Positions 1 to 64,000 of a DNA stretch of 64,000 nt are shown here, piece by piece. Made by a program: the position numbers and the translations under genes. The stretch's first letter is position 1, and every line of letters starts with the position of its first letter. Origin of the DNA: Staphylococcus saprophyticus subsp. saprophyticus ATCC 15305 = NCTC 7292 (GTDB taxonomy: Bacteria > Bacillota > Bacilli > Staphylococcales > Staphylococcaceae); assembly GCF_000010125.1 (NCBI RefSeq), contig NC_007350.1, forward strand, positions 744,001 through 808,000, read 5' to 3'. The notes beneath the pieces were generated by a model, which was given only the letters and a program-made list of their open reading frames with translations, was not told the DNA's origin and did not search any database.

Positions 1-4476
<4,476 letters not shown>

Positions 4477-4554
4477 ATTTTAAATGTTTTGTTTGGTTGA
4501 ATCATATTTTACTTACTATCTAGTTTTGAATGTATAATTTCATACATTTCATTG

Positions 4555-4669
4555 TCTGGTGACAATGGCAAGGAGGTCACACCTGTTCCCATGCCGAACA
4601 CAGAAGTTAAGCTCCTTAGCGCCGATGGTAGTCGGACTTACGTTCCGCAAGAGTAGGACGTTGCCAGGC
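4555..4669 (+). rRNA. rrf: 5S ribosomal RNA
   Basis: About 115 bases from TCTGGTGACAATGGC to GTTGCCAGGC. The terminal helix pairs TCTGGTGAC with the 3' end, and the conserved CCGAACACAGAAGTTAAG block is present at about 4594. It lies in the usual place after 23S and directly before the tRNA cluster. Confidence 0.96.
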
Positions 4670-4680
4670 AATTTGATTAT

Positions 4681-4755
4681 TCCACAGTAGCTCAGTGGTA
4701 GAGCTATCGGCTGTTAACCGATCGGTCGTAGGTTCGAGTCCTACCTGTGGAGCCA
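4681..4755 (+). tRNA. tRNA-Asn (GTT)
   Basis: Cloverleaf with acceptor TCCACAG/CTGTGGA, anticodon loop CTGTTAA giving GTT, T-loop GGTTCGAGTCC and an encoded CCA end. It is the first of six tRNAs following the 5S gene. Confidence 0.96.
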
Positions 4756-4759
4756 TTAT

Positions 4760-4831
4760 GGCCCCGTGGTCAAGCGGTTAAGACACCGCCCTTTCACGGC
4801 GGTAACACGGGTTCGAGTCCCGTCGGGGTCA
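4760..4831 (+). tRNA. tRNA-Glu (TTC)
   Basis: Acceptor GGCCCCG pairs with CGGGGTC, the anticodon loop CTTTCAC gives TTC, and the T-arm is GGGTTCGAGTCCC. The discriminator A is not followed by CCA, so the 3' end must be added by the CCA-adding enzyme. Confidence 0.95.
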
Positions 4832-4840
4832 TACATATTA

Positions 4841-4916
4841 GGAGAATTAGCTCAGCTGGGAGAGCATCTGCCTTACAAGCAGAGGGTCGGCGGTTCGAAC
4901 CCGTCATTCTCCACCA
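4841..4916 (+). tRNA. tRNA-Val (TAC)
   Basis: Acceptor GGAGAAT pairs with ATTCTCC, the anticodon loop CTTACAA gives TAC, and the T-arm contains GGTTCGAACC. CCA is encoded. Confidence 0.96.
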
Positions 4917-4934
4917 TTCTTAATTGAACAGCTT

Positions 4935-5018
4935 GGAGGGGTAGCGAAGTGGCTAAACGCGGCGGACTGTAAATCCGCTCCTTCGGGTTCGGCAGTTCGA
5001 ATCTGCCCCCCTCCACCA
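4935..5018 (+). tRNA. tRNA-Tyr (GTA)
   Basis: Class II tRNA of 84 bases with a long variable arm (CTCCTTCGGGTT region). The anticodon loop CTGTAAA gives GTA, the acceptor GGAGGGG pairs with CCCCTCC, and CCA is encoded. Confidence 0.96.
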
Positions 5019-5022
5019 TTAA

Positions 5023-5097
5023 TGGGCTATAGCCAAGCGGTAAGGCAATGGACTTTGACTCCATCACGCGCTGGTTCGAATCCAGCTAGCCCAGCCA
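5023..5097 (+). tRNA. tRNA-Gln (TTG)
   Basis: Acceptor TGGGCTA pairs with TAGCCCA, the anticodon loop CTTTGAC gives TTG, and CCA is encoded. Confidence 0.96.
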
Positions 5098-5100
5098 TTA

Positions 5101-5173
5101 GAGCCATTAGCTCAGTTGGTAGAGCATCTGACTTTTAATCAGAGGGTCAGTGGTTCGAGCCCACTATGGCTCA
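5101..5173 (+). tRNA. tRNA-Lys (TTT)
   Basis: Acceptor GAGCCAT pairs with ATGGCTC and the anticodon loop CTTTTAA gives TTT. No CCA is encoded. It is the last tRNA of the cluster, followed after a few bases by a strong terminator. Confidence 0.95.
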
Positions 5174-5178
5174 CTCTT

Positions 5179-5208
5179 AAGTACTTCTCATATGAGAAGT
5201 ACTTTTTT
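5179..5208 (+). terminator. Terminator of the rRNA/tRNA operon
   Basis: Arms AAGTACTTCTCA and TGAGAAGTACTT are perfectly complementary and run straight into a T tract. It sits six bases after tRNA-Lys. Confidence 0.93.
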
Positions 5209-5389
5209 TATGTTTTAAATTAATTATCGCTTTGTTGAAATTAAATTTATCATTTTCTTTTTATACAATATTATGATTGAAAATAGTAAAAACAGTGTTT
5301 TTATCATCATTTTATTGAATGATAAATCATTAAAGTGGTTTTATATGTAAAAAGAAATGAAATAGCTAAATGTACTGTATTACCCAAGG

Positions 5390-5418
5390 TTGAAAACTCA
5401 AACGCTTTAGATTATTCT
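5390..5418 (+). promoter_or_regulatory. Probable SigA promoter of rocF
   Basis: TTGAAA at 5390-5395 and TATTCT at 5413-5418 are separated by 17 bases. The spacer holds AAACGCTTT, which resembles the centre of a catabolite (cre) site but does not match the full consensus, so CcpA control is only a suggestion. Confidence 0.5.
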
Positions 5419-5450
5419 AGTAACAAGATAACAACAAAGGGGTTTTATAG

Positions 5451-6356
5451 ATGAACAAAACAGTAGAAATTATAGGTACACCATCTACATTTGGACAAAG
5501 GAAATTAGGGGTAAACCTTGGTCCAGATGCAATACGTTATGCTGGTATAGTAGCAAGAATTGAAGCGATTGGATTAACTGTAAAAGATTCTGGCAATATA
5601 AATGTACCAGAACTTAATTTAAATAAATTCAATTCAGAGCAACAAGGACTACGAAATTTAGAGGAAATTATTGAAACATCTGAAACATTAAGTCAGTCTG
5701 TTTCCAATAGTATATCAAATAACCATTTTCCATTAATTTTAGGTGGTGACCATTCTATTGCGATTGGTTCTATTTCTGGAGTCAGTAAGCATTATGAAAA
5801 TTTAGGAGTTATATGGTATGACGCGCATGGAGATTTAAATATACCAGAAGAGTCACCTTCAGGAAACATCCATGGTATGCCTTTAAGAATACTTGCTGGC
5901 GATGGGGATGACAAGTTAGTCAACATTGCTAATTATGCGCCCAAAGTAAAACCTGAGAATATCGTTCTCATTGGTATGAGAGATTTGGATGTAGGCGAAA
6001 GACAATATATTAAAGACAATAATATTAAAACATATACGATGGCTGAAGTAGATAGATATGGTATTAAACAAGTCATTAAAGAAACAATAGACTACTTGAA
6101 AGAAAAAACAGATGGCATTCATCTATCTCTGGATGTTGATGCTTTAGATCCAGTTGAAACACCTGGTACAGGTACTAGAGTATTAGGTGGACTAACTTAT
6201 CGTGAAAGTCATTTTGCGCTAGAATTTCTACATAATTCTAATTTAGTAACTTCAATGGATCTTGTAGAAGTTAACCCATTAATAGATCATAATAATGATA
6301 CAGCTGAACAAGCTGTTGGGCTTGTAGGCAGTTTCTTTGGAGAAACGTTATTATAA
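5451..6356 (+). CDS. rocF: Arginase
   Basis: Hydrolyses arginine to ornithine and urea in the cytoplasm, the first step of arginine use. The 301-residue protein is a full-length ureohydrolase. The manganese-binding motifs are in place: GGDHS at residues 98-102, DAHGDLN at 124-130 and SLDVDALDP at 226-234, followed by a conserved glutamate in VEVNPL near the C-terminus. The ATG is preceded by AAAGGGG. It is a single-gene unit with its own promoter-like sequence and a weak terminator. In staphylococci rocF commonly lies next to cdaA, as here. The protein is full length but clearly diverged from the S. aureus enzyme as I remember it, which supports a non-aureus species. Confidence 0.95.
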
Positions 6357-6371
6357 ATAATAAAGCAAACT

Positions 6372-6395
6372 GATGTAGATGCATTCTACATCCGT
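6372..6395 (+). terminator. Weak terminator after rocF
   Basis: GATGTAGA and TCTACATC form an 8 bp stem, followed by a T-rich but interrupted tract (GTTTTCGTTTATTTT). Confidence 0.6.
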
Positions 6396-6430
6396 TTTCG
6401 TTTATTTTAGATAAAAAATAAATACTAAAT

Positions 6431-6459
6431 ATGACAGTTAGTGTTATGATTGGTATAAT
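6431..6459 (+). promoter_or_regulatory. SigA promoter of the cdaA-cdaR-glmM operon
   Basis: ATGACA at 6431-6436 and a perfect TATAAT at 6454-6459 with 17 bases between them, 35 bases before the cdaA start codon. Confidence 0.75.
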
Positions 6460-6494
6460 AGGTAACATGGGAACAGATAACCGGAGGAGATGTT

Positions 6495-7301
6495 ATGGAT
6501 TTATCCAACTTTTTTGACGACTGGAGTACAGTAAAAATTATTGCTAGTGTACTCGATTTACTCATCGTATGGTATGTACTTTATCTTCTCATTACAGTTT
6601 TTAAAGGTACCAAAGCCATTCAACTATTAAAAGGTATTGTCGTGATAGTGATTGGCCAACAATTGAGTAAAATGCTTAACTTAACAGCAACATCCCGTTT
6701 ATTTGATTTAGTTATTCAATGGGGTGTATTAGCATTAATTGTAATATTCCAGCCAGAAATCAGACGTGCCTTAGAACAACTTGGTCGAGGCAGTTTATTC
6801 AAACGATATTCTACGAATTTAAATAGTGATGAAGATAAATTAATATCATCTGTGTCAAAAGCTGTACAATATATGGCTAAACGTCGTATAGGTGCTTTGA
6901 TTGTTTTTGAAAAGGAAACAGGTTTACAGGATTATATTGAAACTGGTATTGCTATGAATTCAGAAATATCACAAGAATTATTAACGAATGTGTTTATACC
7001 AAATACGCCATTACACGATGGTGCAATGATTATTCAAGCAAATAAAATTGCAAGTGCAGCAAGTTATTTACCGTTATCTGATAGCGCAAAAATAGCAAAA
7101 AGTTTAGGTACAAGACACAGAGCAGCAGTTGGTATCTCAGAAGTATCAGATGCATTTACTGTAGTTGTATCTGAAGAAACGGGTTCGATTTCTGTTACAT
7201 TTGATGGTAAATTGAGAAAAGATATTTCTAATGAAGCTTTTGAAGAACTACTAGCTGAACATTGGTTTGGCACACACTTTCATGAGAAAGGTGTGAACTA
7301 A
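6495..7301 (+). CDS. cdaA: Diadenylate cyclase CdaA (DacA)
   Basis: Membrane enzyme that joins two ATP molecules into cyclic di-AMP, the messenger controlling osmolyte and potassium uptake and wall homeostasis. The 268 residues begin with about three transmembrane helices (roughly 13-35, 41-57 and 70-85), followed by the cytoplasmic DAC domain. Both signature motifs are present: DGA at 175-177 and RHR at 207-209. The start is ATG 6495 with GGAGG seven bases upstream. The stop is one base before the cdaR start, and glmM follows, so all three form an operon. In other Firmicutes CdaR and GlmM bind CdaA and modulate it; that is family knowledge, not something visible here. Confidence 0.97.
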   Translation: MDLSNFFDDWSTVKIIASVLDLLIVWYVLYLLITVFKGTKAIQLLKGIVVIVIGQQLSKMLNLTATSRLFDLVIQWGVLALIVIFQPEIRRALEQLGRGSLFKRYSTNLNSDEDKLISSVSKAVQYMAKRRIGALIVFEKETGLQDYIETGIAMNSEISQELLTNVFIPNTPLHDGAMIIQANKIASAASYLPLSDSAKIAKSLGTRHRAAVGISEVSDAFTVVVSEETGSISVTFDGKLRKDISNEAFEELLAEHWFGTHFHEKGVN

Positions 7302-7302
7302 T

Positions 7303-8235
7303 ATGTTAGAAAGTAAATGGGGTTTAAGATTAATCGCATTGATGTTAGCTGTATTATTTTTCTTGTCAGCTAATAACATGTTTGGAAATATTTTTGATGC
7401 AGATAACTTAAGTCAAAAATCATCTGAAACTATTCAAGATGTGCCAGTTCAAGTGAAATACAATAATAAAGAACTTTATGCAAGTGAAGTTCCAAATAAA
7501 GTAGATGTTGAAATTTCTGGACCACAATCACAAGTTTTAAAAGCAGAAAATGGTGAAAACATTAGAGCTATTTTAGATCTTAGTGGTGAAAAAGCTGGTA
7601 AACATACAGCTCAATTTAAAATTAATGGATTAAACAAAGATATTGATTACACAGTGAAACCAAAAGAAACAACTGTTTCACTGGAAGAAAAAGTAAGTAA
7701 AACATTTAAAATTGAACCAGATGTAAGTAATTATGATTTGAATTCTAACTATAAAATAAGTGAACAAAGCGTTTCACCTGATACAGTTAAAGTTACAGGT
7801 GGACAAAAGCAACTAGATAAAATCGCTTATTTAAAAGCTACTTATAAAAACAAAAGTAAAGTTTCAAAAGACACTACAGACGTTGCGAAAATAACAGCAT
7901 TTGATAGAAACTTAAACAAAATTGATGTTTCAATTGACCCTAATGAAGTCAATTTAAGTGTTAAAGTAGAAGATTATAGTAAAAAAGTAAAAGTGAAAAT
8001 GAAATCTGTTGGTTCGCTTTCAAATGGACAAGAAGTTAAAGATATTAAATTAGATGATAACGAAGTTGAAATCTATGGTAACAAAGACGACTTAGATGAC
8101 ATTGATGAAATTACTGCAAGAATTAATTTGGATGGCGTTTCAGATACAACTGAGAAAAAGGTAGATTTCCAAGTTCCAGATAAGGTCACAAAAGTTAGTC
8201 CGAAAGATACCACTGCAAAAATAACAGTTAAATAG
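7303..8235 (+). CDS. cdaR: CdaA regulatory protein CdaR (YbbR repeats)
   Basis: Single-pass membrane protein that regulates the cyclase CdaA. An N-terminal hydrophobic helix (about residues 7-24) anchors a long extracytoplasmic part made of YbbR-type beta repeats, rich in Lys, Asp, Thr and Val and ending in VSPKDTTAKITVK. The length of 310 residues is normal for staphylococci. AAAGGTG lies before the start, and the gene begins immediately after the cdaA stop, implying translational coupling. The extracellular repeats suggest a sensing role, but the signal is unknown. No cysteine or catalytic motif is visible. Confidence 0.93.
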   Translation: MLESKWGLRLIALMLAVLFFLSANNMFGNIFDADNLSQKSSETIQDVPVQVKYNNKELYASEVPNKVDVEISGPQSQVLKAENGENIRAILDLSGEKAGKHTAQFKINGLNKDIDYTVKPKETTVSLEEKVSKTFKIEPDVSNYDLNSNYKISEQSVSPDTVKVTGGQKQLDKIAYLKATYKNKSKVSKDTTDVAKITAFDRNLNKIDVSIDPNEVNLSVKVEDYSKKVKVKMKSVGSLSNGQEVKDIKLDDNEVEIYGNKDDLDDIDEITARINLDGVSDTTEKKVDFQVPDKVTKVSPKDTTAKITVK

Positions 8236-8262
8236 ATTTTTAAAATAAAGGAGATATATATA

Positions 8263-9618
8263 ATGGCAAAATATTTTGGTACAGATGGCGTAAGGGGCGT
8301 TGCAAATAAAGAATTAACGCCAGAACTTGCGTTTAAATTAGGACGCTATGGTGGCTATGTTTTAGCACATAATGAAGGTGAAAAGCATCCTAAAGTACTA
8401 GTAGGTAGAGATACACGTGTTTCTGGTGAAATGCTAGAATCTGCTTTAATTGCTGGATTGATTTCTATTGGTGCAGAGGTTATGCGTTTAGGTGTTATTT
8501 CAACACCTGGTGTGGCTTATTTAACACGTGAAATGGAGGCTGATCTTGGTGTAATGATTTCAGCTTCTCATAATCCAGTACCAGACAATGGGATTAAATT
8601 CTTTGGTTCTGATGGATTTAAATTATCAGATGATCAAGAACAAGAAATCGAACATTTATTAGATCAAGATAACCCTGATTTACCAAGACCGGTTGGCGAA
8701 GACATCGTACATTACTCAGACTACTTTGAGGGCGCGCAAAAATATATTAGTTATTTAAAATCGACTGTAGACGTTGATTTAGCAGGTATGAAAATTGCAC
8801 TAGATGGTGCACATGGTTCCACTTCATCACTTGCACCATTTCTATTTGGTGACTTAGAAGCTGATACAGTAACAATTGGATGTAATCCTAACGGTTATAA
8901 TATTAATCAAGAAGTAGGATCAACACATCCTGAATCACTTGCTAAAGTCGTTGTAGAATCTGAGTGTGATTTTGGATTAGCCTTTGATGGTGATGGTGAT
9001 AGATTAATTGCTATCGATGAAAAGGGAAATATCGTAGATGGTGATCAAATTATGTTTATTATTGGTCAAGCTATGAGTAAGAATCAGGAATTAAATAATA
9101 ATATGATTGTTTCTACAGTTATGAGTAACTTAGGTTTCTATAAAGCACTTGAGAATGAAGGTATCCAATCAAATAAAACAAAAGTTGGAGATCGTTATGT
9201 TGTTGAGGAGATGAGACGTGGTAACTATAATCTTGGTGGAGAGCAATCAGGTCATATTGTATTAATGGATTATAATACAACGGGTGATGGCTTGTTAACA
9301 GGTGTACAACTTGCAAGTATCATTAAAATGACTGGTAAAAGCTTGAGTCAACTTACAAGTCAAATGAAGAAATATCCTCAATCATTAGTCAACGTTCGTG
9401 TTACTGATAAATATCGTGTTGAAGAGAATATAGATGTACAGGAAATAATGACTAAGGTTGAAGTTGAAATGAATGGAGAAGGCCGTATCTTAGTAAGACC
9501 ATCAGGTACAGAACCCCTTGTTCGTGTAATGGTTGAAGCTGCGACAGATGAGGATGCGCAACGTTATGCCAATACAATTGCTGAAGTAGTCCAAGATAAA
9601 ATGGGCTTAGACAATTAA
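8263..9618 (+). CDS. glmM: Phosphoglucosamine mutase
   Basis: Converts glucosamine-6-phosphate to glucosamine-1-phosphate, the step between GlmS and GlmU on the way to UDP-GlcNAc. The 451-residue alpha-D-phosphohexomutase is complete. The phosphoserine loop is SASHNP with Ser102, the magnesium loop is DGDGDR at 242-247, and the sugar and phosphate-binding motifs GGEQSGH and RPSGTEP are present toward the C-terminus. AAGGAG lies 11 bases before the ATG. It is the third gene of the cdaA operon, and in related bacteria GlmM can inhibit CdaA. A strong terminator follows, and glmS lies about 6 kb downstream beyond the mannitol operon. In S. aureus this gene was named femD. Confidence 0.97.
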
Positions 9619-9630
9619 TATATTTTAAAG

Positions 9631-9672
9631 GAAAGAGACTGAGACATAAATAGATGCCTCAGTCTCTTTCTT
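9631..9672 (+). terminator. Terminator after glmM, ACATAAAT-loop family
   Basis: Perfect 13 bp arms GAAAGAGACTGAG and CTCAGTCTCTTTC enclose the loop ACATAAATAGATGC and are followed by a short T run. It belongs to a set of similar hairpins in this window that share the loop sequence. Confidence 0.88.
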
Positions 9673-9719
9673 AATAGAGTAGTAGATGTTATTGTATTGA
9701 AAATAGTTTAATATTATAT

Positions 9720-9840
9720 AAGCTAAGGCACATGTATAAGACTACTAGAATGATTAATGATTACATGAGCTAAGCTCATGCATAAGAACTACTAGAATGA
9801 TTAAGGATTACACGAGCTAAGCTCATGCATAAGAACTACT
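9720..9840. repeat. Tandem 47-bp repeat, about 2.6 copies
   Basis: Copies start at 9720, 9767 and 9814; the third is cut short at about 27 bases. The common unit contains GAGCTAAGCTCATGCATAAG followed by AACTACTAGAATGATTAA. Copies 2 and 3 are identical over the length of the third, while copy 1 differs at several positions. The unit holds the palindrome GAGCTAAGCTC. No gene is visible between glmM and mtlD, and this repeat fills most of the gap. Confidence 0.85.
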
Positions 9841-9868
9841 AATTCACATAAAATGTGAAAGTAGTTCT
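9832..9868. repeat. Hairpin at the end of the tandem repeat
   Basis: AGAACTAC (9832-9839) pairs with GTAGTTCT (9861-9868), and TCACAT (9844-9849) with ATGTGA (9853-9858), separated by small internal loops. No long T tract follows, so this is not a clear terminator. Confidence 0.6.
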
Positions 9869-9899
9869 AAAAAGTGGCTCTAAAAATAATTTTGATATA

Positions 9900-9942
9900 A
9901 AAAAGCACGAATAGGCTGAATTAAGCTTATCCGTGCTTTTTT
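9900..9942 (-). terminator. Terminator of the mtl operon
   Basis: Imperfect stem of AAAAGCACG...GCT with AGC...CGTGCTTTT, with T runs on both strands. It lies 16 bases beyond the mtlD stop on the minus strand. Confidence 0.85.
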
Positions 9943-9957
9943 AATTATAGATTAATT

Positions 9958-11061
9958 TTACAATACATTATATTCTTTTACTATTTCTGAAGTTAATTGA
10001 TCATCTGTTTTAGCAAATGATTTTAAGAAGCCTTCTACACCATGTTTATCAATGTACTCATTTTTTTCAACTGTTTCTTGATCATTGGTATCATCATATT
10101 TTAATAATAATGCCGCTGTTTTGATGAGTGCATCATGTTTCAAATTATTTTGGTATAAATAAGATAGTGGTTTAATGATTCTATCTTGTGGTCCGATTTT
10201 ACGCATAGTGCCTCGTCCAACACGTGTTACTTCGTCTGATAAATTAGGGTTTTTGAAACGACCAATGATTTTATCAACGTATTGAGCTTGTTCACTTTCT
10301 GTAAAATTGAATTGTGTTGTAATATATTGACTTGTTTCTTTTAGAACATTTTCTAAACCATGTCTAATATTATCATCATTAACAGCATCTAATATTGTTG
10401 GTTGGCCATAAAATCTACCTGCATAAGCAAGATAAGCATGACCAGTGTTAACAGTGAGTAATTTACGTTCAATGTATGGCGTTAAATTGTCTACATATTT
10501 AATATGATCTAATTCTGGACCAAACCAAGCATCTTTTTCAATTACCCATTCGTAAAATGGTTCAACGATAACATCTAAAAGATTGTCATTTGTTTGTAAA
10601 GGAACGATGCGATCGACAGCAGAGTTTGCAAAGTGAATATGATCACCTAAAGGACCAGTGATATCTAAAATGGCATCTTTTAATGTATTTGTGGCCATTA
10701 TTGCATTTTCACAAGCAACAATATTAACTGGCGTCTCTTTTTCCTTTAAATAAGGTGCAAATGATTTTGCAATAATAGGCAAGATATTAACGCCTACAGC
10801 AGTAGTAATTAAATCTGCTTCTAATACGGCTTGTTTTAGGCTTTCAGAAGGGCCACCTGAATTAATTGCATCGACATTATGCACACGTGTAGTTGTTTTT
10901 GCTTCATCTGCTAGGATGACATCATATTGATGTTCTTTATCTAAAGCATTTATAATTTCTTCGTTCACATCAGCAAAAGTAACTTTTACATCGTTATCCG
11001 CAAGAATATATCCAATAAAACCACGACCAATATTACCTGCACCAAAGTGTAATGCTTTCAT
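9958..11061 (-). CDS. mtlD: Mannitol-1-phosphate 5-dehydrogenase
   Basis: Oxidises mannitol-1-phosphate, the product of PTS uptake, to fructose-6-phosphate with NAD. The 367 residues match the family length. The N-terminus [17 protein letters not shown] contains the dinucleotide-binding glycines at residues 7-15. The central part has the long-chain mannitol dehydrogenase pattern, including [16 protein letters not shown] with the catalytic lysine. It is the last gene of mtlA-mtlR-mtlF-mtlD, and its start codon overlaps the mtlF stop. The reverse reaction makes mannitol-1-phosphate, which could serve redox balance. No anomaly is seen. Confidence 0.97.
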
Positions 11062-11495
11062 TATGCTTCAGCCTCCTCAAAGACTTGTTTGATTTCTTCA
11101 GCAGATGATGCATTAATAATACGATCAACGTTTTCTTCTTCACTAAAAGTAATCGCAATTTTAGAAAGTAAATCTAAATGTTCGCCATCTTTACCAGCAA
11201 TACCTACGACAACTTTAACTTCTTCACCTTCCCAATCGACACCTTCAGGAATTTGAATTAAAGTTAGACCAGATTTTAATACGCTTGTTTTAGCTTCATC
11301 TGTACCGTGTGGAATGGCTAAACCATTACCCATAAATGTAGATACAACTTGTTCACGATCTTTCATAGCTTGAATATAATCTTCAGTCACTGCACCGCTA
11401 GATACTAAGGCATGACCTGCTTTTTCAATAGCTTCGTTTTGATCCTTTACTGTTTGGTTAATAAAAATGTTTTCATTGCTAAATAATTCGCTCAT
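11061..11495 (-). CDS. mtlF: Mannitol PTS EIIA component
   Basis: Cytoplasmic phosphocarrier that passes phosphate from HPr to the EIIB domain of MtlA. The active histidine lies in [12 protein letters not shown] at about residue 65. I place the start at the ATG beginning [11 protein letters not shown], giving 144 residues. An upstream GTG is in frame, but the GGAG ribosome binding site abuts it, while it stands about eight bases before this ATG. That GGAG also forms part of the mtlR stop region, so the two genes are translationally coupled. The stop overlaps the mtlD start. Confidence 0.95.
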
Positions 11496-11500
11496 TGTCT

Positions 11501-13531
11501 TCACTCCATATTTAATAAATTTTGTAATTGTATCAGATAACTTTGCTTCAATAAAACTTGAAGTTGTTCGGGTCTTTCCATAAATCCATCGATATTATCA
11601 AGATGCCCTACCATTTTTCCAGATATTTCACTTACCAATTGAGACATGGTGTCATCGGGAGGTACAAACATATTTAATAAATATCTCACGGATTGATTGC
11701 CATTTTGATTACTTTTAAGCACAATAGGCTCATTTAAAATCGTTATAAGTATGAATGGTTTTTTGATGATATCATTTTTTAAATGAGGTATAGCGATAGG
11801 GTAGGGTTCTAAAACAAACCCTTGACTGTCCATATGTTGCTTAATAAGTTCAGCGAATGACGGCCCATCCGTAATAATTTGATGTGATAATAATGTTGAT
11901 GTTAAATACTGACTCCAATCTGATACCATTGTGTAGTCAATATTTACCGAATCGATAATTTCTAAACCTTTTCGTATATAATTTAGTTTGTCTTCAGGAT
12001 TTAAAATATTATGATGCTTCGGTTCAATAGCTTGATGCTTAAATTGATGTTGCTGTGTATTTAAGAACGCTGCAACATGATTGATATCTGCATCAGGTAG
12101 TAGGGGATTTACTGTAATATAAGGGGCTGTAATATCGATATCTACAGTAGAAATAATTGCATCAAATTGTGATGTATCCATTTTTTTTAAATCACCCACA
12201 GAAGCCTGTGTAGTTTTTTGGATTTCGCTAAAGGTTTGTTGCAAACGCGTAGCAAGTAAACGACTCGTACCTATACCACTACTACATACGACCAGCACAT
12301 TATATAAGTGAGCACCTTGGCTTTGAATAGCGCCGCCAAAATGTAAAACAATAAATGCAATTTCACTATCTGGAAATGTAAAATCTGGCCAAGTTTGTAA
12401 TAAGGCGCGATGTACACTTTCAAATAATCGCGGATATTTGTGCTTAATCATTTCAGTTAATGGATTATATGTTTCAATATTGGCATTTAATCTATTAATA
12501 GCTGGAATGATATGCAATTTTAAACCTTCGCTTAAAGTTTCAGTATCTTTAAATGTTTGGTGTGAAAAATGCGTGACTGACTGTATGAATTTTTCGATTT
12601 TTGATTCATCTTTACTGTCTTTAAATACTTCTGCAGATTCTTTTCGTTTTGCGCCGCGGAGGTGAATCGTAATAAAAGTCACTTCGGCTTGATTAAACTG
12701 AACCCCGTATATATGCTCAAGATGTAGTGCAAGCGCTTGTGCCACCTCATGTTCAAATGAATCTTTAACACTTTGATAAATATCGTCGTTCAATGAAACA
12801 TACTGACCATTTAACATCCGATCAATACTTAAGACGATATGCACTGTAAGGGTTAAATAACTAGACTCAGTCAATGAGTAGGGCAATTGATCGAGATGGT
12901 CCATAAGAATTCGTTCAATTTGGAAAATCTTATCCATATCTACCATAGCTAGTTGGGATTGATTAATAGATTGATAAACAAAGTGATTTTCGATTACGGA
13001 ATAAACACTGGTACTATTTAGGTTATTGACCATTAATTGACTTAATAATTCACGTTTTTTAGATTCTGCGCCATGTAATTGAATACCTTCTCCACGTTTT
13101 TTGTGTAAACGTAATTGATATAAATCAAGTTCCACATCGAGCTCATCTAAGAGTTTCGTTAGTGTTTGATTCGATACACCAATTTCTTGTGCCAATCCAT
13201 ATTGTTTAATAGGGGTATCAGATTGTATCAATGCATATAAAATGATTACTTTTTGTTCTTCTTGTGATAAATCTATGGTGTTTTCATGCAATAAGGCATG
13301 TTTCAGTGAAGATAGAGCACCTTCACTTGTATTGAGTTGTATGCCTTTTTTTGTGACGCGCTCTAATGCTATATCAAAATTAGATAGGAACGATTCAATT
13401 GATTTTAATTCTCTATGAATAGTACGAGAGGATACAGCTAAGTTTTGAGCAATGTCGTAAATTGTGACATATTGACCGTGATATTTAATTAACATTTCGA
13501 TAATTTCTTTTTCACGTGTACTCAAAAACAT
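11501..13531 (-). CDS. mtlR: Mannitol operon activator MtlR (PRD/PTS regulator)
   Basis: DeoR/BglG-type transcription activator of the mannitol genes, controlled by PTS phosphorylation. Its 676 residues run in the expected order: helix-turn-helix (residues 5-60, [20 protein letters not shown]), a second winged helix (about 95-150), two PRD domains with histidines in TVHIVLS and TIHLRGA (about 185-400), an EIIB-like domain with the Cys motif [10 protein letters not shown] (about 415-425), and an EIIA-like domain with [10 protein letters not shown] (about 580). I chose the second ATG (13531): GGAGGG sits one base from the first ATG but seven from this one. It lies between mtlA and mtlF, as in other staphylococci. 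A TTGTCA-N9-TGACAA site upstream of mtlA is its likely target. Confidence 0.94.
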
Positions 13532-13571
13532 AGCCATACCCTCCAGTATTGTTCTATATAGTGATTATTTA

Positions 13572-15098
13572 TTATTTAAGATTTTCAAGTAATTCATCAT
13601 ATCTAGGAGAGTTTAAGAAATTATCTACAGAGATATGGATTGCATTTGGAACTTGTTTGATTGCTCTGTCAGTAAGTTTCTTCTGAGTGATAACAAGTTG
13701 TGCATCGCTAGGCAATTGATTGATTGCAGTATTTGTAACATTTACATCTTGGATGCCTGCTTTTTTAAATTTATTACGTAACATACTTGCACCCATAGCA
13801 CTTGATCCCATACCAGCGTCACAAGCAAATATAACATGATTCACTTTACTATAATCATGTGCGTCTACATTTTCAGTATCATAATTATCTAACAATGCTT
13901 CTTCTGATTGTTCTTCATTATTTTCTGAAGTTGAAGTAGAAGCGGTAGTTGAAGTTGCATTATTATCTTCATTCCCTTTTAGCTTAGAAGATACACTTGA
14001 TTTTTTCCCTTTTGAAGCTTCCATTTTTTCGGTAGCTGCTTCTAAGTCTTCTTCAGGCTCTTTTGTGAATTTCAAAATAAGTGCTGCCACGATAAATGAT
14101 ACGATTGCTGCTAAGAGTACACCAAGCACCATGTGTAAGAATTCACCTTTAGGCGCGTTCAACATATAAACGATGAATGAACCAGGTGAGGCAGGACTCT
14201 TGAAGCCGAAATCAAGTAATGAATAAGTTGCCACACCAGTCATACCACCTAAGATTACAGCGATAAATAATAAAGGACGCATTAATACGTATGGGAAGTA
14301 AATTTCATGAATACCACCTAAGAAGTGGATAATCCCTGCGCCATATGATGTTGCTTTTGCTGTACCTTTACCAAAAATCATATAAGCAACTAAAATACCA
14401 AGACCAGGTCCAGGGTTAGATTCAATTGTGTATAAGATAGATTGTCCAGCAGATGCTGCTTGATCTGCACCAAGTGGTGTGAAAACCCCATGGTTAATTG
14501 CATTGTTCAAGAAGACAATCTTAGCAGGTTCAACGATAATACTTACTAATGGAAGTAAATGTGCATGTACCAATGCTTCAACAGCAAGTGACAAGATATG
14601 CATAATAAATTCCATAATTGGAGCTAATATTTTAAATCCAACAATAGTCATGATGAATCCTAAGATACCAGCTGAGAAATTATTGAATAACATCTCAAAA
14701 CCTTGTGGTGTTCTAGGTTGAATAAACTCATCTGTTTTCTTCATTAACCAACCTACAAGTGGTCCCATAATCATAGCACCAAGTAACATTGGTGTATCAG
14801 GTAATGCTACGATAACACCCATAGTTGCAACAGCAGCAATAATACCACCGCGCATTTCGTGAATTAAACGACCACCACTATATGCAATAAGCAAGGGAAT
14901 TAAATATGAAATCATAGGTCCAGCTAATTCACTTAAATCTTTATTAGGCCACCAACCACCATCAATAAAGATTGCAGCGATAAAGCCCCATGCGATAAAT
15001 GCACCGATATTCGGCATAATCATACTACTTAAAAATGAACCAAATGCCTGTACCTTACGTCCAAGACCTTTGTTTTCTTGCGTCTCTGTTTGTGACAT
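13572..15098 (-). CDS. mtlA: Mannitol-specific PTS EIICB permease
   Basis: Imports mannitol and phosphorylates it at C1. The 508 residues contain an N-terminal EIIC membrane domain (about 20-345, roughly six to eight helices), a low-complexity charged linker rich in Ser, Thr, Asn and Glu (about 355-420), and a C-terminal EIIB domain with the phosphocysteine loop FACDAGMGSSAMGAS. EIIA is encoded separately by mtlF, which fits the linker ending in EIIB. AGAGGTG precedes the ATG. It is the first gene of the operon, with a SigA-type promoter at 15137-15165. Confidence 0.97.
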   Translation of the reverse strand: MSQTETQENKGLGRKVQAFGSFLSSMIMPNIGAFIAWGFIAAIFIDGGWWPNKDLSELAGPMISYLIPLLIAYSGGRLIHEMRGGIIAAVATMGVIVALPDTPMLLGAMIMGPLVGWLMKKTDEFIQPRTPQGFEMLFNNFSAGILGFIMTIVGFKILAPIMEFIMHILSLAVEALVHAHLLPLVSIIVEPAKIVFLNNAINHGVFTPLGADQAASAGQSILYTIESNPGPGLGILVAYMIFGKGTAKATSYGAGIIHFLGGIHEIYFPYVLMRPLLFIAVILGGMTGVATYSLLDFGFKSPASPGSFIVYMLNAPKGEFLHMVLGVLLAAIVSFIVAALILKFTKEPEEDLEAATEKMEASKGKKSSVSSKLKGNEDNNATSTTASTSTSENNEEQSEEALLDNYDTENVDAHDYSKVNHVIFACDAGMGSSAMGASMLRNKFKKAGIQDVNVTNTAINQLPSDAQLVITQKKLTDRAIKQVPNAIHISVDNFLNSPRYDELLENLK

Positions 15099-15136
15099 AG
15101 AATTGCACCTCTTTTTCTCTTTTTATTTATAACTTT

Positions 15137-15165
15137 ATTGTATGGGGGTACAGGGGAATAAACAA
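15137..15165 (-). promoter_or_regulatory. mtl operon promoter
   Basis: Read on the minus strand: TTGTTT, 17 bases, TACAAT. The -35 box is poor, which fits an operon needing an activator. Confidence 0.65.
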
Positions 15166-15183
15166 TAGAAAGTAATTTCAAAT

Positions 15184-15204
15184 TTGTCACAGTATCTTTG
15201 ACAA
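15184..15204. promoter_or_regulatory. Probable MtlR operator
   Basis: Inverted repeat TTGTCA-N9-TGACAA centred about 32 bases upstream of the mtl -35 box, the position expected for a class I activator site. Firmicute MtlR sites have similar TTG-CA half-sites, so the assignment to MtlR is by context. Confidence 0.6.
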
Positions 15205-15306
15205 GTTTGTGAATATAACTGGACACTTCATAAATATGGATATTACATGTTAAATGTCACTGATTAAGCACAAAGTTATTTTGTAAATAAATTGTTAATA
15301 AATTAT

Positions 15307-15336
15307 TTGCATTAAGTAATAAGAACATTGTACAAT
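15307..15336 (+). promoter_or_regulatory. glmS promoter
   Basis: TTGCAT at 15307-15312 and TACAAT at 15331-15336 with an 18-base spacer, about 40-50 bases upstream of the ribozyme cleavage site. Confidence 0.6.
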
Positions 15337-15379
15337 TAATAATATTGATAGGAAGGAGGACAGTTTAAGCGTTAGTTCA

Positions 15380-15590
15380 ATTAAAGCGCCTGTACAAGTG
15401 AAGAGGTTATGTGTTTGTAATTTAAGGTTTATAACAGAAATCTTAATAGACACGATAATCGAAGTTTGTAGACGAGGAGGGTAGTTATCGAACCATCGGC
15501 GGATGCTATCCCGGATGTGGCTCATTCGTTAACTTATTAAGGAAAACATTAGGGTAACCTGGTGCACAAAGTTAATAAGATAGCCAAAAA
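15380..15590 (+). promoter_or_regulatory. glmS ribozyme (glucosamine-6-phosphate riboswitch)
   Basis: Self-cleaving leader RNA that uses glucosamine-6-phosphate as cofactor and lowers glmS mRNA when amino sugar is plentiful. The cleavage site A|GCGCC lies at 15385/15386. The conserved core ATCGAACCATCGGCGGATGC followed by TATCCCGG spans about 15488-15515. CTTATTAA and TTAATAAG (about 15532 and 15572) form P3, and CATTAGGGTAACCTGGTG (about 15547-15564) resembles P4. From about 15591 to the glmS start lies a further leader of some 175 bases with no other element I recognise. Confidence 0.93.
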
Positions 15591-15765
15591 TTAAATATAA
15601 AAATATACGGTGAATGAGATAACCATTGCCATCAAGGTATTTTCAATTTCTATATGATAAATATAGGGATAAGTCTGCTTTCGATGGTTTATATTAAATT
15701 GGACAGGTTCGAATTCGCTAGAAGTTCAATTATCTCTTTACCATTAAATTGGAGGAAATTTTAAA

Positions 15766-17571
15766 ATGTGTGGAATTGTTGGATATATTGGGCAAGATAA
15801 TGCCAAAGAATTATTATTAAAAGGTTTAGAAAAATTAGAATATAGAGGTTACGACTCAGCTGGTGTAGCAGTGGTAAATGATGAAGGTACTTCAGTATTC
15901 AAAGCAAAGGGTCGTATCGCAGAATTAAGAAAAGTTGCAGATAGTGAAGCTACTGACGGTAATGTAGGTATTGGTCATACACGTTGGGCTACACATGGTG
16001 TGCCAAATTATGAAAATTCACATCCGCATCAATCAACGACGGAACGTTTTACATTAGTTCATAATGGTGTAATTGAAAATTATGAAGAATTAAGAAACGA
16101 ATACTTATCAGATGTATCATTTATTTCTGAAACAGATACAGAAGTCATTGTTCAACTTGTAGAATATTTCTCAAATAGTGGCCTTGATACAGAAGCAGCA
16201 TTTACAAAAGTTGTTTCACTATTAGACGGTTCATACGCTTTAGGATTAATTGATAATGAAGATAAAGATACAATTTATGTAGCTAAAAATAAATCACCAT
16301 TATTAATCGGTGTAGGTGATGACTTTAACGTTATTGCATCAGATGCAATTGCTATGTTACAAGTTACAAATCGTTATAAAGAAATTCATGACCATGAAAT
16401 CGTTATTGTTAAACGTGACGAAGTCATTATCAAAAATCAAAAGGGTCAAGTTCAAGAAAGAGAAGCATATACTGCACAAATAGATGCAGCAGACGCAGAA
16501 AAAGGCGTTTATGATCACTATATGTTAAAAGAAATTCACGAACAACCTGCAGTGATGCGTCGTATTATCCAAGAGTACCAAGATGAAGAGGGTAACTTGA
16601 AGATGGATCCAGAAGTGATTAAAGATGTTGCCGAAGCAGATCGTATCTATATCATTGCTGCCGGAACAAGCTATCATGCTGGTTTAGTAGGTAAAGAATT
16701 TATTGAAAAATGGGCTGGTGTCCCTACAGAAGTGCATGTTTCTTCTGAGTTTGTATATAATACACCTTTACTTTCTGAGAACCCACTATTTATCTACATT
16801 TCTCAATCAGGAGAAACAGCAGATAGCCGTGCCGTGCTTGTTGAAACAAACCGCTTAGGTCATAAATCATTAACAATCACTAATGTAGCTGGTTCAACAT
16901 TATCACGTGAATCAAATCATACATTATTGTTACATGCAGGTCCTGAAATTGCAGTAGCATCTACTAAAGCTTATACAGCACAAATTGCAGTATTATCTAT
17001 CTTGTCACAAATCGTTGCTAAAGAGCATGGTAAAAATGTTGATGTAAGTTTATTACGTGAATTAGCAAAAGTAACAACTGCAATCGAAACAATCGTAGAT
17101 GATGCAGATATTATGGAACAAATTGCAACAGATTTCTTAAGAACAACGCGTAATGCGTTCTTTATCGGTCGTACTGGAGACTACAATGTCAGTTTAGAAG
17201 GCGCATTAAAATTAAAAGAAATTTCGTACATTCAAGCTGAAGGATTTGCTGGTGGTGAATTAAAACACGGTACGATTGCTTTAATTGAAGAAGGTACACC
17301 AATTATTGCACTTGCTACACAAGAAAGAGTCAATTTGTCTATTCGTGGTAACGTTAAAGAAGTAGTTGCACGTGGTGCAAACCCATGTATTATTTCAATG
17401 GATGGCTTGAACAAAGAAGGCGATTCATATGTTATTCCACATGTGCACGAACTATTAACTCCATTAGTTTCAGTTGTTGCATTACAATTGATTTCATACT
17501 ATGCAGCATTACACAGAGATTTAGATGTTGATAAACCACGTAACTTAGCTAAATCAGTAACAGTTGAATAA
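15766..17571 (+). CDS. glmS: Glutamine-fructose-6-phosphate aminotransferase
   Basis: Makes glucosamine-6-phosphate from fructose-6-phosphate and glutamine, the entry to amino-sugar and peptidoglycan synthesis. The 601 residues begin MCGIVGYIG, with Cys2 becoming the N-terminal nucleophile of the Ntn glutaminase domain (1-240). They continue with two SIS isomerase domains (about 285-425 and 455-590; motifs [26 protein letters not shown]) and end in [17 protein letters not shown] lies before the ATG. It is transcribed alone, behind the glmS ribozyme and with a strong terminator. The product feeds glmM upstream. Confidence 0.98.
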
Positions 17572-17654
17572 AGAGCATATAATTAACAGCTAATTAGTAG
17601 TGCTATTGTAATAACTAATTTAAATGCATGAAATCATATATTGTATAAATAGGG

Positions 17655-17706
17655 CAAGAATGAAATCAAACTTAAAGTTTTGATTTCATTCTTGTTCTTT
17701 TTTTAT
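17655..17706 (+). terminator. glmS terminator
   Basis: Sixteen-base perfect arms CAAGAATGAAATCAAA and TTTGATTTCATTCTTG (17655-17670 and 17679-17694), then TTCTTTTTTT. Confidence 0.95.
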
Positions 17707-17987
17707 AATAAAAACATATGACTTTGATTTATATTTCAGTGATATACAGTGCAATAGGCAGTATATTGAGAACTAAATGTTTGAGGTATGTAGTTAAATG
17801 ATAGTTATTGTGGATTAATCATGAATTGTATTGTTTTAAATGAGTAGCACTAATATAAATCAACGATAACGATTACAATCAAATTTGAACTTTAATTATT
17901 ATATAAATCAAAATATTTTTAAAATGTTATTATGTTTATTATGCTTATCATCATAACTAGATAAACTTTAAAAGTGAGTTGAATGTA
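17707..17987 (+). other. AT-rich intergenic region with a Fur/Zur-like box
   Basis: No gene is visible. CGATAACGATTACAA at 17864-17878 matches the 7-1-7 Fur-family pattern TGATAATnATTATCA at 11 of 14 positions, in the region where a promoter for the next gene would lie. It is only a candidate. Confidence 0.35.
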
Positions 17988-18344
17988 GTGGAAAAACCTA
18001 AAATTTATTCTATGGCTTTTGGAAAAGTATACGATTTATTAATTAAAAAAGTAGAGAAAAAGGATAGAACCAAACAAGAAGCGGATGAAATTATAAGATG
18101 GATGACAGGTTACACGCAATCAGAGATTGATCGCTTGGTTGCGGATGGGACAGATTATGAAACATTTATAAATCAAGCGGCTAACTTAAATCCAGAGCGA
18201 ACAAAAATAACGGGTGTCATTTGTGGTGTACGTGTAGAAAATATGGAAGCCTCCGTTATGAAAGAAATTAGATATTTAGATAAAATGATAGATGAACTGG
18301 CAAAAGGAAAGGCATTGGATAAAATATTTAGACAACACAAATGA
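17988..18344 (+). CDS. DUF2200 family protein
   Basis: Small soluble protein of 118 residues that I recognise as DUF2200: KPKIYSMAFGKVYDLLIKKVEKKDR resembles the family opening, followed by the tryptophan-containing block IIRWMTGYTQSEID. The function is unknown. I start it at GTG 17988 because the family begins with a short segment before KxxIYxM; an upstream in-frame TTG at 17979 would add three residues. No strong ribosome binding site is present for either start, so expression may be low. The next gene, an ABC ATPase, begins 60 bases downstream without a terminator, suggesting co-transcription. Confidence 0.75.
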   Translation: MEKPKIYSMAFGKVYDLLIKKVEKKDRTKQEADEIIRWMTGYTQSEIDRLVADGTDYETFINQAANLNPERTKITGVICGVRVENMEASVMKEIRYLDKMIDELAKGKALDKIFRQHK

Positions 18345-18404
18345 TCGAATAAAGGTGATTTGTTAAGTCATGTTAGAAATTGCATAAGAGAAAAGGGGTA
18401 TAAC

Positions 18405-19190
18405 ATGTTAATTGACTTGAAAAATATATCACGTAGAAAACAAGGTAAGGAAATCATTAAAAATGTGAGCTGGCAAATTAACGAAGGTGAAAAATGGATG
18501 CTTTATGGCCTAAATGGTGCTGGTAAGACAACATTGCTAAACATATTAAACGCCTACGAACCAAATACTGCTGGAACGATAAACTTATTTGGCATGCAAC
18601 CAGGAAAAGTGGGCTATTCTGCTGAAACAGTCAGAGATTACATAGGGTTTGTTTCAAATAGTTTAATGGATCGTTTTCAAGATGGCGAATTGGTGCGAGA
18701 TGTTGTAATTAGTGGCATATTTAATTCCATAGGTGTATTTAAAACTATAGAACCACATCATATTGAATTGGCACAACAATATTTAGAACAAATGGGAATG
18801 CGTGATTTTGAGTCAAAATACTATGGTTATCTATCTACAGGAGAACGTCAAAAGGTACTTATTGCTCGTGCGCTGATGGGTCACCCCAAATTACTTATTT
18901 TAGATGAACCAGCATCTGGCTTAGATTTTATAGCACGAGAAGATCTGTTACAAGCGCTCGAAAAATTGTACCAACAACAACCTGAATTAGCTGTTATATA
19001 TGTGACGCATTTTATTGAAGAGATTACACAAGATATACAAAAAGGCTTTTTACTGAAGCAAGGTAAGAATTATAAACAAGGTAATATTAAAGATATTTTA
19101 AATAGTGATGTTATGAGCAACTTTTTTAATAGAAATGTCAATGTACGCTATCAAAATCAACGCTATGCACTATTTATGAATAATGTGTAG
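18405..19190 (+). CDS. ABC transporter-type ATPase (YlmA/ModF-like)
   Basis: Nucleotide-binding protein of 261 residues with Walker A GLNGAGKT (about 37-44), Q-loop region, signature LSTGERQKV (about 145-153) and Walker B LLILDEPASGLD (about 163-174), then an H-loop histidine in VTHFIEEI. The start is ATG 18405, preceded by AAAAGGGG; an in-frame upstream ATG has no binding site. No permease or substrate-binding gene is adjacent, so it may serve a permease elsewhere or be a non-transport ATPase. Its domain order resembles B. subtilis YlmA, whose substrate is unknown. Confidence 0.85.
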   Translation: MLIDLKNISRRKQGKEIIKNVSWQINEGEKWMLYGLNGAGKTTLLNILNAYEPNTAGTINLFGMQPGKVGYSAETVRDYIGFVSNSLMDRFQDGELVRDVVISGIFNSIGVFKTIEPHHIELAQQYLEQMGMRDFESKYYGYLSTGERQKVLIARALMGHPKLLILDEPASGLDFIAREDLLQALEKLYQQQPELAVIYVTHFIEEITQDIQKGFLLKQGKNYKQGNIKDILNSDVMSNFFNRNVNVRYQNQRYALFMNNV

Positions 19191-19256
19191 ATTGCACATT
19201 AGCATAGTTAATGCCATAATTTAAGATGATCATATGTGATGGAGGATTATATAAAA

Positions 19257-20114
19257 ATGGATAATGTTAAGGCAATATTTTTAGATATGGATGGCACGAT
19301 TTTACATAAAGATAATCGTGTTGATTTAGAAACAACAGAAGTTATTCAACAATTAAGAGATAAGGGATATAAAGTCTTTTTAGCAACAGGTCGTGCACAT
19401 AATGAAATACATTATCTTGTTCCTGAATCATTTGCAGTCGATGGTATTATTAGTTCAAATGGTACTTTAGGAATGGTTAAGGATAGCGTTTTATTTAAGC
19501 ACAGCTTGTCTTACAACGCTGTAATTGACATTGTACAACGCGCACAACAAGAGGCAATCTATTATGAAATATTCCCATTTGACAGTAATCGTATTGTTTT
19601 ACAGGAAGATAAAGCATGGGCAAATGCATTATTTGAACCAGCAACGCCACCGGGTGATGTAGGTGTTTCCGAATGGTCTTCTCGAAAAGCTTCGCTCGTT
19701 GATAAGGTGGATTGGGAAACAAGTATACCTGAAAAATCATTTTCAAAAATTTATTTATTTTCACCAGATATTGAAAAAATAACAAACTTTAGAAATAACT
19801 TATTAAAAGATCAAGATAAGTTACAAATTAGTGTGTCTAATTCTTCACGTTGTAATGCTGAAACGATGGCATATCGTATTGATAAAGGGACGGGTATAAA
19901 AGAAATGATTGAGCATTTCGGCATTGCGCAACAAGAAACATTAGTGATTGGAGATAGTGACAATGATAGAGCTATGTTTGCATTTGGTCATTATACTGTC
20001 GCTATGAAAAATGCACGTCCTGAAATTCAAGCTCTAGCAGATGATGTGACTGATGATACTAATGAAGATAATGGTGCAGCACGTTATTTAAAAGCACGTT
20101 TCTTACAAGATTAA
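19257..20114 (+). CDS. Cof-type HAD phosphatase
   Basis: Haloacid dehalogenase-family phosphatase of about 285 residues. Motif I is FLDMDGTIL (nucleophile Asp in DMDGT, about residues 8-14), motif II is LATGRA (Thr), a lysine lies in the cap-core junction, and motif III is VIGDSDNDRAMF near the C-terminus. The large type IIB cap lies between them. These enzymes dephosphorylate sugar phosphates or cofactors such as FMN and PLP; the substrate cannot be read from sequence. The start is ATG 19257, with GGAGG 11 bases upstream, rather than an earlier ATG at 19236. Transcription ends at a hairpin shared with the opposing gene. Confidence 0.88.
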   Translation: MDNVKAIFLDMDGTILHKDNRVDLETTEVIQQLRDKGYKVFLATGRAHNEIHYLVPESFAVDGIISSNGTLGMVKDSVLFKHSLSYNAVIDIVQRAQQEAIYYEIFPFDSNRIVLQEDKAWANALFEPATPPGDVGVSEWSSRKASLVDKVDWETSIPEKSFSKIYLFSPDIEKITNFRNNLLKDQDKLQISVSNSSRCNAETMAYRIDKGTGIKEMIEHFGIAQQETLVIGDSDNDRAMFAFGHYTVAMKNARPEIQALADDVTDDTNEDNGAARYLKARFLQD

Positions 20115-20157
20115 ATGATAGGCATAGAGAAAATAAGGTAGTCATCTAATGGCTAAA

Positions 20158-20203
20158 TGAAAAAGAGTCCGGGACATCTATTTTTGTCCCAGACTCTTTT
20201 TGC
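20158..20203. terminator. Bidirectional terminator, ACATAAAT-loop family (minus orientation)
   Basis: AAAAAGAGTC-GGGACA pairs with TGTCCC-GACTCTTTTT. It has T or A runs on both sides and lies between converging genes. On the minus strand the loop reads GGGACAAAAATAGATGTCCC, close to the other members of the family. Confidence 0.88.
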
Positions 20204-20230
20204 ATCTGCGTGATTATTTTTCGAATGATA

Positions 20231-21337
20231 TTACTTGTCAGTTTTATTTAGATTGTTTTTTAAATCTGATGTTTCATCTTTGACTTTGTCTTGCATGTTT
20301 TCAGATTGCTCAGTAACATTCGATTTTGTCTTTTCAGTTGTATTCGTTACACTGTTGCTTGCTTTAGATTGCTTACTTTCTAGTTCATTATCTATAGGTT
20401 GTTTTGACTTTTTATTTTTCTTAACTTTTGTAGTTTCAATGCTTTCACCATTACGATTATAGTACTGAATAATCGCTAATATATTTGTATAGTAAACGAT
20501 TAATCTAATGATAATCACAATGACTGTAACAATGTATATAATTACCATTGCTAATGTTTGAGACATACTACCAGTAAATATAGCAACCAATTGACTAATT
20601 GGATTAGCAAGTAGGATGACGATTAAATTTAGTAATAATAAACCAAGGTAGAATTTGAACCAAGTTTTTTGACCATTTTTAATGCCTTTAAATCCTCTTT
20701 TTACTGATGACCATGCACCATCACTAGGTTCTTTAACAAAAGCTAAAGTATAATTGATTGCGATAATCGCTAAGAACCAGTAAATGAATGATTGAATAAA
20801 TAATACGATTGTTGCTGCGACAATTTGGTAAGCAAGAGACCATCCAAGTGCATGATCAGAACTACTTAATGGTCCTTGTAATGCTGAAAATAGTTGAACG
20901 ATTCCTAAATTTAGTACTTTTGAAACTAGTAAATTAAGTAACAATGCGATAATAACAAAAACTAAAGTAAATAAAGAAAATTTTAATCCTTTTAAGTATT
21001 TGCCTTTTTTAAATGTTGAAAATAAATCTTTGAAATTTACCTTGTCTTTATTTAAAGCTTTGTCTATAGTGTAGATAGTTCCAGCTATTAATGGGTAACC
21101 AATAAATATAAATACGATTAATGGTATGAGTATTGCAAGTACAAGTGAAAATATGGCGCCACCGATAGGTTGTTGCATAGCCATTGCCATTAACAATTTA
21201 TAAATAGCGGGTTGTACTGGCATAAATGTCAGGACTGTTAAAGCAAACAATATTATAAAACTTACAATTGTGAACATTAAAATTTTAGCATTTTGGGGTT
21301 TTGCATTTTGTAATGCTAATTTATGAAATTTAAACAA
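20231..21337 (-). CDS. DUF975-type integral membrane protein with charged tail
   Basis: Membrane protein of 368 residues with about six transmembrane segments within residues 20-300, of the DUF975/YesL-like kind (QPIGGAIFSLVLAILIPL, NYTLAFVKEPS). The last 65 or so residues are a polar, low-complexity tail of Lys, Ser, Asn, Thr and Glu, probably cytoplasmic and disordered. The function is unknown. AAGGAG precedes the start. It is transcribed alone, opposite to its neighbours. The tail is compositionally unlike the membrane part and may be fast evolving. Confidence 0.75.
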   Translation of the reverse strand: MFKFHKLALQNAKPQNAKILMFTIVSFIILFALTVLTFMPVQPAIYKLLMAMAMQQPIGGAIFSLVLAILIPLIVFIFIGYPLIAGTIYTIDKALNKDKVNFKDLFSTFKKGKYLKGLKFSLFTLVFVIIALLLNLLVSKVLNLGIVQLFSALQGPLSSSDHALGWSLAYQIVAATIVLFIQSFIYWFLAIIAINYTLAFVKEPSDGAWSSVKRGFKGIKNGQKTWFKFYLGLLLLNLIVILLANPISQLVAIFTGSMSQTLAMVIIYIVTVIVIIIRLIVYYTNILAIIQYYNRNGESIETTKVKKNKKSKQPIDNELESKQSKASNSVTNTTEKTKSNVTEQSENMQDKVKDETSDLKNNLNKTDK

Positions 21338-21468
21338 ATTTTAAGCACTCCTTTTTAGTCATAAACATACGATATCAAAAATTTGATAATTTTAAAATTA
21401 ATAGGTAACAAATTGGCAATAAAATGTTAAAATGTCCTAATGAGAAAAAGTTGAAAGGAGATATCATC

Positions 21469-22200
21469 ATGAAATTTGCAATAATTACTGATGTTCATGG
21501 AAATTTTGATGCATTAGAAACTGTTTTAGATGATATTGATAGAAGAGAAGATATCAATAAGATATTTAACCTGGGTGATAATATCGGGGTTGGACATGAA
21601 ACGAATAAAGTACTTGATGAAATTTTTGACAGAGATGATATGGAAATCATCGCGGGTAATCATGATGAAGCGGTGATGTCGATAGTGAATGACACACCTT
21701 ATCCTGAAGACTTAAAAGACAAATTTTACGAACATCACCAATGGATTGAAAGTCATTTAGATGAAGATTATTACGACAGATTAAATGAACTACCACGTGT
21801 GATTGAAAAAACATTTAATCAAAAAAAAGTGCTGTTTATTCATTATGAAATACCAAATGAACAATTAACTACACCGATTGATGGTCAACCATATAGTCCA
21901 ATTGTGGAACCTAGTGAAGAAAACATAAAAGCTTTGTTTGAAGATAAACAAGCAGATTTAATCGTGTTTGGTCACAACCACACTGTACATTTATATGATG
22001 ATAAATCTACAGTTTATTTTAATCCGGGCTCTGTAGGTCTTAATAATGGTGCATATGCAGTTTATGGTATTGTAACGATTGATGAAAATGAATTTTCAAT
22101 TGAACGTGTTAAAGTCCCATATGACAATGAAGAATTTATAAGAGGATTTGACGAGAAACAAGTACCAGCTAAAGCGCTGATATTTGATAAATTTTTATAA
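21469..22200 (+). CDS. Calcineurin-like metallophosphoesterase
   Basis: Predicted phosphodiesterase of 243 residues with the metal-binding motifs in order: DVHGNFD (8-14), GDNIG, GNHDE, a histidine in FIHYE and GHNH near residue 180, followed by NPGSVG. It resembles the YfcE/YmdB-like single-domain phosphoesterases; the substrate is unknown. I place the start at ATG 21469, with GAAAGGAG 10 bases upstream, because the domain opens with MKFAIITD. An earlier ATG (21424) would add an unsupported 15 residues. Confidence 0.85.
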   Translation: MKFAIITDVHGNFDALETVLDDIDRREDINKIFNLGDNIGVGHETNKVLDEIFDRDDMEIIAGNHDEAVMSIVNDTPYPEDLKDKFYEHHQWIESHLDEDYYDRLNELPRVIEKTFNQKKVLFIHYEIPNEQLTTPIDGQPYSPIVEPSEENIKALFEDKQADLIVFGHNHTVHLYDDKSTVYFNPGSVGLNNGAYAVYGIVTIDENEFSIERVKVPYDNEEFIRGFDEKQVPAKALIFDKFL

Positions 22201-22309
22201 ACACGTAATTTAAACCTATATATGCTGTATATAGGGGTAGACTATGAATAATGAAATCCCAAGTAGTGATTAATATTAGAAGTAGTAGAAATGCTAAATT
22301 ATACTAAAG

Positions 22310-22358
22310 AAGCGAGCATGCGAAATCGACTTTGACTTTCGTACACTCGCTTTTTTTA
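22310..22358 (+). terminator. Terminator between phosphoesterase and czrB
   Basis: AAGCGAG...CGAAA pairs with TTTCG...CTCGCTT, followed by TTTTTTT. A smaller hairpin CCTATATA/TATATAGG lies before it at 22215-22235. Confidence 0.85.
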
Positions 22359-22381
22359 ATTTGTTTAATTGGTCAAGATTT

Positions 22382-23347
22382 TTAATGATCATGTGCATGA
22401 TTGTGTGCAGTAGTTTTATATATAGATGAACATAACGTCTCATCGTCATGTTGGTGATCTTTGGTTTCTAACTGAATCGTCATATGTTGAATATTCAAGT
22501 GTTGTAGTTTGTGTTCTATTTTATTTAACAATTGCTCACCTTGAGCTACTGACATCTCATGAGGGACAACAGCGTGACAACTTAATGCATTTAATTCATT
22601 AGATATTGTCCAAATGTGACAATCATGTACGCTTTGGATTGCATCCTCTTCCTTAATAGTGGCAATGACTTCAGACATATTTATATCGATAGGTGTACCT
22701 TCCATTAAAATGTTTAATGAAGACTTTGTAATGCCCCAACTACTTTTAATAATTAGCAGTGACACAATGATACTAGCTATTGGGTCAGCTATCGTTAAAT
22801 TTAAAGTCCATATGAGTATCGCAGCGATAATAGCTCCAACAGAACCTAAAAGGTCTCCCATAACATGTAAGAAAGCACCACGCATATTAATGTTATGCGA
22901 TGTATCGCCACCTCTAAACATTAATAAAGCAACAATGATGTTGACTATCAGGCCAGTAACGCTGATGATAAACATTTCAGTCGATTGTACTTCTACTGGA
23001 TTAAAGAATCTTTCAATAGCTTCAATAATGATAATGATACCAATGACAAAAAGTGTTACGCCATTAAAAAGTGCAGCTAAAATTTCGAACCTTTTATACC
23101 CAAAAGTTTTATTTTTATTTGCATATTTTTCGGCATAGATAAAAGCAAGGAGTGCGACACCAAGTGAAATTGTATCACTAAACATGTGTAAACCATCCGA
23201 AAGTAAAGCCAAACTATTTGCTAAAAAACCACCGATTATTTCGACAATCATAAAACTACCAATAATTAAAAAGCTGATAAGCAATATTTTTTTATTATTA
23301 GTGTGTACATGACCGTGAGCATGATTATGTTCGTGATGTTCTGACAT
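22382..23347 (-). CDS. czrB: Zinc/cobalt efflux protein (CDF family)
   Basis: Cation diffusion facilitator that exports Zn and Co from the cytoplasm in exchange for protons. The 321 residues have a His-rich N-terminus (HHEHNHAHGHVH), six transmembrane helices, the metal site residues in helix II (SDGLHMFSD) and helix V (HVMGDLLGS), and a C-terminal cytoplasmic domain ending in another His-rich stretch (TAHNHAHDH). The start is ATG 23347, about eight bases after AAAGGTGG; an in-frame GTG at 23359 overlaps that site. It follows czrA by about 20 bases in one operon, so zinc induction through CzrA is expected. Confidence 0.93.
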   Translation of the reverse strand: MSEHHEHNHAHGHVHTNNKKILLISFLIIGSFMIVEIIGGFLANSLALLSDGLHMFSDTISLGVALLAFIYAEKYANKNKTFGYKRFEILAALFNGVTLFVIGIIIIIEAIERFFNPVEVQSTEMFIISVTGLIVNIIVALLMFRGGDTSHNINMRGAFLHVMGDLLGSVGAIIAAILIWTLNLTIADPIASIIVSLLIIKSSWGITKSSLNILMEGTPIDINMSEVIATIKEEDAIQSVHDCHIWTISNELNALSCHAVVPHEMSVAQGEQLLNKIEHKLQHLNIQHMTIQLETKDHQHDDETLCSSIYKTTAHNHAHDH

Positions 23348-23366
23348 ATGAATATCCACCTTTCAA

Positions 23367-23666
23367 TTATTGTTTATGTGAGGCATGATGAATTGCTTGT
23401 TTTATTAAAGTAGTCACATGCGTATCATCTATTTGATAAATCATAGATTGCCCATGGCGATTCGATTTCACTAAATGTGCTTGTTTAAGAATACGTAATT
23501 GATGTGAAACATTTGATTGGCTTAAATTTAAAGTGTGTGCGATGTGACCTACACTACATTCGCCTTGAATCAAAAGGTGCATGATACGTAGGCGATTACC
23601 TTCGCTTAACGCTTTAAAAATATCGGTGACATATGTTACCGTTTGTTCATTAATTGATTCCGCCAT
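23367..23666 (-). CDS. czrA: Zinc-sensing repressor CzrA (ArsR/SmtB family)
   Basis: Winged-helix repressor of 99 residues that leaves DNA when zinc or cobalt binds. It is very close to S. aureus CzrA as I remember it: the recognition helix is SQSNVSHQLRILK, and the alpha-5 metal ligands Asp, His, His, His are present in DDTHVTTLIKQAIHHASH. The start is ATG 23666, nine bases after TGAGG; a more upstream ATG overlaps that site. The operator is a perfect inverted repeat just upstream that covers the promoter, so the operon is autorepressed. Confidence 0.94.
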   Translation of the reverse strand: MAESINEQTVTYVTDIFKALSEGNRLRIMHLLIQGECSVGHIAHTLNLSQSNVSHQLRILKQAHLVKSNRHGQSMIYQIDDTHVTTLIKQAIHHASHKQ

Positions 23667-23690
23667 ATCTACTAACCTCATTTCTTCACA

Positions 23691-23720
23691 TTAATATATG
23701 AATATTTGTTCATATATTAA
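23691..23720. promoter_or_regulatory. CzrA operator
   Basis: TTAATATATGAA and TTCATATATTAA are perfect 12-base arms separated by TATTTG. The centre ATGAA-N6-TTCAT is the standard ArsR/SmtB zinc operator. It overlaps the -10 box of the czrA promoter. Confidence 0.88.
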
Positions 23721-23742
23721 TATAATTTTGTTGAATAGTCAA
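23714..23742 (-). promoter_or_regulatory. czrA-czrB promoter
   Basis: Read on the minus strand: TTGACT, 17 bases, TAATAT. The -10 box lies inside the CzrA operator. Confidence 0.75.
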
Positions 23743-23819
23743 TGTTCAAAGCACAATAGTTTTAAAAATATGTAGAAGTGTTAAAATGAATTTAAGATTT
23801 TATTGAAGGAGGCTATATA

Positions 23820-24479
23820 ATGAGTACATTAGTTATAGGTGCAAACGGTGGCGTAGGTCAATATTTAGTAAATCAATTAAAAGAAAGTGGCGAATCATTT
23901 GTCGCAGGTGTTAGAAAAGAAGAACAAGTGCAAGCTTTAGAAGACAATGGTGTGAAAGCGACATTGATTGATGTTGAAGCTGATGATATTGAAACGTTAA
24001 CTCAAAAGTTACAAGGATTCGATAAAATTGTATTTTCAGTAGGATCAGGTGGTAGCACTGGTGCAGATAAAACAATTAGCGTAGATTTAGACGGCGCTAT
24101 CAAATCAATTAAAGCCAGTGAAGCAAACCATGTAAAACAATATGTCATGGTGTCTACTTATGATTCTAGAAGAGAAGCTTTTGATGCAAGTGGTGATTTG
24201 AAACCATACACGATCGCGAAACATTATGCAGATGAATATCTTAAACAAGCGGATGTAGGTTATACAATTGTGCATCCGGGTATATTGTTAAATGATTCTG
24301 GCATAAACAAATTTGCAGCAGATGCATTTTTCGAAGATAAAGGTTCAATTCCACGCGAAGATGTTGCTTCAGTCATTAAAGAAGTACTTGCAACGGATGA
24401 TTATATAAATACTGAATTTCAAGTTGTGAGCGGTGAACAATCAATCGAAGACGCATTAGACCAGTTTAAAAATAAATAA
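23820..24479 (+). CDS. NAD(P)-binding oxidoreductase, atypical SDR family
   Basis: Protein of 219 residues with an N-terminal Rossmann motif GANGGVGQYL (residues 7-16), the conserved FSVGSGGSTG block and a YxxxK pair in PYTIAKHYAD. It belongs with NmrA/YwnB-like atypical short-chain dehydrogenases, which often have unknown substrates and respond to thiol or quinone stress in related bacteria. AAGGAGG lies nine bases before the ATG. It is monocistronic with a strong terminator. No specific substrate can be assigned. Confidence 0.82.
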   Translation: MSTLVIGANGGVGQYLVNQLKESGESFVAGVRKEEQVQALEDNGVKATLIDVEADDIETLTQKLQGFDKIVFSVGSGGSTGADKTISVDLDGAIKSIKASEANHVKQYVMVSTYDSRREAFDASGDLKPYTIAKHYADEYLKQADVGYTIVHPGILLNDSGINKFAADAFFEDKGSIPREDVASVIKEVLATDDYINTEFQVVSGEQSIEDALDQFKNK

Positions 24480-24492
24480 AATATAATTAAAT

Positions 24493-24534
24493 AAAGAACC
24501 AATTTACATGATGGTGTAAATTGGTTCTTTTTTG
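24493..24534 (+). terminator. Terminator
   Basis: Perfect 16-base arms AAAGAACCAATTTACA and TGTAAATTGGTTCTTT, six-base loop, then TTTT. Confidence 0.95.
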
Positions 24535-24609
24535 TTAGAAATAATTGCTTTTTTAAGCAAATTACGAGCGAAAATTTGATACAATAAATTATATCGCTTG
24601 GAGGTTAAT

Positions 24610-25308
24610 ATGAATATTTCAAACCCAAAAATATATGAACAAGTTGCAGATATCATTTTAGAAAATATTAAATCTGAGGATTATCAGGTTGGTGATAAAT
24701 TACCGTCTATCCAAAAATTAAGTAAGCAATTTGGAGTAAGCACAGCGTCAGTGAGGGAAGCGTTGAATGCACTGAGAACGATAGGCGTAATAGAAATGAA
24801 ACAAGGATATGGTACTTTTATCAAACAAATTGAGCCTACTTTTTTTGAATTTGGGGACAAATTCAATTCTTTAGTTCAAATAAAAGAATTATTAGAACTC
24901 AGAGAAATTGTTGAAAGTGCAACAGTAGCAAATGCTGCACGATACCGTAATAAAGCAGATTTAGAAAAGCTAGCGACAGCATTGTCTGTGATGGGGGAAG
25001 CAGTAATTGATGGCACTTCAGGAGAAAAAGCAGATTTAGAATTCCACCTTGCAATCGCACATGCAGCTCAAAATTCATTATTAGTAGAGTTATTAAATAA
25101 CATATCAGAACTTATGCAAAATTCAATGGAAGAAACTAGAAAAATATTTATCTATGATAAACAAAAAACAATGACTAAATTACTCGAAGAACACGAGATG
25201 ATTTATCATGCCATTTTAGAGCAGGATGATAAGACAGCAGTTAAAGCCATGCAATCTCACTTACTCGAAGTAAAACAAACCATATTAGCTAACTTCAAAG
25301 AAACATAA
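24610..25308 (+). CDS. GntR/FadR-family transcription regulator
   Basis: DNA-binding regulator of 232 residues. The N-terminal winged helix (about 5-70) contains LPSIQKLSKQFGVSTASVREALNALRTIGVIEMKQGYGTF in pieces typical of GntR. The C-terminal FCD domain (about 90-225) is all helical, with the acidic and His residues that bind a metal and an acid ligand (ELREIVE, DLEFHLAIAHAA). The ATG is six bases after GGAGG; an in-frame TTG further upstream overlaps that site. No metabolic gene adjoins it, so the target is unknown. FadR-type members often sense lactate, gluconate or related acids. Confidence 0.87.
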   Translation: MNISNPKIYEQVADIILENIKSEDYQVGDKLPSIQKLSKQFGVSTASVREALNALRTIGVIEMKQGYGTFIKQIEPTFFEFGDKFNSLVQIKELLELREIVESATVANAARYRNKADLEKLATALSVMGEAVIDGTSGEKADLEFHLAIAHAAQNSLLVELLNNISELMQNSMEETRKIFIYDKQKTMTKLLEEHEMIYHAILEQDDKTAVKAMQSHLLEVKQTILANFKET

Positions 25309-25313
25309 TAAAA

Positions 25314-25352
25314 AAAGCGCCATTTCACATGATAATATGAAAAGGTGCTTTT
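25314..25352 (+). terminator. Terminator after the GntR regulator gene
   Basis: AAAGCGCC-ATTTCA-CAT pairs imperfectly with ATA-TGAAAA-GGTGCTTT, followed by a short T run. Confidence 0.8.
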
Positions 25353-25454
25353 ATCATGTTGTGTGGATTTTAGTAATTTTAGAGCAAGGTACTTATACAT
25401 ACATGAAATAGTGTCCAATAGTCAGCGTATTTTACATCTACTACTAAATAGAAA

Positions 25455-25490
25455 AGGGGCCTAAGACACCTATTTATGTCTCAGACCCCT
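25455..25490 (-). terminator. ACATAAAT-loop terminator in minus orientation
   Basis: On the minus strand AGGGGTCTGAGACA pairs with TGTCTTAGGCCCCT around the loop TAAATAGG, followed by TTTTCT. No intact minus-strand gene lies immediately upstream of it. Confidence 0.75.
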
Positions 25491-25913
25491 AATAGCAAAT
25501 TTTATAATTTGAAAAAGTAATCAGCTTTTCCAAATAATCATAAATTAATACAATACCTTATATGTAAAAACAGATAGAGTTTGTAAAAAACTCTATATCT
25601 AATTATAAAGTCAATTAGATTGTATTGGCAAGTCCAAACAAGAAAAATTTCCGGCGATAATATAATCGTTCATTAAAATGATTCGTCATGTGATTGTACA
25701 AAATAGAATGAACTACCAATTTAAATGGGTCGTTGATATAATAATAAGTGATTTTAAATATATTGAAATACGCGTATAGTCATTTATACTCTCAGTAATT
25801 ATGTGATACAATCACACTAGTTCTGTAAAAAAAGATGAATTTAAATGAGAACATTCACTTAAAAAATATAATTTTAAATATGATTACAACTTAAGAATTT
25901 GGAGGTGCGATGA
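25491..25913. other. Long intergenic region upstream of manA, possible remnant
   Basis: No intact gene is visible. A minus-strand frame stays open for about 45 codons, down to a stop at 25615-25617, and reads YINDPFKLVVHSILYNHM then TNHFNERLYYRRKFFLFGLA. It has only an internal ATG at 25689 and no ribosome binding site. Beyond its stop a hairpin (AGATATAGAGTTT/AAACTCTATCT, 25572-25600) is followed by GTTTTT on the minus strand. A small palindrome GTGATacAATCAC lies at 25803-25815. The manA promoter must also lie here, but I cannot place it. Confidence 0.45.
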
Positions 25914-26852
25914 ATGCCGTTATTTTTAAAACCAATTTTTCATGAAAAAATATGGGGTGGCAGTCGATTAAAAGAATTTGGATATGATTTACCCAGTGAT
26001 TATATCGGAGAAGTTTGGGGGATTTCAGCACATCCAAATGGCAAATGTGAAATATTAAACGAACCATATCGTGGGCAAACACTAGATCAAGTATGGGATG
26101 AACATCGAGAACTATTTGGTGATTTTCCGAGCCAAGAATTTCCATTAATGACTAAAATTGTAGATGCCAGAGAATCTTTATCTGTACACGTACATCCAGA
26201 TGATGCGTATGCATATGAAAATGAGAATGGACAATATGGTAAGTCTGAATGTTGGTATATTATAGATGCTGAAGAAGACGCTGAAATTATATATGGATTA
26301 AATACCCAATCGAAAGAAACAGCAATTGACAAGATTGATGAAGCGGATTACGATTCGTTATTTAATAAAGTGAAAGTTAAAGCGGGAGAATTCTATTTTA
26401 TACCTGCTGGAACGATTCATTCTATTGGCGCAGGTGTACTTGTTTACGAAACGATGCAATCATCTGATGTGACTTATCGTGTGTTTGACTATGACCGTGC
26501 ACAAGATTCAGGCGATAAACGCGAATTAAATCAAGTTAAAGCGAAAGAAGTAATTGAAATCGCAAATGAAAGTATTAATATACCAACAGATACTGAAATC
26601 ATTGAAAATCATAAACGTACACAACTTGTTTCTAATGACTTTTTTACAATTGTAAAATGGAACATTTCAGGTACATTAAATTATATGAAACCAAGAGAGT
26701 TTGTATTGATTTCTGTGCTCAAAGGTGAAGGTCAAGTCATTATTGATGGTGAAGTATTCGATTTAGTACAAGGACAGAATTTTATATTAACGTCTGATGA
26801 TTTAGATACAATATTTGAAGGTCAGTATGAATTGATTGTAAGTTACTTATAG
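25914..26852 (+). CDS. manA: Mannose-6-phosphate isomerase, class I
   Basis: Interconverts mannose-6-phosphate and fructose-6-phosphate in the cytoplasm. The cupin metalloenzyme has 312 residues, as usual for Firmicutes. The zinc ligands lie in LSVHVHPDDAYA (His-x-His, about residues 96-101) and in the glutamate and histidine region AGEFYFIPAGTIHSIG (about 158-173). The N-terminus is PLFLKPIFHEKIWGG, a family hallmark. The start ATG overlaps a strong GGAGGTG site. It stands alone except for a small membrane gene 24 bases downstream, and its product feeds glmS and glycolysis. Confidence 0.95.
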   Translation: MPLFLKPIFHEKIWGGSRLKEFGYDLPSDYIGEVWGISAHPNGKCEILNEPYRGQTLDQVWDEHRELFGDFPSQEFPLMTKIVDARESLSVHVHPDDAYAYENENGQYGKSECWYIIDAEEDAEIIYGLNTQSKETAIDKIDEADYDSLFNKVKVKAGEFYFIPAGTIHSIGAGVLVYETMQSSDVTYRVFDYDRAQDSGDKRELNQVKAKEVIEIANESINIPTDTEIIENHKRTQLVSNDFFTIVKWNISGTLNYMKPREFVLISVLKGEGQVIIDGEVFDLVQGQNFILTSDDLDTIFEGQYELIVSYL

Positions 26853-26876
26853 AGATAGAAGTGGGAGTGCATTAAA

Positions 26877-27104
26877 ATGATTAAGTTTTTATATGTATCA
26901 CTTGTATGTGGTCTTTTATCTGGTGCAGGCATATTTTTAAAGACGGATATATTTCCTTCGATGGCTGTTCCAATGATTTTTGGTGTAATAGGAATTATTG
27001 CAGCATTGATTACAATACCGGATAAAGAAATAAATGGTATGCTCAAATTCGGTGGTGTGTTAATTAATACGATGCCAATTCTGGGCGCTTTAACGTTAAC
27101 TTAA
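26877..27104 (+). CDS. Small conserved membrane protein
   Basis: Protein of 75 residues with two or three predicted transmembrane helices (about 3-20, 29-47 and 57-74) and a short polar loop PDKEING. GTGGGAG precedes the ATG. It follows manA by 24 bases with no terminator between, so the two are probably co-transcribed. I do not recognise a family with a known role. Its hydrophobic pattern and binding site make it a believable gene rather than a chance frame. Confidence 0.65.
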   Translation: MIKFLYVSLVCGLLSGAGIFLKTDIFPSMAVPMIFGVIGIIAALITIPDKEINGMLKFGGVLINTMPILGALTLT

Positions 27105-27310
27105 TAATGTATAAATTGAGTATCTTTGCGATTGCGTGAATGATACTTTTTTTATGAATTTTATAAAATATGGAGAGACAATGTGTGATTAGCAATAAAG
27201 TTCTTAAACATAAGTTTAATTTTTCTTTATAACACCGTGTACATTTCAATATTTACAGTTTAGATAAGCTGAAATATGTTAAAATAGTATTTAAATTGGA
27301 GGTGGCAAGA

Positions 27311-28291
27311 TTGGATAAAGCAAGAGGCCTCATTATGACTTTAGTAATCGCAATGGTCGCTACAATTATGGGCAGTAAATTCCCTATCATTGGGAGTGCT
27401 ATATTTGCAATCATAATAGGTATTTTAATTAATAATATAATAACAATCCCTAAAAAATATGATGCTGGTATAAAATTCAGCAGTAAAAAAATATTACACT
27501 ATAGTATAGTCGTGTTAGGGTTTACATTAAGCTTCCAATCTATTGGCACCATCGGTTGGAGATCTTTACCAATTATTTTTGTTACATTGTTTGCAGCGGC
27601 ATTAATTGTTTATGTATTAATGAAACTGTTTAATATTAATGAACATTTAAGTATATTAATTGGGGTAGGGACTTCCATATGTGGTGGTTCAGCAATTGCC
27701 GCAACGAGTCCGGTTATAAAAGCAAAGGAAAGTGAAGTTGCATTTGCTATTTCGACGATTTTCTTATTTAATCTCATAGCAGTGTTCATCTTCCCACCAA
27801 TTGGTCATATCATGCATATGGGACAAGCGACTTTTGGTTATTTTGGAGGAACGGCGATTAACGACACGTCAAGTGTCATTGCAGCAACTTCTAATTACGG
27901 TAAAACTGCATTGGAAACAGGGGCCGTTGTTAAATTAACACGTACGTTAATGATTATTCCAGTCGTTTTATTTTTTACATATAGAACTATTAAAAAAGAA
28001 AAAGAGAAGCAATCGCACACATCCATAGCTAAAATCTTCCCATGGTTTATTGTTTGGTTTGTCATAGCATCATTGATAAGTACAATTTTCAATTTTTCAC
28101 CATCAGTGATTCATATGTTTCAACAATTATCGTTATTTTTAATTACAATAGCGATGGCTGGTATTGGTTTGAATGTGGATTTCAAACAATTTAGACAAGC
28201 GGGTATCAAACCTATATTACTTGGTTTAGTGACTTGGATCGTTGTTATTATTACAAGTTTAATCACTATGAAATTAATCAACTTATTGTAA
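27311..28291 (+). CDS. UPF0324 / YeiH family membrane protein
   Basis: Integral membrane protein of about 326 residues with roughly ten transmembrane helices. It belongs to the YeiH family (COG2855), recognised by LIGVGTSICGGSAIAATSPVIKAKESEVAFAISTIF in its parts and by GGTAINDTSSVIAA. Some members have been proposed as sulfate or sulfonate-related transporters, but the substrate is not settled. I start it at TTG 27311, a few bases after GGAGGTGG; the upstream TTG at 27296 overlaps that site. No neighbour suggests a pathway. Confidence 0.85.
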   Translation: MDKARGLIMTLVIAMVATIMGSKFPIIGSAIFAIIIGILINNIITIPKKYDAGIKFSSKKILHYSIVVLGFTLSFQSIGTIGWRSLPIIFVTLFAAALIVYVLMKLFNINEHLSILIGVGTSICGGSAIAATSPVIKAKESEVAFAISTIFLFNLIAVFIFPPIGHIMHMGQATFGYFGGTAINDTSSVIAATSNYGKTALETGAVVKLTRTLMIIPVVLFFTYRTIKKEKEKQSHTSIAKIFPWFIVWFVIASLISTIFNFSPSVIHMFQQLSLFLITIAMAGIGLNVDFKQFRQAGIKPILLGLVTWIVVIITSLITMKLINLL

Positions 28292-28363
28292 TGTTTGTTC
28301 TATAAGGTGATTTTTCATATAATAGGAAAAATAGAATTTTTATATGAGATAAGGAGTATCTAA

Positions 28364-29731
28364 ATGGCAGAGGAAACAAGTTATTTTTGGTTAAACTGCG
28401 GTTATAATCGCTGGAACCATAATGAACCAATGGTTGGACAAACAACATTATTTGAATCAGGTGCACAATTTAATCCCTCTCAAGGTTTCCGTTCATTTAA
28501 ACAGGCCAAAGTTGGTGACCAGGTCATCTTTTATCAAGTGCAGATGGACACTGGTTTATTAGGATTTGGTGAAATCACAAGTGTACAAACGGGTGCTCAA
28601 AATAAAATTCGCGTTCATTTTGAATTACAAGAACAATTAAAGCCGTTAACAGCTGATTATTTAAAAAGAAGTGAACAGTTAGAATTTAGAATGGGTAATA
28701 TGAAAGAAACATTATTTAATCAAATTACTAAAGAAGAGTATGAACTAATCGTTAGCTTAGGCAAAGGCCAAACTAAAATACCTAGATACTTTTTTATATC
28801 TGAGGAACAAGAATTTGAACCAGAATCATATAACACGATATTTACACATACGTATAATGGTATAAAAAGAAATGGTTATCATTTTTATACACAGTTAGAA
28901 ATAGGGGACCAACTTGTTTTTTATAATAAAAAACGAGAGCAATCGGTCATTGGCGTTGGTGAAGTGAGTAAACATATACATGAAAAGCCACCTATTCCTG
29001 GTAGAACTAATAGTACGGCTATTGAAGTATATTTTGAAAAAGAAATTGAACCTGTCTCATTAAGTACTTTGAATAAGCATCCTAAATTAAAAAATCTTTA
29101 CTACTTACAGGAAAATGCAAAACAAGCGATTGCAAGTATGTCACAAACGCAATTTGAATCTATACTTGAAATGAGTGCGAATGATGGTTTGAAACCACAA
29201 TTTGAAGCCGTGCAAAGCGATAATGTGATAGATAAGCCAGCAGAAGATTTGAAACCATTTATTCTGCTTGTAGTAGATAAAGGAGAAGGATTAAAAGCGG
29301 CAGAAGACTTATTGCAAAAAACAAATGCGAATCCAGTTATTACTTCTGGGCACCCGGATTTCACAGAAGACATGCTTTATGGAAAATATTTACCAAATGA
29401 GACGGGCGCTTTATATTATAGAGAAGGTTTTATAACGAATCTCATGCCTCGAAAAGATAAAAGTTATTTAGTTATAGATAATTTTAACCGTATAGATCCT
29501 GATATTTTTCAAACATATATCAATGTGTTGGAAGGCTATGAGATGACGTTACCACGTTATAATAAAGATGGTACTATGGTTAAATGGTCTAGAAAAAAAG
29601 ATTCGTTTTATCATTTTAATCCGAATTGGCATATTGTCGCTATCACGTATGACAGTTTAAATGAAATTAAACAAAAATACACAGAACAGTTTCTAAAATA
29701 TACTAGAATTGTTAAAGTGAACCAAGATTAA
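28364..29731 (+). CDS. Tandem EVE-domain protein with degenerate McrB/AAA-like C-terminus
   Basis: A 455-residue protein with three parts. Residues about 5-135 form one EVE-like (PUA-fold) domain: YFWLNCGYNRW, GDQVIFYQV, GLLGFGEIT. Residues about 140-275 repeat the plan: RYFFISEE, GDQLVFYNKKREQSVIGVGEV. EVE domains bind modified bases in DNA or RNA. Residues about 300-455 resemble the AAA_5/McrB ATPase core: ALYYREGFITNLM, then YLVIDNFNRIDPDIFQTYINVLEG at the Walker B place, then WHIVAITYDSLNEI and LKYTRIVKV. No Walker A GxxGxGKT is present, and the catalytic glutamate of IDEINR has become Asn. It therefore looks like a pseudo-ATPase. AAGGAG lies before the ATG. No mcrC or methylase is adjacent. 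Function unknown. Confidence 0.75.
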   Translation: MAEETSYFWLNCGYNRWNHNEPMVGQTTLFESGAQFNPSQGFRSFKQAKVGDQVIFYQVQMDTGLLGFGEITSVQTGAQNKIRVHFELQEQLKPLTADYLKRSEQLEFRMGNMKETLFNQITKEEYELIVSLGKGQTKIPRYFFISEEQEFEPESYNTIFTHTYNGIKRNGYHFYTQLEIGDQLVFYNKKREQSVIGVGEVSKHIHEKPPIPGRTNSTAIEVYFEKEIEPVSLSTLNKHPKLKNLYYLQENAKQAIASMSQTQFESILEMSANDGLKPQFEAVQSDNVIDKPAEDLKPFILLVVDKGEGLKAAEDLLQKTNANPVITSGHPDFTEDMLYGKYLPNETGALYYREGFITNLMPRKDKSYLVIDNFNRIDPDIFQTYINVLEGYEMTLPRYNKDGTMVKWSRKKDSFYHFNPNWHIVAITYDSLNEIKQKYTEQFLKYTRIVKVNQD

Positions 29732-29796
29732 AAAGAGTTTAGAATAATTGAACTTATACGTTATGATGAAGCATAAGTAATTATGAAAGCATATGA

Positions 29797-29834
29797 AATG
29801 ATCAATCCTTCAAGAATGGATTGGTCATTTTTTT
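29797..29834 (+). terminator. Terminator after the EVE protein gene
   Basis: AATGATCAATCC pairs with GGATTGGTCATT (one G-T pair), followed by TTTTTTT. From here to 30061 I see only AT-rich sequence. Confidence 0.9.
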
Positions 29835-30061
29835 ATGCAAAGTATGACAATATAAATGTCTATTAATTATTTAAATTATAGTGGATACTTTTAAAACAGA
29901 AGCGTAAAAAAGACATAATGTTTTTAATCGACGAGCACTGATAGGAATAGGCAGATATAAGCACTTATGATTTATTTTAAGGAAATTAGGATATAATAAA
30001 AGTAAGTCCCATTATATAATGATAATGGTAGACTAAATATATCATTTTAGGAGCGTTGTAT

Positions 30062-30445
30062 ATGCCAATAATTTATTATGATGGTAACTGTGTTTATTGT
30101 TATAACTATGCGATCTGGTTAATTCAACACGGACTTTCTACACGTTATCAATTTGCCAAATTACAGGGTGATGTAGCACAAAATTTATTAGAAAATTATC
30201 CAGAAGCGCAACAATACGATAGTGTGATTTTACAAGAAGGTGACCAGTTGAAATATAAATCTGATGCAATTACAACCTTAATCACATCGTTGACTAACTA
30301 CAAATGGTTAGGTATCTTGTTGCGTTTCGTGCCAAATATAATCAGAGATTTTGGTTATCAATTATTTGCTGATAATAGAAATCATATGTGGAAAACCCAT
30401 TGGCATGAACCTAATGATTATGAAAAATCATTTTTTATTGACTGA
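30062..30445 (+). CDS. DCC-family thiol-disulfide oxidoreductase-like protein (DUF393)
   Basis: Protein of 127 residues that opens with IIYYDGNCVYCYNYAIWLIQ, the DxxCxxC pattern that defines the DCC (DUF393) family. The two cysteines could form a redox pair, but no enzyme activity has been settled for the family to my knowledge. The C-terminal half has a conserved WLGILLRFVP segment. The start is ATG 30062, eight bases after GGAG; an in-frame TTG six bases earlier is less suitable. The ribokinase gene begins 33 bases after its stop, so co-transcription is possible without any obvious functional link. Confidence 0.85.
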   Translation: MPIIYYDGNCVYCYNYAIWLIQHGLSTRYQFAKLQGDVAQNLLENYPEAQQYDSVILQEGDQLKYKSDAITTLITSLTNYKWLGILLRFVPNIIRDFGYQLFADNRNHMWKTHWHEPNDYEKSFFID

Positions 30446-30478
30446 TTATTTTTTACTGAAAATACGGAGGAAACAAAC

Positions 30479-31342
30479 ATGGGAAAAATTATTGTAATTG
30501 GTAGTGCATCAATAGATTTAGTTGTAAAAACTGATATATTGCCCGAAGCAGGAGAAACAGTAATGGGCACTTCATTTTTTACTAATCCTGGTGGCAAAGG
30601 CGCAAATCAAGCGGTAGCGGCTGCACGCTTAAGTAATGAAGTGTATATGATAGGTGCAGTGGGCGATGATGCATACGGCAAACAAATTTTGGAAAACTTG
30701 AAAGATAATCATGTTGATACCACTTACATGGACATCATTGACAATGAGAAGTCAGGTACAGCACACATTACATTATTTGAAGATGATAATCGTATTATTG
30801 TCGTTCCGGCTGCCAATAACTATATTACACCAGATATTGTTTTGCCAAAGTTGGAAAACTTTGGTGAAGATGACATTATTTTGCTCCAACATGAAATTCT
30901 TGAAGCAACGGTTCAATCAGTTGTCACATATGCAGCAAAGCATGGTATCAAAGTTATTTTAAATCCTGCGCCTTATCGTGAATTGGATAAAGAAGTAATC
31001 GAAAAAGTAACATGGATAACGCCGAACGAATCAGAAAGTGAATTACTATTTGACCATCAAGTAGAACAAGCACTTAAAGCATATCCACGTAAACTTATTA
31101 TTACGCAAGGCGCAAAAGGCGCATTGTTTTATAGCGATACGCAACAACTGATTGAAGGTTATAAAAAGGAAGTCATAGATACAACAGGAGCTGGAGATAC
31201 TTTTAATGGTGCACTAGCAGTTGCATTAATTGAAAATAAGTCATTGGAAGATGCTGTGAATTTTGCTAATTTGGCTGGTAGTTTTTCAGTGACAGGTTTA
31301 GGTGCACAAGGCGCAATGCCGTATAGAAAAGACTTGGAATAA
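30479..31342 (+). CDS. rbsK: Ribokinase-like sugar kinase (PfkB family)
   Basis: Phosphorylates ribose, or a similar sugar, with ATP. The 287 residues carry both PfkB signatures: NPGGKGANQAVAAARL (about 38-53) and DTTGAGDTFNGALAVALIE (about 237-255, with the catalytic Asp in GAGD). GSASIDLVVK at the N-terminus is also typical. The length is slightly short of common ribokinases. CGGAGG precedes the ATG. No ribose transporter, pyranase or regulator is adjacent, so the substrate is uncertain. It could serve deoxyribose salvage, given the deo genes 2 kb away, but that is a guess. Confidence 0.82.
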   Translation: MGKIIVIGSASIDLVVKTDILPEAGETVMGTSFFTNPGGKGANQAVAAARLSNEVYMIGAVGDDAYGKQILENLKDNHVDTTYMDIIDNEKSGTAHITLFEDDNRIIVVPAANNYITPDIVLPKLENFGEDDIILLQHEILEATVQSVVTYAAKHGIKVILNPAPYRELDKEVIEKVTWITPNESESELLFDHQVEQALKAYPRKLIITQGAKGALFYSDTQQLIEGYKKEVIDTTGAGDTFNGALAVALIENKSLEDAVNFANLAGSFSVTGLGAQGAMPYRKDLE

Positions 31343-31426
31343 GTAGTGCGCAATTTGTTATAATAAGTGTAGGTCATTAAATGGACATCTAAATTAAAAT
31401 GATTCTAATTTAGAGCACGAATATTC

Positions 31427-31455
31427 TTTACAGATTAGAATTATTATAATATAAT
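31427..31455 (+). promoter_or_regulatory. dps promoter with PerR-like box
   Basis: TTTACA at 31427-31432 and TATAAT at 31450-31455 are separated by 17 bases. TTAGAATTATTATAA at 31435-31449 matches the PerR box TTATAATnATTATAA at all but one position and fills the spacer, so PerR would block the polymerase. Confidence 0.75.
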
Positions 31456-31522
31456 AATTATTGTAATCAAGAACGGTGTTGTCATTTAATGATAATATTG
31501 AAATTTAAAGGAGAGATTTTAC

Positions 31523-31972
31523 ATGGCAAAAAGTAATGAAGAAGTAGTAAAAGTATTAAATCAACAAGTAGCAAACTGGACAGTCGCATTCACAAAATTA
31601 CACAATTTTCATTGGTATGTAAAAGGTCCTAATTTCTTCTCACTACACACAAAATTCGAAGAATTATATGACGAAGCAAGTCAATACATTGACGATTTAG
31701 CTGAGCGTATTTTAGCTGCTGGTGGTAATCCAGTTGCAACATTAAAAGAAAGTTTAGATCTTTCAATTATCAAAGAAGCAGGCAAAGGTTACAAAGCTGA
31801 AGAAATGGTTGAAGAACTTTCACAAGACTTCGATAATGTATCTAAACAATTAGAAGAAGCAATTGAAGTTGCTTCAAATGCAGATGATGATGTGACTGAA
31901 GATATGTTCATCGGTATGCAAACAAATATAGATAAACATAACTGGATGTTAAAATCATATTTAGGTAGATAA
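31523..31972 (+). CDS. dps: Dps / MrgA ferritin-like DNA-protection protein
   Basis: Forms a 12-subunit shell that oxidises and stores iron with hydrogen peroxide and protects DNA. The 149 residues are a four-helix ferritin-like fold. The intersubunit ferroxidase ligands lie in KLHNFHWYVKGPNF (His) and KFEELYDEASQYIDDLAERI (Asp, Glu). AAAGGAGAG lies before the ATG. The PerR-like box in the promoter supports peroxide induction, as for mrgA in related species. It is monocistronic with a very strong palindromic terminator. Confidence 0.95.
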   Translation: MAKSNEEVVKVLNQQVANWTVAFTKLHNFHWYVKGPNFFSLHTKFEELYDEASQYIDDLAERILAAGGNPVATLKESLDLSIIKEAGKGYKAEEMVEELSQDFDNVSKQLEEAIEVASNADDDVTEDMFIGMQTNIDKHNWMLKSYLGR

Positions 31973-32027
31973 TACATTCAGTTTAAGATAAAGAGAATAG
32001 TGTCTGGGCATATAGCTTAGACGTATA

Positions 32028-32070
32028 AAAGAGGCCCTGTCTATTTAAATAGACAGGGCCTCTTTCTTTA
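32028..32070. terminator. Bidirectional terminator between dps and deoD
   Basis: A perfect palindrome of 38 bases: AAAGAGGCCCTGTCTATTT and its exact complement, 32028-32065, with T-rich flanks on both strands. It lies between converging genes. Confidence 0.95.
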
Positions 32071-32156
32071 TAAAAAATGTTAGCTGAGTGTTATGAATTA
32101 GCACACTAGCTCTATATGTACTTATTTACATATCAATCTGAAACCTAAAGAAAATG

Positions 32157-32867
32157 TTATTCAGCAATTTCTAATGCTATTTCCATCATTTGAGTGAAAG
32201 AGTTTTGGCGTTCTTCAGCAGTTGTCGCTTCATCACGTAAGATATGATCGCTTACTGTAAATATGCCTAAAGCTTTTTTATTTGCATAAGTAGCGTTTAA
32301 ATATAGTGCTGCAGACTCCATTTCAATACCTAAGACACCCATGCGTTGCCATTGTTCATTGAATGTAGGGTCGGCATTATAGAACGTATCAGAAGATAAG
32401 ATATTGCCAACATGTGTCGTAGCACCGATATCATCTGCTTTTTGTTTAGCTTTTAATATTAATTCAAAATCTGCTAATGGTGCAAAATGACCAGGAATGT
32501 TGTATTGCTCCACATAACTAGAATTCGTAGAAGCACCTTGTGCAATAATCACATCATATAAGTTAACGTTTTCTTGTAAAGCACCGCATGAGCCGATACG
32601 GATGATTGTGTCTACATCAAAGAAATTGTATAGTTCATACGAATAGATACCAATACTTGGAACGCCCATACCTGATCCCATTACAGATACTTCTTTACCA
32701 TTATATGTACCAGTATAACCAAACATATTACGTACTTCGTTAAATTGTTCAACGTTTTCTAAATAGTTATCCGCAATATATTTTGCACGAAGTGGATCCC
32801 CTGGCATTAATACGGTTTTAGCTATTTTTTTCCCATTAGGTTGAATATGAGGTGTTGCTTTTGTCAT
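32157..32867 (-). CDS. deoD: Purine nucleoside phosphorylase DeoD-type
   Basis: Splits purine (deoxy)nucleosides with phosphate into base and (deoxy)ribose-1-phosphate. The 236 residues are a hexameric-type PNP: TPHIQPNGKKIAKTVLMPGDPLRAKYIA at the start in pieces, GSGMGVPSIGIYSYEL, RIGSCGAL, and EMESAALY near residue 180, where the Glu and Met contact the nucleoside. The start is ATG 32867, about nine bases after GGAG; the in-frame extension upstream is unsupported. It is transcribed divergently from deoC, with a 184-base control region between that holds a perfect palindrome. Confidence 0.96.
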   Translation of the reverse strand: MTKATPHIQPNGKKIAKTVLMPGDPLRAKYIADNYLENVEQFNEVRNMFGYTGTYNGKEVSVMGSGMGVPSIGIYSYELYNFFDVDTIIRIGSCGALQENVNLYDVIIAQGASTNSSYVEQYNIPGHFAPLADFELILKAKQKADDIGATTHVGNILSSDTFYNADPTFNEQWQRMGVLGIEMESAALYLNATYANKKALGIFTVSDHILRDEATTAEERQNSFTQMMEIALEIAE

Positions 32868-32965
32868 AATCATCTTCTCCTTTAAATTCTTTATCAAATT
32901 AAAGATAACATTTGTTTATTATTTTTGCGAATTTTTGTAGTATAGAGGTAAAGAGAGAATGTTTA

Positions 32966-32981
32966 TAAACATATATGTTTA
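32966..32981. promoter_or_regulatory. Palindrome in the deoD-deoC control region
   Basis: TAAACATATATGTTTA is a perfect 16-base palindrome placed just upstream of a -10 box TATAAT at 32991-32996 for the deoC operon. It overlaps the -35 region and is therefore a likely operator. The regulator is not in the window. Confidence 0.55.
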
Positions 32982-33051
32982 ATTTTACTATATAATTATG
33001 AGTGGGTTAAAACACCATATGCTAATAAACAAAATAATAGGAGGATTTAAT

Positions 33052-33714
33052 ATGAATTACGCAAAATATATAGACCACACATTACTTAAACCGGAATCTA
33101 CGAGAAATCAAATAGATAAAATTATCGAGGAAGCGAAAGCGTTTAATTTTAAATCGATTTGTATTAATCCAACACATGTAAAATATGCTGCTGAACAACT
33201 TAAGGGTTCAGATGTATTAGTATGTACAGTTATAGGTTTTCCATTAGGAGCATCAACAACTGAAACAAAAATATTTGAAACAAAAGATGCTATTAATAAA
33301 GGTGCATCAGAAGTAGATATGGTAATTAATATTGGTGCTTTAAAAGATGGACGCTTTGAAGACGTTCAAAAAGATATCGAAGGTGTCGTAGGTGCAGCGA
33401 ACGGTAAAACAGTTAAAGTTATTATTGAAACATGCTTATTAACTGATGAGGAAAAAGTCAAAGCAAGCGAATTAAGCAAGGTAGCTGGTGCTGATTTTGT
33501 TAAAACATCAACAGGATTTGCTGGTGGTGGTGCTACACCTGAAGATGTTAAGTTAATGAAAGATACAGTGGGCGATGATTTAGAAGTAAAAGCTTCTGGT
33601 GGCGTTAGAAATCTTGAAGACTTCAATCATATGCTTGAAGCAGGTGCCACACGTATTGGCGCTAGTGCAGGCGTTGAAATTGTACAAGGTTTAGAAAGTG
33701 ACTCAGATTATTAA
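33052..33714 (+). CDS. deoC: Deoxyribose-phosphate aldolase
   Basis: Cleaves deoxyribose-5-phosphate to glyceraldehyde-3-phosphate and acetaldehyde, the final step of deoxynucleoside breakdown. The 220 residues form a class I TIM barrel. The Schiff-base lysine is in FVKTSTGF (about 150-157), with a second lysine in VKASGGVR. The start is ATG 33052 because AGGAGG lies just upstream and the family begins [14 protein letters not shown]. pdp starts 67 bases downstream and no terminator intervenes, so deoC-pdp-deoB-doxX is one operon. Confidence 0.96.
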
Positions 33715-33781
33715 TAAATAACTGAAATCTTGTCTGAATACAGTTATGTATTGACTTGAAAAATAGGGGAGGCCAACTCAT

Positions 33782-35083
33782 ATGAGAATGGTAGATATTA
33801 TTGAAAAAAAACGTGATGGTCAAGCGCTAACGAAACAAGAAATTGAATACTTTATTGATGGATATACAAATGGAGATATTCCTGACTATCAAGCTTCTAG
33901 TTTAGCGATGGCGATTTATTTTCAAGATATGAATGATGATGAACGAGCTGCCTTGACGATGGCGATGGTTAATTCAGGTGATGTCATTGATTTATCTAAT
34001 ATTAATGGGGTTAAAGTGGATAAGCACTCAACGGGTGGTGTTGGTGATACGACGACACTAGTACTTGCACCATTAGTGGCTGCGGTAGGTGTGCCAGTAG
34101 CGAAAATGAGTGGTCGCGGACTAGGCCATACTGGTGGTACCATTGATAAATTAGAATCAGTTGAAGGTTTCCATGTTGAAATTAGCGAAGAACAATTTGT
34201 TAAATTGGTTAATGAGGCGAAAGTTGCAGTCATTGGTCAAACTGGGAATTTAACACCCGCTGATAAAAAACTATATGGACTTCGTGATGTTACCGGTACG
34301 GTGAATTCAATTCCACTGATTGCATCGTCTATAATGAGTAAAAAAATTGCTGCTGGCGCGGATGCAATTGTATTAGATGTTAAAACCGGTAATGGCGCAT
34401 TTATGAAAACGTTAGAAGATGCAGAAGCGTTAGCGCATGCCATGGTTCGTATCGGTAATAATGTAGGTAGAAATACAATGGCAATTATTTCGGATATGGG
34501 CCAACCACTTGGCAATGCAATAGGTAATGCTTTAGAAGTTAAAGAAGCGATTGAAACGTTGCAAGGTAATGGACCAGAAGACTTAACAGAGTTAGTTATG
34601 ACGCTAGGTTCACAGATGGTAGTCGTCGGTGGAAAAGCTCAAAATCTTGATGAAGCACGTAAAATGTTAGAACAAGCAATTCAAGATGGTTCAGCGTTAG
34701 AAAGTTTCAGAACATTTTTAGAAAACCAAGATGGCGATGGTTCTGTTGTAGACGATGTATCAAAATTACCACAAGCCAAATATCAAATTGAACTACCCGC
34801 ACAAAGTGAAGGCATTGTAACTGAAATTATTGCAAATGAAGTCGGTGTAGCTTCTATGATGTTAGGTGCAGGCAGACAAACTAAAGAAGACGAAATAGAT
34901 TTAAGTGTGGGTCTCGTATTGCATAAAAAGGTTGGAGATAGCGTCAACAAAGGAGAGGCTTTGTTAACAATCCACAGCAATCAAGAACAAATTGATAACG
35001 TAAAAGATAAACTATTGCAAAGTATTACGATTAGTGACACTGGTAATGAACCAACATTGATTCATAAAATAATTACTGAATAG
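33782..35083 (+). CDS. pdp: Pyrimidine-nucleoside phosphorylase
   Basis: Phosphorolyses thymidine, deoxyuridine and uridine to base and pentose-1-phosphate. The 433 residues show the thymidine/pyrimidine phosphorylase signature [17 protein letters not shown] (about 110-126) and the phosphate site [13 protein letters not shown] (about 81-93). The C-terminal domain is complete. GGGGAGG lies before the ATG. It is the second gene of the deo operon, between the aldolase and the mutase that process its sugar phosphate product. With tdk and upp elsewhere in the window it completes pyrimidine salvage. Confidence 0.96.
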
Positions 35084-35095
35084 GAGAGGAATATT

Positions 35096-36283
35096 ATGAC
35101 TACACCATTTAAACGAGTTCATTTAATTGTCATGGACTCTGTTGGTATTGGAGAAGGACCTGATGCAAAAGCTTTTGATGATGAAGGCAGTCACACTTTA
35201 AAGCATACGCTCGAAGGATTTGAACAGTCATTACCTAACTTACAAAAATTAGGTTTAGGTAATATTGAACCTCTTCCGGTTATTGATAAAGAAGTGGAAC
35301 CACAAGCTTTTTACACAAAAATGAGTGAAGCTTCAGTCGGCAAAGATACCATGACTGGCCATTGGGAGATTATGGGGCTAAATATCATGCAACCATTTAA
35401 GGTCTATCCAGAAGGCTTTCCAGAAGAACTGGTTAATGAAATCGAAACGTTAACAGGACGTAAAGTTGTAGCCAATCGTCCTGCATCCGGTACGCAAATC
35501 ATAGATGAATGGGGCGAACATCAGATGAAGACGGGTGATCTAATTGTCTATACTTCTGCAGACCCAGTACTTCAAATTGCAGCTCATGAAGATATTATTC
35601 CCTTAGAGGAACTATATGACATCTGTGAAAAAGTAAGAGAATTAACCAAGGATCCTAAATATTTAATAGGCAGAATCATTGCTAGACCTTATATTGGAGA
35701 GCCAGGTTCATTTAAACGAACTTCTAATAGACATGACTATGCATTAAAACCATTTGGTAGAACAGTAATGAATGAATTAAAAGATAATGGTTATGATGTC
35801 ATTGCCCTTGGTAAAATTAATGATATATTTGACGGTGAAGGTGTGACTGAATCGATACGTACCAAAGATAACATGGATGGTATTGATAAATTAATTGAAA
35901 CTGTGCAACGTGACTTTAATGGGTTAAGCTTTTTAAATCTTGTTGATTTCGATGCCCTTTATGGCCATCGTCGTGATAAACCTGGATATGCACAAGCGAT
36001 TAAAGATTTTGATGAACGTTTATCTGAACTTATGAATCACTTACAAGAAGAAGATTTAGTTATTATTACAGCAGACCATGGTAATGATCCAACTGCAGAT
36101 GGTACGGATCATACTAGAGAATACATTCCTGTACTTATGTTTAGTCCTAAAATGACTGACTATCATGAGCTAACGATAGACAGCACATTTAGTTCTTTAG
36201 GTGCAACGATTGCTGATAATTTTGGTGTGAAATTACCTGAATTTGGCAAAAGCTATTTGAAAGAAATGGGTGTTGAAAAGTAA
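35096..36283 (+). CDS. deoB: Phosphopentomutase
   Basis: Converts (deoxy)ribose-1-phosphate to the 5-phosphate, linking the phosphorylases to DeoC. The 395-residue alkaline-phosphatase-fold enzyme has the N-terminal metal site [14 protein letters not shown] (about 11-24), the phosphothreonine motif KDTMTGHWE (about 83-91), and C-terminal metal ligands in [10 protein letters not shown] and [16 protein letters not shown] lies just before the ATG, 12 bases after the pdp stop. The stop overlaps the next ATG by one base (TAATG). Confidence 0.96.
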
Positions 36284-36633
36284 TGCGTATTTTAAGAATG
36301 CTATTTGGAATTGTCTTTAGTGTTGCAGGGGTACTCCATTTTAAAGATGAAGAACAATTTAGATGTATTGTACCAGCGTACTTACCATTTCGAAAAGCAG
36401 CTGTGTTAATCACAGGCGTTATGGAAATCGTGTTTGGTGTCATATTATTAATGAAACAACCTACTAAGAGTCAAAAAAATGCACTCATAGCGTTTTTATG
36501 GGCGGTCTTACCAGCGAATATTTATATGGCGCGCAAACAAATTCCAATTGCTGGTCAACAACTTCCGAAATGGGCTTTATACGGACGTATTCCATTGCAA
36601 TTTGTGATGATGAAATTAATCAAAAAATTATAA
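36283..36633 (+). CDS. DoxX-like membrane protein
   Basis: Protein of 116 residues with about four transmembrane helices and the N-terminal pattern ILRMLFGIVFSVAGVLHF of the DoxX/DoxD-like family. Its start codon overlaps the deoB stop (TAATG), so translation is coupled to the deo operon. Members are linked to redox or membrane stress in other bacteria, but no biochemical role is certain, and none in nucleoside catabolism is known to me. A strong terminator follows, so it is the last gene of the operon. Confidence 0.8.
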   Translation: MRILRMLFGIVFSVAGVLHFKDEEQFRCIVPAYLPFRKAAVLITGVMEIVFGVILLMKQPTKSQKNALIAFLWAVLPANIYMARKQIPIAGQQLPKWALYGRIPLQFVMMKLIKKL

Positions 36634-36644
36634 CTTACTAAACT

Positions 36645-36696
36645 AAAATAAGAGAGCACATGCGTTTGAAATGACGCTGTGCTCTCTTATTTTATA
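36645..36696. terminator. Bidirectional terminator between deo operon and luxS
   Basis: AAATAAGAGAGCACA pairs exactly with TGTGCTCTCTTATTT, and an inner GCGT/ACGC extends the stem. Both flanks are T-rich in their direction. Confidence 0.93.
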
Positions 36697-36726
36697 TATT
36701 TATAAAATGCTAACTCACATTATAAA

Positions 36727-37197
36727 TTATTGTGCTTCACCATAGATATCATGCCATTCAGCTTTTTTGTCTAAGAATGTTTGGGCTATTTCTTTGGCGC
36801 CTTCTAATGAATGGCTAGCAGCCCAACCACATTGAACTTCATTACATGCTGGCACTTCTGTAGCATTTAATACATCTTTAATTGTTGCTTCGATAATATT
36901 TAACACATCTTCATAGTCATCATGATTGATAAATGAAACGTAAAATCCTGTTTGGCAACCCATTGGACTAATATCAACGACTTTATCTGAATGATTTCTA
37001 ATATTTTCTGCCATTAAATGTTCTAATGAATGTAATCCAGGCATATCCATATGCTCTTTGTTTGGTTGTTTAAAGCGGATATCATATTTATGAATTACAT
37101 CACCGTTAGCGCCTTCCATTTTCCCTGCTAATCTCACAAAAGGTGCTACAACGATTGTATGATCTAAATTAAAACTTTCTACGTTCATTTTTGGCAT
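36727..37197 (-). CDS. luxS: S-ribosylhomocysteine lyase
   Basis: Cleaves S-ribosylhomocysteine to homocysteine and DPD, the precursor of autoinducer-2, and so recycles the methyl cycle. The 156 residues match the family. The metal site is HSLEH (His56, His60) with Cys123 in CNEVQCG, and the catalytic Cys81 is in [15 protein letters not shown] lies before the ATG. It is monocistronic, with a promoter at 37229-37257 and a terminator shared with the deo operon. Confidence 0.97.
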
Positions 37198-37228
37198 GGT
37201 GTATCCTCCTCATATATAACTTAAATTA

Positions 37229-37257
37229 ATTGTAACAAGTTAAAAGAGGATTTACAA
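37229..37257 (-). promoter_or_regulatory. luxS promoter
   Basis: On the minus strand: TTGTAA, 17 bases, TACAAT, about 32 bases before the start codon. Confidence 0.75.
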
Positions 37258-37480
37258 TTTTTGAAATGTGGTATAAAGGGGTATGAAAGTTATTTTTATA
37301 AATTTCAGAAAATGAATGACAGAATTCAATAAACCCGATAGAATAAGTAATAATTAAATCATGTTTTGTGCATTATGAATCATATGTTGTGTTATTTAAT
37401 AAATTACTTATTGCATTTGATTTATTTTATAAATTGAGTATAAACATAATGCCAAGTAATTTAGGAGGCAGTGTTGAATT

Positions 37481-38665
37481 ATGGAAAATAAACAAATTGT
37501 ATTGGACTATATAGAAAATGAAAAGTATAAATATTTAGAAATGAGCCATCAAATCCATCAAAGACCTGAATTAGGTAATGAGGAGATATTTGCATCTAGA
37601 ACGTTAACGGAAACGTTAACGCAACATGGTTTTGAAGTCGAAACAAATATAGCAGGACATGCGACTGGCTTTATAGCAAGTTATGATTCAGGACAAACGG
37701 GACCAACTATAGGTTACTTGGCCGAATATGATGCATTGCCAGGGTTAGGTCACGCGTGTGGTCATAATATTATTGGTACCGCTAGTACATTTGCGGGTAT
37801 AGCCTTAAAGCAAGTGATTGATAAAGTCGGCGGAAAAGTAATTGTATTAGGCTGTCCTGCAGAAGAAGGTGGAGAAAACGGTAGTGCTAAAGCGACTTAT
37901 GTTAAAGAAGGTATTATTGATGATTTAGATATCGCCTTAATGGTGCATCCTGGTAATGAAACATACAGAACAATCAATACTTTGGCTGTAGATGTACTAG
38001 ATGTTAAATTTTTTGGTAAAAGTGCGCATGCATCTGAAAATGCAGATGAAGCGAAAAATGCACTTGATGCAATGATTTCATATTTTAATGGGGTTGCGCA
38101 ATTACGTCAGCATATAAAAAGTAGTCAACGTGTCCATGGCGTTATATTGGATGGTGGACAAGCAGCGAATATTATACCTGATTTTACACATGCGAGATTC
38201 TATACTAGAGCAACAAGTCGCCATGAGTTAGACATTTTAACTGAACGAGTTGGTCAAATAGCTAAAGGTGCGGCATTGCAAACTGGATGTGATTATGAAT
38301 TTGGACCTATACAAAATGGCGTGAACGAGTTTATAAAATCTTCAAAATTAGATGATTTATTTGCTAAATATGCAACAGAAATGGGTGAAGCTGTCATTGA
38401 TGATGATTTTGGTTATGGCTCTACTGACACGGGAAATGTGAGTCATGTTGTACCAACGATACATCCACATATTAAAATTGGATCACGTAATTTAGTAGGT
38501 CATACGCATAGATTTAGAGAGGCTGCAGCAAGTACCCATGGGGGCCAAGCGTTAATTAGAGGTGCTAAGATTCTCTCGCTTATGGGATTAGAATTATTAA
38601 CGAATCAAGCGTTGTTTGATGAGATTATTGAACAACATCAATTTATAAAGGGGCATAAAAAATGA
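37481..38665 (+). CDS. M20-family amidohydrolase (AbgB-like)
   Basis: Metal-dependent amidohydrolase of 394 residues. The N-terminal motif HQIHQRPELGNEE, YLAEYDALPGLGHACGHNI (His and Cys ligands, about 85-100), CPAEEGGENG (catalytic and metal Glu) and a C-terminal GSTDTGNVSH site define the aminoacylase/p-aminobenzoyl-glutamate hydrolase branch of M20. A dimerisation domain lies at about 175-290. The substrate would be an N-acyl amino acid or small peptide. AGGAGG lies before the ATG. It overlaps the ATP-grasp gene by four bases (ATGA), so the two are translated together and likely share a substrate. Confidence 0.87.
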   Translation: MENKQIVLDYIENEKYKYLEMSHQIHQRPELGNEEIFASRTLTETLTQHGFEVETNIAGHATGFIASYDSGQTGPTIGYLAEYDALPGLGHACGHNIIGTASTFAGIALKQVIDKVGGKVIVLGCPAEEGGENGSAKATYVKEGIIDDLDIALMVHPGNETYRTINTLAVDVLDVKFFGKSAHASENADEAKNALDAMISYFNGVAQLRQHIKSSQRVHGVILDGGQAANIIPDFTHARFYTRATSRHELDILTERVGQIAKGAALQTGCDYEFGPIQNGVNEFIKSSKLDDLFAKYATEMGEAVIDDDFGYGSTDTGNVSHVVPTIHPHIKIGSRNLVGHTHRFREAAASTHGGQALIRGAKILSLMGLELLTNQALFDEIIEQHQFIKGHKK

Positions 38666-39858
38666 CTAAAGAACGCTCTCATAGACCCAAATTAACACTT
38701 AGTGACCTTTACGATTCTAGCGTTGTCTATACTTCTAGACCGTCTTATATTTCAAATCCATGGCTGGAACCTGAAGAACACCAATCGAATTTTTTAACAG
38801 GTAGAGAGCTGATAATAGCTAATCATATGCCAGTAATCGTTCATGAAGCGAGCGTCACTGATAAATTAAAGCAGTTATTTGAAGCGGTAGGGAAAACAAT
38901 GCCTACAAATATCATTCAATTCAACGATCAACAAAGTTATGAACAAACTTTAAAAGTGTTAGCGCAAGAAGAGAATAAGAAAATTTATTTTCAATATATT
39001 CATGGTGAAGATATATTAACTAAAGCGCATTATGCACTAGATAAAGATATCTTTGTTGCATTAAATAATAAAGCAAGAATTCCTGAATGGACGAACAATC
39101 AATTCCTTCCCCGTCGAGAAGTTGTAAACATTGAAGATTTTGAGGCGGCGGTGTCTGAATGGTCGTTCCCATTTGTATTAAAACCTGGGGATGACTTACC
39201 AACTGCTGGCGGGTATGGTGTAATGATTTGTTATTCAGAAGAAGATTTAACAAAAGCAAAAACACGAATTGCTCAAGCTCAATCAGAAACAGACACAATG
39301 ATTATAGAGCAAAAGATAGAAGCGATTGCTAATTATTGTGTACAATTTGCATATTCTGAAAATGGAGGCATACGATATATAGGTACTTCAGCTCAACTCA
39401 CAGATGCTTACGGCTATTATAGTGGAAATGAAAATGCGCCGGATGTACCTAAACACGTGATAGAAGCTGGTAGAGAAATCATGGAAATTGGGGTATCTAA
39501 AGGTTACTTTGGCGTAGCGGGCTTTGACTTGTTATTAGACGACAAAAATGATGTATATGCGATTGATTTGAATTTTAGACAAAATGGTTCGACAAGTATG
39601 TTGTTGTTAGAGCCTTTACTTCAACAAGGCTATCATAAATTTTATAGTTATATTTCGCCTGGTGATAACGAACAATTTTTTGCGACAATTTTGAAATATG
39701 TGCGACTGGGCGTATTATTTCCACTTTCTTATTATGATGGTGAATGGTTTGAAAATGATACGGTGCAATCTAGATTTGGTTGTATATGGCATGCTGAAAA
39801 CAAAGCTACGGTTGATACATTGGAGCAACAATTTCTAAAAGAGATTCAAGAAAAATAA
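38662..39858 (+). CDS. ATP-grasp ligase-like protein
   Basis: Predicted carboxylate-amine ligase of 398 residues. An N-terminal pre-ATP-grasp region (1-95) is followed by the ATP-grasp fold: the ATP-binding lysine in FVLKPGD (about 173-179), a glycine-rich loop TAGGYGVM, the hinge glutamate in MIIEQKIE, and the magnesium site in AIDLNFRQNGSTS near residue 310. Such enzymes form amide or peptide bonds through an acyl phosphate. Its start overlaps the stop of the M20 amidohydrolase gene. The pairing suggests one enzyme makes and the other breaks a related amide. I cannot name the product. A terminator follows. Confidence 0.82.
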   Translation: MTKERSHRPKLTLSDLYDSSVVYTSRPSYISNPWLEPEEHQSNFLTGRELIIANHMPVIVHEASVTDKLKQLFEAVGKTMPTNIIQFNDQQSYEQTLKVLAQEENKKIYFQYIHGEDILTKAHYALDKDIFVALNNKARIPEWTNNQFLPRREVVNIEDFEAAVSEWSFPFVLKPGDDLPTAGGYGVMICYSEEDLTKAKTRIAQAQSETDTMIIEQKIEAIANYCVQFAYSENGGIRYIGTSAQLTDAYGYYSGNENAPDVPKHVIEAGREIMEIGVSKGYFGVAGFDLLLDDKNDVYAIDLNFRQNGSTSMLLLEPLLQQGYHKFYSYISPGDNEQFFATILKYVRLGVLFPLSYYDGEWFENDTVQSRFGCIWHAENKATVDTLEQQFLKEIQEK

Positions 39859-39923
39859 AATGTGGAATTAAAATTAGTGGTTCTACTCAGTAGATAATAA
39901 TTTAAAAGCTAAAAATGTAAAGT

Positions 39924-39957
39924 GTCTGGGACATAAATAGGTGTCTCAGATTTTTTA
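39924..39957 (+). terminator. Terminator after the ATP-grasp gene, ACATAAAT-loop family
   Basis: TCTG-GACA and TGTC-CAGA enclose TAAATAGG, followed by TTTTTT. From here to 40216 I see only AT-rich sequence, which must hold the promoter of the next gene. Confidence 0.85.
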
Positions 39958-40216
39958 ATTGGACAATAGATGTGAACTACTACCAGCGATCCAAAGTACT
40001 ATTGATATATTTTATGCGAATGCGTAGTGGTTATGTATACGATTAGAATATTAGCCAAGGAAGAGAATGACTTTTATTCTTTAATTTTTATTGAAAAATT
40101 TGATTCCTGTTAATACTTTCTAAATTTATAAGGAACATTCGTTGATTGACTAAAAACATACAGTCATTTATATTTTAAATATAAGTAATTATTATAAATG
40201 AATTGAAGGTGAAAAT

Positions 40217-40882
40217 ATGTCTTACAAAGAAAGTTCATTTTTTCAAGATATTTTAATAAATGAAGTTTTTTATGTCGCAACTAAATCAAAGCATTTGATT
40301 AGACAAGAAATATCTGAACAAAATGTAGTATGTGCTTGGACAGATAAAGCAACAGCAGAAAGTTATTTAAATAAAGAGCAAATTGAATATGACAAAGTAA
40401 AAACGGTTGATATTGATCGTTTTGTAACTTATGAAATTGACGATATTTTTGATGAAGATGATGAGGTATTGATGAACCCAACTTCACATAAAGATGGTGA
40501 ACGCGTTCGTATCGTTGCAGCTTCAAATGAATTGATGTCTGATTTGGATAGTATTAGATTGAAAGAATTTGTTAAAGATGTTGCTAAAGAAGATGCTGTG
40601 TTTGGATTAACTAATAAGAATGAAAAACAATTTATCATGATCAGTGATGAAGCACACCAAAAACCACATATTATGCCTGTATGGAGTATTAAAAACAGAG
40701 CTGAAAAGGTGAGAAATCAAGATTTTGAAGAATGTGAAATTATTGAGATTGAAGGGGAAGTATTTGCTGAATGGTTAGATACGTTACGTGATGATGACCA
40801 TGCAGTTGCAATAGACTTGAAGTCAGGCGTAGTCGGAACCGTTGTGCCTGCTCAAAAAGTAATTGACCAGTTAACATTTTAA
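40217..40882 (+). CDS. Tandem DUF2750 protein
   Basis: Acidic soluble protein of 221 residues that appears to contain two DUF2750-like units: residues about 15-100 (FYVATKSK, VVCAWTDKATAESYL) and about 105-215 (VFGLTNKNEKQFIMI, MPVWSIKNRAEKV). The second fits better, with the typical MPVWSxxxxAE run. The function is unknown. AAGGTG lies before the ATG. It stands alone; neither neighbour suggests a role. Confidence 0.72.
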   Translation: MSYKESSFFQDILINEVFYVATKSKHLIRQEISEQNVVCAWTDKATAESYLNKEQIEYDKVKTVDIDRFVTYEIDDIFDEDDEVLMNPTSHKDGERVRIVAASNELMSDLDSIRLKEFVKDVAKEDAVFGLTNKNEKQFIMISDEAHQKPHIMPVWSIKNRAEKVRNQDFEECEIIEIEGEVFAEWLDTLRDDDHAVAIDLKSGVVGTVVPAQKVIDQLTF

Positions 40883-41033
40883 TTAAAGGTTATCAACAAT
40901 ATAGCTGTTTATGAGTTATGTATTTATAATATTTATAATTTAGAGCACAAATTTTATCGTATCGAAATAGTTATAGATTTGTTTGGAGTAATAACTAGTT
41001 GAAATAAAGAGATTGAGTCATAAATAGATAATG

Positions 41034-41072
41034 TCAAAAAGTCTGGAACATAATTAGGCGTCTAGGCTTTTT
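41034..41072 (+). terminator. Degenerate ACATAAAT-loop hairpin
   Basis: AAAAAGTCT pairs with AGGCTTTTTG around GGAACATAATTAGGCGTCT. The stem is imperfect, but a T tract is retained. Confidence 0.6.
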
Positions 41073-41169
41073 GTCAATTTAAACAATTGGTGTAAAGTCC
41101 AACTGCTTATTTTAAACAGTTACATGATTAGTATCTGTATTATTCAATTTCATATTTATAAATAAAACA

Positions 41170-41208
41170 GTAATTTCTAGTGTTTTAAACTAGAAATTAC
41201 AGTTTTTT
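41170..41208. terminator. Hairpin terminator between DUF2750 gene and coaW
   Basis: Perfect arms GTAATTTCTAGT (41170-41181) and ACTAGAAATTAC (41189-41200), with TTTTTT on the plus side and TTTT on the minus side. It could serve coaW as well. Confidence 0.78.
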
Positions 41209-41363
41209 GTTTATACCCATTCAGTATGATTGTAAAAAATCCTACAAAATCATTTTTCATTTAGATAACTCATATAATGTCCTGTTTTTAATATGTCATA
41301 TTGTGGCAGATAAACGTGCTTAATGAGCAGTCTATACATTATATAATTTAATGAATATAAGCA

Positions 41364-42161
41364 TTATAAATGTATAGAACCTAGAGCACCAGAAAATGCA
41401 CCATGCTCAATATAATAAGGTTCACACCCACGTAAAACAGTATAGTCTTTGACGACATCCTTTAATAAATCGTTATTGTGGAAGGAAGAACCGATATAGG
41501 CAACATTTTTTGTATTATGTTCTCTTGCGACAGTAATTGACATTGTAGTAATGACTTCACCGACGACTGCAATTACAGAAGCCAATTTATCTGCATCTGT
41601 AAATGATTCATCTAAATGATGTAGCACATTACCAAAGTTAGCTGCAGTTAAATCGCCAGAAATAGGAGGCTCACTATCTTTATATATATGTTTTACCTTT
41701 AAATCTATAATATCACGGTTACCATTTTGAGCTGTATCAGTTAACTGTTTATAGTTACTGATACCTGTGAGTAGGTATCCAAGGCCTTGTATCATACCGC
41801 CACCGGTGCCTATTCCGCCTACACGCTTTTGCGCTTTGCCATTTGAAAAATGAAGTGAAGTACCAGTACCAACATTAGTGAAAATATAATCATCTAAGAA
41901 ATGACCTTGTTCTTCTAATAGAATTTCTAGCCCTTTAGCTGCAGCATCAAATTCAACAAATACACGAGATTCACAATTGAGTTGTTCATTAATCATGGCA
42001 GCTTGCCCACCCGTCAGATTAATGTTGTTACAATCTTGTTGATTTAACCATTGAATGACTTCCTCAATTTCAGTAGTTAATCTTGTGCTGTATGTTCGTT
42101 CACCGTTTTTTTCTTGAACAATTTTAATGAGCGTGCCACCAGCATCGACACCTATCTTCAT
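41364..42161 (-). CDS. coaW: Type II pantothenate kinase
   Basis: Phosphorylates pantothenate, the first step of coenzyme A synthesis. The 265 residues are of the staphylococcal type II (eukaryote-like) form: an N-terminal phosphate loop [26 protein letters not shown] with the catalytic Glu region, and GTGTSLHF and [12 protein letters not shown] for ATP and pantothenate. This form is not feedback-inhibited by CoA, which suits staphylococci that use CoA as a major thiol. GGGG lies before the ATG. It is a single gene. Confidence 0.95.
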
Positions 42162-42376
42162 CTGTATTCCCCCTAATAAAAATTTCCATTATAACTTATA
42201 GTATAATAAAATGAAGGAAAATCAAATATGGATTTAATAGGATTGATAGAATAGTTCACAATTAAGGCTGTTAATTAATTAGGTATGTTTCTAAATTATA
42301 TGTAAATTTATAGGTTGATTTGATTCAGAAGTGGTATGAATAAATAACGACTACGTTTTTAATAGGGGATTAAAAC

Positions 42377-43237
42377 ATGTTTATAAAGGAAAATTTTGAA
42401 AATATTACGGTACAAGTTTATGAAGAAAAATATAGACAATCTTTATATGATTTCAAATTAAGTGAAAGACAGCAAATTTATTCATCATTACCTAAAGATG
42501 TATTGGATGATGCGATCAATGATGAAGATAGAATTCCAAATATTGCACTAAATGATGAAGGTGAAGTCGTTGGCTTCTTTGTACTGCATCAGTATTATCA
42601 ACATGAAGGATATGACACGCCAAATCAAGTTATATATGTGAGATCCTTATCAGTCAATGAAGATTTTCAAGGTTATGGCTATGGTACGAAAATGATGATG
42701 TATCTGCCTAGGTATGTACAGACACTTTTTCCAAATTTTAACCATTTATATTTAGTGGTCGACGCTGAAAATAAAGGCGCTTGGAATGTTTATGAACGTG
42801 CGGGCTTTATGCATGCAGCTACAAAAGAAGAAGGACCTATTGGAAAAGAAAGGTTATATTACCTTGATCTAGATTCTAAACATGTCTCTTCTTTAAAATT
42901 AAAACCGAACACAGAAGAACAACCATTCAATATTCATATCATTGATTTAATTAAAGATGATAATAAAGTGGGATTTATTGCTATTGAAAGACATGAAGAT
43001 CGAATGAATATCTCTTCGGTTGAAGTTAACAAAGAAGAACGGCACCATGGTATTGCTGAAAGCGCATTGAGACAATTATCTACATATGTACGTAAACATT
43101 TTGATAATGTAAAGTTATTGACAATCACTTTGTATGGTGAAAATAATGAATTAAAACCGTTATGTATAAACAGTAATTTTGTTGAAATAGATGCCGCAGA
43201 TGATTATATTGTCTTTGAAAAATATATAAATTACTAA
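42377..43237 (+). CDS. Double GNAT acetyltransferase-like protein
   Basis: Protein of 286 residues with two GNAT-type units. In the first (about 10-175) acetyl-CoA motif A is SVNEDFQGYGYGTKMM and motif B is NKGAWNVYERAGF. In the second (about 190-285) the equivalent is EVNKEERHHGIAESAL. The second unit lacks a clear motif B ending, so it may be structural. The substrate is unknown. GGGG lies nine bases before the ATG. It stands alone between coaW and rpoE. Confidence 0.8.
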   Translation: MFIKENFENITVQVYEEKYRQSLYDFKLSERQQIYSSLPKDVLDDAINDEDRIPNIALNDEGEVVGFFVLHQYYQHEGYDTPNQVIYVRSLSVNEDFQGYGYGTKMMMYLPRYVQTLFPNFNHLYLVVDAENKGAWNVYERAGFMHAATKEEGPIGKERLYYLDLDSKHVSSLKLKPNTEEQPFNIHIIDLIKDDNKVGFIAIERHEDRMNISSVEVNKEERHHGIAESALRQLSTYVRKHFDNVKLLTITLYGENNELKPLCINSNFVEIDAADDYIVFEKYINY

Positions 43238-43346
43238 ATGCGATTGCGAAATCAGGAATTGTCATTTATAATTTACATTTGTTATTATTACTTATGTTAA
43301 ACTTAGTACTGATTTGGATAAACGCCTTTGAAAGGAAGAATAAATA

Positions 43347-43895
43347 ATGAGAATTCAAGATTACACAAAAGAAATGGTTGATGAGAAATCATTTATCGAT
43401 ATGGCATATACGTTATTAAATGAAAAAAATGACACAATGAACTTATATGATATTATTGATGAATTTAAAGCACTTGGACATTATGAAGACGACGAAATCG
43501 AAAATAGAATTGTTCAATTCTATACAGATTTAAACACAGATGGTCGTTTTTTAAATGTTGGTGAAAATATTTGGGGATTACGTGATTGGTATTCAGTTGC
43601 AGATATTGAAGAAAAAATTGCGCCTACGATTCAAAAATTTGATATTCTGGACGACGATGATGAAGAAGATAAAAACTTAAAATTACTTGGTGAAGATGAG
43701 GCTGATGATGATGATGATATTCCAGCAGTTACAGATGACCAAGAGACTTTGAATGATCCAGAAGATCCAGAAGATGACGATGTTGATGAAGATCTTAATG
43801 AAACAGATATCGTTATCGATGAAGATGATGAAGATTTAGACGAAGAAGATGAAGAAGAAGAAGAATTTGAAGACGAAGAAGAAACAGAAGAATAA
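43347..43895 (+). CDS. rpoE: RNA polymerase delta subunit
   Basis: Gram-positive RNA polymerase subunit that speeds recycling and makes initiation sensitive to nucleotide levels. The 182 residues have an N-terminal HARE-HTH domain (about 1-90, [25 protein letters not shown] in pieces and WGLRDWYS) and a long, almost purely Asp/Glu C-terminal tail (about 105-182) that mimics RNA or DNA. AAAGGAAG lies before the ATG. The pyrG promoter begins directly after its stop, the same arrangement as in B. subtilis. Confidence 0.95.
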
Positions 43896-43910
43896 TTCTT
43901 TGAGATTTAA

Positions 43911-43948
43911 TTGACTTTTTTCGTGAACATGATAAAATTTTATTCGGG
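43911..43948 (+). promoter_or_regulatory. pyrG promoter with GGGCTCC initial transcript
   Basis: TTGACT at 43911-43916 and TAAAAT at 43933-43938 with a 16-base spacer. The start site falls on GGG at 43946-43948, followed by CTCC. In B. subtilis the same GGGCUCC start allows extra G residues to be added when CTP is low. Confidence 0.8.
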
Positions 43949-43983
43949 CTCCTTTAATTAGGACGACGTGTATAAATATTATA

Positions 43984-44022
43984 CGCTCCCCCTTACAACC
44001 ATGTGAGAGGGAGCGATTTTTT
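43984..44022 (+). terminator. pyrG leader attenuator
   Basis: CGCTCCC-CT pairs with AG-GGGAGCG and runs into GATTTTTTT. The 5' arm has five consecutive C bases, which a slipped poly-G 5' end of the transcript could pair with, preventing terminator formation. Confidence 0.88.
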
Positions 44023-44160
44023 TGTTTTAAATAATATATCAGTTTTATAGTATTTTATATTTTGAAAGTACTTGTTACGACAATTAATACATATAATGAT
44101 GAAGCATTTAAATATGTAAATGTTGTATCACAAAATTTAGCAACTAATTTGGAAATTTGA

Positions 44161-45825
<1,665 letters not shown>

Positions 45826-45831
45826 TATGTT

Positions 45832-45880
45832 AAGACACACATACTCGAACTATTACGTCGAGATGTGTGTCTTTTTTTAT
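45832..45880 (+). terminator. pyrG terminator
   Basis: AAGACACACAT with inner CTCGA pairs with TCGAG and ATGTGTGTCTT, followed by a T tract. Confidence 0.92.
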
Positions 45881-45982
45881 TTAGTGCTTCGTTCAAATGT
45901 ATGTATATAAAAATGGGGTATAAACGATTATTAAAATTTGAAATTTAGGCGATTTTTATACATCTAGAATAAAAATATAAAA

Positions 45983-45996
45983 TAAAAACGCTTACA
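45983..45996 (+). promoter_or_regulatory. Candidate cre (CcpA) site upstream of fba
   Basis: TAAAAACGCTTACA matches the cre consensus TGWAANCGNTNWCA at 13 of 14 positions. It lies about 100 bases before the fba start codon. Confidence 0.45.
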
Positions 45997-46082
45997 AATA
46001 TATTGAAGAATGCAAAAGGTATATGACTTTGATATAATTAGACTGTAAAAATATGTGCTTAAAGCACCAAGGAGGAACTTTC

Positions 46083-46943
46083 ATGCCTTTAGTTTCAATG
46101 AAAGAAATGTTAATAGATGCAAAAGAAAATGGTTACGCAGTAGGTCAATATAACCTTAATAACTTAGAATTCACTCAAGCAATTTTAGAAGCTTCTCAAG
46201 AAGAGAACGCTCCTGTAATTTTAGGTGTATCTGAAGGTGCTGCTCGTTACATGGGTGGTTTCTATACAGTTGTTAAAATGGTTGAAGGTTTAATGCATGA
46301 CAAAGAAATTACTGTACCAGTTGCAATTCACTTAGACCACGGTTCAAGCTTTGAAAAATGTAAAGAAGCAATTGACGCTGGATTTACATCAGTAATGATT
46401 GATGCTTCACATGGTTCATTCGAAGACAATGTTGAAATCACTTCAAAAGTTGTAGAATATGCTCATGAACATGGTGTTTCAGTTGAAGCAGAATTAGGTA
46501 CTGTTGGTGGACAAGAAGATGATGTAGTTGCTGACGGCGTAATCTATGCAGATCCTAAAGAATGTCAAGAACTTGTTGAAAAAACAGGTATCGATACATT
46601 AGCGCCAGCATTAGGTTCAGTACACGGACCTTATAAAGGTGAACCAAAATTAGGATTTAAAGAAATGGAAGAAATTGGTGCTTCTACAGGATTACCATTA
46701 GTATTACACGGTGGTACAGGGATCCCAACGAAAGATATCCAAAAAGCAATTCCTTTTGGTACTGCTAAAATCAATGTAAATACAGAAAACCAAATTGCTT
46801 CAGCTAAAGCTGTTCGTGAAGCTTTAGACAATGATAAAGAAATGTATGATCCTCGTAAATATTTAGGACCTGCACGTGAAGCGATTAAAGCTACTGTTAT
46901 TGGTAAAATTAAAGAGTTTGGTACATCTAACCAAGCAAAATAA
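46083..46943 (+). CDS. fba: Class II fructose-1,6-bisphosphate aldolase
   Basis: Cleaves fructose-1,6-bisphosphate in glycolysis and makes it in gluconeogenesis. The 286 residues carry the zinc and sodium sites: HLDHGSSFE (His, Asp; about 81-89), [19 protein letters not shown] and LHGGTGIP, with NVNTENQ binding phosphate. The start is ATG 46083, ten bases after AAGGAGG. A candidate cre site is upstream. It is monocistronic between pyrG and murA2. Confidence 0.97.
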
Positions 46944-46988
46944 GTTAACGAATAACTTTTGATACTTTATATATGTTGTATCGATTTA

Positions 46989-47048
46989 TGAGGGCGAGAC
47001 GTCGAAATCAAATTCATTTTTTTGATTTCTGCTTCGCTCTCTTTTTTA
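46989..47048 (+). terminator. fba terminator
   Basis: GAGGGCGAGAC and GAAATCAAA pair imperfectly with TTTGATTTC and GCTTCGCTCTC, followed by TTTTTT. The 275 bases from here to murA2 are AT-rich and show no gene. Confidence 0.88.
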
Positions 47049-47323
47049 TGTTATAATTTGTTAGGTTTGTGTAAAAAAGCAATCAGGAAAGCACGGATAA
47101 CATAAAATTTTAATAATAAATCCTTATAATTATGATTTGAATTGGTAAATAATGGGAAATTGAAACAATAGTAAAAAAATTATATACAAGAGAAAACACT
47201 TTATTTTATATGAAATAAATTTTAATAAACTGATGTGCTTTGCAAACTGTAATAAATTAATTTATAATGCAAATGATGTTATGGAAGAGAAATATTGATT
47301 GAAAGACAAAGGAGAACATACGA

Positions 47324-48583
47324 ATGGCTCAAGAAGTGATTAAAATTAGAGGTGGTCAAACACTAAAAGGTGAAGTGAACAACCACGGTGCTAAAAATAG
47401 TGCAGTAGCAATTATTCCAGCCGCAATTTTGGCTGAAGACAAAGTAACAATTGAAGGCCTTCCAGAAATCTCTGATGTAGAAACTTTAGTAAGTTTACTT
47501 GGAGATTTAAATATTAAGACTGAATTAGATGGTATGACATTAAATGTTGATCCAAATGAAATTGAAAATGCACCATTACCTAATAATAAAGTAGAATCGT
47601 TACGTGCTTCATATTATATGATGGGCGCTATGTTAGGTAGGTTTAAAAAATGTGTGATTGGATTACCAGGTGGTTGTCCTTTAGGACCGAGACCCATTGA
47701 TCAACACATTAAAGGTTTCAAAGCTTTAGGTGCTAAAATTGATGAATCAAGTTCTACATCAATGAAGATAGAGGCTGACAAATTAACAGGTGCGAATATC
47801 TTTTTAGATATTGTAAGTGTTGGTGCAACAATCAATATTATGCTTGCAGCAGTTCGTGCTGAAGGTCAAACTGTCATTGAGAATGCTGCAAAAGAGCCAG
47901 AAGTAGTTGACGTAGCTAATTTCTTAACAAGCTTAGGTGCAGATATCAAAGGCGCTGGCACAAGTACGATTAAGATTAATGGCGTAGAACATTTACACGG
48001 TTCACATCATCAGGTCATTCCAGATAGAATTGAAGCTGGTACATATATGTGTATTGCCGCAGCATGTGGTGAAGATATAACAATTAATAATATTATTCCA
48101 ACGCATGTAGAACCATTAACAGTGAAATTAAAAGAGCTTGGTGTTGATATTCAAGTTGGTGATGATAGCGCCGTAATCCAACGTAGTACACCATATGCTA
48201 GTGTTGATATTAAAACACTTGTATATCCTGGATTTGCTACCGATCTTCAACAACCTATTACCCCATTATTGTTTATGGCTGATGGTGTATCATTTGTTAC
48301 CGAAACGATTTATCCAGCACGTTTTAGACATGTAGATGAATTGAAAAACATGGGTGCAGATATTTCGGCAGATAATGGTACAGCAACAATTAAGCCATCT
48401 AAACTTACTGGCGCAGAAGTTTATGCTAGTGATTTACGTGCAGGTGCTTGCCTTATTGTAGCTGGTTTATTAGCTGAAGGTGTTACAACAATTTATAATG
48501 TGAAGCATATTTATCGTGGTTATACTAATATCGTTAGTACTTTAAAATCTTTAGGTGCAGACATTTGGACTGAAGAAGTATAG
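47324..48583 (+). CDS. murA2: UDP-N-acetylglucosamine 1-carboxyvinyltransferase (second MurA)
   Basis: Transfers enolpyruvate from PEP to UDP-GlcNAc, the first committed step of peptidoglycan synthesis and the target of fosfomycin. The 419 residues include the EPSP-like repeat folds, the N-terminal [20 protein letters not shown] segment in parts, and the catalytic cysteine in [11 protein letters not shown] (Cys118). AAAGGAG lies before the ATG. In staphylococci this copy after fba is called murZ or murAB; the main murA copy next to the atp operon is outside the window. Confidence 0.95.
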
Positions 48584-48669
48584 AAAATGTGGTATAATAA
48601 ATATACTTAGTAACCAAAGTGTACTTAGTTTAAATGATAATAGAATAAATCGATATTGAGGTGATGACC

Positions 48670-48993
48670 ATGAAGGTTTGCCCTTATCTAGAAGAAACCT
48701 TTAAAATAGTAGGTAGAAGTTGGAATGGTCTTATTATTAATTATTTATCTAGATGTACGGAAAAGTCTGCACACTTTTCAGATATGAAACGTGATTTAAA
48801 GACAATTACACCACGTGCACTTAGCATAAAGTTAACGGATCTTAGTGAATGGGGACTAGTTGAAAAGAAAGTGGTTTCTACCAGTCCAATGAATATTCTT
48901 TACCAACTGACAGATAAAGGTGATGCTTTAGCAGCAGCATTAGTGCCAATGGAAAAATGGGCTCAAGATTATATTGAACTCGAAAATAAATAG
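48670..48993 (+). CDS. HxlR-family transcription regulator
   Basis: Winged-helix regulator of 107 residues. The N-terminal CPYLEETFKIVGRSWNGLII, with Cys near residue 3 of the motif, and the ITPRALSIKLTDLSEWGLVEKK recognition region are typical HxlR/YodB features. Many members sense quinones or aldehydes by that cysteine. The start is ATG 48670, after GAGGTGATG. The aldehyde dehydrogenase downstream is a plausible target, though a terminator-like hairpin lies between them. Confidence 0.87.
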   Translation: MKVCPYLEETFKIVGRSWNGLIINYLSRCTEKSAHFSDMKRDLKTITPRALSIKLTDLSEWGLVEKKVVSTSPMNILYQLTDKGDALAAALVPMEKWAQDYIELENK

Positions 48994-49405
48994 TAATTAA
49001 ATTCTAAAGTAAAAGCGAAATTCAAAATATTACTAAAAGAGAATGGAGCACACAGTCTTAATTAGGTATTTCTAAAGACAATCAATTCTATTAGTTGTGA
49101 TTGGAAAGTAGCGTATTAAAGTGGAAGTATAATTTAATCATTTTCGATTGCTCTGAATTTTTAAAGAGACCAAGACATAAATCGATGTCTTGGTCTCATT
49201 TTGTATATGAATTGGAGTGTACATGTAGTTATTCACTGAATAACAAAATGGCGCTGAAATTTAATGGGTTAAAAAAATTGTGTAAAATGAATGGAAAACG
49301 CTTTATAACAACGTTTGCTACGATTTGGCGTGAGCACTTATGTTTAAAAAAATGAAATCTCGGTTAAAATGGTATTATCAACAAAAGTTAAGGAGTGAAT
49401 TATTG
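48994..49405 (+). other. Intergenic region upstream of aldA
   Basis: It contains the terminator at 49166-49202 and a possible cre core GGAAAACGCTTTAT at 49293-49306 (three mismatches to consensus). A small open frame across the terminator (49101-49355) has no binding site and no family resemblance. Confidence 0.5.
49166..49202 (+). terminator. Terminator after the HxlR gene, ACATAAAT-loop family
   Basis: Perfect 12-base arms GAGACCAAGACA and TGTCTTGGTCTC around TAAATCGA, then ATTTTG. Confidence 0.85.
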
Positions 49406-50833
49406 ATGAGAAATTTCACTAAACAATATATCAACGGAGAATGGGTTGAAAGTACAAGTGGAGAAACACTTGAAGTAATTAATCCTGCAACAGAAGAAGT
49501 TGCTGGTACGATTGCTAAAGGTAATAAAGAAGACGTGGAAAAAGCTGTAGAAGCAGCAGATAACGTATATTTAGAATTCAGACACACTTCAGTTAAAGAA
49601 AGACAAGATTTATTAGATCAAATAGTACAAGAATATAAAAATAGAAAAGAAGACTTAATTCAAGCAATTACAGACGAATTAGGTGCACCTCTATCTGTAG
49701 CGGAAAATGTACACTATCAAATGGGCTTAGATCATTTTGAAGCAGCACGTGATGCATTAAATGATTTCCAATTTGAAGAACGTCGAGGCGATGATTTAGT
49801 TGTCAAAGAAGCAATCGGTGTTTCAGGACTTATTACACCATGGAACTTCCCAACAAATCAAACGTCATTGAAATTAGCTGCTGCTTTTGCTGCTGGTAGT
49901 CCGGTAGTATTTAAACCTTCAGAAGAAACACCATTTGCAGCTATTATATTAGCAGAAATTTTTGATAAAGTGGGTGTACCTAAAGGTGTATTTAACTTAG
50001 TCAATGGTGATGGACAAGGTGTAGGTAATCCATTAAGTGAACATCCAAAAGTAAGAATGATGTCATTTACTGGTTCTGGCCCAACAGGTTCAAGTATTAT
50101 GAAAAAAGCTGCAGAAGATTTCAAAAAAGTATCACTTGAACTAGGTGGTAAATCACCTTATATTATTTTAGATGATGCTGATATCGATGGTGCAGCAAGT
50201 GCAGCTGCTAATAAAGTAGTGTTCAACACAGGGCAAGTTTGTACTGCAGGTACAAGAACAATCGTTCCAGCAAGTATAAAAGAAGACTTTTTAACAGCTG
50301 TAAAAGAAAAATTCAGTCAAGTAAAAGTAGGTAACCCTAGAGAAGAAGGTACACAAGTTGGACCAATTATAAGCAAAAAACAATTTGACCAAGTACAAGC
50401 CTATATTGACAAAGGTATTGAAGAAGGTGCCGAATTATTATATGGTGGCCCTGGTAAACCTGAAGGATTAGACAAAGGTTACTTTGCAAGACCAACTATT
50501 TTTAATAATGTAGATAACAGCATGACAATTGCCCAAGAAGAAATATTTGGACCAGTAATGTCTGTGATCACATATAATGATTTAGATGAAGCAATCAAAA
50601 TTGCAAATGATACAAAATATGGTTTAGCTGGTTACGTTTATGGTAGTGATAAAGATACACTTCATAAAGTAGCACGTTCAATTGAAGCAGGTACAGTTGA
50701 AATTAACGAAGCTGGACGTAAACCTGATTTACCATTCGGTGGTTATAAACAATCTGGTTTAGGCCGTGAATGGGGCGACTACGGAATCGAAGAATTCTTA
50801 GAAGTTAAATCAATTGCAGGTTACTACAATTAA
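49406..50833 (+). CDS. aldA: NAD-dependent aldehyde dehydrogenase
   Basis: Oxidises aldehydes to acids with NAD(P). The 475 residues have the full ALDH fold: [10 protein letters not shown] near 140-150, the base Glu245 in LELGGKSP and the nucleophile Cys279 in [16 protein letters not shown] and the C-terminal [15 protein letters not shown] follow. The start is ATG 49406, with AAGGAG 12 bases upstream; the longer in-frame extension has no support. The natural substrate is unknown. The HxlR gene upstream could be its regulator. A related staphylococcal AldA is linked to hypochlorite stress, which would fit. Confidence 0.9.
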
Positions 50834-50867
50834 TAAGTTAATTTAATAGGTAATGTGAATCTATATG

Positions 50868-50935
50868 AGAGTAGAACAATGAAATCTTTTTAAGAGAAAT
50901 TAGATTTCTGTTCTACTCTCTTTTTATAATTTATA
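50868..50935 (+). terminator. aldA terminator
   Basis: GAGAGTAGAACA and GAAATCT pair with AGATTTC and GTTCTACTCTC, with a long loop, followed by TTTTTA. Confidence 0.9.
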
Positions 50936-51043
50936 TATCGAAATACATTTTGTAATTAAATAGGAAATTTGCTATAGTTATAAAAGTAGTAGCGTAGTTA
51001 CTATGTTATTTAAAAAACTTATTTATGAAATGGGTGCAAGATA

Positions 51044-52360
51044 ATGCCTGAAAAAGTACGAACATCACCTCAGTATGAATCGTTCCACGAGTTATACAAA
51101 AATTACACTACAAAAGATCTCACTCAAAAAGCAAAATCTCTTAAGCTAACAAACTATAGTAAATTGAATAAAAAAGAACTTGTTCTCGCGATTATGGAAG
51201 CGCAAATGGAAAAAGATGGTAACTATTATATGGAAGGCATTCTAGATGATATCCAACAAGATGGTTATGGCTTTTTAAGAACAGTTAATTATTCTAAGGG
51301 AGAAAAAGATATCTATATCTCAGCTAGTCAAATTCGTCGTTTTGAAATTAAACGAGGAGATAAAGTGACTGGTAAGGTTAGAAAGCCAAAGGATAATGAA
51401 AAGTATTATGGTTTATTACAGGTTGACTTTGTTAATGATGAGAATGCAGAAGAAGTAAAAAAACGTCCTCATTTCCAGGCGTTAACGCCGTTATATCCAG
51501 AAGAAAGAATTGTGTTAGAAACTACAAAGCAGAATTTTTCAACTCGAATCATGGATTTAATCACGCCAATTGGATTAGGACAACGTGGACTTATCGTTGC
51601 ACCGCCTAAAGCAGGGAAAACCTCTTTATTAAAAGAAATTGCAAATGCAATTGCAAAGAATAAACCTGATGCAGAATTATTTGTATTATTAGTAGGAGAA
51701 CGACCAGAAGAGGTTACTGATATAGAAAGATCTGTAGAAACTGCAGAAGTAGTTCATTCTACATTTGATGAGCCACCTCAACACCATGTCAAAGTTGCAG
51801 AATTATTATTAGAACGTGCGAAACGCTTAGTTGAAATTGGTAAGGATGTCATTATACTAATGGATTCTATAACAAGATTGGCACGTGCTTATAACCTTGT
51901 TATTCCGCCAAGTGGTCGTACGTTATCTGGTGGGTTAGATCCAGCATCTTTACACAAACCAAAAGCATTCTTTGGTGCAGCAAGAAATATTGAAGCGGGT
52001 GGCAGTATGACTATATTAGCTACAGCTTTAGTTGAAACTGGTTCGCGTATGGATGACATGATTTACGAAGAATTTAAAGGTACTGGAAACATGGAGTTAC
52101 ATTTAGATCGTAAATTAGCAGAACGTCGAGTATTTCCAGCAATTGATATTGGACGCAGTTCAACACGTAAAGAAGAATTGCTCATTGATCCCAAAGAACT
52201 GGATTCATTATGGCAATTACGCAATATGTTTACAGATTCAACGGACTTTACAGAAAGATTTGTTCGTAAACTCAAACGAACAGACAATAACCAAGAATTC
52301 TTTGAACAGTTACAAAAAGCTGCTAAAGAAAGCACAAAAACGGGTAAACCAATCATTTAA
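51044..52360 (+). CDS. rho: Transcription termination factor Rho
   Basis: Hexameric RNA-dependent ATPase that ends transcription. The 438 residues run: an N-terminal helical domain (about 10-50), the cold-shock-like RNA-binding domain (about 55-125, GYGFLRTVNYS), then the RecA-type motor with Walker A APPKAGKTSLLKE (about 185-197), Walker B VIILMDSITRLARAYN and the Q-loop PSGRTLSGGLDP. GGTGCAAG lies before the ATG, a weak ribosome binding site. rpmE2 follows with its own promoter. Confidence 0.97.
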   Translation: MPEKVRTSPQYESFHELYKNYTTKDLTQKAKSLKLTNYSKLNKKELVLAIMEAQMEKDGNYYMEGILDDIQQDGYGFLRTVNYSKGEKDIYISASQIRRFEIKRGDKVTGKVRKPKDNEKYYGLLQVDFVNDENAEEVKKRPHFQALTPLYPEERIVLETTKQNFSTRIMDLITPIGLGQRGLIVAPPKAGKTSLLKEIANAIAKNKPDAELFVLLVGERPEEVTDIERSVETAEVVHSTFDEPPQHHVKVAELLLERAKRLVEIGKDVIILMDSITRLARAYNLVIPPSGRTLSGGLDPASLHKPKAFFGAARNIEAGGSMTILATALVETGSRMDDMIYEEFKGTGNMELHLDRKLAERRVFPAIDIGRSSTRKEELLIDPKELDSLWQLRNMFTDSTDFTERFVRKLKRTDNNQEFFEQLQKAAKESTKTGKPII

Positions 52361-52404
52361 TTACTAAATGATTCATAGATATAATACCAATATGAGATTT
52401 AGGG

Positions 52405-52433
52405 TTGCGTTTTATATTTATAGACATTATAAT
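52405..52433 (+). promoter_or_regulatory. rpmE2 promoter
   Basis: TTGCGT at 52405-52410, 17 bases, TATAAT at 52428-52433. It gives a leader of about 65 bases. Confidence 0.7.
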
Positions 52434-52439
52434 TATCAA

Positions 52440-52504
52440 GTATTGGGTAAAAAACTCACAAAAAACTCTGTTCCAGATGGTTCAGGGCAAAGGAGCTGAA
52501 AATA
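52440..52504 (+). promoter_or_regulatory. Possible autoregulatory leader of L31
   Basis: The leader holds CTGTTCCAGATGGTTCAGGGC directly before AAGGAG in overlapping pieces (52467-52494). CTG-CC can pair with GG-CAG beside the ribosome binding site. Leaders controlling L31 by its own product are known in Firmicutes; whether this is one is not shown. Confidence 0.4.
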
Positions 52505-52762
52505 ATGAGACAAAATATTCATCCTGAATATCACAATGTTATCTTTTTAGATACTACTACAGATTTTAAATTCTTAAGTGGTTCAACTAAAACATCATCA
52601 GAGACAATGGAATGGGAAGATGGTAATGAATACCCAGTTATTCGTTTAGACATTTCATCTGATTCACATCCATTCTACACAGGACGTCAAAAATTCGCTG
52701 CGGCGGATGGTCGTGTGGAACGTTTCAACAAAAAATTCGGATTCAAATCAAGCAACGAATAA
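52505..52762 (+). CDS. rpmE2: Ribosomal protein L31, type B (zinc-free form)
   Basis: Large-subunit protein that bridges to the small subunit near 5S. The 85 residues begin [19 protein letters not shown] and include [24 protein letters not shown] in parts. The four cysteines of the zinc-binding form are absent, so this is the C-minus, type B paralogue. Such forms can replace the zinc form when zinc is scarce, though in staphylococci it is often the only L31. AAGGAG lies about 10 bases before the ATG. Confidence 0.96.
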
Positions 52763-52771
52763 TTGTTGGTA

Positions 52772-52806
52772 TAAGGCATTCTCATTTTATGAGAATGCCT
52801 TTTTAT
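52772..52806 (+). terminator. rpmE2 terminator
   Basis: AAGGCATTCTCA and TGAGAATGCCTT form a 12 bp stem, then TTT. The 298 bases from here to tdk have no gene; an extended -10 (TGATATAAT at about 53060) is a likely tdk promoter. Confidence 0.93.
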
Positions 52807-53104
52807 GTTAAAAAGCACTTCCTAATCACAAATAGATATCATAAAAAATGTTGAAATTCCTTTATTTTATGAGTAACGATACTGGCTGCAAGTATAGCAT
52901 TAAATTTAAGTTTGTATACAATGTTGAAACAAAGTGGATCAGTTTTGTTAGTAGGCAGTTCAATGAGAATTTAACGATAGTTCTATTTATATATCCCAAA
53001 TTGTTACATAAAATTAACGCAGTAACTTGAAAATATATCCTATTTTGTAGTGGAAAATATGATATAATGAATCGATTATGTTTTGAAAAAAGGTGGAACG
53101 CATA

Positions 53105-53704
53105 ATGTATGAAACTTATCATTCCGGGTGGATTGAATGTATTACTGGAAGTATGTTTAGTGGCAAATCTGAAGAGCTTATTCGTCGATTAAGACGAGGG
53201 CTTTATGCTAAACAAAAAGTAGTTGTATTTAAACCAGCTATAGATGACCGCTATCATAAAGATAAGATTGTTTCTCACAATGGCAATGCTATAGAAGCAA
53301 TTAATATTTCGACAGCAGCTGAGATATTAAAGCACGATTTATCAGAAGTAGATGTAATTGGAATAGACGAAGTGCAATTTTTTGAAAATGGTATTGTACA
53401 TATAGCTGAACAGTTAGCTGAAAAAGGACATAGAGTCATTACTGCTGGTCTAGATATGGACTTTAGAGCACAACCTTTCGAGCCAATGCCACAATTGATG
53501 GCTGTGAGTGAGGATGTAACTAAACTTCAAGCAGTTTGTGCGGTTTGCGGTGCATCGTCAAGTCGTACGCAAAGATTAATTGATGGTAACCCAGCAAAAA
53601 TCGACGACCCAGTCATTTTAGTTGGTGCTAATGAAAGCTATGAACCCAGATGCAGAGCGCATCATATAGTAGCGCCTAGCAATACTGAGAAGGAGGAAAT
53701 GTAG
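53105..53704 (+). CDS. tdk: Thymidine kinase
   Basis: Phosphorylates thymidine to dTMP. The 199 residues are the type II (cellular) form: P-loop [12 protein letters not shown] (about 15-26), Walker [11 protein letters not shown], and a lasso loop. The structural zinc is held by CAVCG and CRAHH. The start is ATG 53105, after AAAGGTGG; an in-frame GTG 12 bases earlier overlaps that site. The stop overlaps the prfA GTG start by one base, so tdk-prfA-prmC are coupled. Confidence 0.96.
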
Positions 53705-54780
53705 TGTTTGATCAATTAGACATAGTAGAAGAAAGATATGAACAATTAAATGAAATGTTAAGTGATCCTGATGTCGTAAATAATCCAGATAATTTACGTA
53801 AATATTCTAAAGAGCAGGCAGAATTACAAAAAACAGTGGACGTTTATCGCGATTATAAACAAACAAAAGAAGATATTTCTGAAGTAGAAGAAATGTTACG
53901 TGATACAAAAGATAATGATGAAATTGAAATGTTGAAAGAGGAACATCAAACACTTCAAAATAAAGTACCTAAGTTAGAAGAAGAACTTAAGTTCTTATTG
54001 ATCCCTAAAGATCCTAATGATGACAAAGACGTTATTGTAGAAATTCGTGCAGCAGCAGGTGGAGATGAGGCGGCAATTTTTGCTGGTGACCTATTTAGAA
54101 TGTATTCCAAATATGCTGAAACGTTAAATTATAAGACAGATATTGTAGAAGTTACCGAAAGTGATCATGGTGGTTATAAAGAAATAAGTTTTTCTGTTTC
54201 TGGTAATGGTGCTTTTAGTAAATTAAAATATGAGAATGGTGCACACCGTGTACAGCGTGTACCTGAAACTGAATCAGGCGGACGTATCCATACATCAACA
54301 GCTACAGTTGCAGTACTTCCTGAGGTAGAAGATGTTGAAATAGAAGTTCGCAACGAAGATTTGAAAATTGACACATACCGTTCAAGTGGTGCAGGTGGTC
54401 AGCACGTTAATACAACAGATTCAGCTGTGCGTATTACACATATTCCAACCGGTGTTATTGCGACTTCTTCAGAAAAATCGCAAATCCAAAACCGTGAAAA
54501 AGCACTAAAAGTATTAAAAGCACGCTTATTTGATATGAAATTACAAGAAGAGCAACAAAAATATGCTGCCCAACGTAAATCAGCAGTGGGTACAGGAGAT
54601 CGTTCAGAACGTATCAGAACCTATAACTATCCGCAAAGCCGTGTAACAGATCATCGTATTGGTTTAACTTTACAAAAATTAGACCAAATTATGGAAGGTA
54701 AGTTGGATGAAATTATTGATGCTTTAACTTTAGCGGAACAAACTGATAAATTGAAAGAATTAAATAATGGTGAATTATAA
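53704..54780 (+). CDS. prfA: Peptide chain release factor 1
   Basis: Recognises UAA and UAG stop codons and triggers release of the protein chain. The 358 residues include the helical N-terminal domain, the codon-recognition domain and the GGQ motif in [14 protein letters not shown] (about 229-242), whose Gln is methylated by PrmC, encoded next. The start is GTG 53704, with GGAGG seven bases upstream; it overlaps the tdk stop. Its end overlaps prmC by 14 bases. Confidence 0.97.
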
Positions 54781-55603
54781 AACATTATTAAATCAAGCTA
54801 AAGTGAAATGCAATGAACAAGGTATTGAATCAACGCGTGCCGAATGGTTAATGTTGGATTTGTTTAATTGGTCTAAAGCCAATTACTTAATGCATATGGA
54901 TGATGAAGTAACACTTCAACATAAAAACTTATTTGATGACGCAACACAAAGAATGCTAAATGATGAACCAATACAATATATCCTAGGTAAACAAACATTC
55001 TATGGTGAAGTTTTTAAAGTGAATAAGCATTGTCTTATTCCAAGACCTGAAACAGAAGAAGTAATGCTTCATTTTTATAATCAACTTCATTCAGGAGATT
55101 GTGTTGTAGATATAGGCACGGGGAGTGGGAATATACCGATTTCATTAAAAAAATTGGACCCTTCATTAGAAGTTTATGCTACAGATTTATATACTTCAGC
55201 GTTATCTGTCGCTAAGGCTAACGCTAAGATGCACCAAGTAGAAATTAGATTTCTACTTGGTGATACATTAATGCCACTGATTGAGCACGGCATCAAAGTA
55301 AATGGACTTATTTCTAATCCGCCATATATTGATGATAATGATGCATTAATTATGGATAATACAGTGTTAAACTATGAACCACATACTGCGCTTTTTGCAA
55401 AAAACAATGGCTATGATATCTATGATAAAATTATAGATCAGTTACGCGAAGTATTATTGCCAAATGCGAAAGTTGTGTTTGAAATTGGATTTAATCAAGG
55501 ACAAACATTGAAACAACGTATTATTGAGAAATATCCAAGTTTAGATGTACAAATCATTAAAGATATAAATAATAACGACCGAATAATTTCATTTGTTTGG
55601 TGA
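54767..55603 (+). CDS. prmC: Release-factor glutamine methyltransferase
   Basis: Methylates the GGQ glutamine of release factors with S-adenosylmethionine. The 278 residues have an N-terminal helical domain and a Rossmann methyltransferase domain with [11 protein letters not shown] (about 110-120) and the glutamine-binding NPPY at 184-187. The ATG lies inside the end of prfA, giving [10 protein letters not shown]. Position directly after its substrate gene is conserved in bacteria. A terminator follows. Confidence 0.96.
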
Positions 55604-55607
55604 TCAT

Positions 55608-55655
55608 AAGTTATGTGCTAAACATGATTAATCATGAGAGTGCATAACTTTTTAT
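55608..55655 (+). terminator. prmC terminator
   Basis: AAGTTATG and CATAACTT pair, with an inner CATGATTAATCATG palindrome, followed by TTT. Confidence 0.85.
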
Positions 55656-55696
55656 TTTGTTTTAAAATAGATAACAAGATGAAAGGGTGTGTCTAA

Positions 55697-56740
55697 GTGA
55701 ATACAAAAATATGGGATTTACGCCAATCTAATAATCAATTGAATACAGATAATGAACTGAATGATATAAAAGTAATTTTTGAAAATGGCGGTTTAATTGC
55801 TATACCAACTGAAACTGTATACGGATTGGGTGCAGATGCACGTAATGAAGCAGCAATTAAACACATTTATAGTGCGAAAGGTAGACCATCTGACAATCCT
55901 TTAATTGTTCATATCTATAAAGTTGAACAAATACAAGCTTTTACAGATAAGCTGTCAAAAGAAGTTGAAATGTTAATGAATGAATTTTGGCCTGGACCGA
56001 TTTCATTTATTGTTCCATTAAAAAAAGGCTATTTATGTGAAAGTGTTAGTGGTGGGTTAGATTCCATTGCAGTGCGTATGCCAAGTCATCCAATCGGAAG
56101 ACAAATACTAAAATATGTTGATATGCCAATTGCGGCACCCAGTGCAAATTTGAGTGGCAGACCCTCACCGACTACATTTGAACATGTTTATCGTGATTTG
56201 GACGGGCGTATCGATGGTATTGTGAATGGAGACCAAAGTGAAGAGGGGTTAGAAAGTACTGTGCTCGATTGTACACGATTTCCATTTAAAATCGCTAGAC
56301 CCGGTTCTATCACAAAATCTATGATAGAAGCGGTTATTCCAGACAGTGTGACAACAATAGGTACATTAGATTCTGAAAAACCAATTGCTCCAGGTATGAA
56401 ATATAAACATTATTCACCTGATACACCAGTAAAAATATTGAAGTCTTTTAATGCGTTACCTACATCGACTTCAAATTGGACACAAACAGCGTTTATCGTA
56501 CCTCGTAGCAAACAAGCGTTAATACCAGAAGCTGCGAAATTTATACCTTTATGCGAAGATGAAAATGATATTAAAGGGGCTAATCATAATCTTTATCAAA
56601 TATTGCACCAGTTAGACCAAGACGATCAAATTCAACATGCCTTTATTTATGGATTTGATTTGAATGATAACACTACGGCAATTATGAATAGAATGATGAA
56701 AGCGGCTAATCAATCTATTATTGAAGGAGCAGATTTATGA
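55697..56740 (+). CDS. sua5: Threonylcarbamoyl-AMP synthase (Sua5 type)
   Basis: Makes threonylcarbamoyl-AMP from threonine, bicarbonate and ATP for the t6A37 modification of tRNAs that read ANN codons. The 347 residues comprise the YrdC domain (about 20-205; [22 protein letters not shown]) and the C-terminal Sua5 domain (about 235-345, [11 protein letters not shown]-like [11 protein letters not shown]). The start is GTG 55697, preceded by GAAAGGG. The stop overlaps ptpB by four bases. In B. subtilis the gene is called ywlC. Confidence 0.95.
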
Positions 56741-57159
56741 AAATCATTTTTGTTTGTACAGGAAATACTTGTAGGAGTCCTATGGCTGAAAGTATCGCTC
56801 AGTCCAAATTACCTAACCATACAATTGTGTCACGTGGTATGTATGCTATAGATGGTCAACCGATATCAGATCATACTAAGGAAATTTTACTTGAGCGTCA
56901 TTTAAATGTGCCATACCAAGCCCAGTCTTTTACTGCTTCAGATATAAATGCAGATTTAATATTGACGATGGGTTCATCTCATAAGCGCATAATTAAGGAA
57001 TTGTATGATAACACCGATCACGTATTTACTTTAAATGAGTATGTAGACAAGATAGGAGAGGTTTCCGATCCGTTTGGTGGGAGTAAATCTGCATATCTTG
57101 AAATATATAATGAATTAAATTTACTGATAGATAGTTTAAAAAATAAAATATTAAACTAA
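56737..57159 (+). CDS. ptpB: Low-molecular-weight phosphatase, probable protein-arginine phosphatase
   Basis: Cytoplasmic phosphatase of 140 residues with the C-x5-R loop [10 protein letters not shown] (Cys7, Arg13) and the general acid Asp111 in SDPFGG. Thr11 within the loop is the residue that gives B. subtilis YwlE preference for phosphoarginine over phosphotyrosine, so this is probably an arginine phosphatase opposing McsB. Its start overlaps sua5, the same pairing as ywlC-ywlE in B. subtilis. S. aureus calls it PtpB. Confidence 0.92.
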
Positions 57160-57304
57160 TAAATTAGTGAAATTAGTATAAGTACGTTAGTAAATACGTT
57201 ATAATAAAAACGTGTAGCAAATTTGCTATCAGTCAATTTTGTATGTTTTAAAGCGGTTTGAGATTCAATTACTTTTTATGTCATTAATAAAAAGGGGTGC
57301 AAGA

Positions 57305-57829
57305 ATGGAAGATTTGATGTTATTGTTAGATGAATTAAAATCACAATCTTTTTTCAAGGCTAATGAATTATGCATTATCGGTTGTTCAACATCAGAAGTC
57401 ATTGGTGAACGCATTGGTAGTGTAGGTTCTATGGAAGTAGCTAAAGAAATATTTAATTCATTGAAAGTAATCGAAAATGAAACGGGCGTTTCTTTTGTAT
57501 ATCAAGGTTGTGAACATATAAACAGAGCGGTAACAATAGAAAGAGCACAATTCAATCCCCTCACGATGGAAGAAGTTACGGTTGTACCAGATGTTCATGC
57601 TGGCGGAAGTCTTGCCACTTATGCATACAAGCATATGGATGAACCAATAGTTGTTGAACATATATCGGTACCTAAAGGTATTGATATTGGTCAAACCCTT
57701 ATTGGAATGCACATCAAGCATGTCGCTATTCCAGAACGTACAAGTGTTAAGCAAATTGGTGAAGCAATTGTAACCATCGCTTCTTCAAGACCTAAGAAAA
57801 TTGGTGGCGAAAGAGCAAAATATAACTAA
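57305..57829 (+). CDS. TIGR01440/UPF0340 family protein
   Basis: Conserved protein of 174 residues (YwlG in B. subtilis). The family features are [31 protein letters not shown] and [17 protein letters not shown]. The conserved Cys, His and Asp residues suggest a metal or ligand site, but no reaction is known. The start is ATG 57305, after AAAAGGGG; earlier in-frame codons lack a binding site. glyA follows by 22 bases, and the ywlC-ywlE-ywlG-glyA order is kept across Firmicutes, hinting at a shared role. Confidence 0.87.
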
Positions 57830-57851
57830 TACAGAAACGAGGGAATTACCA

Positions 57852-59090
57852 ATGTCATTTATTCAAAAGCAAGATAAAGAAATATATGAAGTGATTCAAA
57901 ATGAATTTAACCGTCAAAATAACAATATCGAGCTCATTGCTTCAGAGAACTTTGTTTCAGAAGCAGTTATGGAAGCCCAAGGATCAGTGTTAACGAACAA
58001 GTATGCTGAAGGCTATCCTAATAGAAGATATTATGGCGGTTGTGAATACGTAGATGTGTCAGAAACATTAGCTATTGATCGTGCTAAAAAATTATTTGGC
58101 GCAGAACATGTTAATGTTCAACCACACTCAGGATCTCAGGCCAATATGGCTGTTTATCTCGTAGCATTAGAACACGGTGATACTGTATTAGGTATGAATT
58201 TAAGCCACGGTGGCCATTTAACACATGGTGCACCTGTGAACTTTAGTGGTCAATTTTATAACTTTGTGGAATATGGTGTAGACCAAGAAAATGAGCAAAT
58301 TGATTATGATGAAGTATTAAAAGTTGCTAAAGAACATAAACCTAAATTAATTGTTGCTGGTGCATCAGCTTATTCAAGAACAATCGATTTCAAACGATTC
58401 AAAGAAATTGCTGATGAAGTTGGCGCAAAATTAATGGTTGATATGGCACATATCGCTGGTTTAGTCGCAGTTGGTTTACATCCAAATCCTGTGGAATATG
58501 CAGATTTTGTAACGACAACTACACATAAAACATTACGCGGACCTCGTGGTGGCATGATTTTATGTAAAGAAGAATATAAAAAACAAATTGATAAAACGAT
58601 ATTCCCAGGTATCCAAAGTGGCCCATTAGAGCATGTGATTGCTGCTAAAGCAGTTGCATTTGGTGAGGCATTACAAGATGACTTTAAAGTTTATCAACAA
58701 CAAGTGATTCAAAATGCTAAAACATTAGCTAACACATTGACTGACGAAGGATTTAGAGTTGTATCTGGAGGCACGGATAATCACCTCGTCGCAGTAGACG
58801 TCAAAGGTTCTGTGGGTATTACAGGTAAAGTTGCTGAAGAAACACTAGATGCAATTGGAATAACTTGTAATAAAAATACAATTCCTTTTGATCAAGAGAA
58901 ACCTTTCGTAACGAGTGGTATTCGTTTAGGTACCCCAGCTGCAACAACACGTGGTTTTGATGAAACTGCTTTTGAAGAAGTTGCGAAAATCATTAGTTTA
59001 GTTTTAAAAGACCCAGAAAATGAAAAAGCATTAGCCGAAGGGAAAGAAAGAGTTAATACTTTAACTTCAAAACATCCTTTATATAATTAA
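57852..59090 (+). CDS. glyA: Serine hydroxymethyltransferase
   Basis: Interconverts serine and glycine with tetrahydrofolate, the main one-carbon source. The 412 residues are full length, with the PLP lysine in [13 protein letters not shown] (about 224-236) and SAYSRTIDF and DMAHIAGLV around the cofactor. The start is ATG 57852, after GAGGG; the in-frame extension into the end of the previous gene is unsupported. upp follows 19 bases later. Confidence 0.97.
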
Positions 59091-59109
59091 AATTGGAGGA
59101 AATAAATTT

Positions 59110-59739
59110 ATGGGCAAAGTACATGTTTTTGATCACCCACTTATTCAACACAAATTAAGTTATATCCGTGACGTACATACTGGGACTAAAGAATTTAGAG
59201 AGCTAGTAGATGAAGTAGGTATGTTAATGGCATATGAAGTTACAAGAGATTTAGAATTACAGGATGTGGAAATAGAAACACCAGTAACAAAAATGATTGC
59301 TAAAAGATTAACAGGTAAAAAATTAGCGTTTGTACCAATCTTAAGAGCAGGATTAGGGATGACACAAGGTATTTTAACATTAGTACCTGCAGCTAGAATA
59401 GGTCATGTGGGTCTTTATAGAGATCCTGAAACACTAGAAGCCGTTGAATATTTTGTGAAATTACCACAAGATATTGAAGAAAGAGAAATTGTAGTTGTAG
59501 ACCCAATGTTAGCAACAGGTGCTTCAGCTATAGAAGCTATTAATTCATTAAAAAAACGTGGTGCTAAAAATATTCGTTTTATGTGTTTAATCGCTGCCCC
59601 TGAAGGTGTAGAAAAATTACAAGCAGCTCATGAAGATGTGGATATATTTATCGCTGCATTAGATGAAAAGCTTGATAATCATGCATATATCACACCAGGT
59701 TTAGGTGATGCAGGTGACCGTTTATTCGGTACAAAATAG
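59110..59739 (+). CDS. upp: Uracil phosphoribosyltransferase
   Basis: Converts uracil and PRPP to UMP. The 209 residues show the PRPP loop [15 protein letters not shown] (about 128-142), the uracil site at the C-terminus ([17 protein letters not shown]), and [11 protein letters not shown] near 75. GGAGG lies 11 bases before the ATG. It lies between glyA and wecB without terminators, so it is probably part of one transcript, and it salvages uracil from pdp. Confidence 0.97.
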
Positions 59740-59761
59740 TTTCGCCCAGGAGTGGAGTAAA

Positions 59762-60892
59762 ATGAAAAAAATAATGACTGTCTTCGGCACACGTCCAGAA
59801 GCAGTAAAAATGGCACCTCTAATTCAAGCGTTGAAACATGACGATGCGCTAGAACCTATCGTAGTTGTTACGGCTCAACATAGAGAAATGCTTGATTCAG
59901 TTCTGACTAGCTTCCACATCACACCAGATTATGATTTGGATATCATGAAACAAGGCCAGTCACTGTCTGAAATTACGTCACGTATTTTATCGAGACTAGA
60001 GGATGTTATAAAGAAAGAACAACCAGATATGATACTCGTTCATGGTGACACAATGACGACGTTTGCTGGTAGTTTAGCAGCATTATATAATCAGATTCCT
60101 ATAGGTCATGTCGAGGCTGGCTTAAGAACATGGGATAAATATGCTCCATTTCCTGAAGAAATGAATAGACAAATGGTAGGGGTAATGGCAGATTTGAATT
60201 TTGCCCCTACCAATAATGCTGCTCACAATCTTTTAGCAGAAAACAAACCAGAGGAATCAATCGTTGTGACAGGTAATACGGCTATAGATGCTATGAAGAC
60301 GACAATACATGATCACTATCATTCTGAGATTATAGCAAAGCATAAAGATAAACGTATCATTTTGTTAACTGCGCACCGACGTGAAAATATTGGTGAACCT
60401 ATGGTGCATATATTTAAAGCTGTTAGAGATATTGTCGAAGCATTTGAAGATGTCGTTGTGGTTTACCCAGTGCATAAAAATCCTAAAGTTAGGGAAATTG
60501 CAGAAACTTATTTATCAAATCACGAGCGAATTGAATTGGTGGAACCATTGGAAGTCGTGGATTTTCATAATTTTGCCCATCAATCATACTTGATATTAAC
60601 AGATTCTGGAGGTGTGCAAGAAGAAGCGCCTTCATTAGGTAAACCTGTACTTGTGTTAAGAGATGCTACAGAAAGACCCGAAGGTGTGAATGCTGGTACG
60701 CTTAAAATAGTAGGCACCCACGAGAAAAACATATTTGATTCTACGAAACAATTATTAGATGACAAAATGTTATATGACAAAATGAGCCATGCACGAAATC
60801 CTTATGGAGATGGAAATGCCGCTTTACGAATTTGTGAGAATATCAAATATTATTTTCATATAATTTCCAAAAAGCCAGAATCATTCAAATAA
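59762..60892 (+). CDS. wecB: UDP-N-acetylglucosamine 2-epimerase
   Basis: Makes UDP-ManNAc from UDP-GlcNAc for the wall teichoic acid linkage unit or capsule. The 376 residues have a GT-B fold with GTRPEAVKMAP (about 8-18), HGDTMTTFAG, HVEAGLRTWDKYAPFPEE and the catalytic region TAHRREN. DSGGVQEEAP near 285 binds UDP. The start is ATG 59762, after GGAGTGGAG; the extension overlapping upp is unsupported. The gene is called mnaA in staphylococci. There is no strong terminator before the atp operon. Confidence 0.95.
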   Translation: MKKIMTVFGTRPEAVKMAPLIQALKHDDALEPIVVVTAQHREMLDSVLTSFHITPDYDLDIMKQGQSLSEITSRILSRLEDVIKKEQPDMILVHGDTMTTFAGSLAALYNQIPIGHVEAGLRTWDKYAPFPEEMNRQMVGVMADLNFAPTNNAAHNLLAENKPEESIVVTGNTAIDAMKTTIHDHYHSEIIAKHKDKRIILLTAHRRENIGEPMVHIFKAVRDIVEAFEDVVVVYPVHKNPKVREIAETYLSNHERIELVEPLEVVDFHNFAHQSYLILTDSGGVQEEAPSLGKPVLVLRDATERPEGVNAGTLKIVGTHEKNIFDSTKQLLDDKMLYDKMSHARNPYGDGNAALRICENIKYYFHIISKKPESFK

Positions 60893-60959
60893 TTAAAAAG
60901 GGGGAATGTGTCGGTTCTGTGACAATTTGAGAAAAAATTAAACTACATTTTGTATAGAA

Positions 60960-60989
60960 TTGACACGTTAACTACCCCTATATTATTAT
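60960..60989 (+). promoter_or_regulatory. atp operon promoter
   Basis: TTGACA at 60960-60965 and TATTAT at 60984-60989 with an 18-base spacer, about 60 bases before atpI. Confidence 0.65.
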
Positions 60990-61051
60990 TAAAACTGTAT
61001 GATTGAAATGGTTCTCATTATTGCATGAAAAAGATGAAGTGAGGCATAGTC

Positions 61052-61402
61052 ATGGAACGTTTCAACATCATTTTTAATAGATACATTCAATACTATTTAT
61101 ATGGTATAGTTGTACTATTAATTGTGTTTATTTTCACATACTCACCATTTATATTAGGACTTATAATAGGTACAATTGGATCACTTTTTAATACTTTTAC
61201 TTTCGAATATTATTTAGCAAAGGCAAAAGAAAAAGATAACATACATATTTCAACGGGCAACGTTTGGAGATATTTAATAGTGGTTCTAGCATGTTGTATT
61301 TGGTATTTTTATAAGGATGAAATTAATATCATTGGTGTGGTTATTGGTTTAATGATTTCATATGTTTTAATTGTTTTCAAACCATTTTTACACAAGAAAT
61401 AA
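61052..61402 (+). CDS. atpI: ATP synthase protein I
   Basis: Small membrane protein of 116 residues with four predicted helices, thought to assist assembly of the c-ring. Sequence conservation in the family is low; I assign it by size, hydropathy and position directly before atpB. GTGAGG lies before the ATG. Confidence 0.85.
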   Translation: MERFNIIFNRYIQYYLYGIVVLLIVFIFTYSPFILGLIIGTIGSLFNTFTFEYYLAKAKEKDNIHISTGNVWRYLIVVLACCIWYFYKDEINIIGVVIGLMISYVLIVFKPFLHKK

Positions 61403-61423
61403 ATTTTAAAACGAAAGAGGTGA

Positions 61424-62158
<735 letters not shown>

Positions 62159-62194
62159 TTAATTAAATTTTAAAGAAAAACTAGGAGGATTTTA

Positions 62195-62404
<210 letters not shown>

Positions 62405-62419
62405 TTCAACTAATTATTA

Positions 62420-62456
62420 TGGCGAAGTCTGAAAGACTTTCGCCGTTCGTTTTTAT
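62420..62456 (+). terminator. Intercistronic hairpin between atpE and atpF
   Basis: GGCGAAGTCT pairs with AGACTT-CGCC with one bulged T, followed by an interrupted T tract (GTTCGTTTTTA). It could act as a partial terminator or as a 3' shield for the atpE message. Confidence 0.65.
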
Positions 62457-62502
62457 CAATAATGTCTTATGATTATAATGTATGAAAGGAGTGTCTATGT
62501 AA

Positions 62503-63030
62503 GTGACTGCTACGACAAATATGTTTGTACTTGGTGCAGCTGGAACTAGCGGCGTTCAATGGGGGACAATAATCGTTACGCTTGTAACTTTTCTTATCTT
62601 ATTAGCTTTATTGAAAAAGTTCGCATGGGGTCCATTAAAAGATGTAATGGATAAACGTGAACACGATATTAATAAAGACATTGATGATGCTGAACAAGCT
62701 AAATTAAATGCACAAAAGTTAGAAGAACAAAATAAACAAACACTAAAAGAAACACAAGATGAGGTTCAAAAGATTTTAGAAGAATCTAAAGTTCAAGCAC
62801 GAAAACAACATGAAGAAATTATTCATGAAGCAAATATCAGAGCTAATGGCATGATTGAAACTGCACAGAATGAAATCAACAGTGAAAAAGAACGTGCAAT
62901 TGCAGATATTAACAACCAAGTTTCTGAGCTTTCTGTTTTAATCGCTTCTAAAGTACTGCAAAAAGAAATCTCAGATAAAGATCAAAAAGCTTTAGTTGAA
63001 AAGTACATAAAAGAGGCAGGCGATAAGTAA
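62503..63030 (+). CDS. atpF: ATP synthase F0 subunit b
   Basis: Peripheral stalk subunit. The 175 residues have one N-terminal transmembrane helix (about 17-37) and then a long, charged coiled coil rich in Lys, Glu and Gln. The start is GTG 62503, preceded by GAAAGGAG. The stop overlaps the atpH start (TAATG). [11 protein letters not shown]-like [14 protein letters not shown] after the helix is conserved. Confidence 0.97.
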
Positions 63031-63569
63031 TGGCAAACATAGCAAAAAAATATGCCAAAGCATTATTTGATACTGCTAAAGATGCAGACATACTTGACGA
63101 CATGTACGATGAATTTTCAACAATTAATGAAGCAGTTCAATCTGAAAATAAAAAGCTACAAGCATTGGATGCAGATCCACAAAAAGATGTTGAGCAACGT
63201 CGTCGCTTCGTAAGCATTGTATTTGGACAAACGAACCAATACTTGCAGAATATGCTGACAATACTTGCTAGCAATCGTCATTTAGGACACATTCATGAAA
63301 TATATATCGCGTTTGAAACATTATATAATGAAGAGCATAATCAAGACTATGCTGTAATCGAATCCGTATATCAATTGTCAGAAGAAGAATTATCAAGTAT
63401 AGAAGAAATTATTAAAGCACGAACTAAACTTTCTAAAATAATGATTACTAACAAAATCAATCCTGAACTTATCGGTGGTATCAGAGTTAAAGTTGGTACG
63501 AAAGTGATGGACGCAAGTATTAAAAATGATCTTGCGCAATTAGAAAGACAATTTATTAGAGTGAAATAA
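63030..63569 (+). CDS. atpH: ATP synthase F1 subunit delta
   Basis: Links the catalytic head to subunit b. The 179 residues match the OSCP/delta family: an N-terminal helical domain starting IAKKYAKALFDTAKD, and a C-terminal conserved GGIRVKVGTKVMDASIKNDLAQLERQF in parts. Its ATG overlaps the atpF stop. atpA follows 20 bases downstream. Confidence 0.96.
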   Translation: MANIAKKYAKALFDTAKDADILDDMYDEFSTINEAVQSENKKLQALDADPQKDVEQRRRFVSIVFGQTNQYLQNMLTILASNRHLGHIHEIYIAFETLYNEEHNQDYAVIESVYQLSEEELSSIEEIIKARTKLSKIMITNKINPELIGGIRVKVGTKVMDASIKNDLAQLERQFIRVK

Positions 63570-63589
63570 AATTTGAAGGAGTGACATAG

Positions 63590-64000
<411 letters not shown>

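Follow-up and report, generated by a model that had tools for sequence, protein, structure and literature searches.

The gene at positions 28364-29731 (+ strand) of the window, the 64,000-nucleotide stretch of Staphylococcus saprophyticus DNA analyzed here, is very probably pcdA, a single-copy core gene of the Staphylococcaceae coding for an early factor of the divisome. Its open reading frame starts with ATG, has a ribosome-binding-site-like AAGGAG upstream (28351..28356, + strand), and encodes a protein of 455 amino acids with two EVE domains followed by a degenerate McrB-type AAA+ core. Judged by sequence and gene order, it is orthologous to the gene of S. aureus PcdA (SAUSA300_2094), a protein presented in a preprint (PMC10602043) and later in Nat Microbiol 2024 9:2997, and hence already known. 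The suggestion of an earlier note, that this could be a system not yet described, is thereby overtaken. What is new here is the family-wide residue pattern presented below, while the gene itself adds one more member to the family.

In SAUSA300_2094, according to its description, two EVE domains precede an AAA+ domain of the McrB family whose Walker A motif is degraded and which has lost the Walker B Glu and the C-terminal helical bundle; no McrC accompanies it (PMC10602043). Four pcdA primer sequences given in the same publication were present at one staphylococcal genome locus (L016), and the protein encoded there is 79-80% identical to the window protein. The gene order of an annotated S. 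aureus record, czrB-czrA-SDR-pmi-EVE protein-DCC-dps-deoD-deoC-pdp, also matches the window, where the neighbors of pcdA are housekeeping genes and a yeiH-type transporter gene adjoins it. Residues published for the S. aureus protein are kept at the same number in the EVE domains (R16, E31, Y57, Q60, K114, Y187 and K253), while K313, D374, T430 and R450 correspond to K311, D372, T428 and R448 of the window protein. The window protein shows the domain order of PcdA, its degraded motifs and lost lid, orthology with synteny, and a family-restricted distribution. Its nearest named relatives are from Staphylococcus sp. GSSP0090 (98% identity), S. edaphicus (95%) and the xylosus/equorum/cohnii group (90-91%), which would place the host in the S. 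saprophyticus group.

The domain anatomy was resolved by Pfam, alignments and structure comparison, and bears out the two EVE units and the McrB/AAA_5-like third part that had been proposed from the sequence. Pfam EVE matched the full protein with an E-value of 8e-14. EVE-1 (residues ~5-138, 28376..28777, + strand), which carries the predicted FtsZ-facing residues R16, E31 and Q60, matched only weakly by itself (0.0036) but has EVE fold matches and is the most conserved part of the protein, while EVE-2 (residues ~139-272, 28778..29179, + strand) by itself reached 1e-10. A variable linker follows (residues 273-294, 29180..29245, + strand), with no invariant position and with different lengths among the orthologs. 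The remainder (residues 295-455, 29246..29728, + strand) is an AAA+ core of the McrB family that is degenerate and lacks the C-terminal lid; Pfam AAA_5 matched it over residues 313-401 with an E-value of 5e-5, or 9e-6 when the C-terminal part was searched alone. Since a sequence/profile search of the PDB returned weak EVE matches and nothing else, the AAA+ part had to be assessed by structure comparison. The AlphaFold model of the 455-residue protein (mean pLDDT 80) matched the EVE proteins 2gbs, 1zce and THYN1 with 5mC DNA, as well as the AAA+ ATPases NorQ, CbbQ and MCM, and the modelled C-terminal domain of a Macrococcus ortholog (pLDDT 90, pTM 0.84) matched the McrB structures 6ut3, 6ut6 and 6hz4. 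NCBIfam has no model for the protein, and PADLOC gave a single weak match, PDC-S02, spanning EVE-2 and the linker.

How the ATPase motifs were lost can be read from an alignment of PcdA with three intact McrBs from other Bacilli. Walker A, GPPGTGK[S/T] in these, has become VDKGEGLK, within the remnant VVDKGEGLKA that includes K311 (29270..29299, + strand). Walker B, IIDEINR, has become VIDNFNR, within the remnant LVIDNFNR, where D372 is kept and Asn replaces the catalytic Glu (29468..29491, + strand). Both changes had been noticed in the earlier reading and are upheld by this alignment. The consecutive Arg fingers have changed from FMRRF to FLKYT, and the chain of PcdA ends at the point where the AAA+ lid starts in the intact proteins. 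T428 (29645..29647, + strand), the equivalent of the S. aureus 'sensor Thr' T430, is placed adjacent to sensor 1 in this alignment and not at it, and R448 (29705..29707, + strand), the equivalent of the 'putative Arg finger' R450, lies alongside the Arg-finger pair without coinciding with it, both placements being alignment-dependent. Neither a P-loop (GxxxxGK[ST]) nor a Walker B of hydrophobic residues followed by Asp-Glu was found in the C-terminal part of any of 87 PcdA orthologs (63 from Staphylococcus, 16 from Macrococcus/Macrococcoides and 8 from Mammaliicoccus). As both are missing throughout, the loss is ancestral to the Staphylococcaceae and has been kept as a loss, which is the outcome the earlier note had named as support for its reading. 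In about half of the 16 Macrococcus/Macrococcoides proteins the Walker B Asp-Glu reads Glu-Asp (e.g. LIIEDIEQ), a swap and not a simple loss. Motif loss is not to be equated with an inert protein, given that purified S. aureus PcdA still hydrolyzes ATP and GTP slowly, with a kcat of ~0.9 per min (PMC10602043).

A McrB-family core fused to EVE specificity domains is what a working type IV restriction subunit with a distant McrC, or another nuclease, would possess. The window protein, however, has neither the GxxxxGK[ST] nor the hhhDE motif of an active McrB, in common with all 87 orthologs, and McrC is missing as well: no mcrC lies nearby, and no match to the McrC-type domain PF10117 was obtained anywhere in the 2.58-Mb genome. 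Together with a core-gene distribution and stable synteny, which are unlike those of a defence gene, and with the finding of no relative in viral contigs, this makes a restriction role highly improbable. The earlier suggestion that the protein derives from type IV restriction and was then domesticated is upheld.

pcdA was intact and single-copy in 108/108 Staphylococcaceae genomes, although its single frame was reported as two matched pieces in some divergent ones, whereas its profile matched in none of 49 genomes elsewhere in the order. Sixty-five named loci with pcdA belonged to Staphylococcus, Mammaliicoccus and Macrococcus/Macrococcoides only, and the same restriction to Staphylococcus and its sister genera is stated in the literature (PMC10602043). 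The gene order around pcdA is stable across Staphylococcus; beyond that, the S. saprophyticus group shares the yeiH-pcdA pair with Macrococcus, and Staphylococcus shares the pcdA-DCC pair with Mammaliicoccus. The conservation of the gene and its neighbors that the earlier note had asked about is thus in place. Against six close relatives, dN/dS of pcdA was ~0.03, an approximate ratio because of high synonymous divergence, and points to purifying selection; the lowest values in the protein, 0.008-0.016 among close relatives with unsaturated synonymous sites, were those of the AAA+ part. The vanished catalytic motifs might bring to mind an EVE-McrB pseudogene in decay, but this is refuted by the selection test, the intact copies in all 108 family genomes also speak against it, and its probability is negligible.

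At the 5' end of the gene, the first 50 codons (window 28364-28513) had a synonymous divergence of 0.19-0.21, compared with a mean of 0.35, in a comparison of 15 S. saprophyticus-group species, possibly reflecting a constraint on translation initiation. For EVE-1 as a whole, a circular-shift test of lower synonymous divergence was not significant (0.17).

In phage and plasmid collections, S. aureus pcdA was found only in records resembling pieces of chromosome, the one further match being a distant Halalkalicoccus protein (21%, annotated as DUF3578-containing). Two records named 'Staphylococcus phage', OR845009.1 and OR850242.1 (SA 1306 Kay and SA 1298 Kay), carry the gene and look like host chromosome deposited as phage. 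Similarly, the 256-kb S. aureus 'plasmid unnamed2' (NZ_CP077935.1) holds glmS, czrAB, pcdA, deo genes and rpoE, and at least that part looks like chromosome labelled as plasmid. A profile search of 400 Bacilli genomes found no EVE-EVE-McrB intermediate; outside the family it returned only three proteins, matched in the AAA+ part, all of them intact McrBs with P-loops. A conserved three-gene cluster of Bacilli was also seen (L190:5722-11305 and L191:5931-11512), made up of an McrB that is intact but has an N-terminus other than EVE, a protein downstream of it with PD-(D/E)xK-like nuclease motifs by eye, and a phospholipase-D-like/DEAD helicase. This cluster looks like a restriction-type defence island.

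In S. aureus, deletion of pcdA makes successive septa non-orthogonal (PMC10602043). The protein is found at the future division plane earlier than FtsZ and EzrA, also in anucleate cells and independently of the nucleoid. It binds DivIVA and FtsZ directly, bringing FtsZ to the orthogonal plane of division, and its AAA+ core mediates self-association (PMC10602043). The PcdA-FtsZ interface was derived from an AlphaFold-Multimer model together with a triple mutant (PMC10602043). FtsZ and DivIVA genes are both present in the S. saprophyticus genome, and at about 80% identity and with full conservation of the published residues we infer, with some force, that the window ortholog works in division as its S. 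aureus counterpart does. Transferred from that species, the mechanism would be that DivIVA, located where the next division is to take place, recruits PcdA, which would assemble there via its AAA+ core, and that EVE-1 would bind unpolymerised FtsZ, giving a Z-ring roughly orthogonal to the previous septum.

The earlier note had instead favored a domesticated reader of modified bases, perhaps in RNA or damaged DNA. In such a reader, EVE would bind the modified nucleotide, with the AAA+ core, now dead, serving only as a scaffold. Both EVE domains are real, their fold matches include THYN1 bound to 5mC DNA, and S. aureus mutants in the pocket residues Y57, K114, Y187 or K253 have a deletion-like cell size (PMC10602043). 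Against this, anucleate S. aureus cells still have correct PcdA rings, and the direct partners of the protein are FtsZ and DivIVA (PMC10602043). Sister genera moreover have replacements at three of these four pocket positions, though all four residues are present in the window protein: K114 by Thr/Ser and Y187 by Leu in Mammaliicoccus, and K253 by Asn in Macrococcus. The reader hypothesis is not supported and is improbable.

In the family-wide alignment of the 87 orthologs, conservation of the residues probed in S. aureus is uneven. Invariant positions number 32/134 in EVE-1, 14/134 in EVE-2 and 6/161 in the AAA+ part. R16, Y57 and Q60 are invariant in 87/87, and position 31 is Glu or Asp. As EVE-1 already has 32 invariant positions, the conservation of the three predicted FtsZ-interface residues is not statistically remarkable, and is no strong evidence by itself. 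Residues of the nucleotide site are replaced by genus: K313 is kept in 48/63 Staphylococcus proteins, whereas most of those from Macrococcus have lost it, Glu takes the place of D374 in 14/16 and Lys that of R450 in 16/16 Macrococcus/Macrococcoides proteins, and T430 is Cys in 8/8 Mammaliicoccus proteins. With these residues replaced in the sister genera against a near-constant EVE-1, its predicted FtsZ-facing residues included, the nucleotide switch, which does matter in S. aureus PcdA, would not be the conserved core of the protein and is perhaps dispensable there, as is suggested but not proven. Tentatively, and with the odds somewhat against it, PcdA of Macrococcus/Macrococcoides and Mammaliicoccus may be an FtsZ adaptor that does not need nucleotide hydrolysis. 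The prediction from the family alignment is that hydrolysis would be a feature of Staphylococcus and not of the ancestral core of PcdA.

Compared with S. aureus PcdA, the window protein has the same domain order, nearly the same length (455 versus 457 residues), all published functional residues, the same gene neighborhood and the same single-copy core status. It differs in being two residues shorter, which shifts the AAA+ numbering by two, and in the yeiH-type gene beside it, which was not listed beside pcdA in the S. aureus record that was read. The EVE-McrB protein of EVE-McrBC type IV restriction (PMC7641849) likewise combines EVE specificity domains and an AAA+ core of the McrB family in one chain, but retains the Walker A, Walker B Glu, lid and McrC partner that the window protein lacks. 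An ancestral EVE-EVE-McrB protein very probably lost all of these before the family radiated and became a structural protein. The paper on S. aureus PcdA, which also reports a McrB tree, describes another degenerate McrB-family protein, CTTNBP2 of animals, as binding a tubulin-type cytoskeleton (PMC10602043); that case, its likeness being taken from the same description, is independent and eukaryotic. PcdA clearly exemplifies how the motor of a restriction system can become a cell-division protein.
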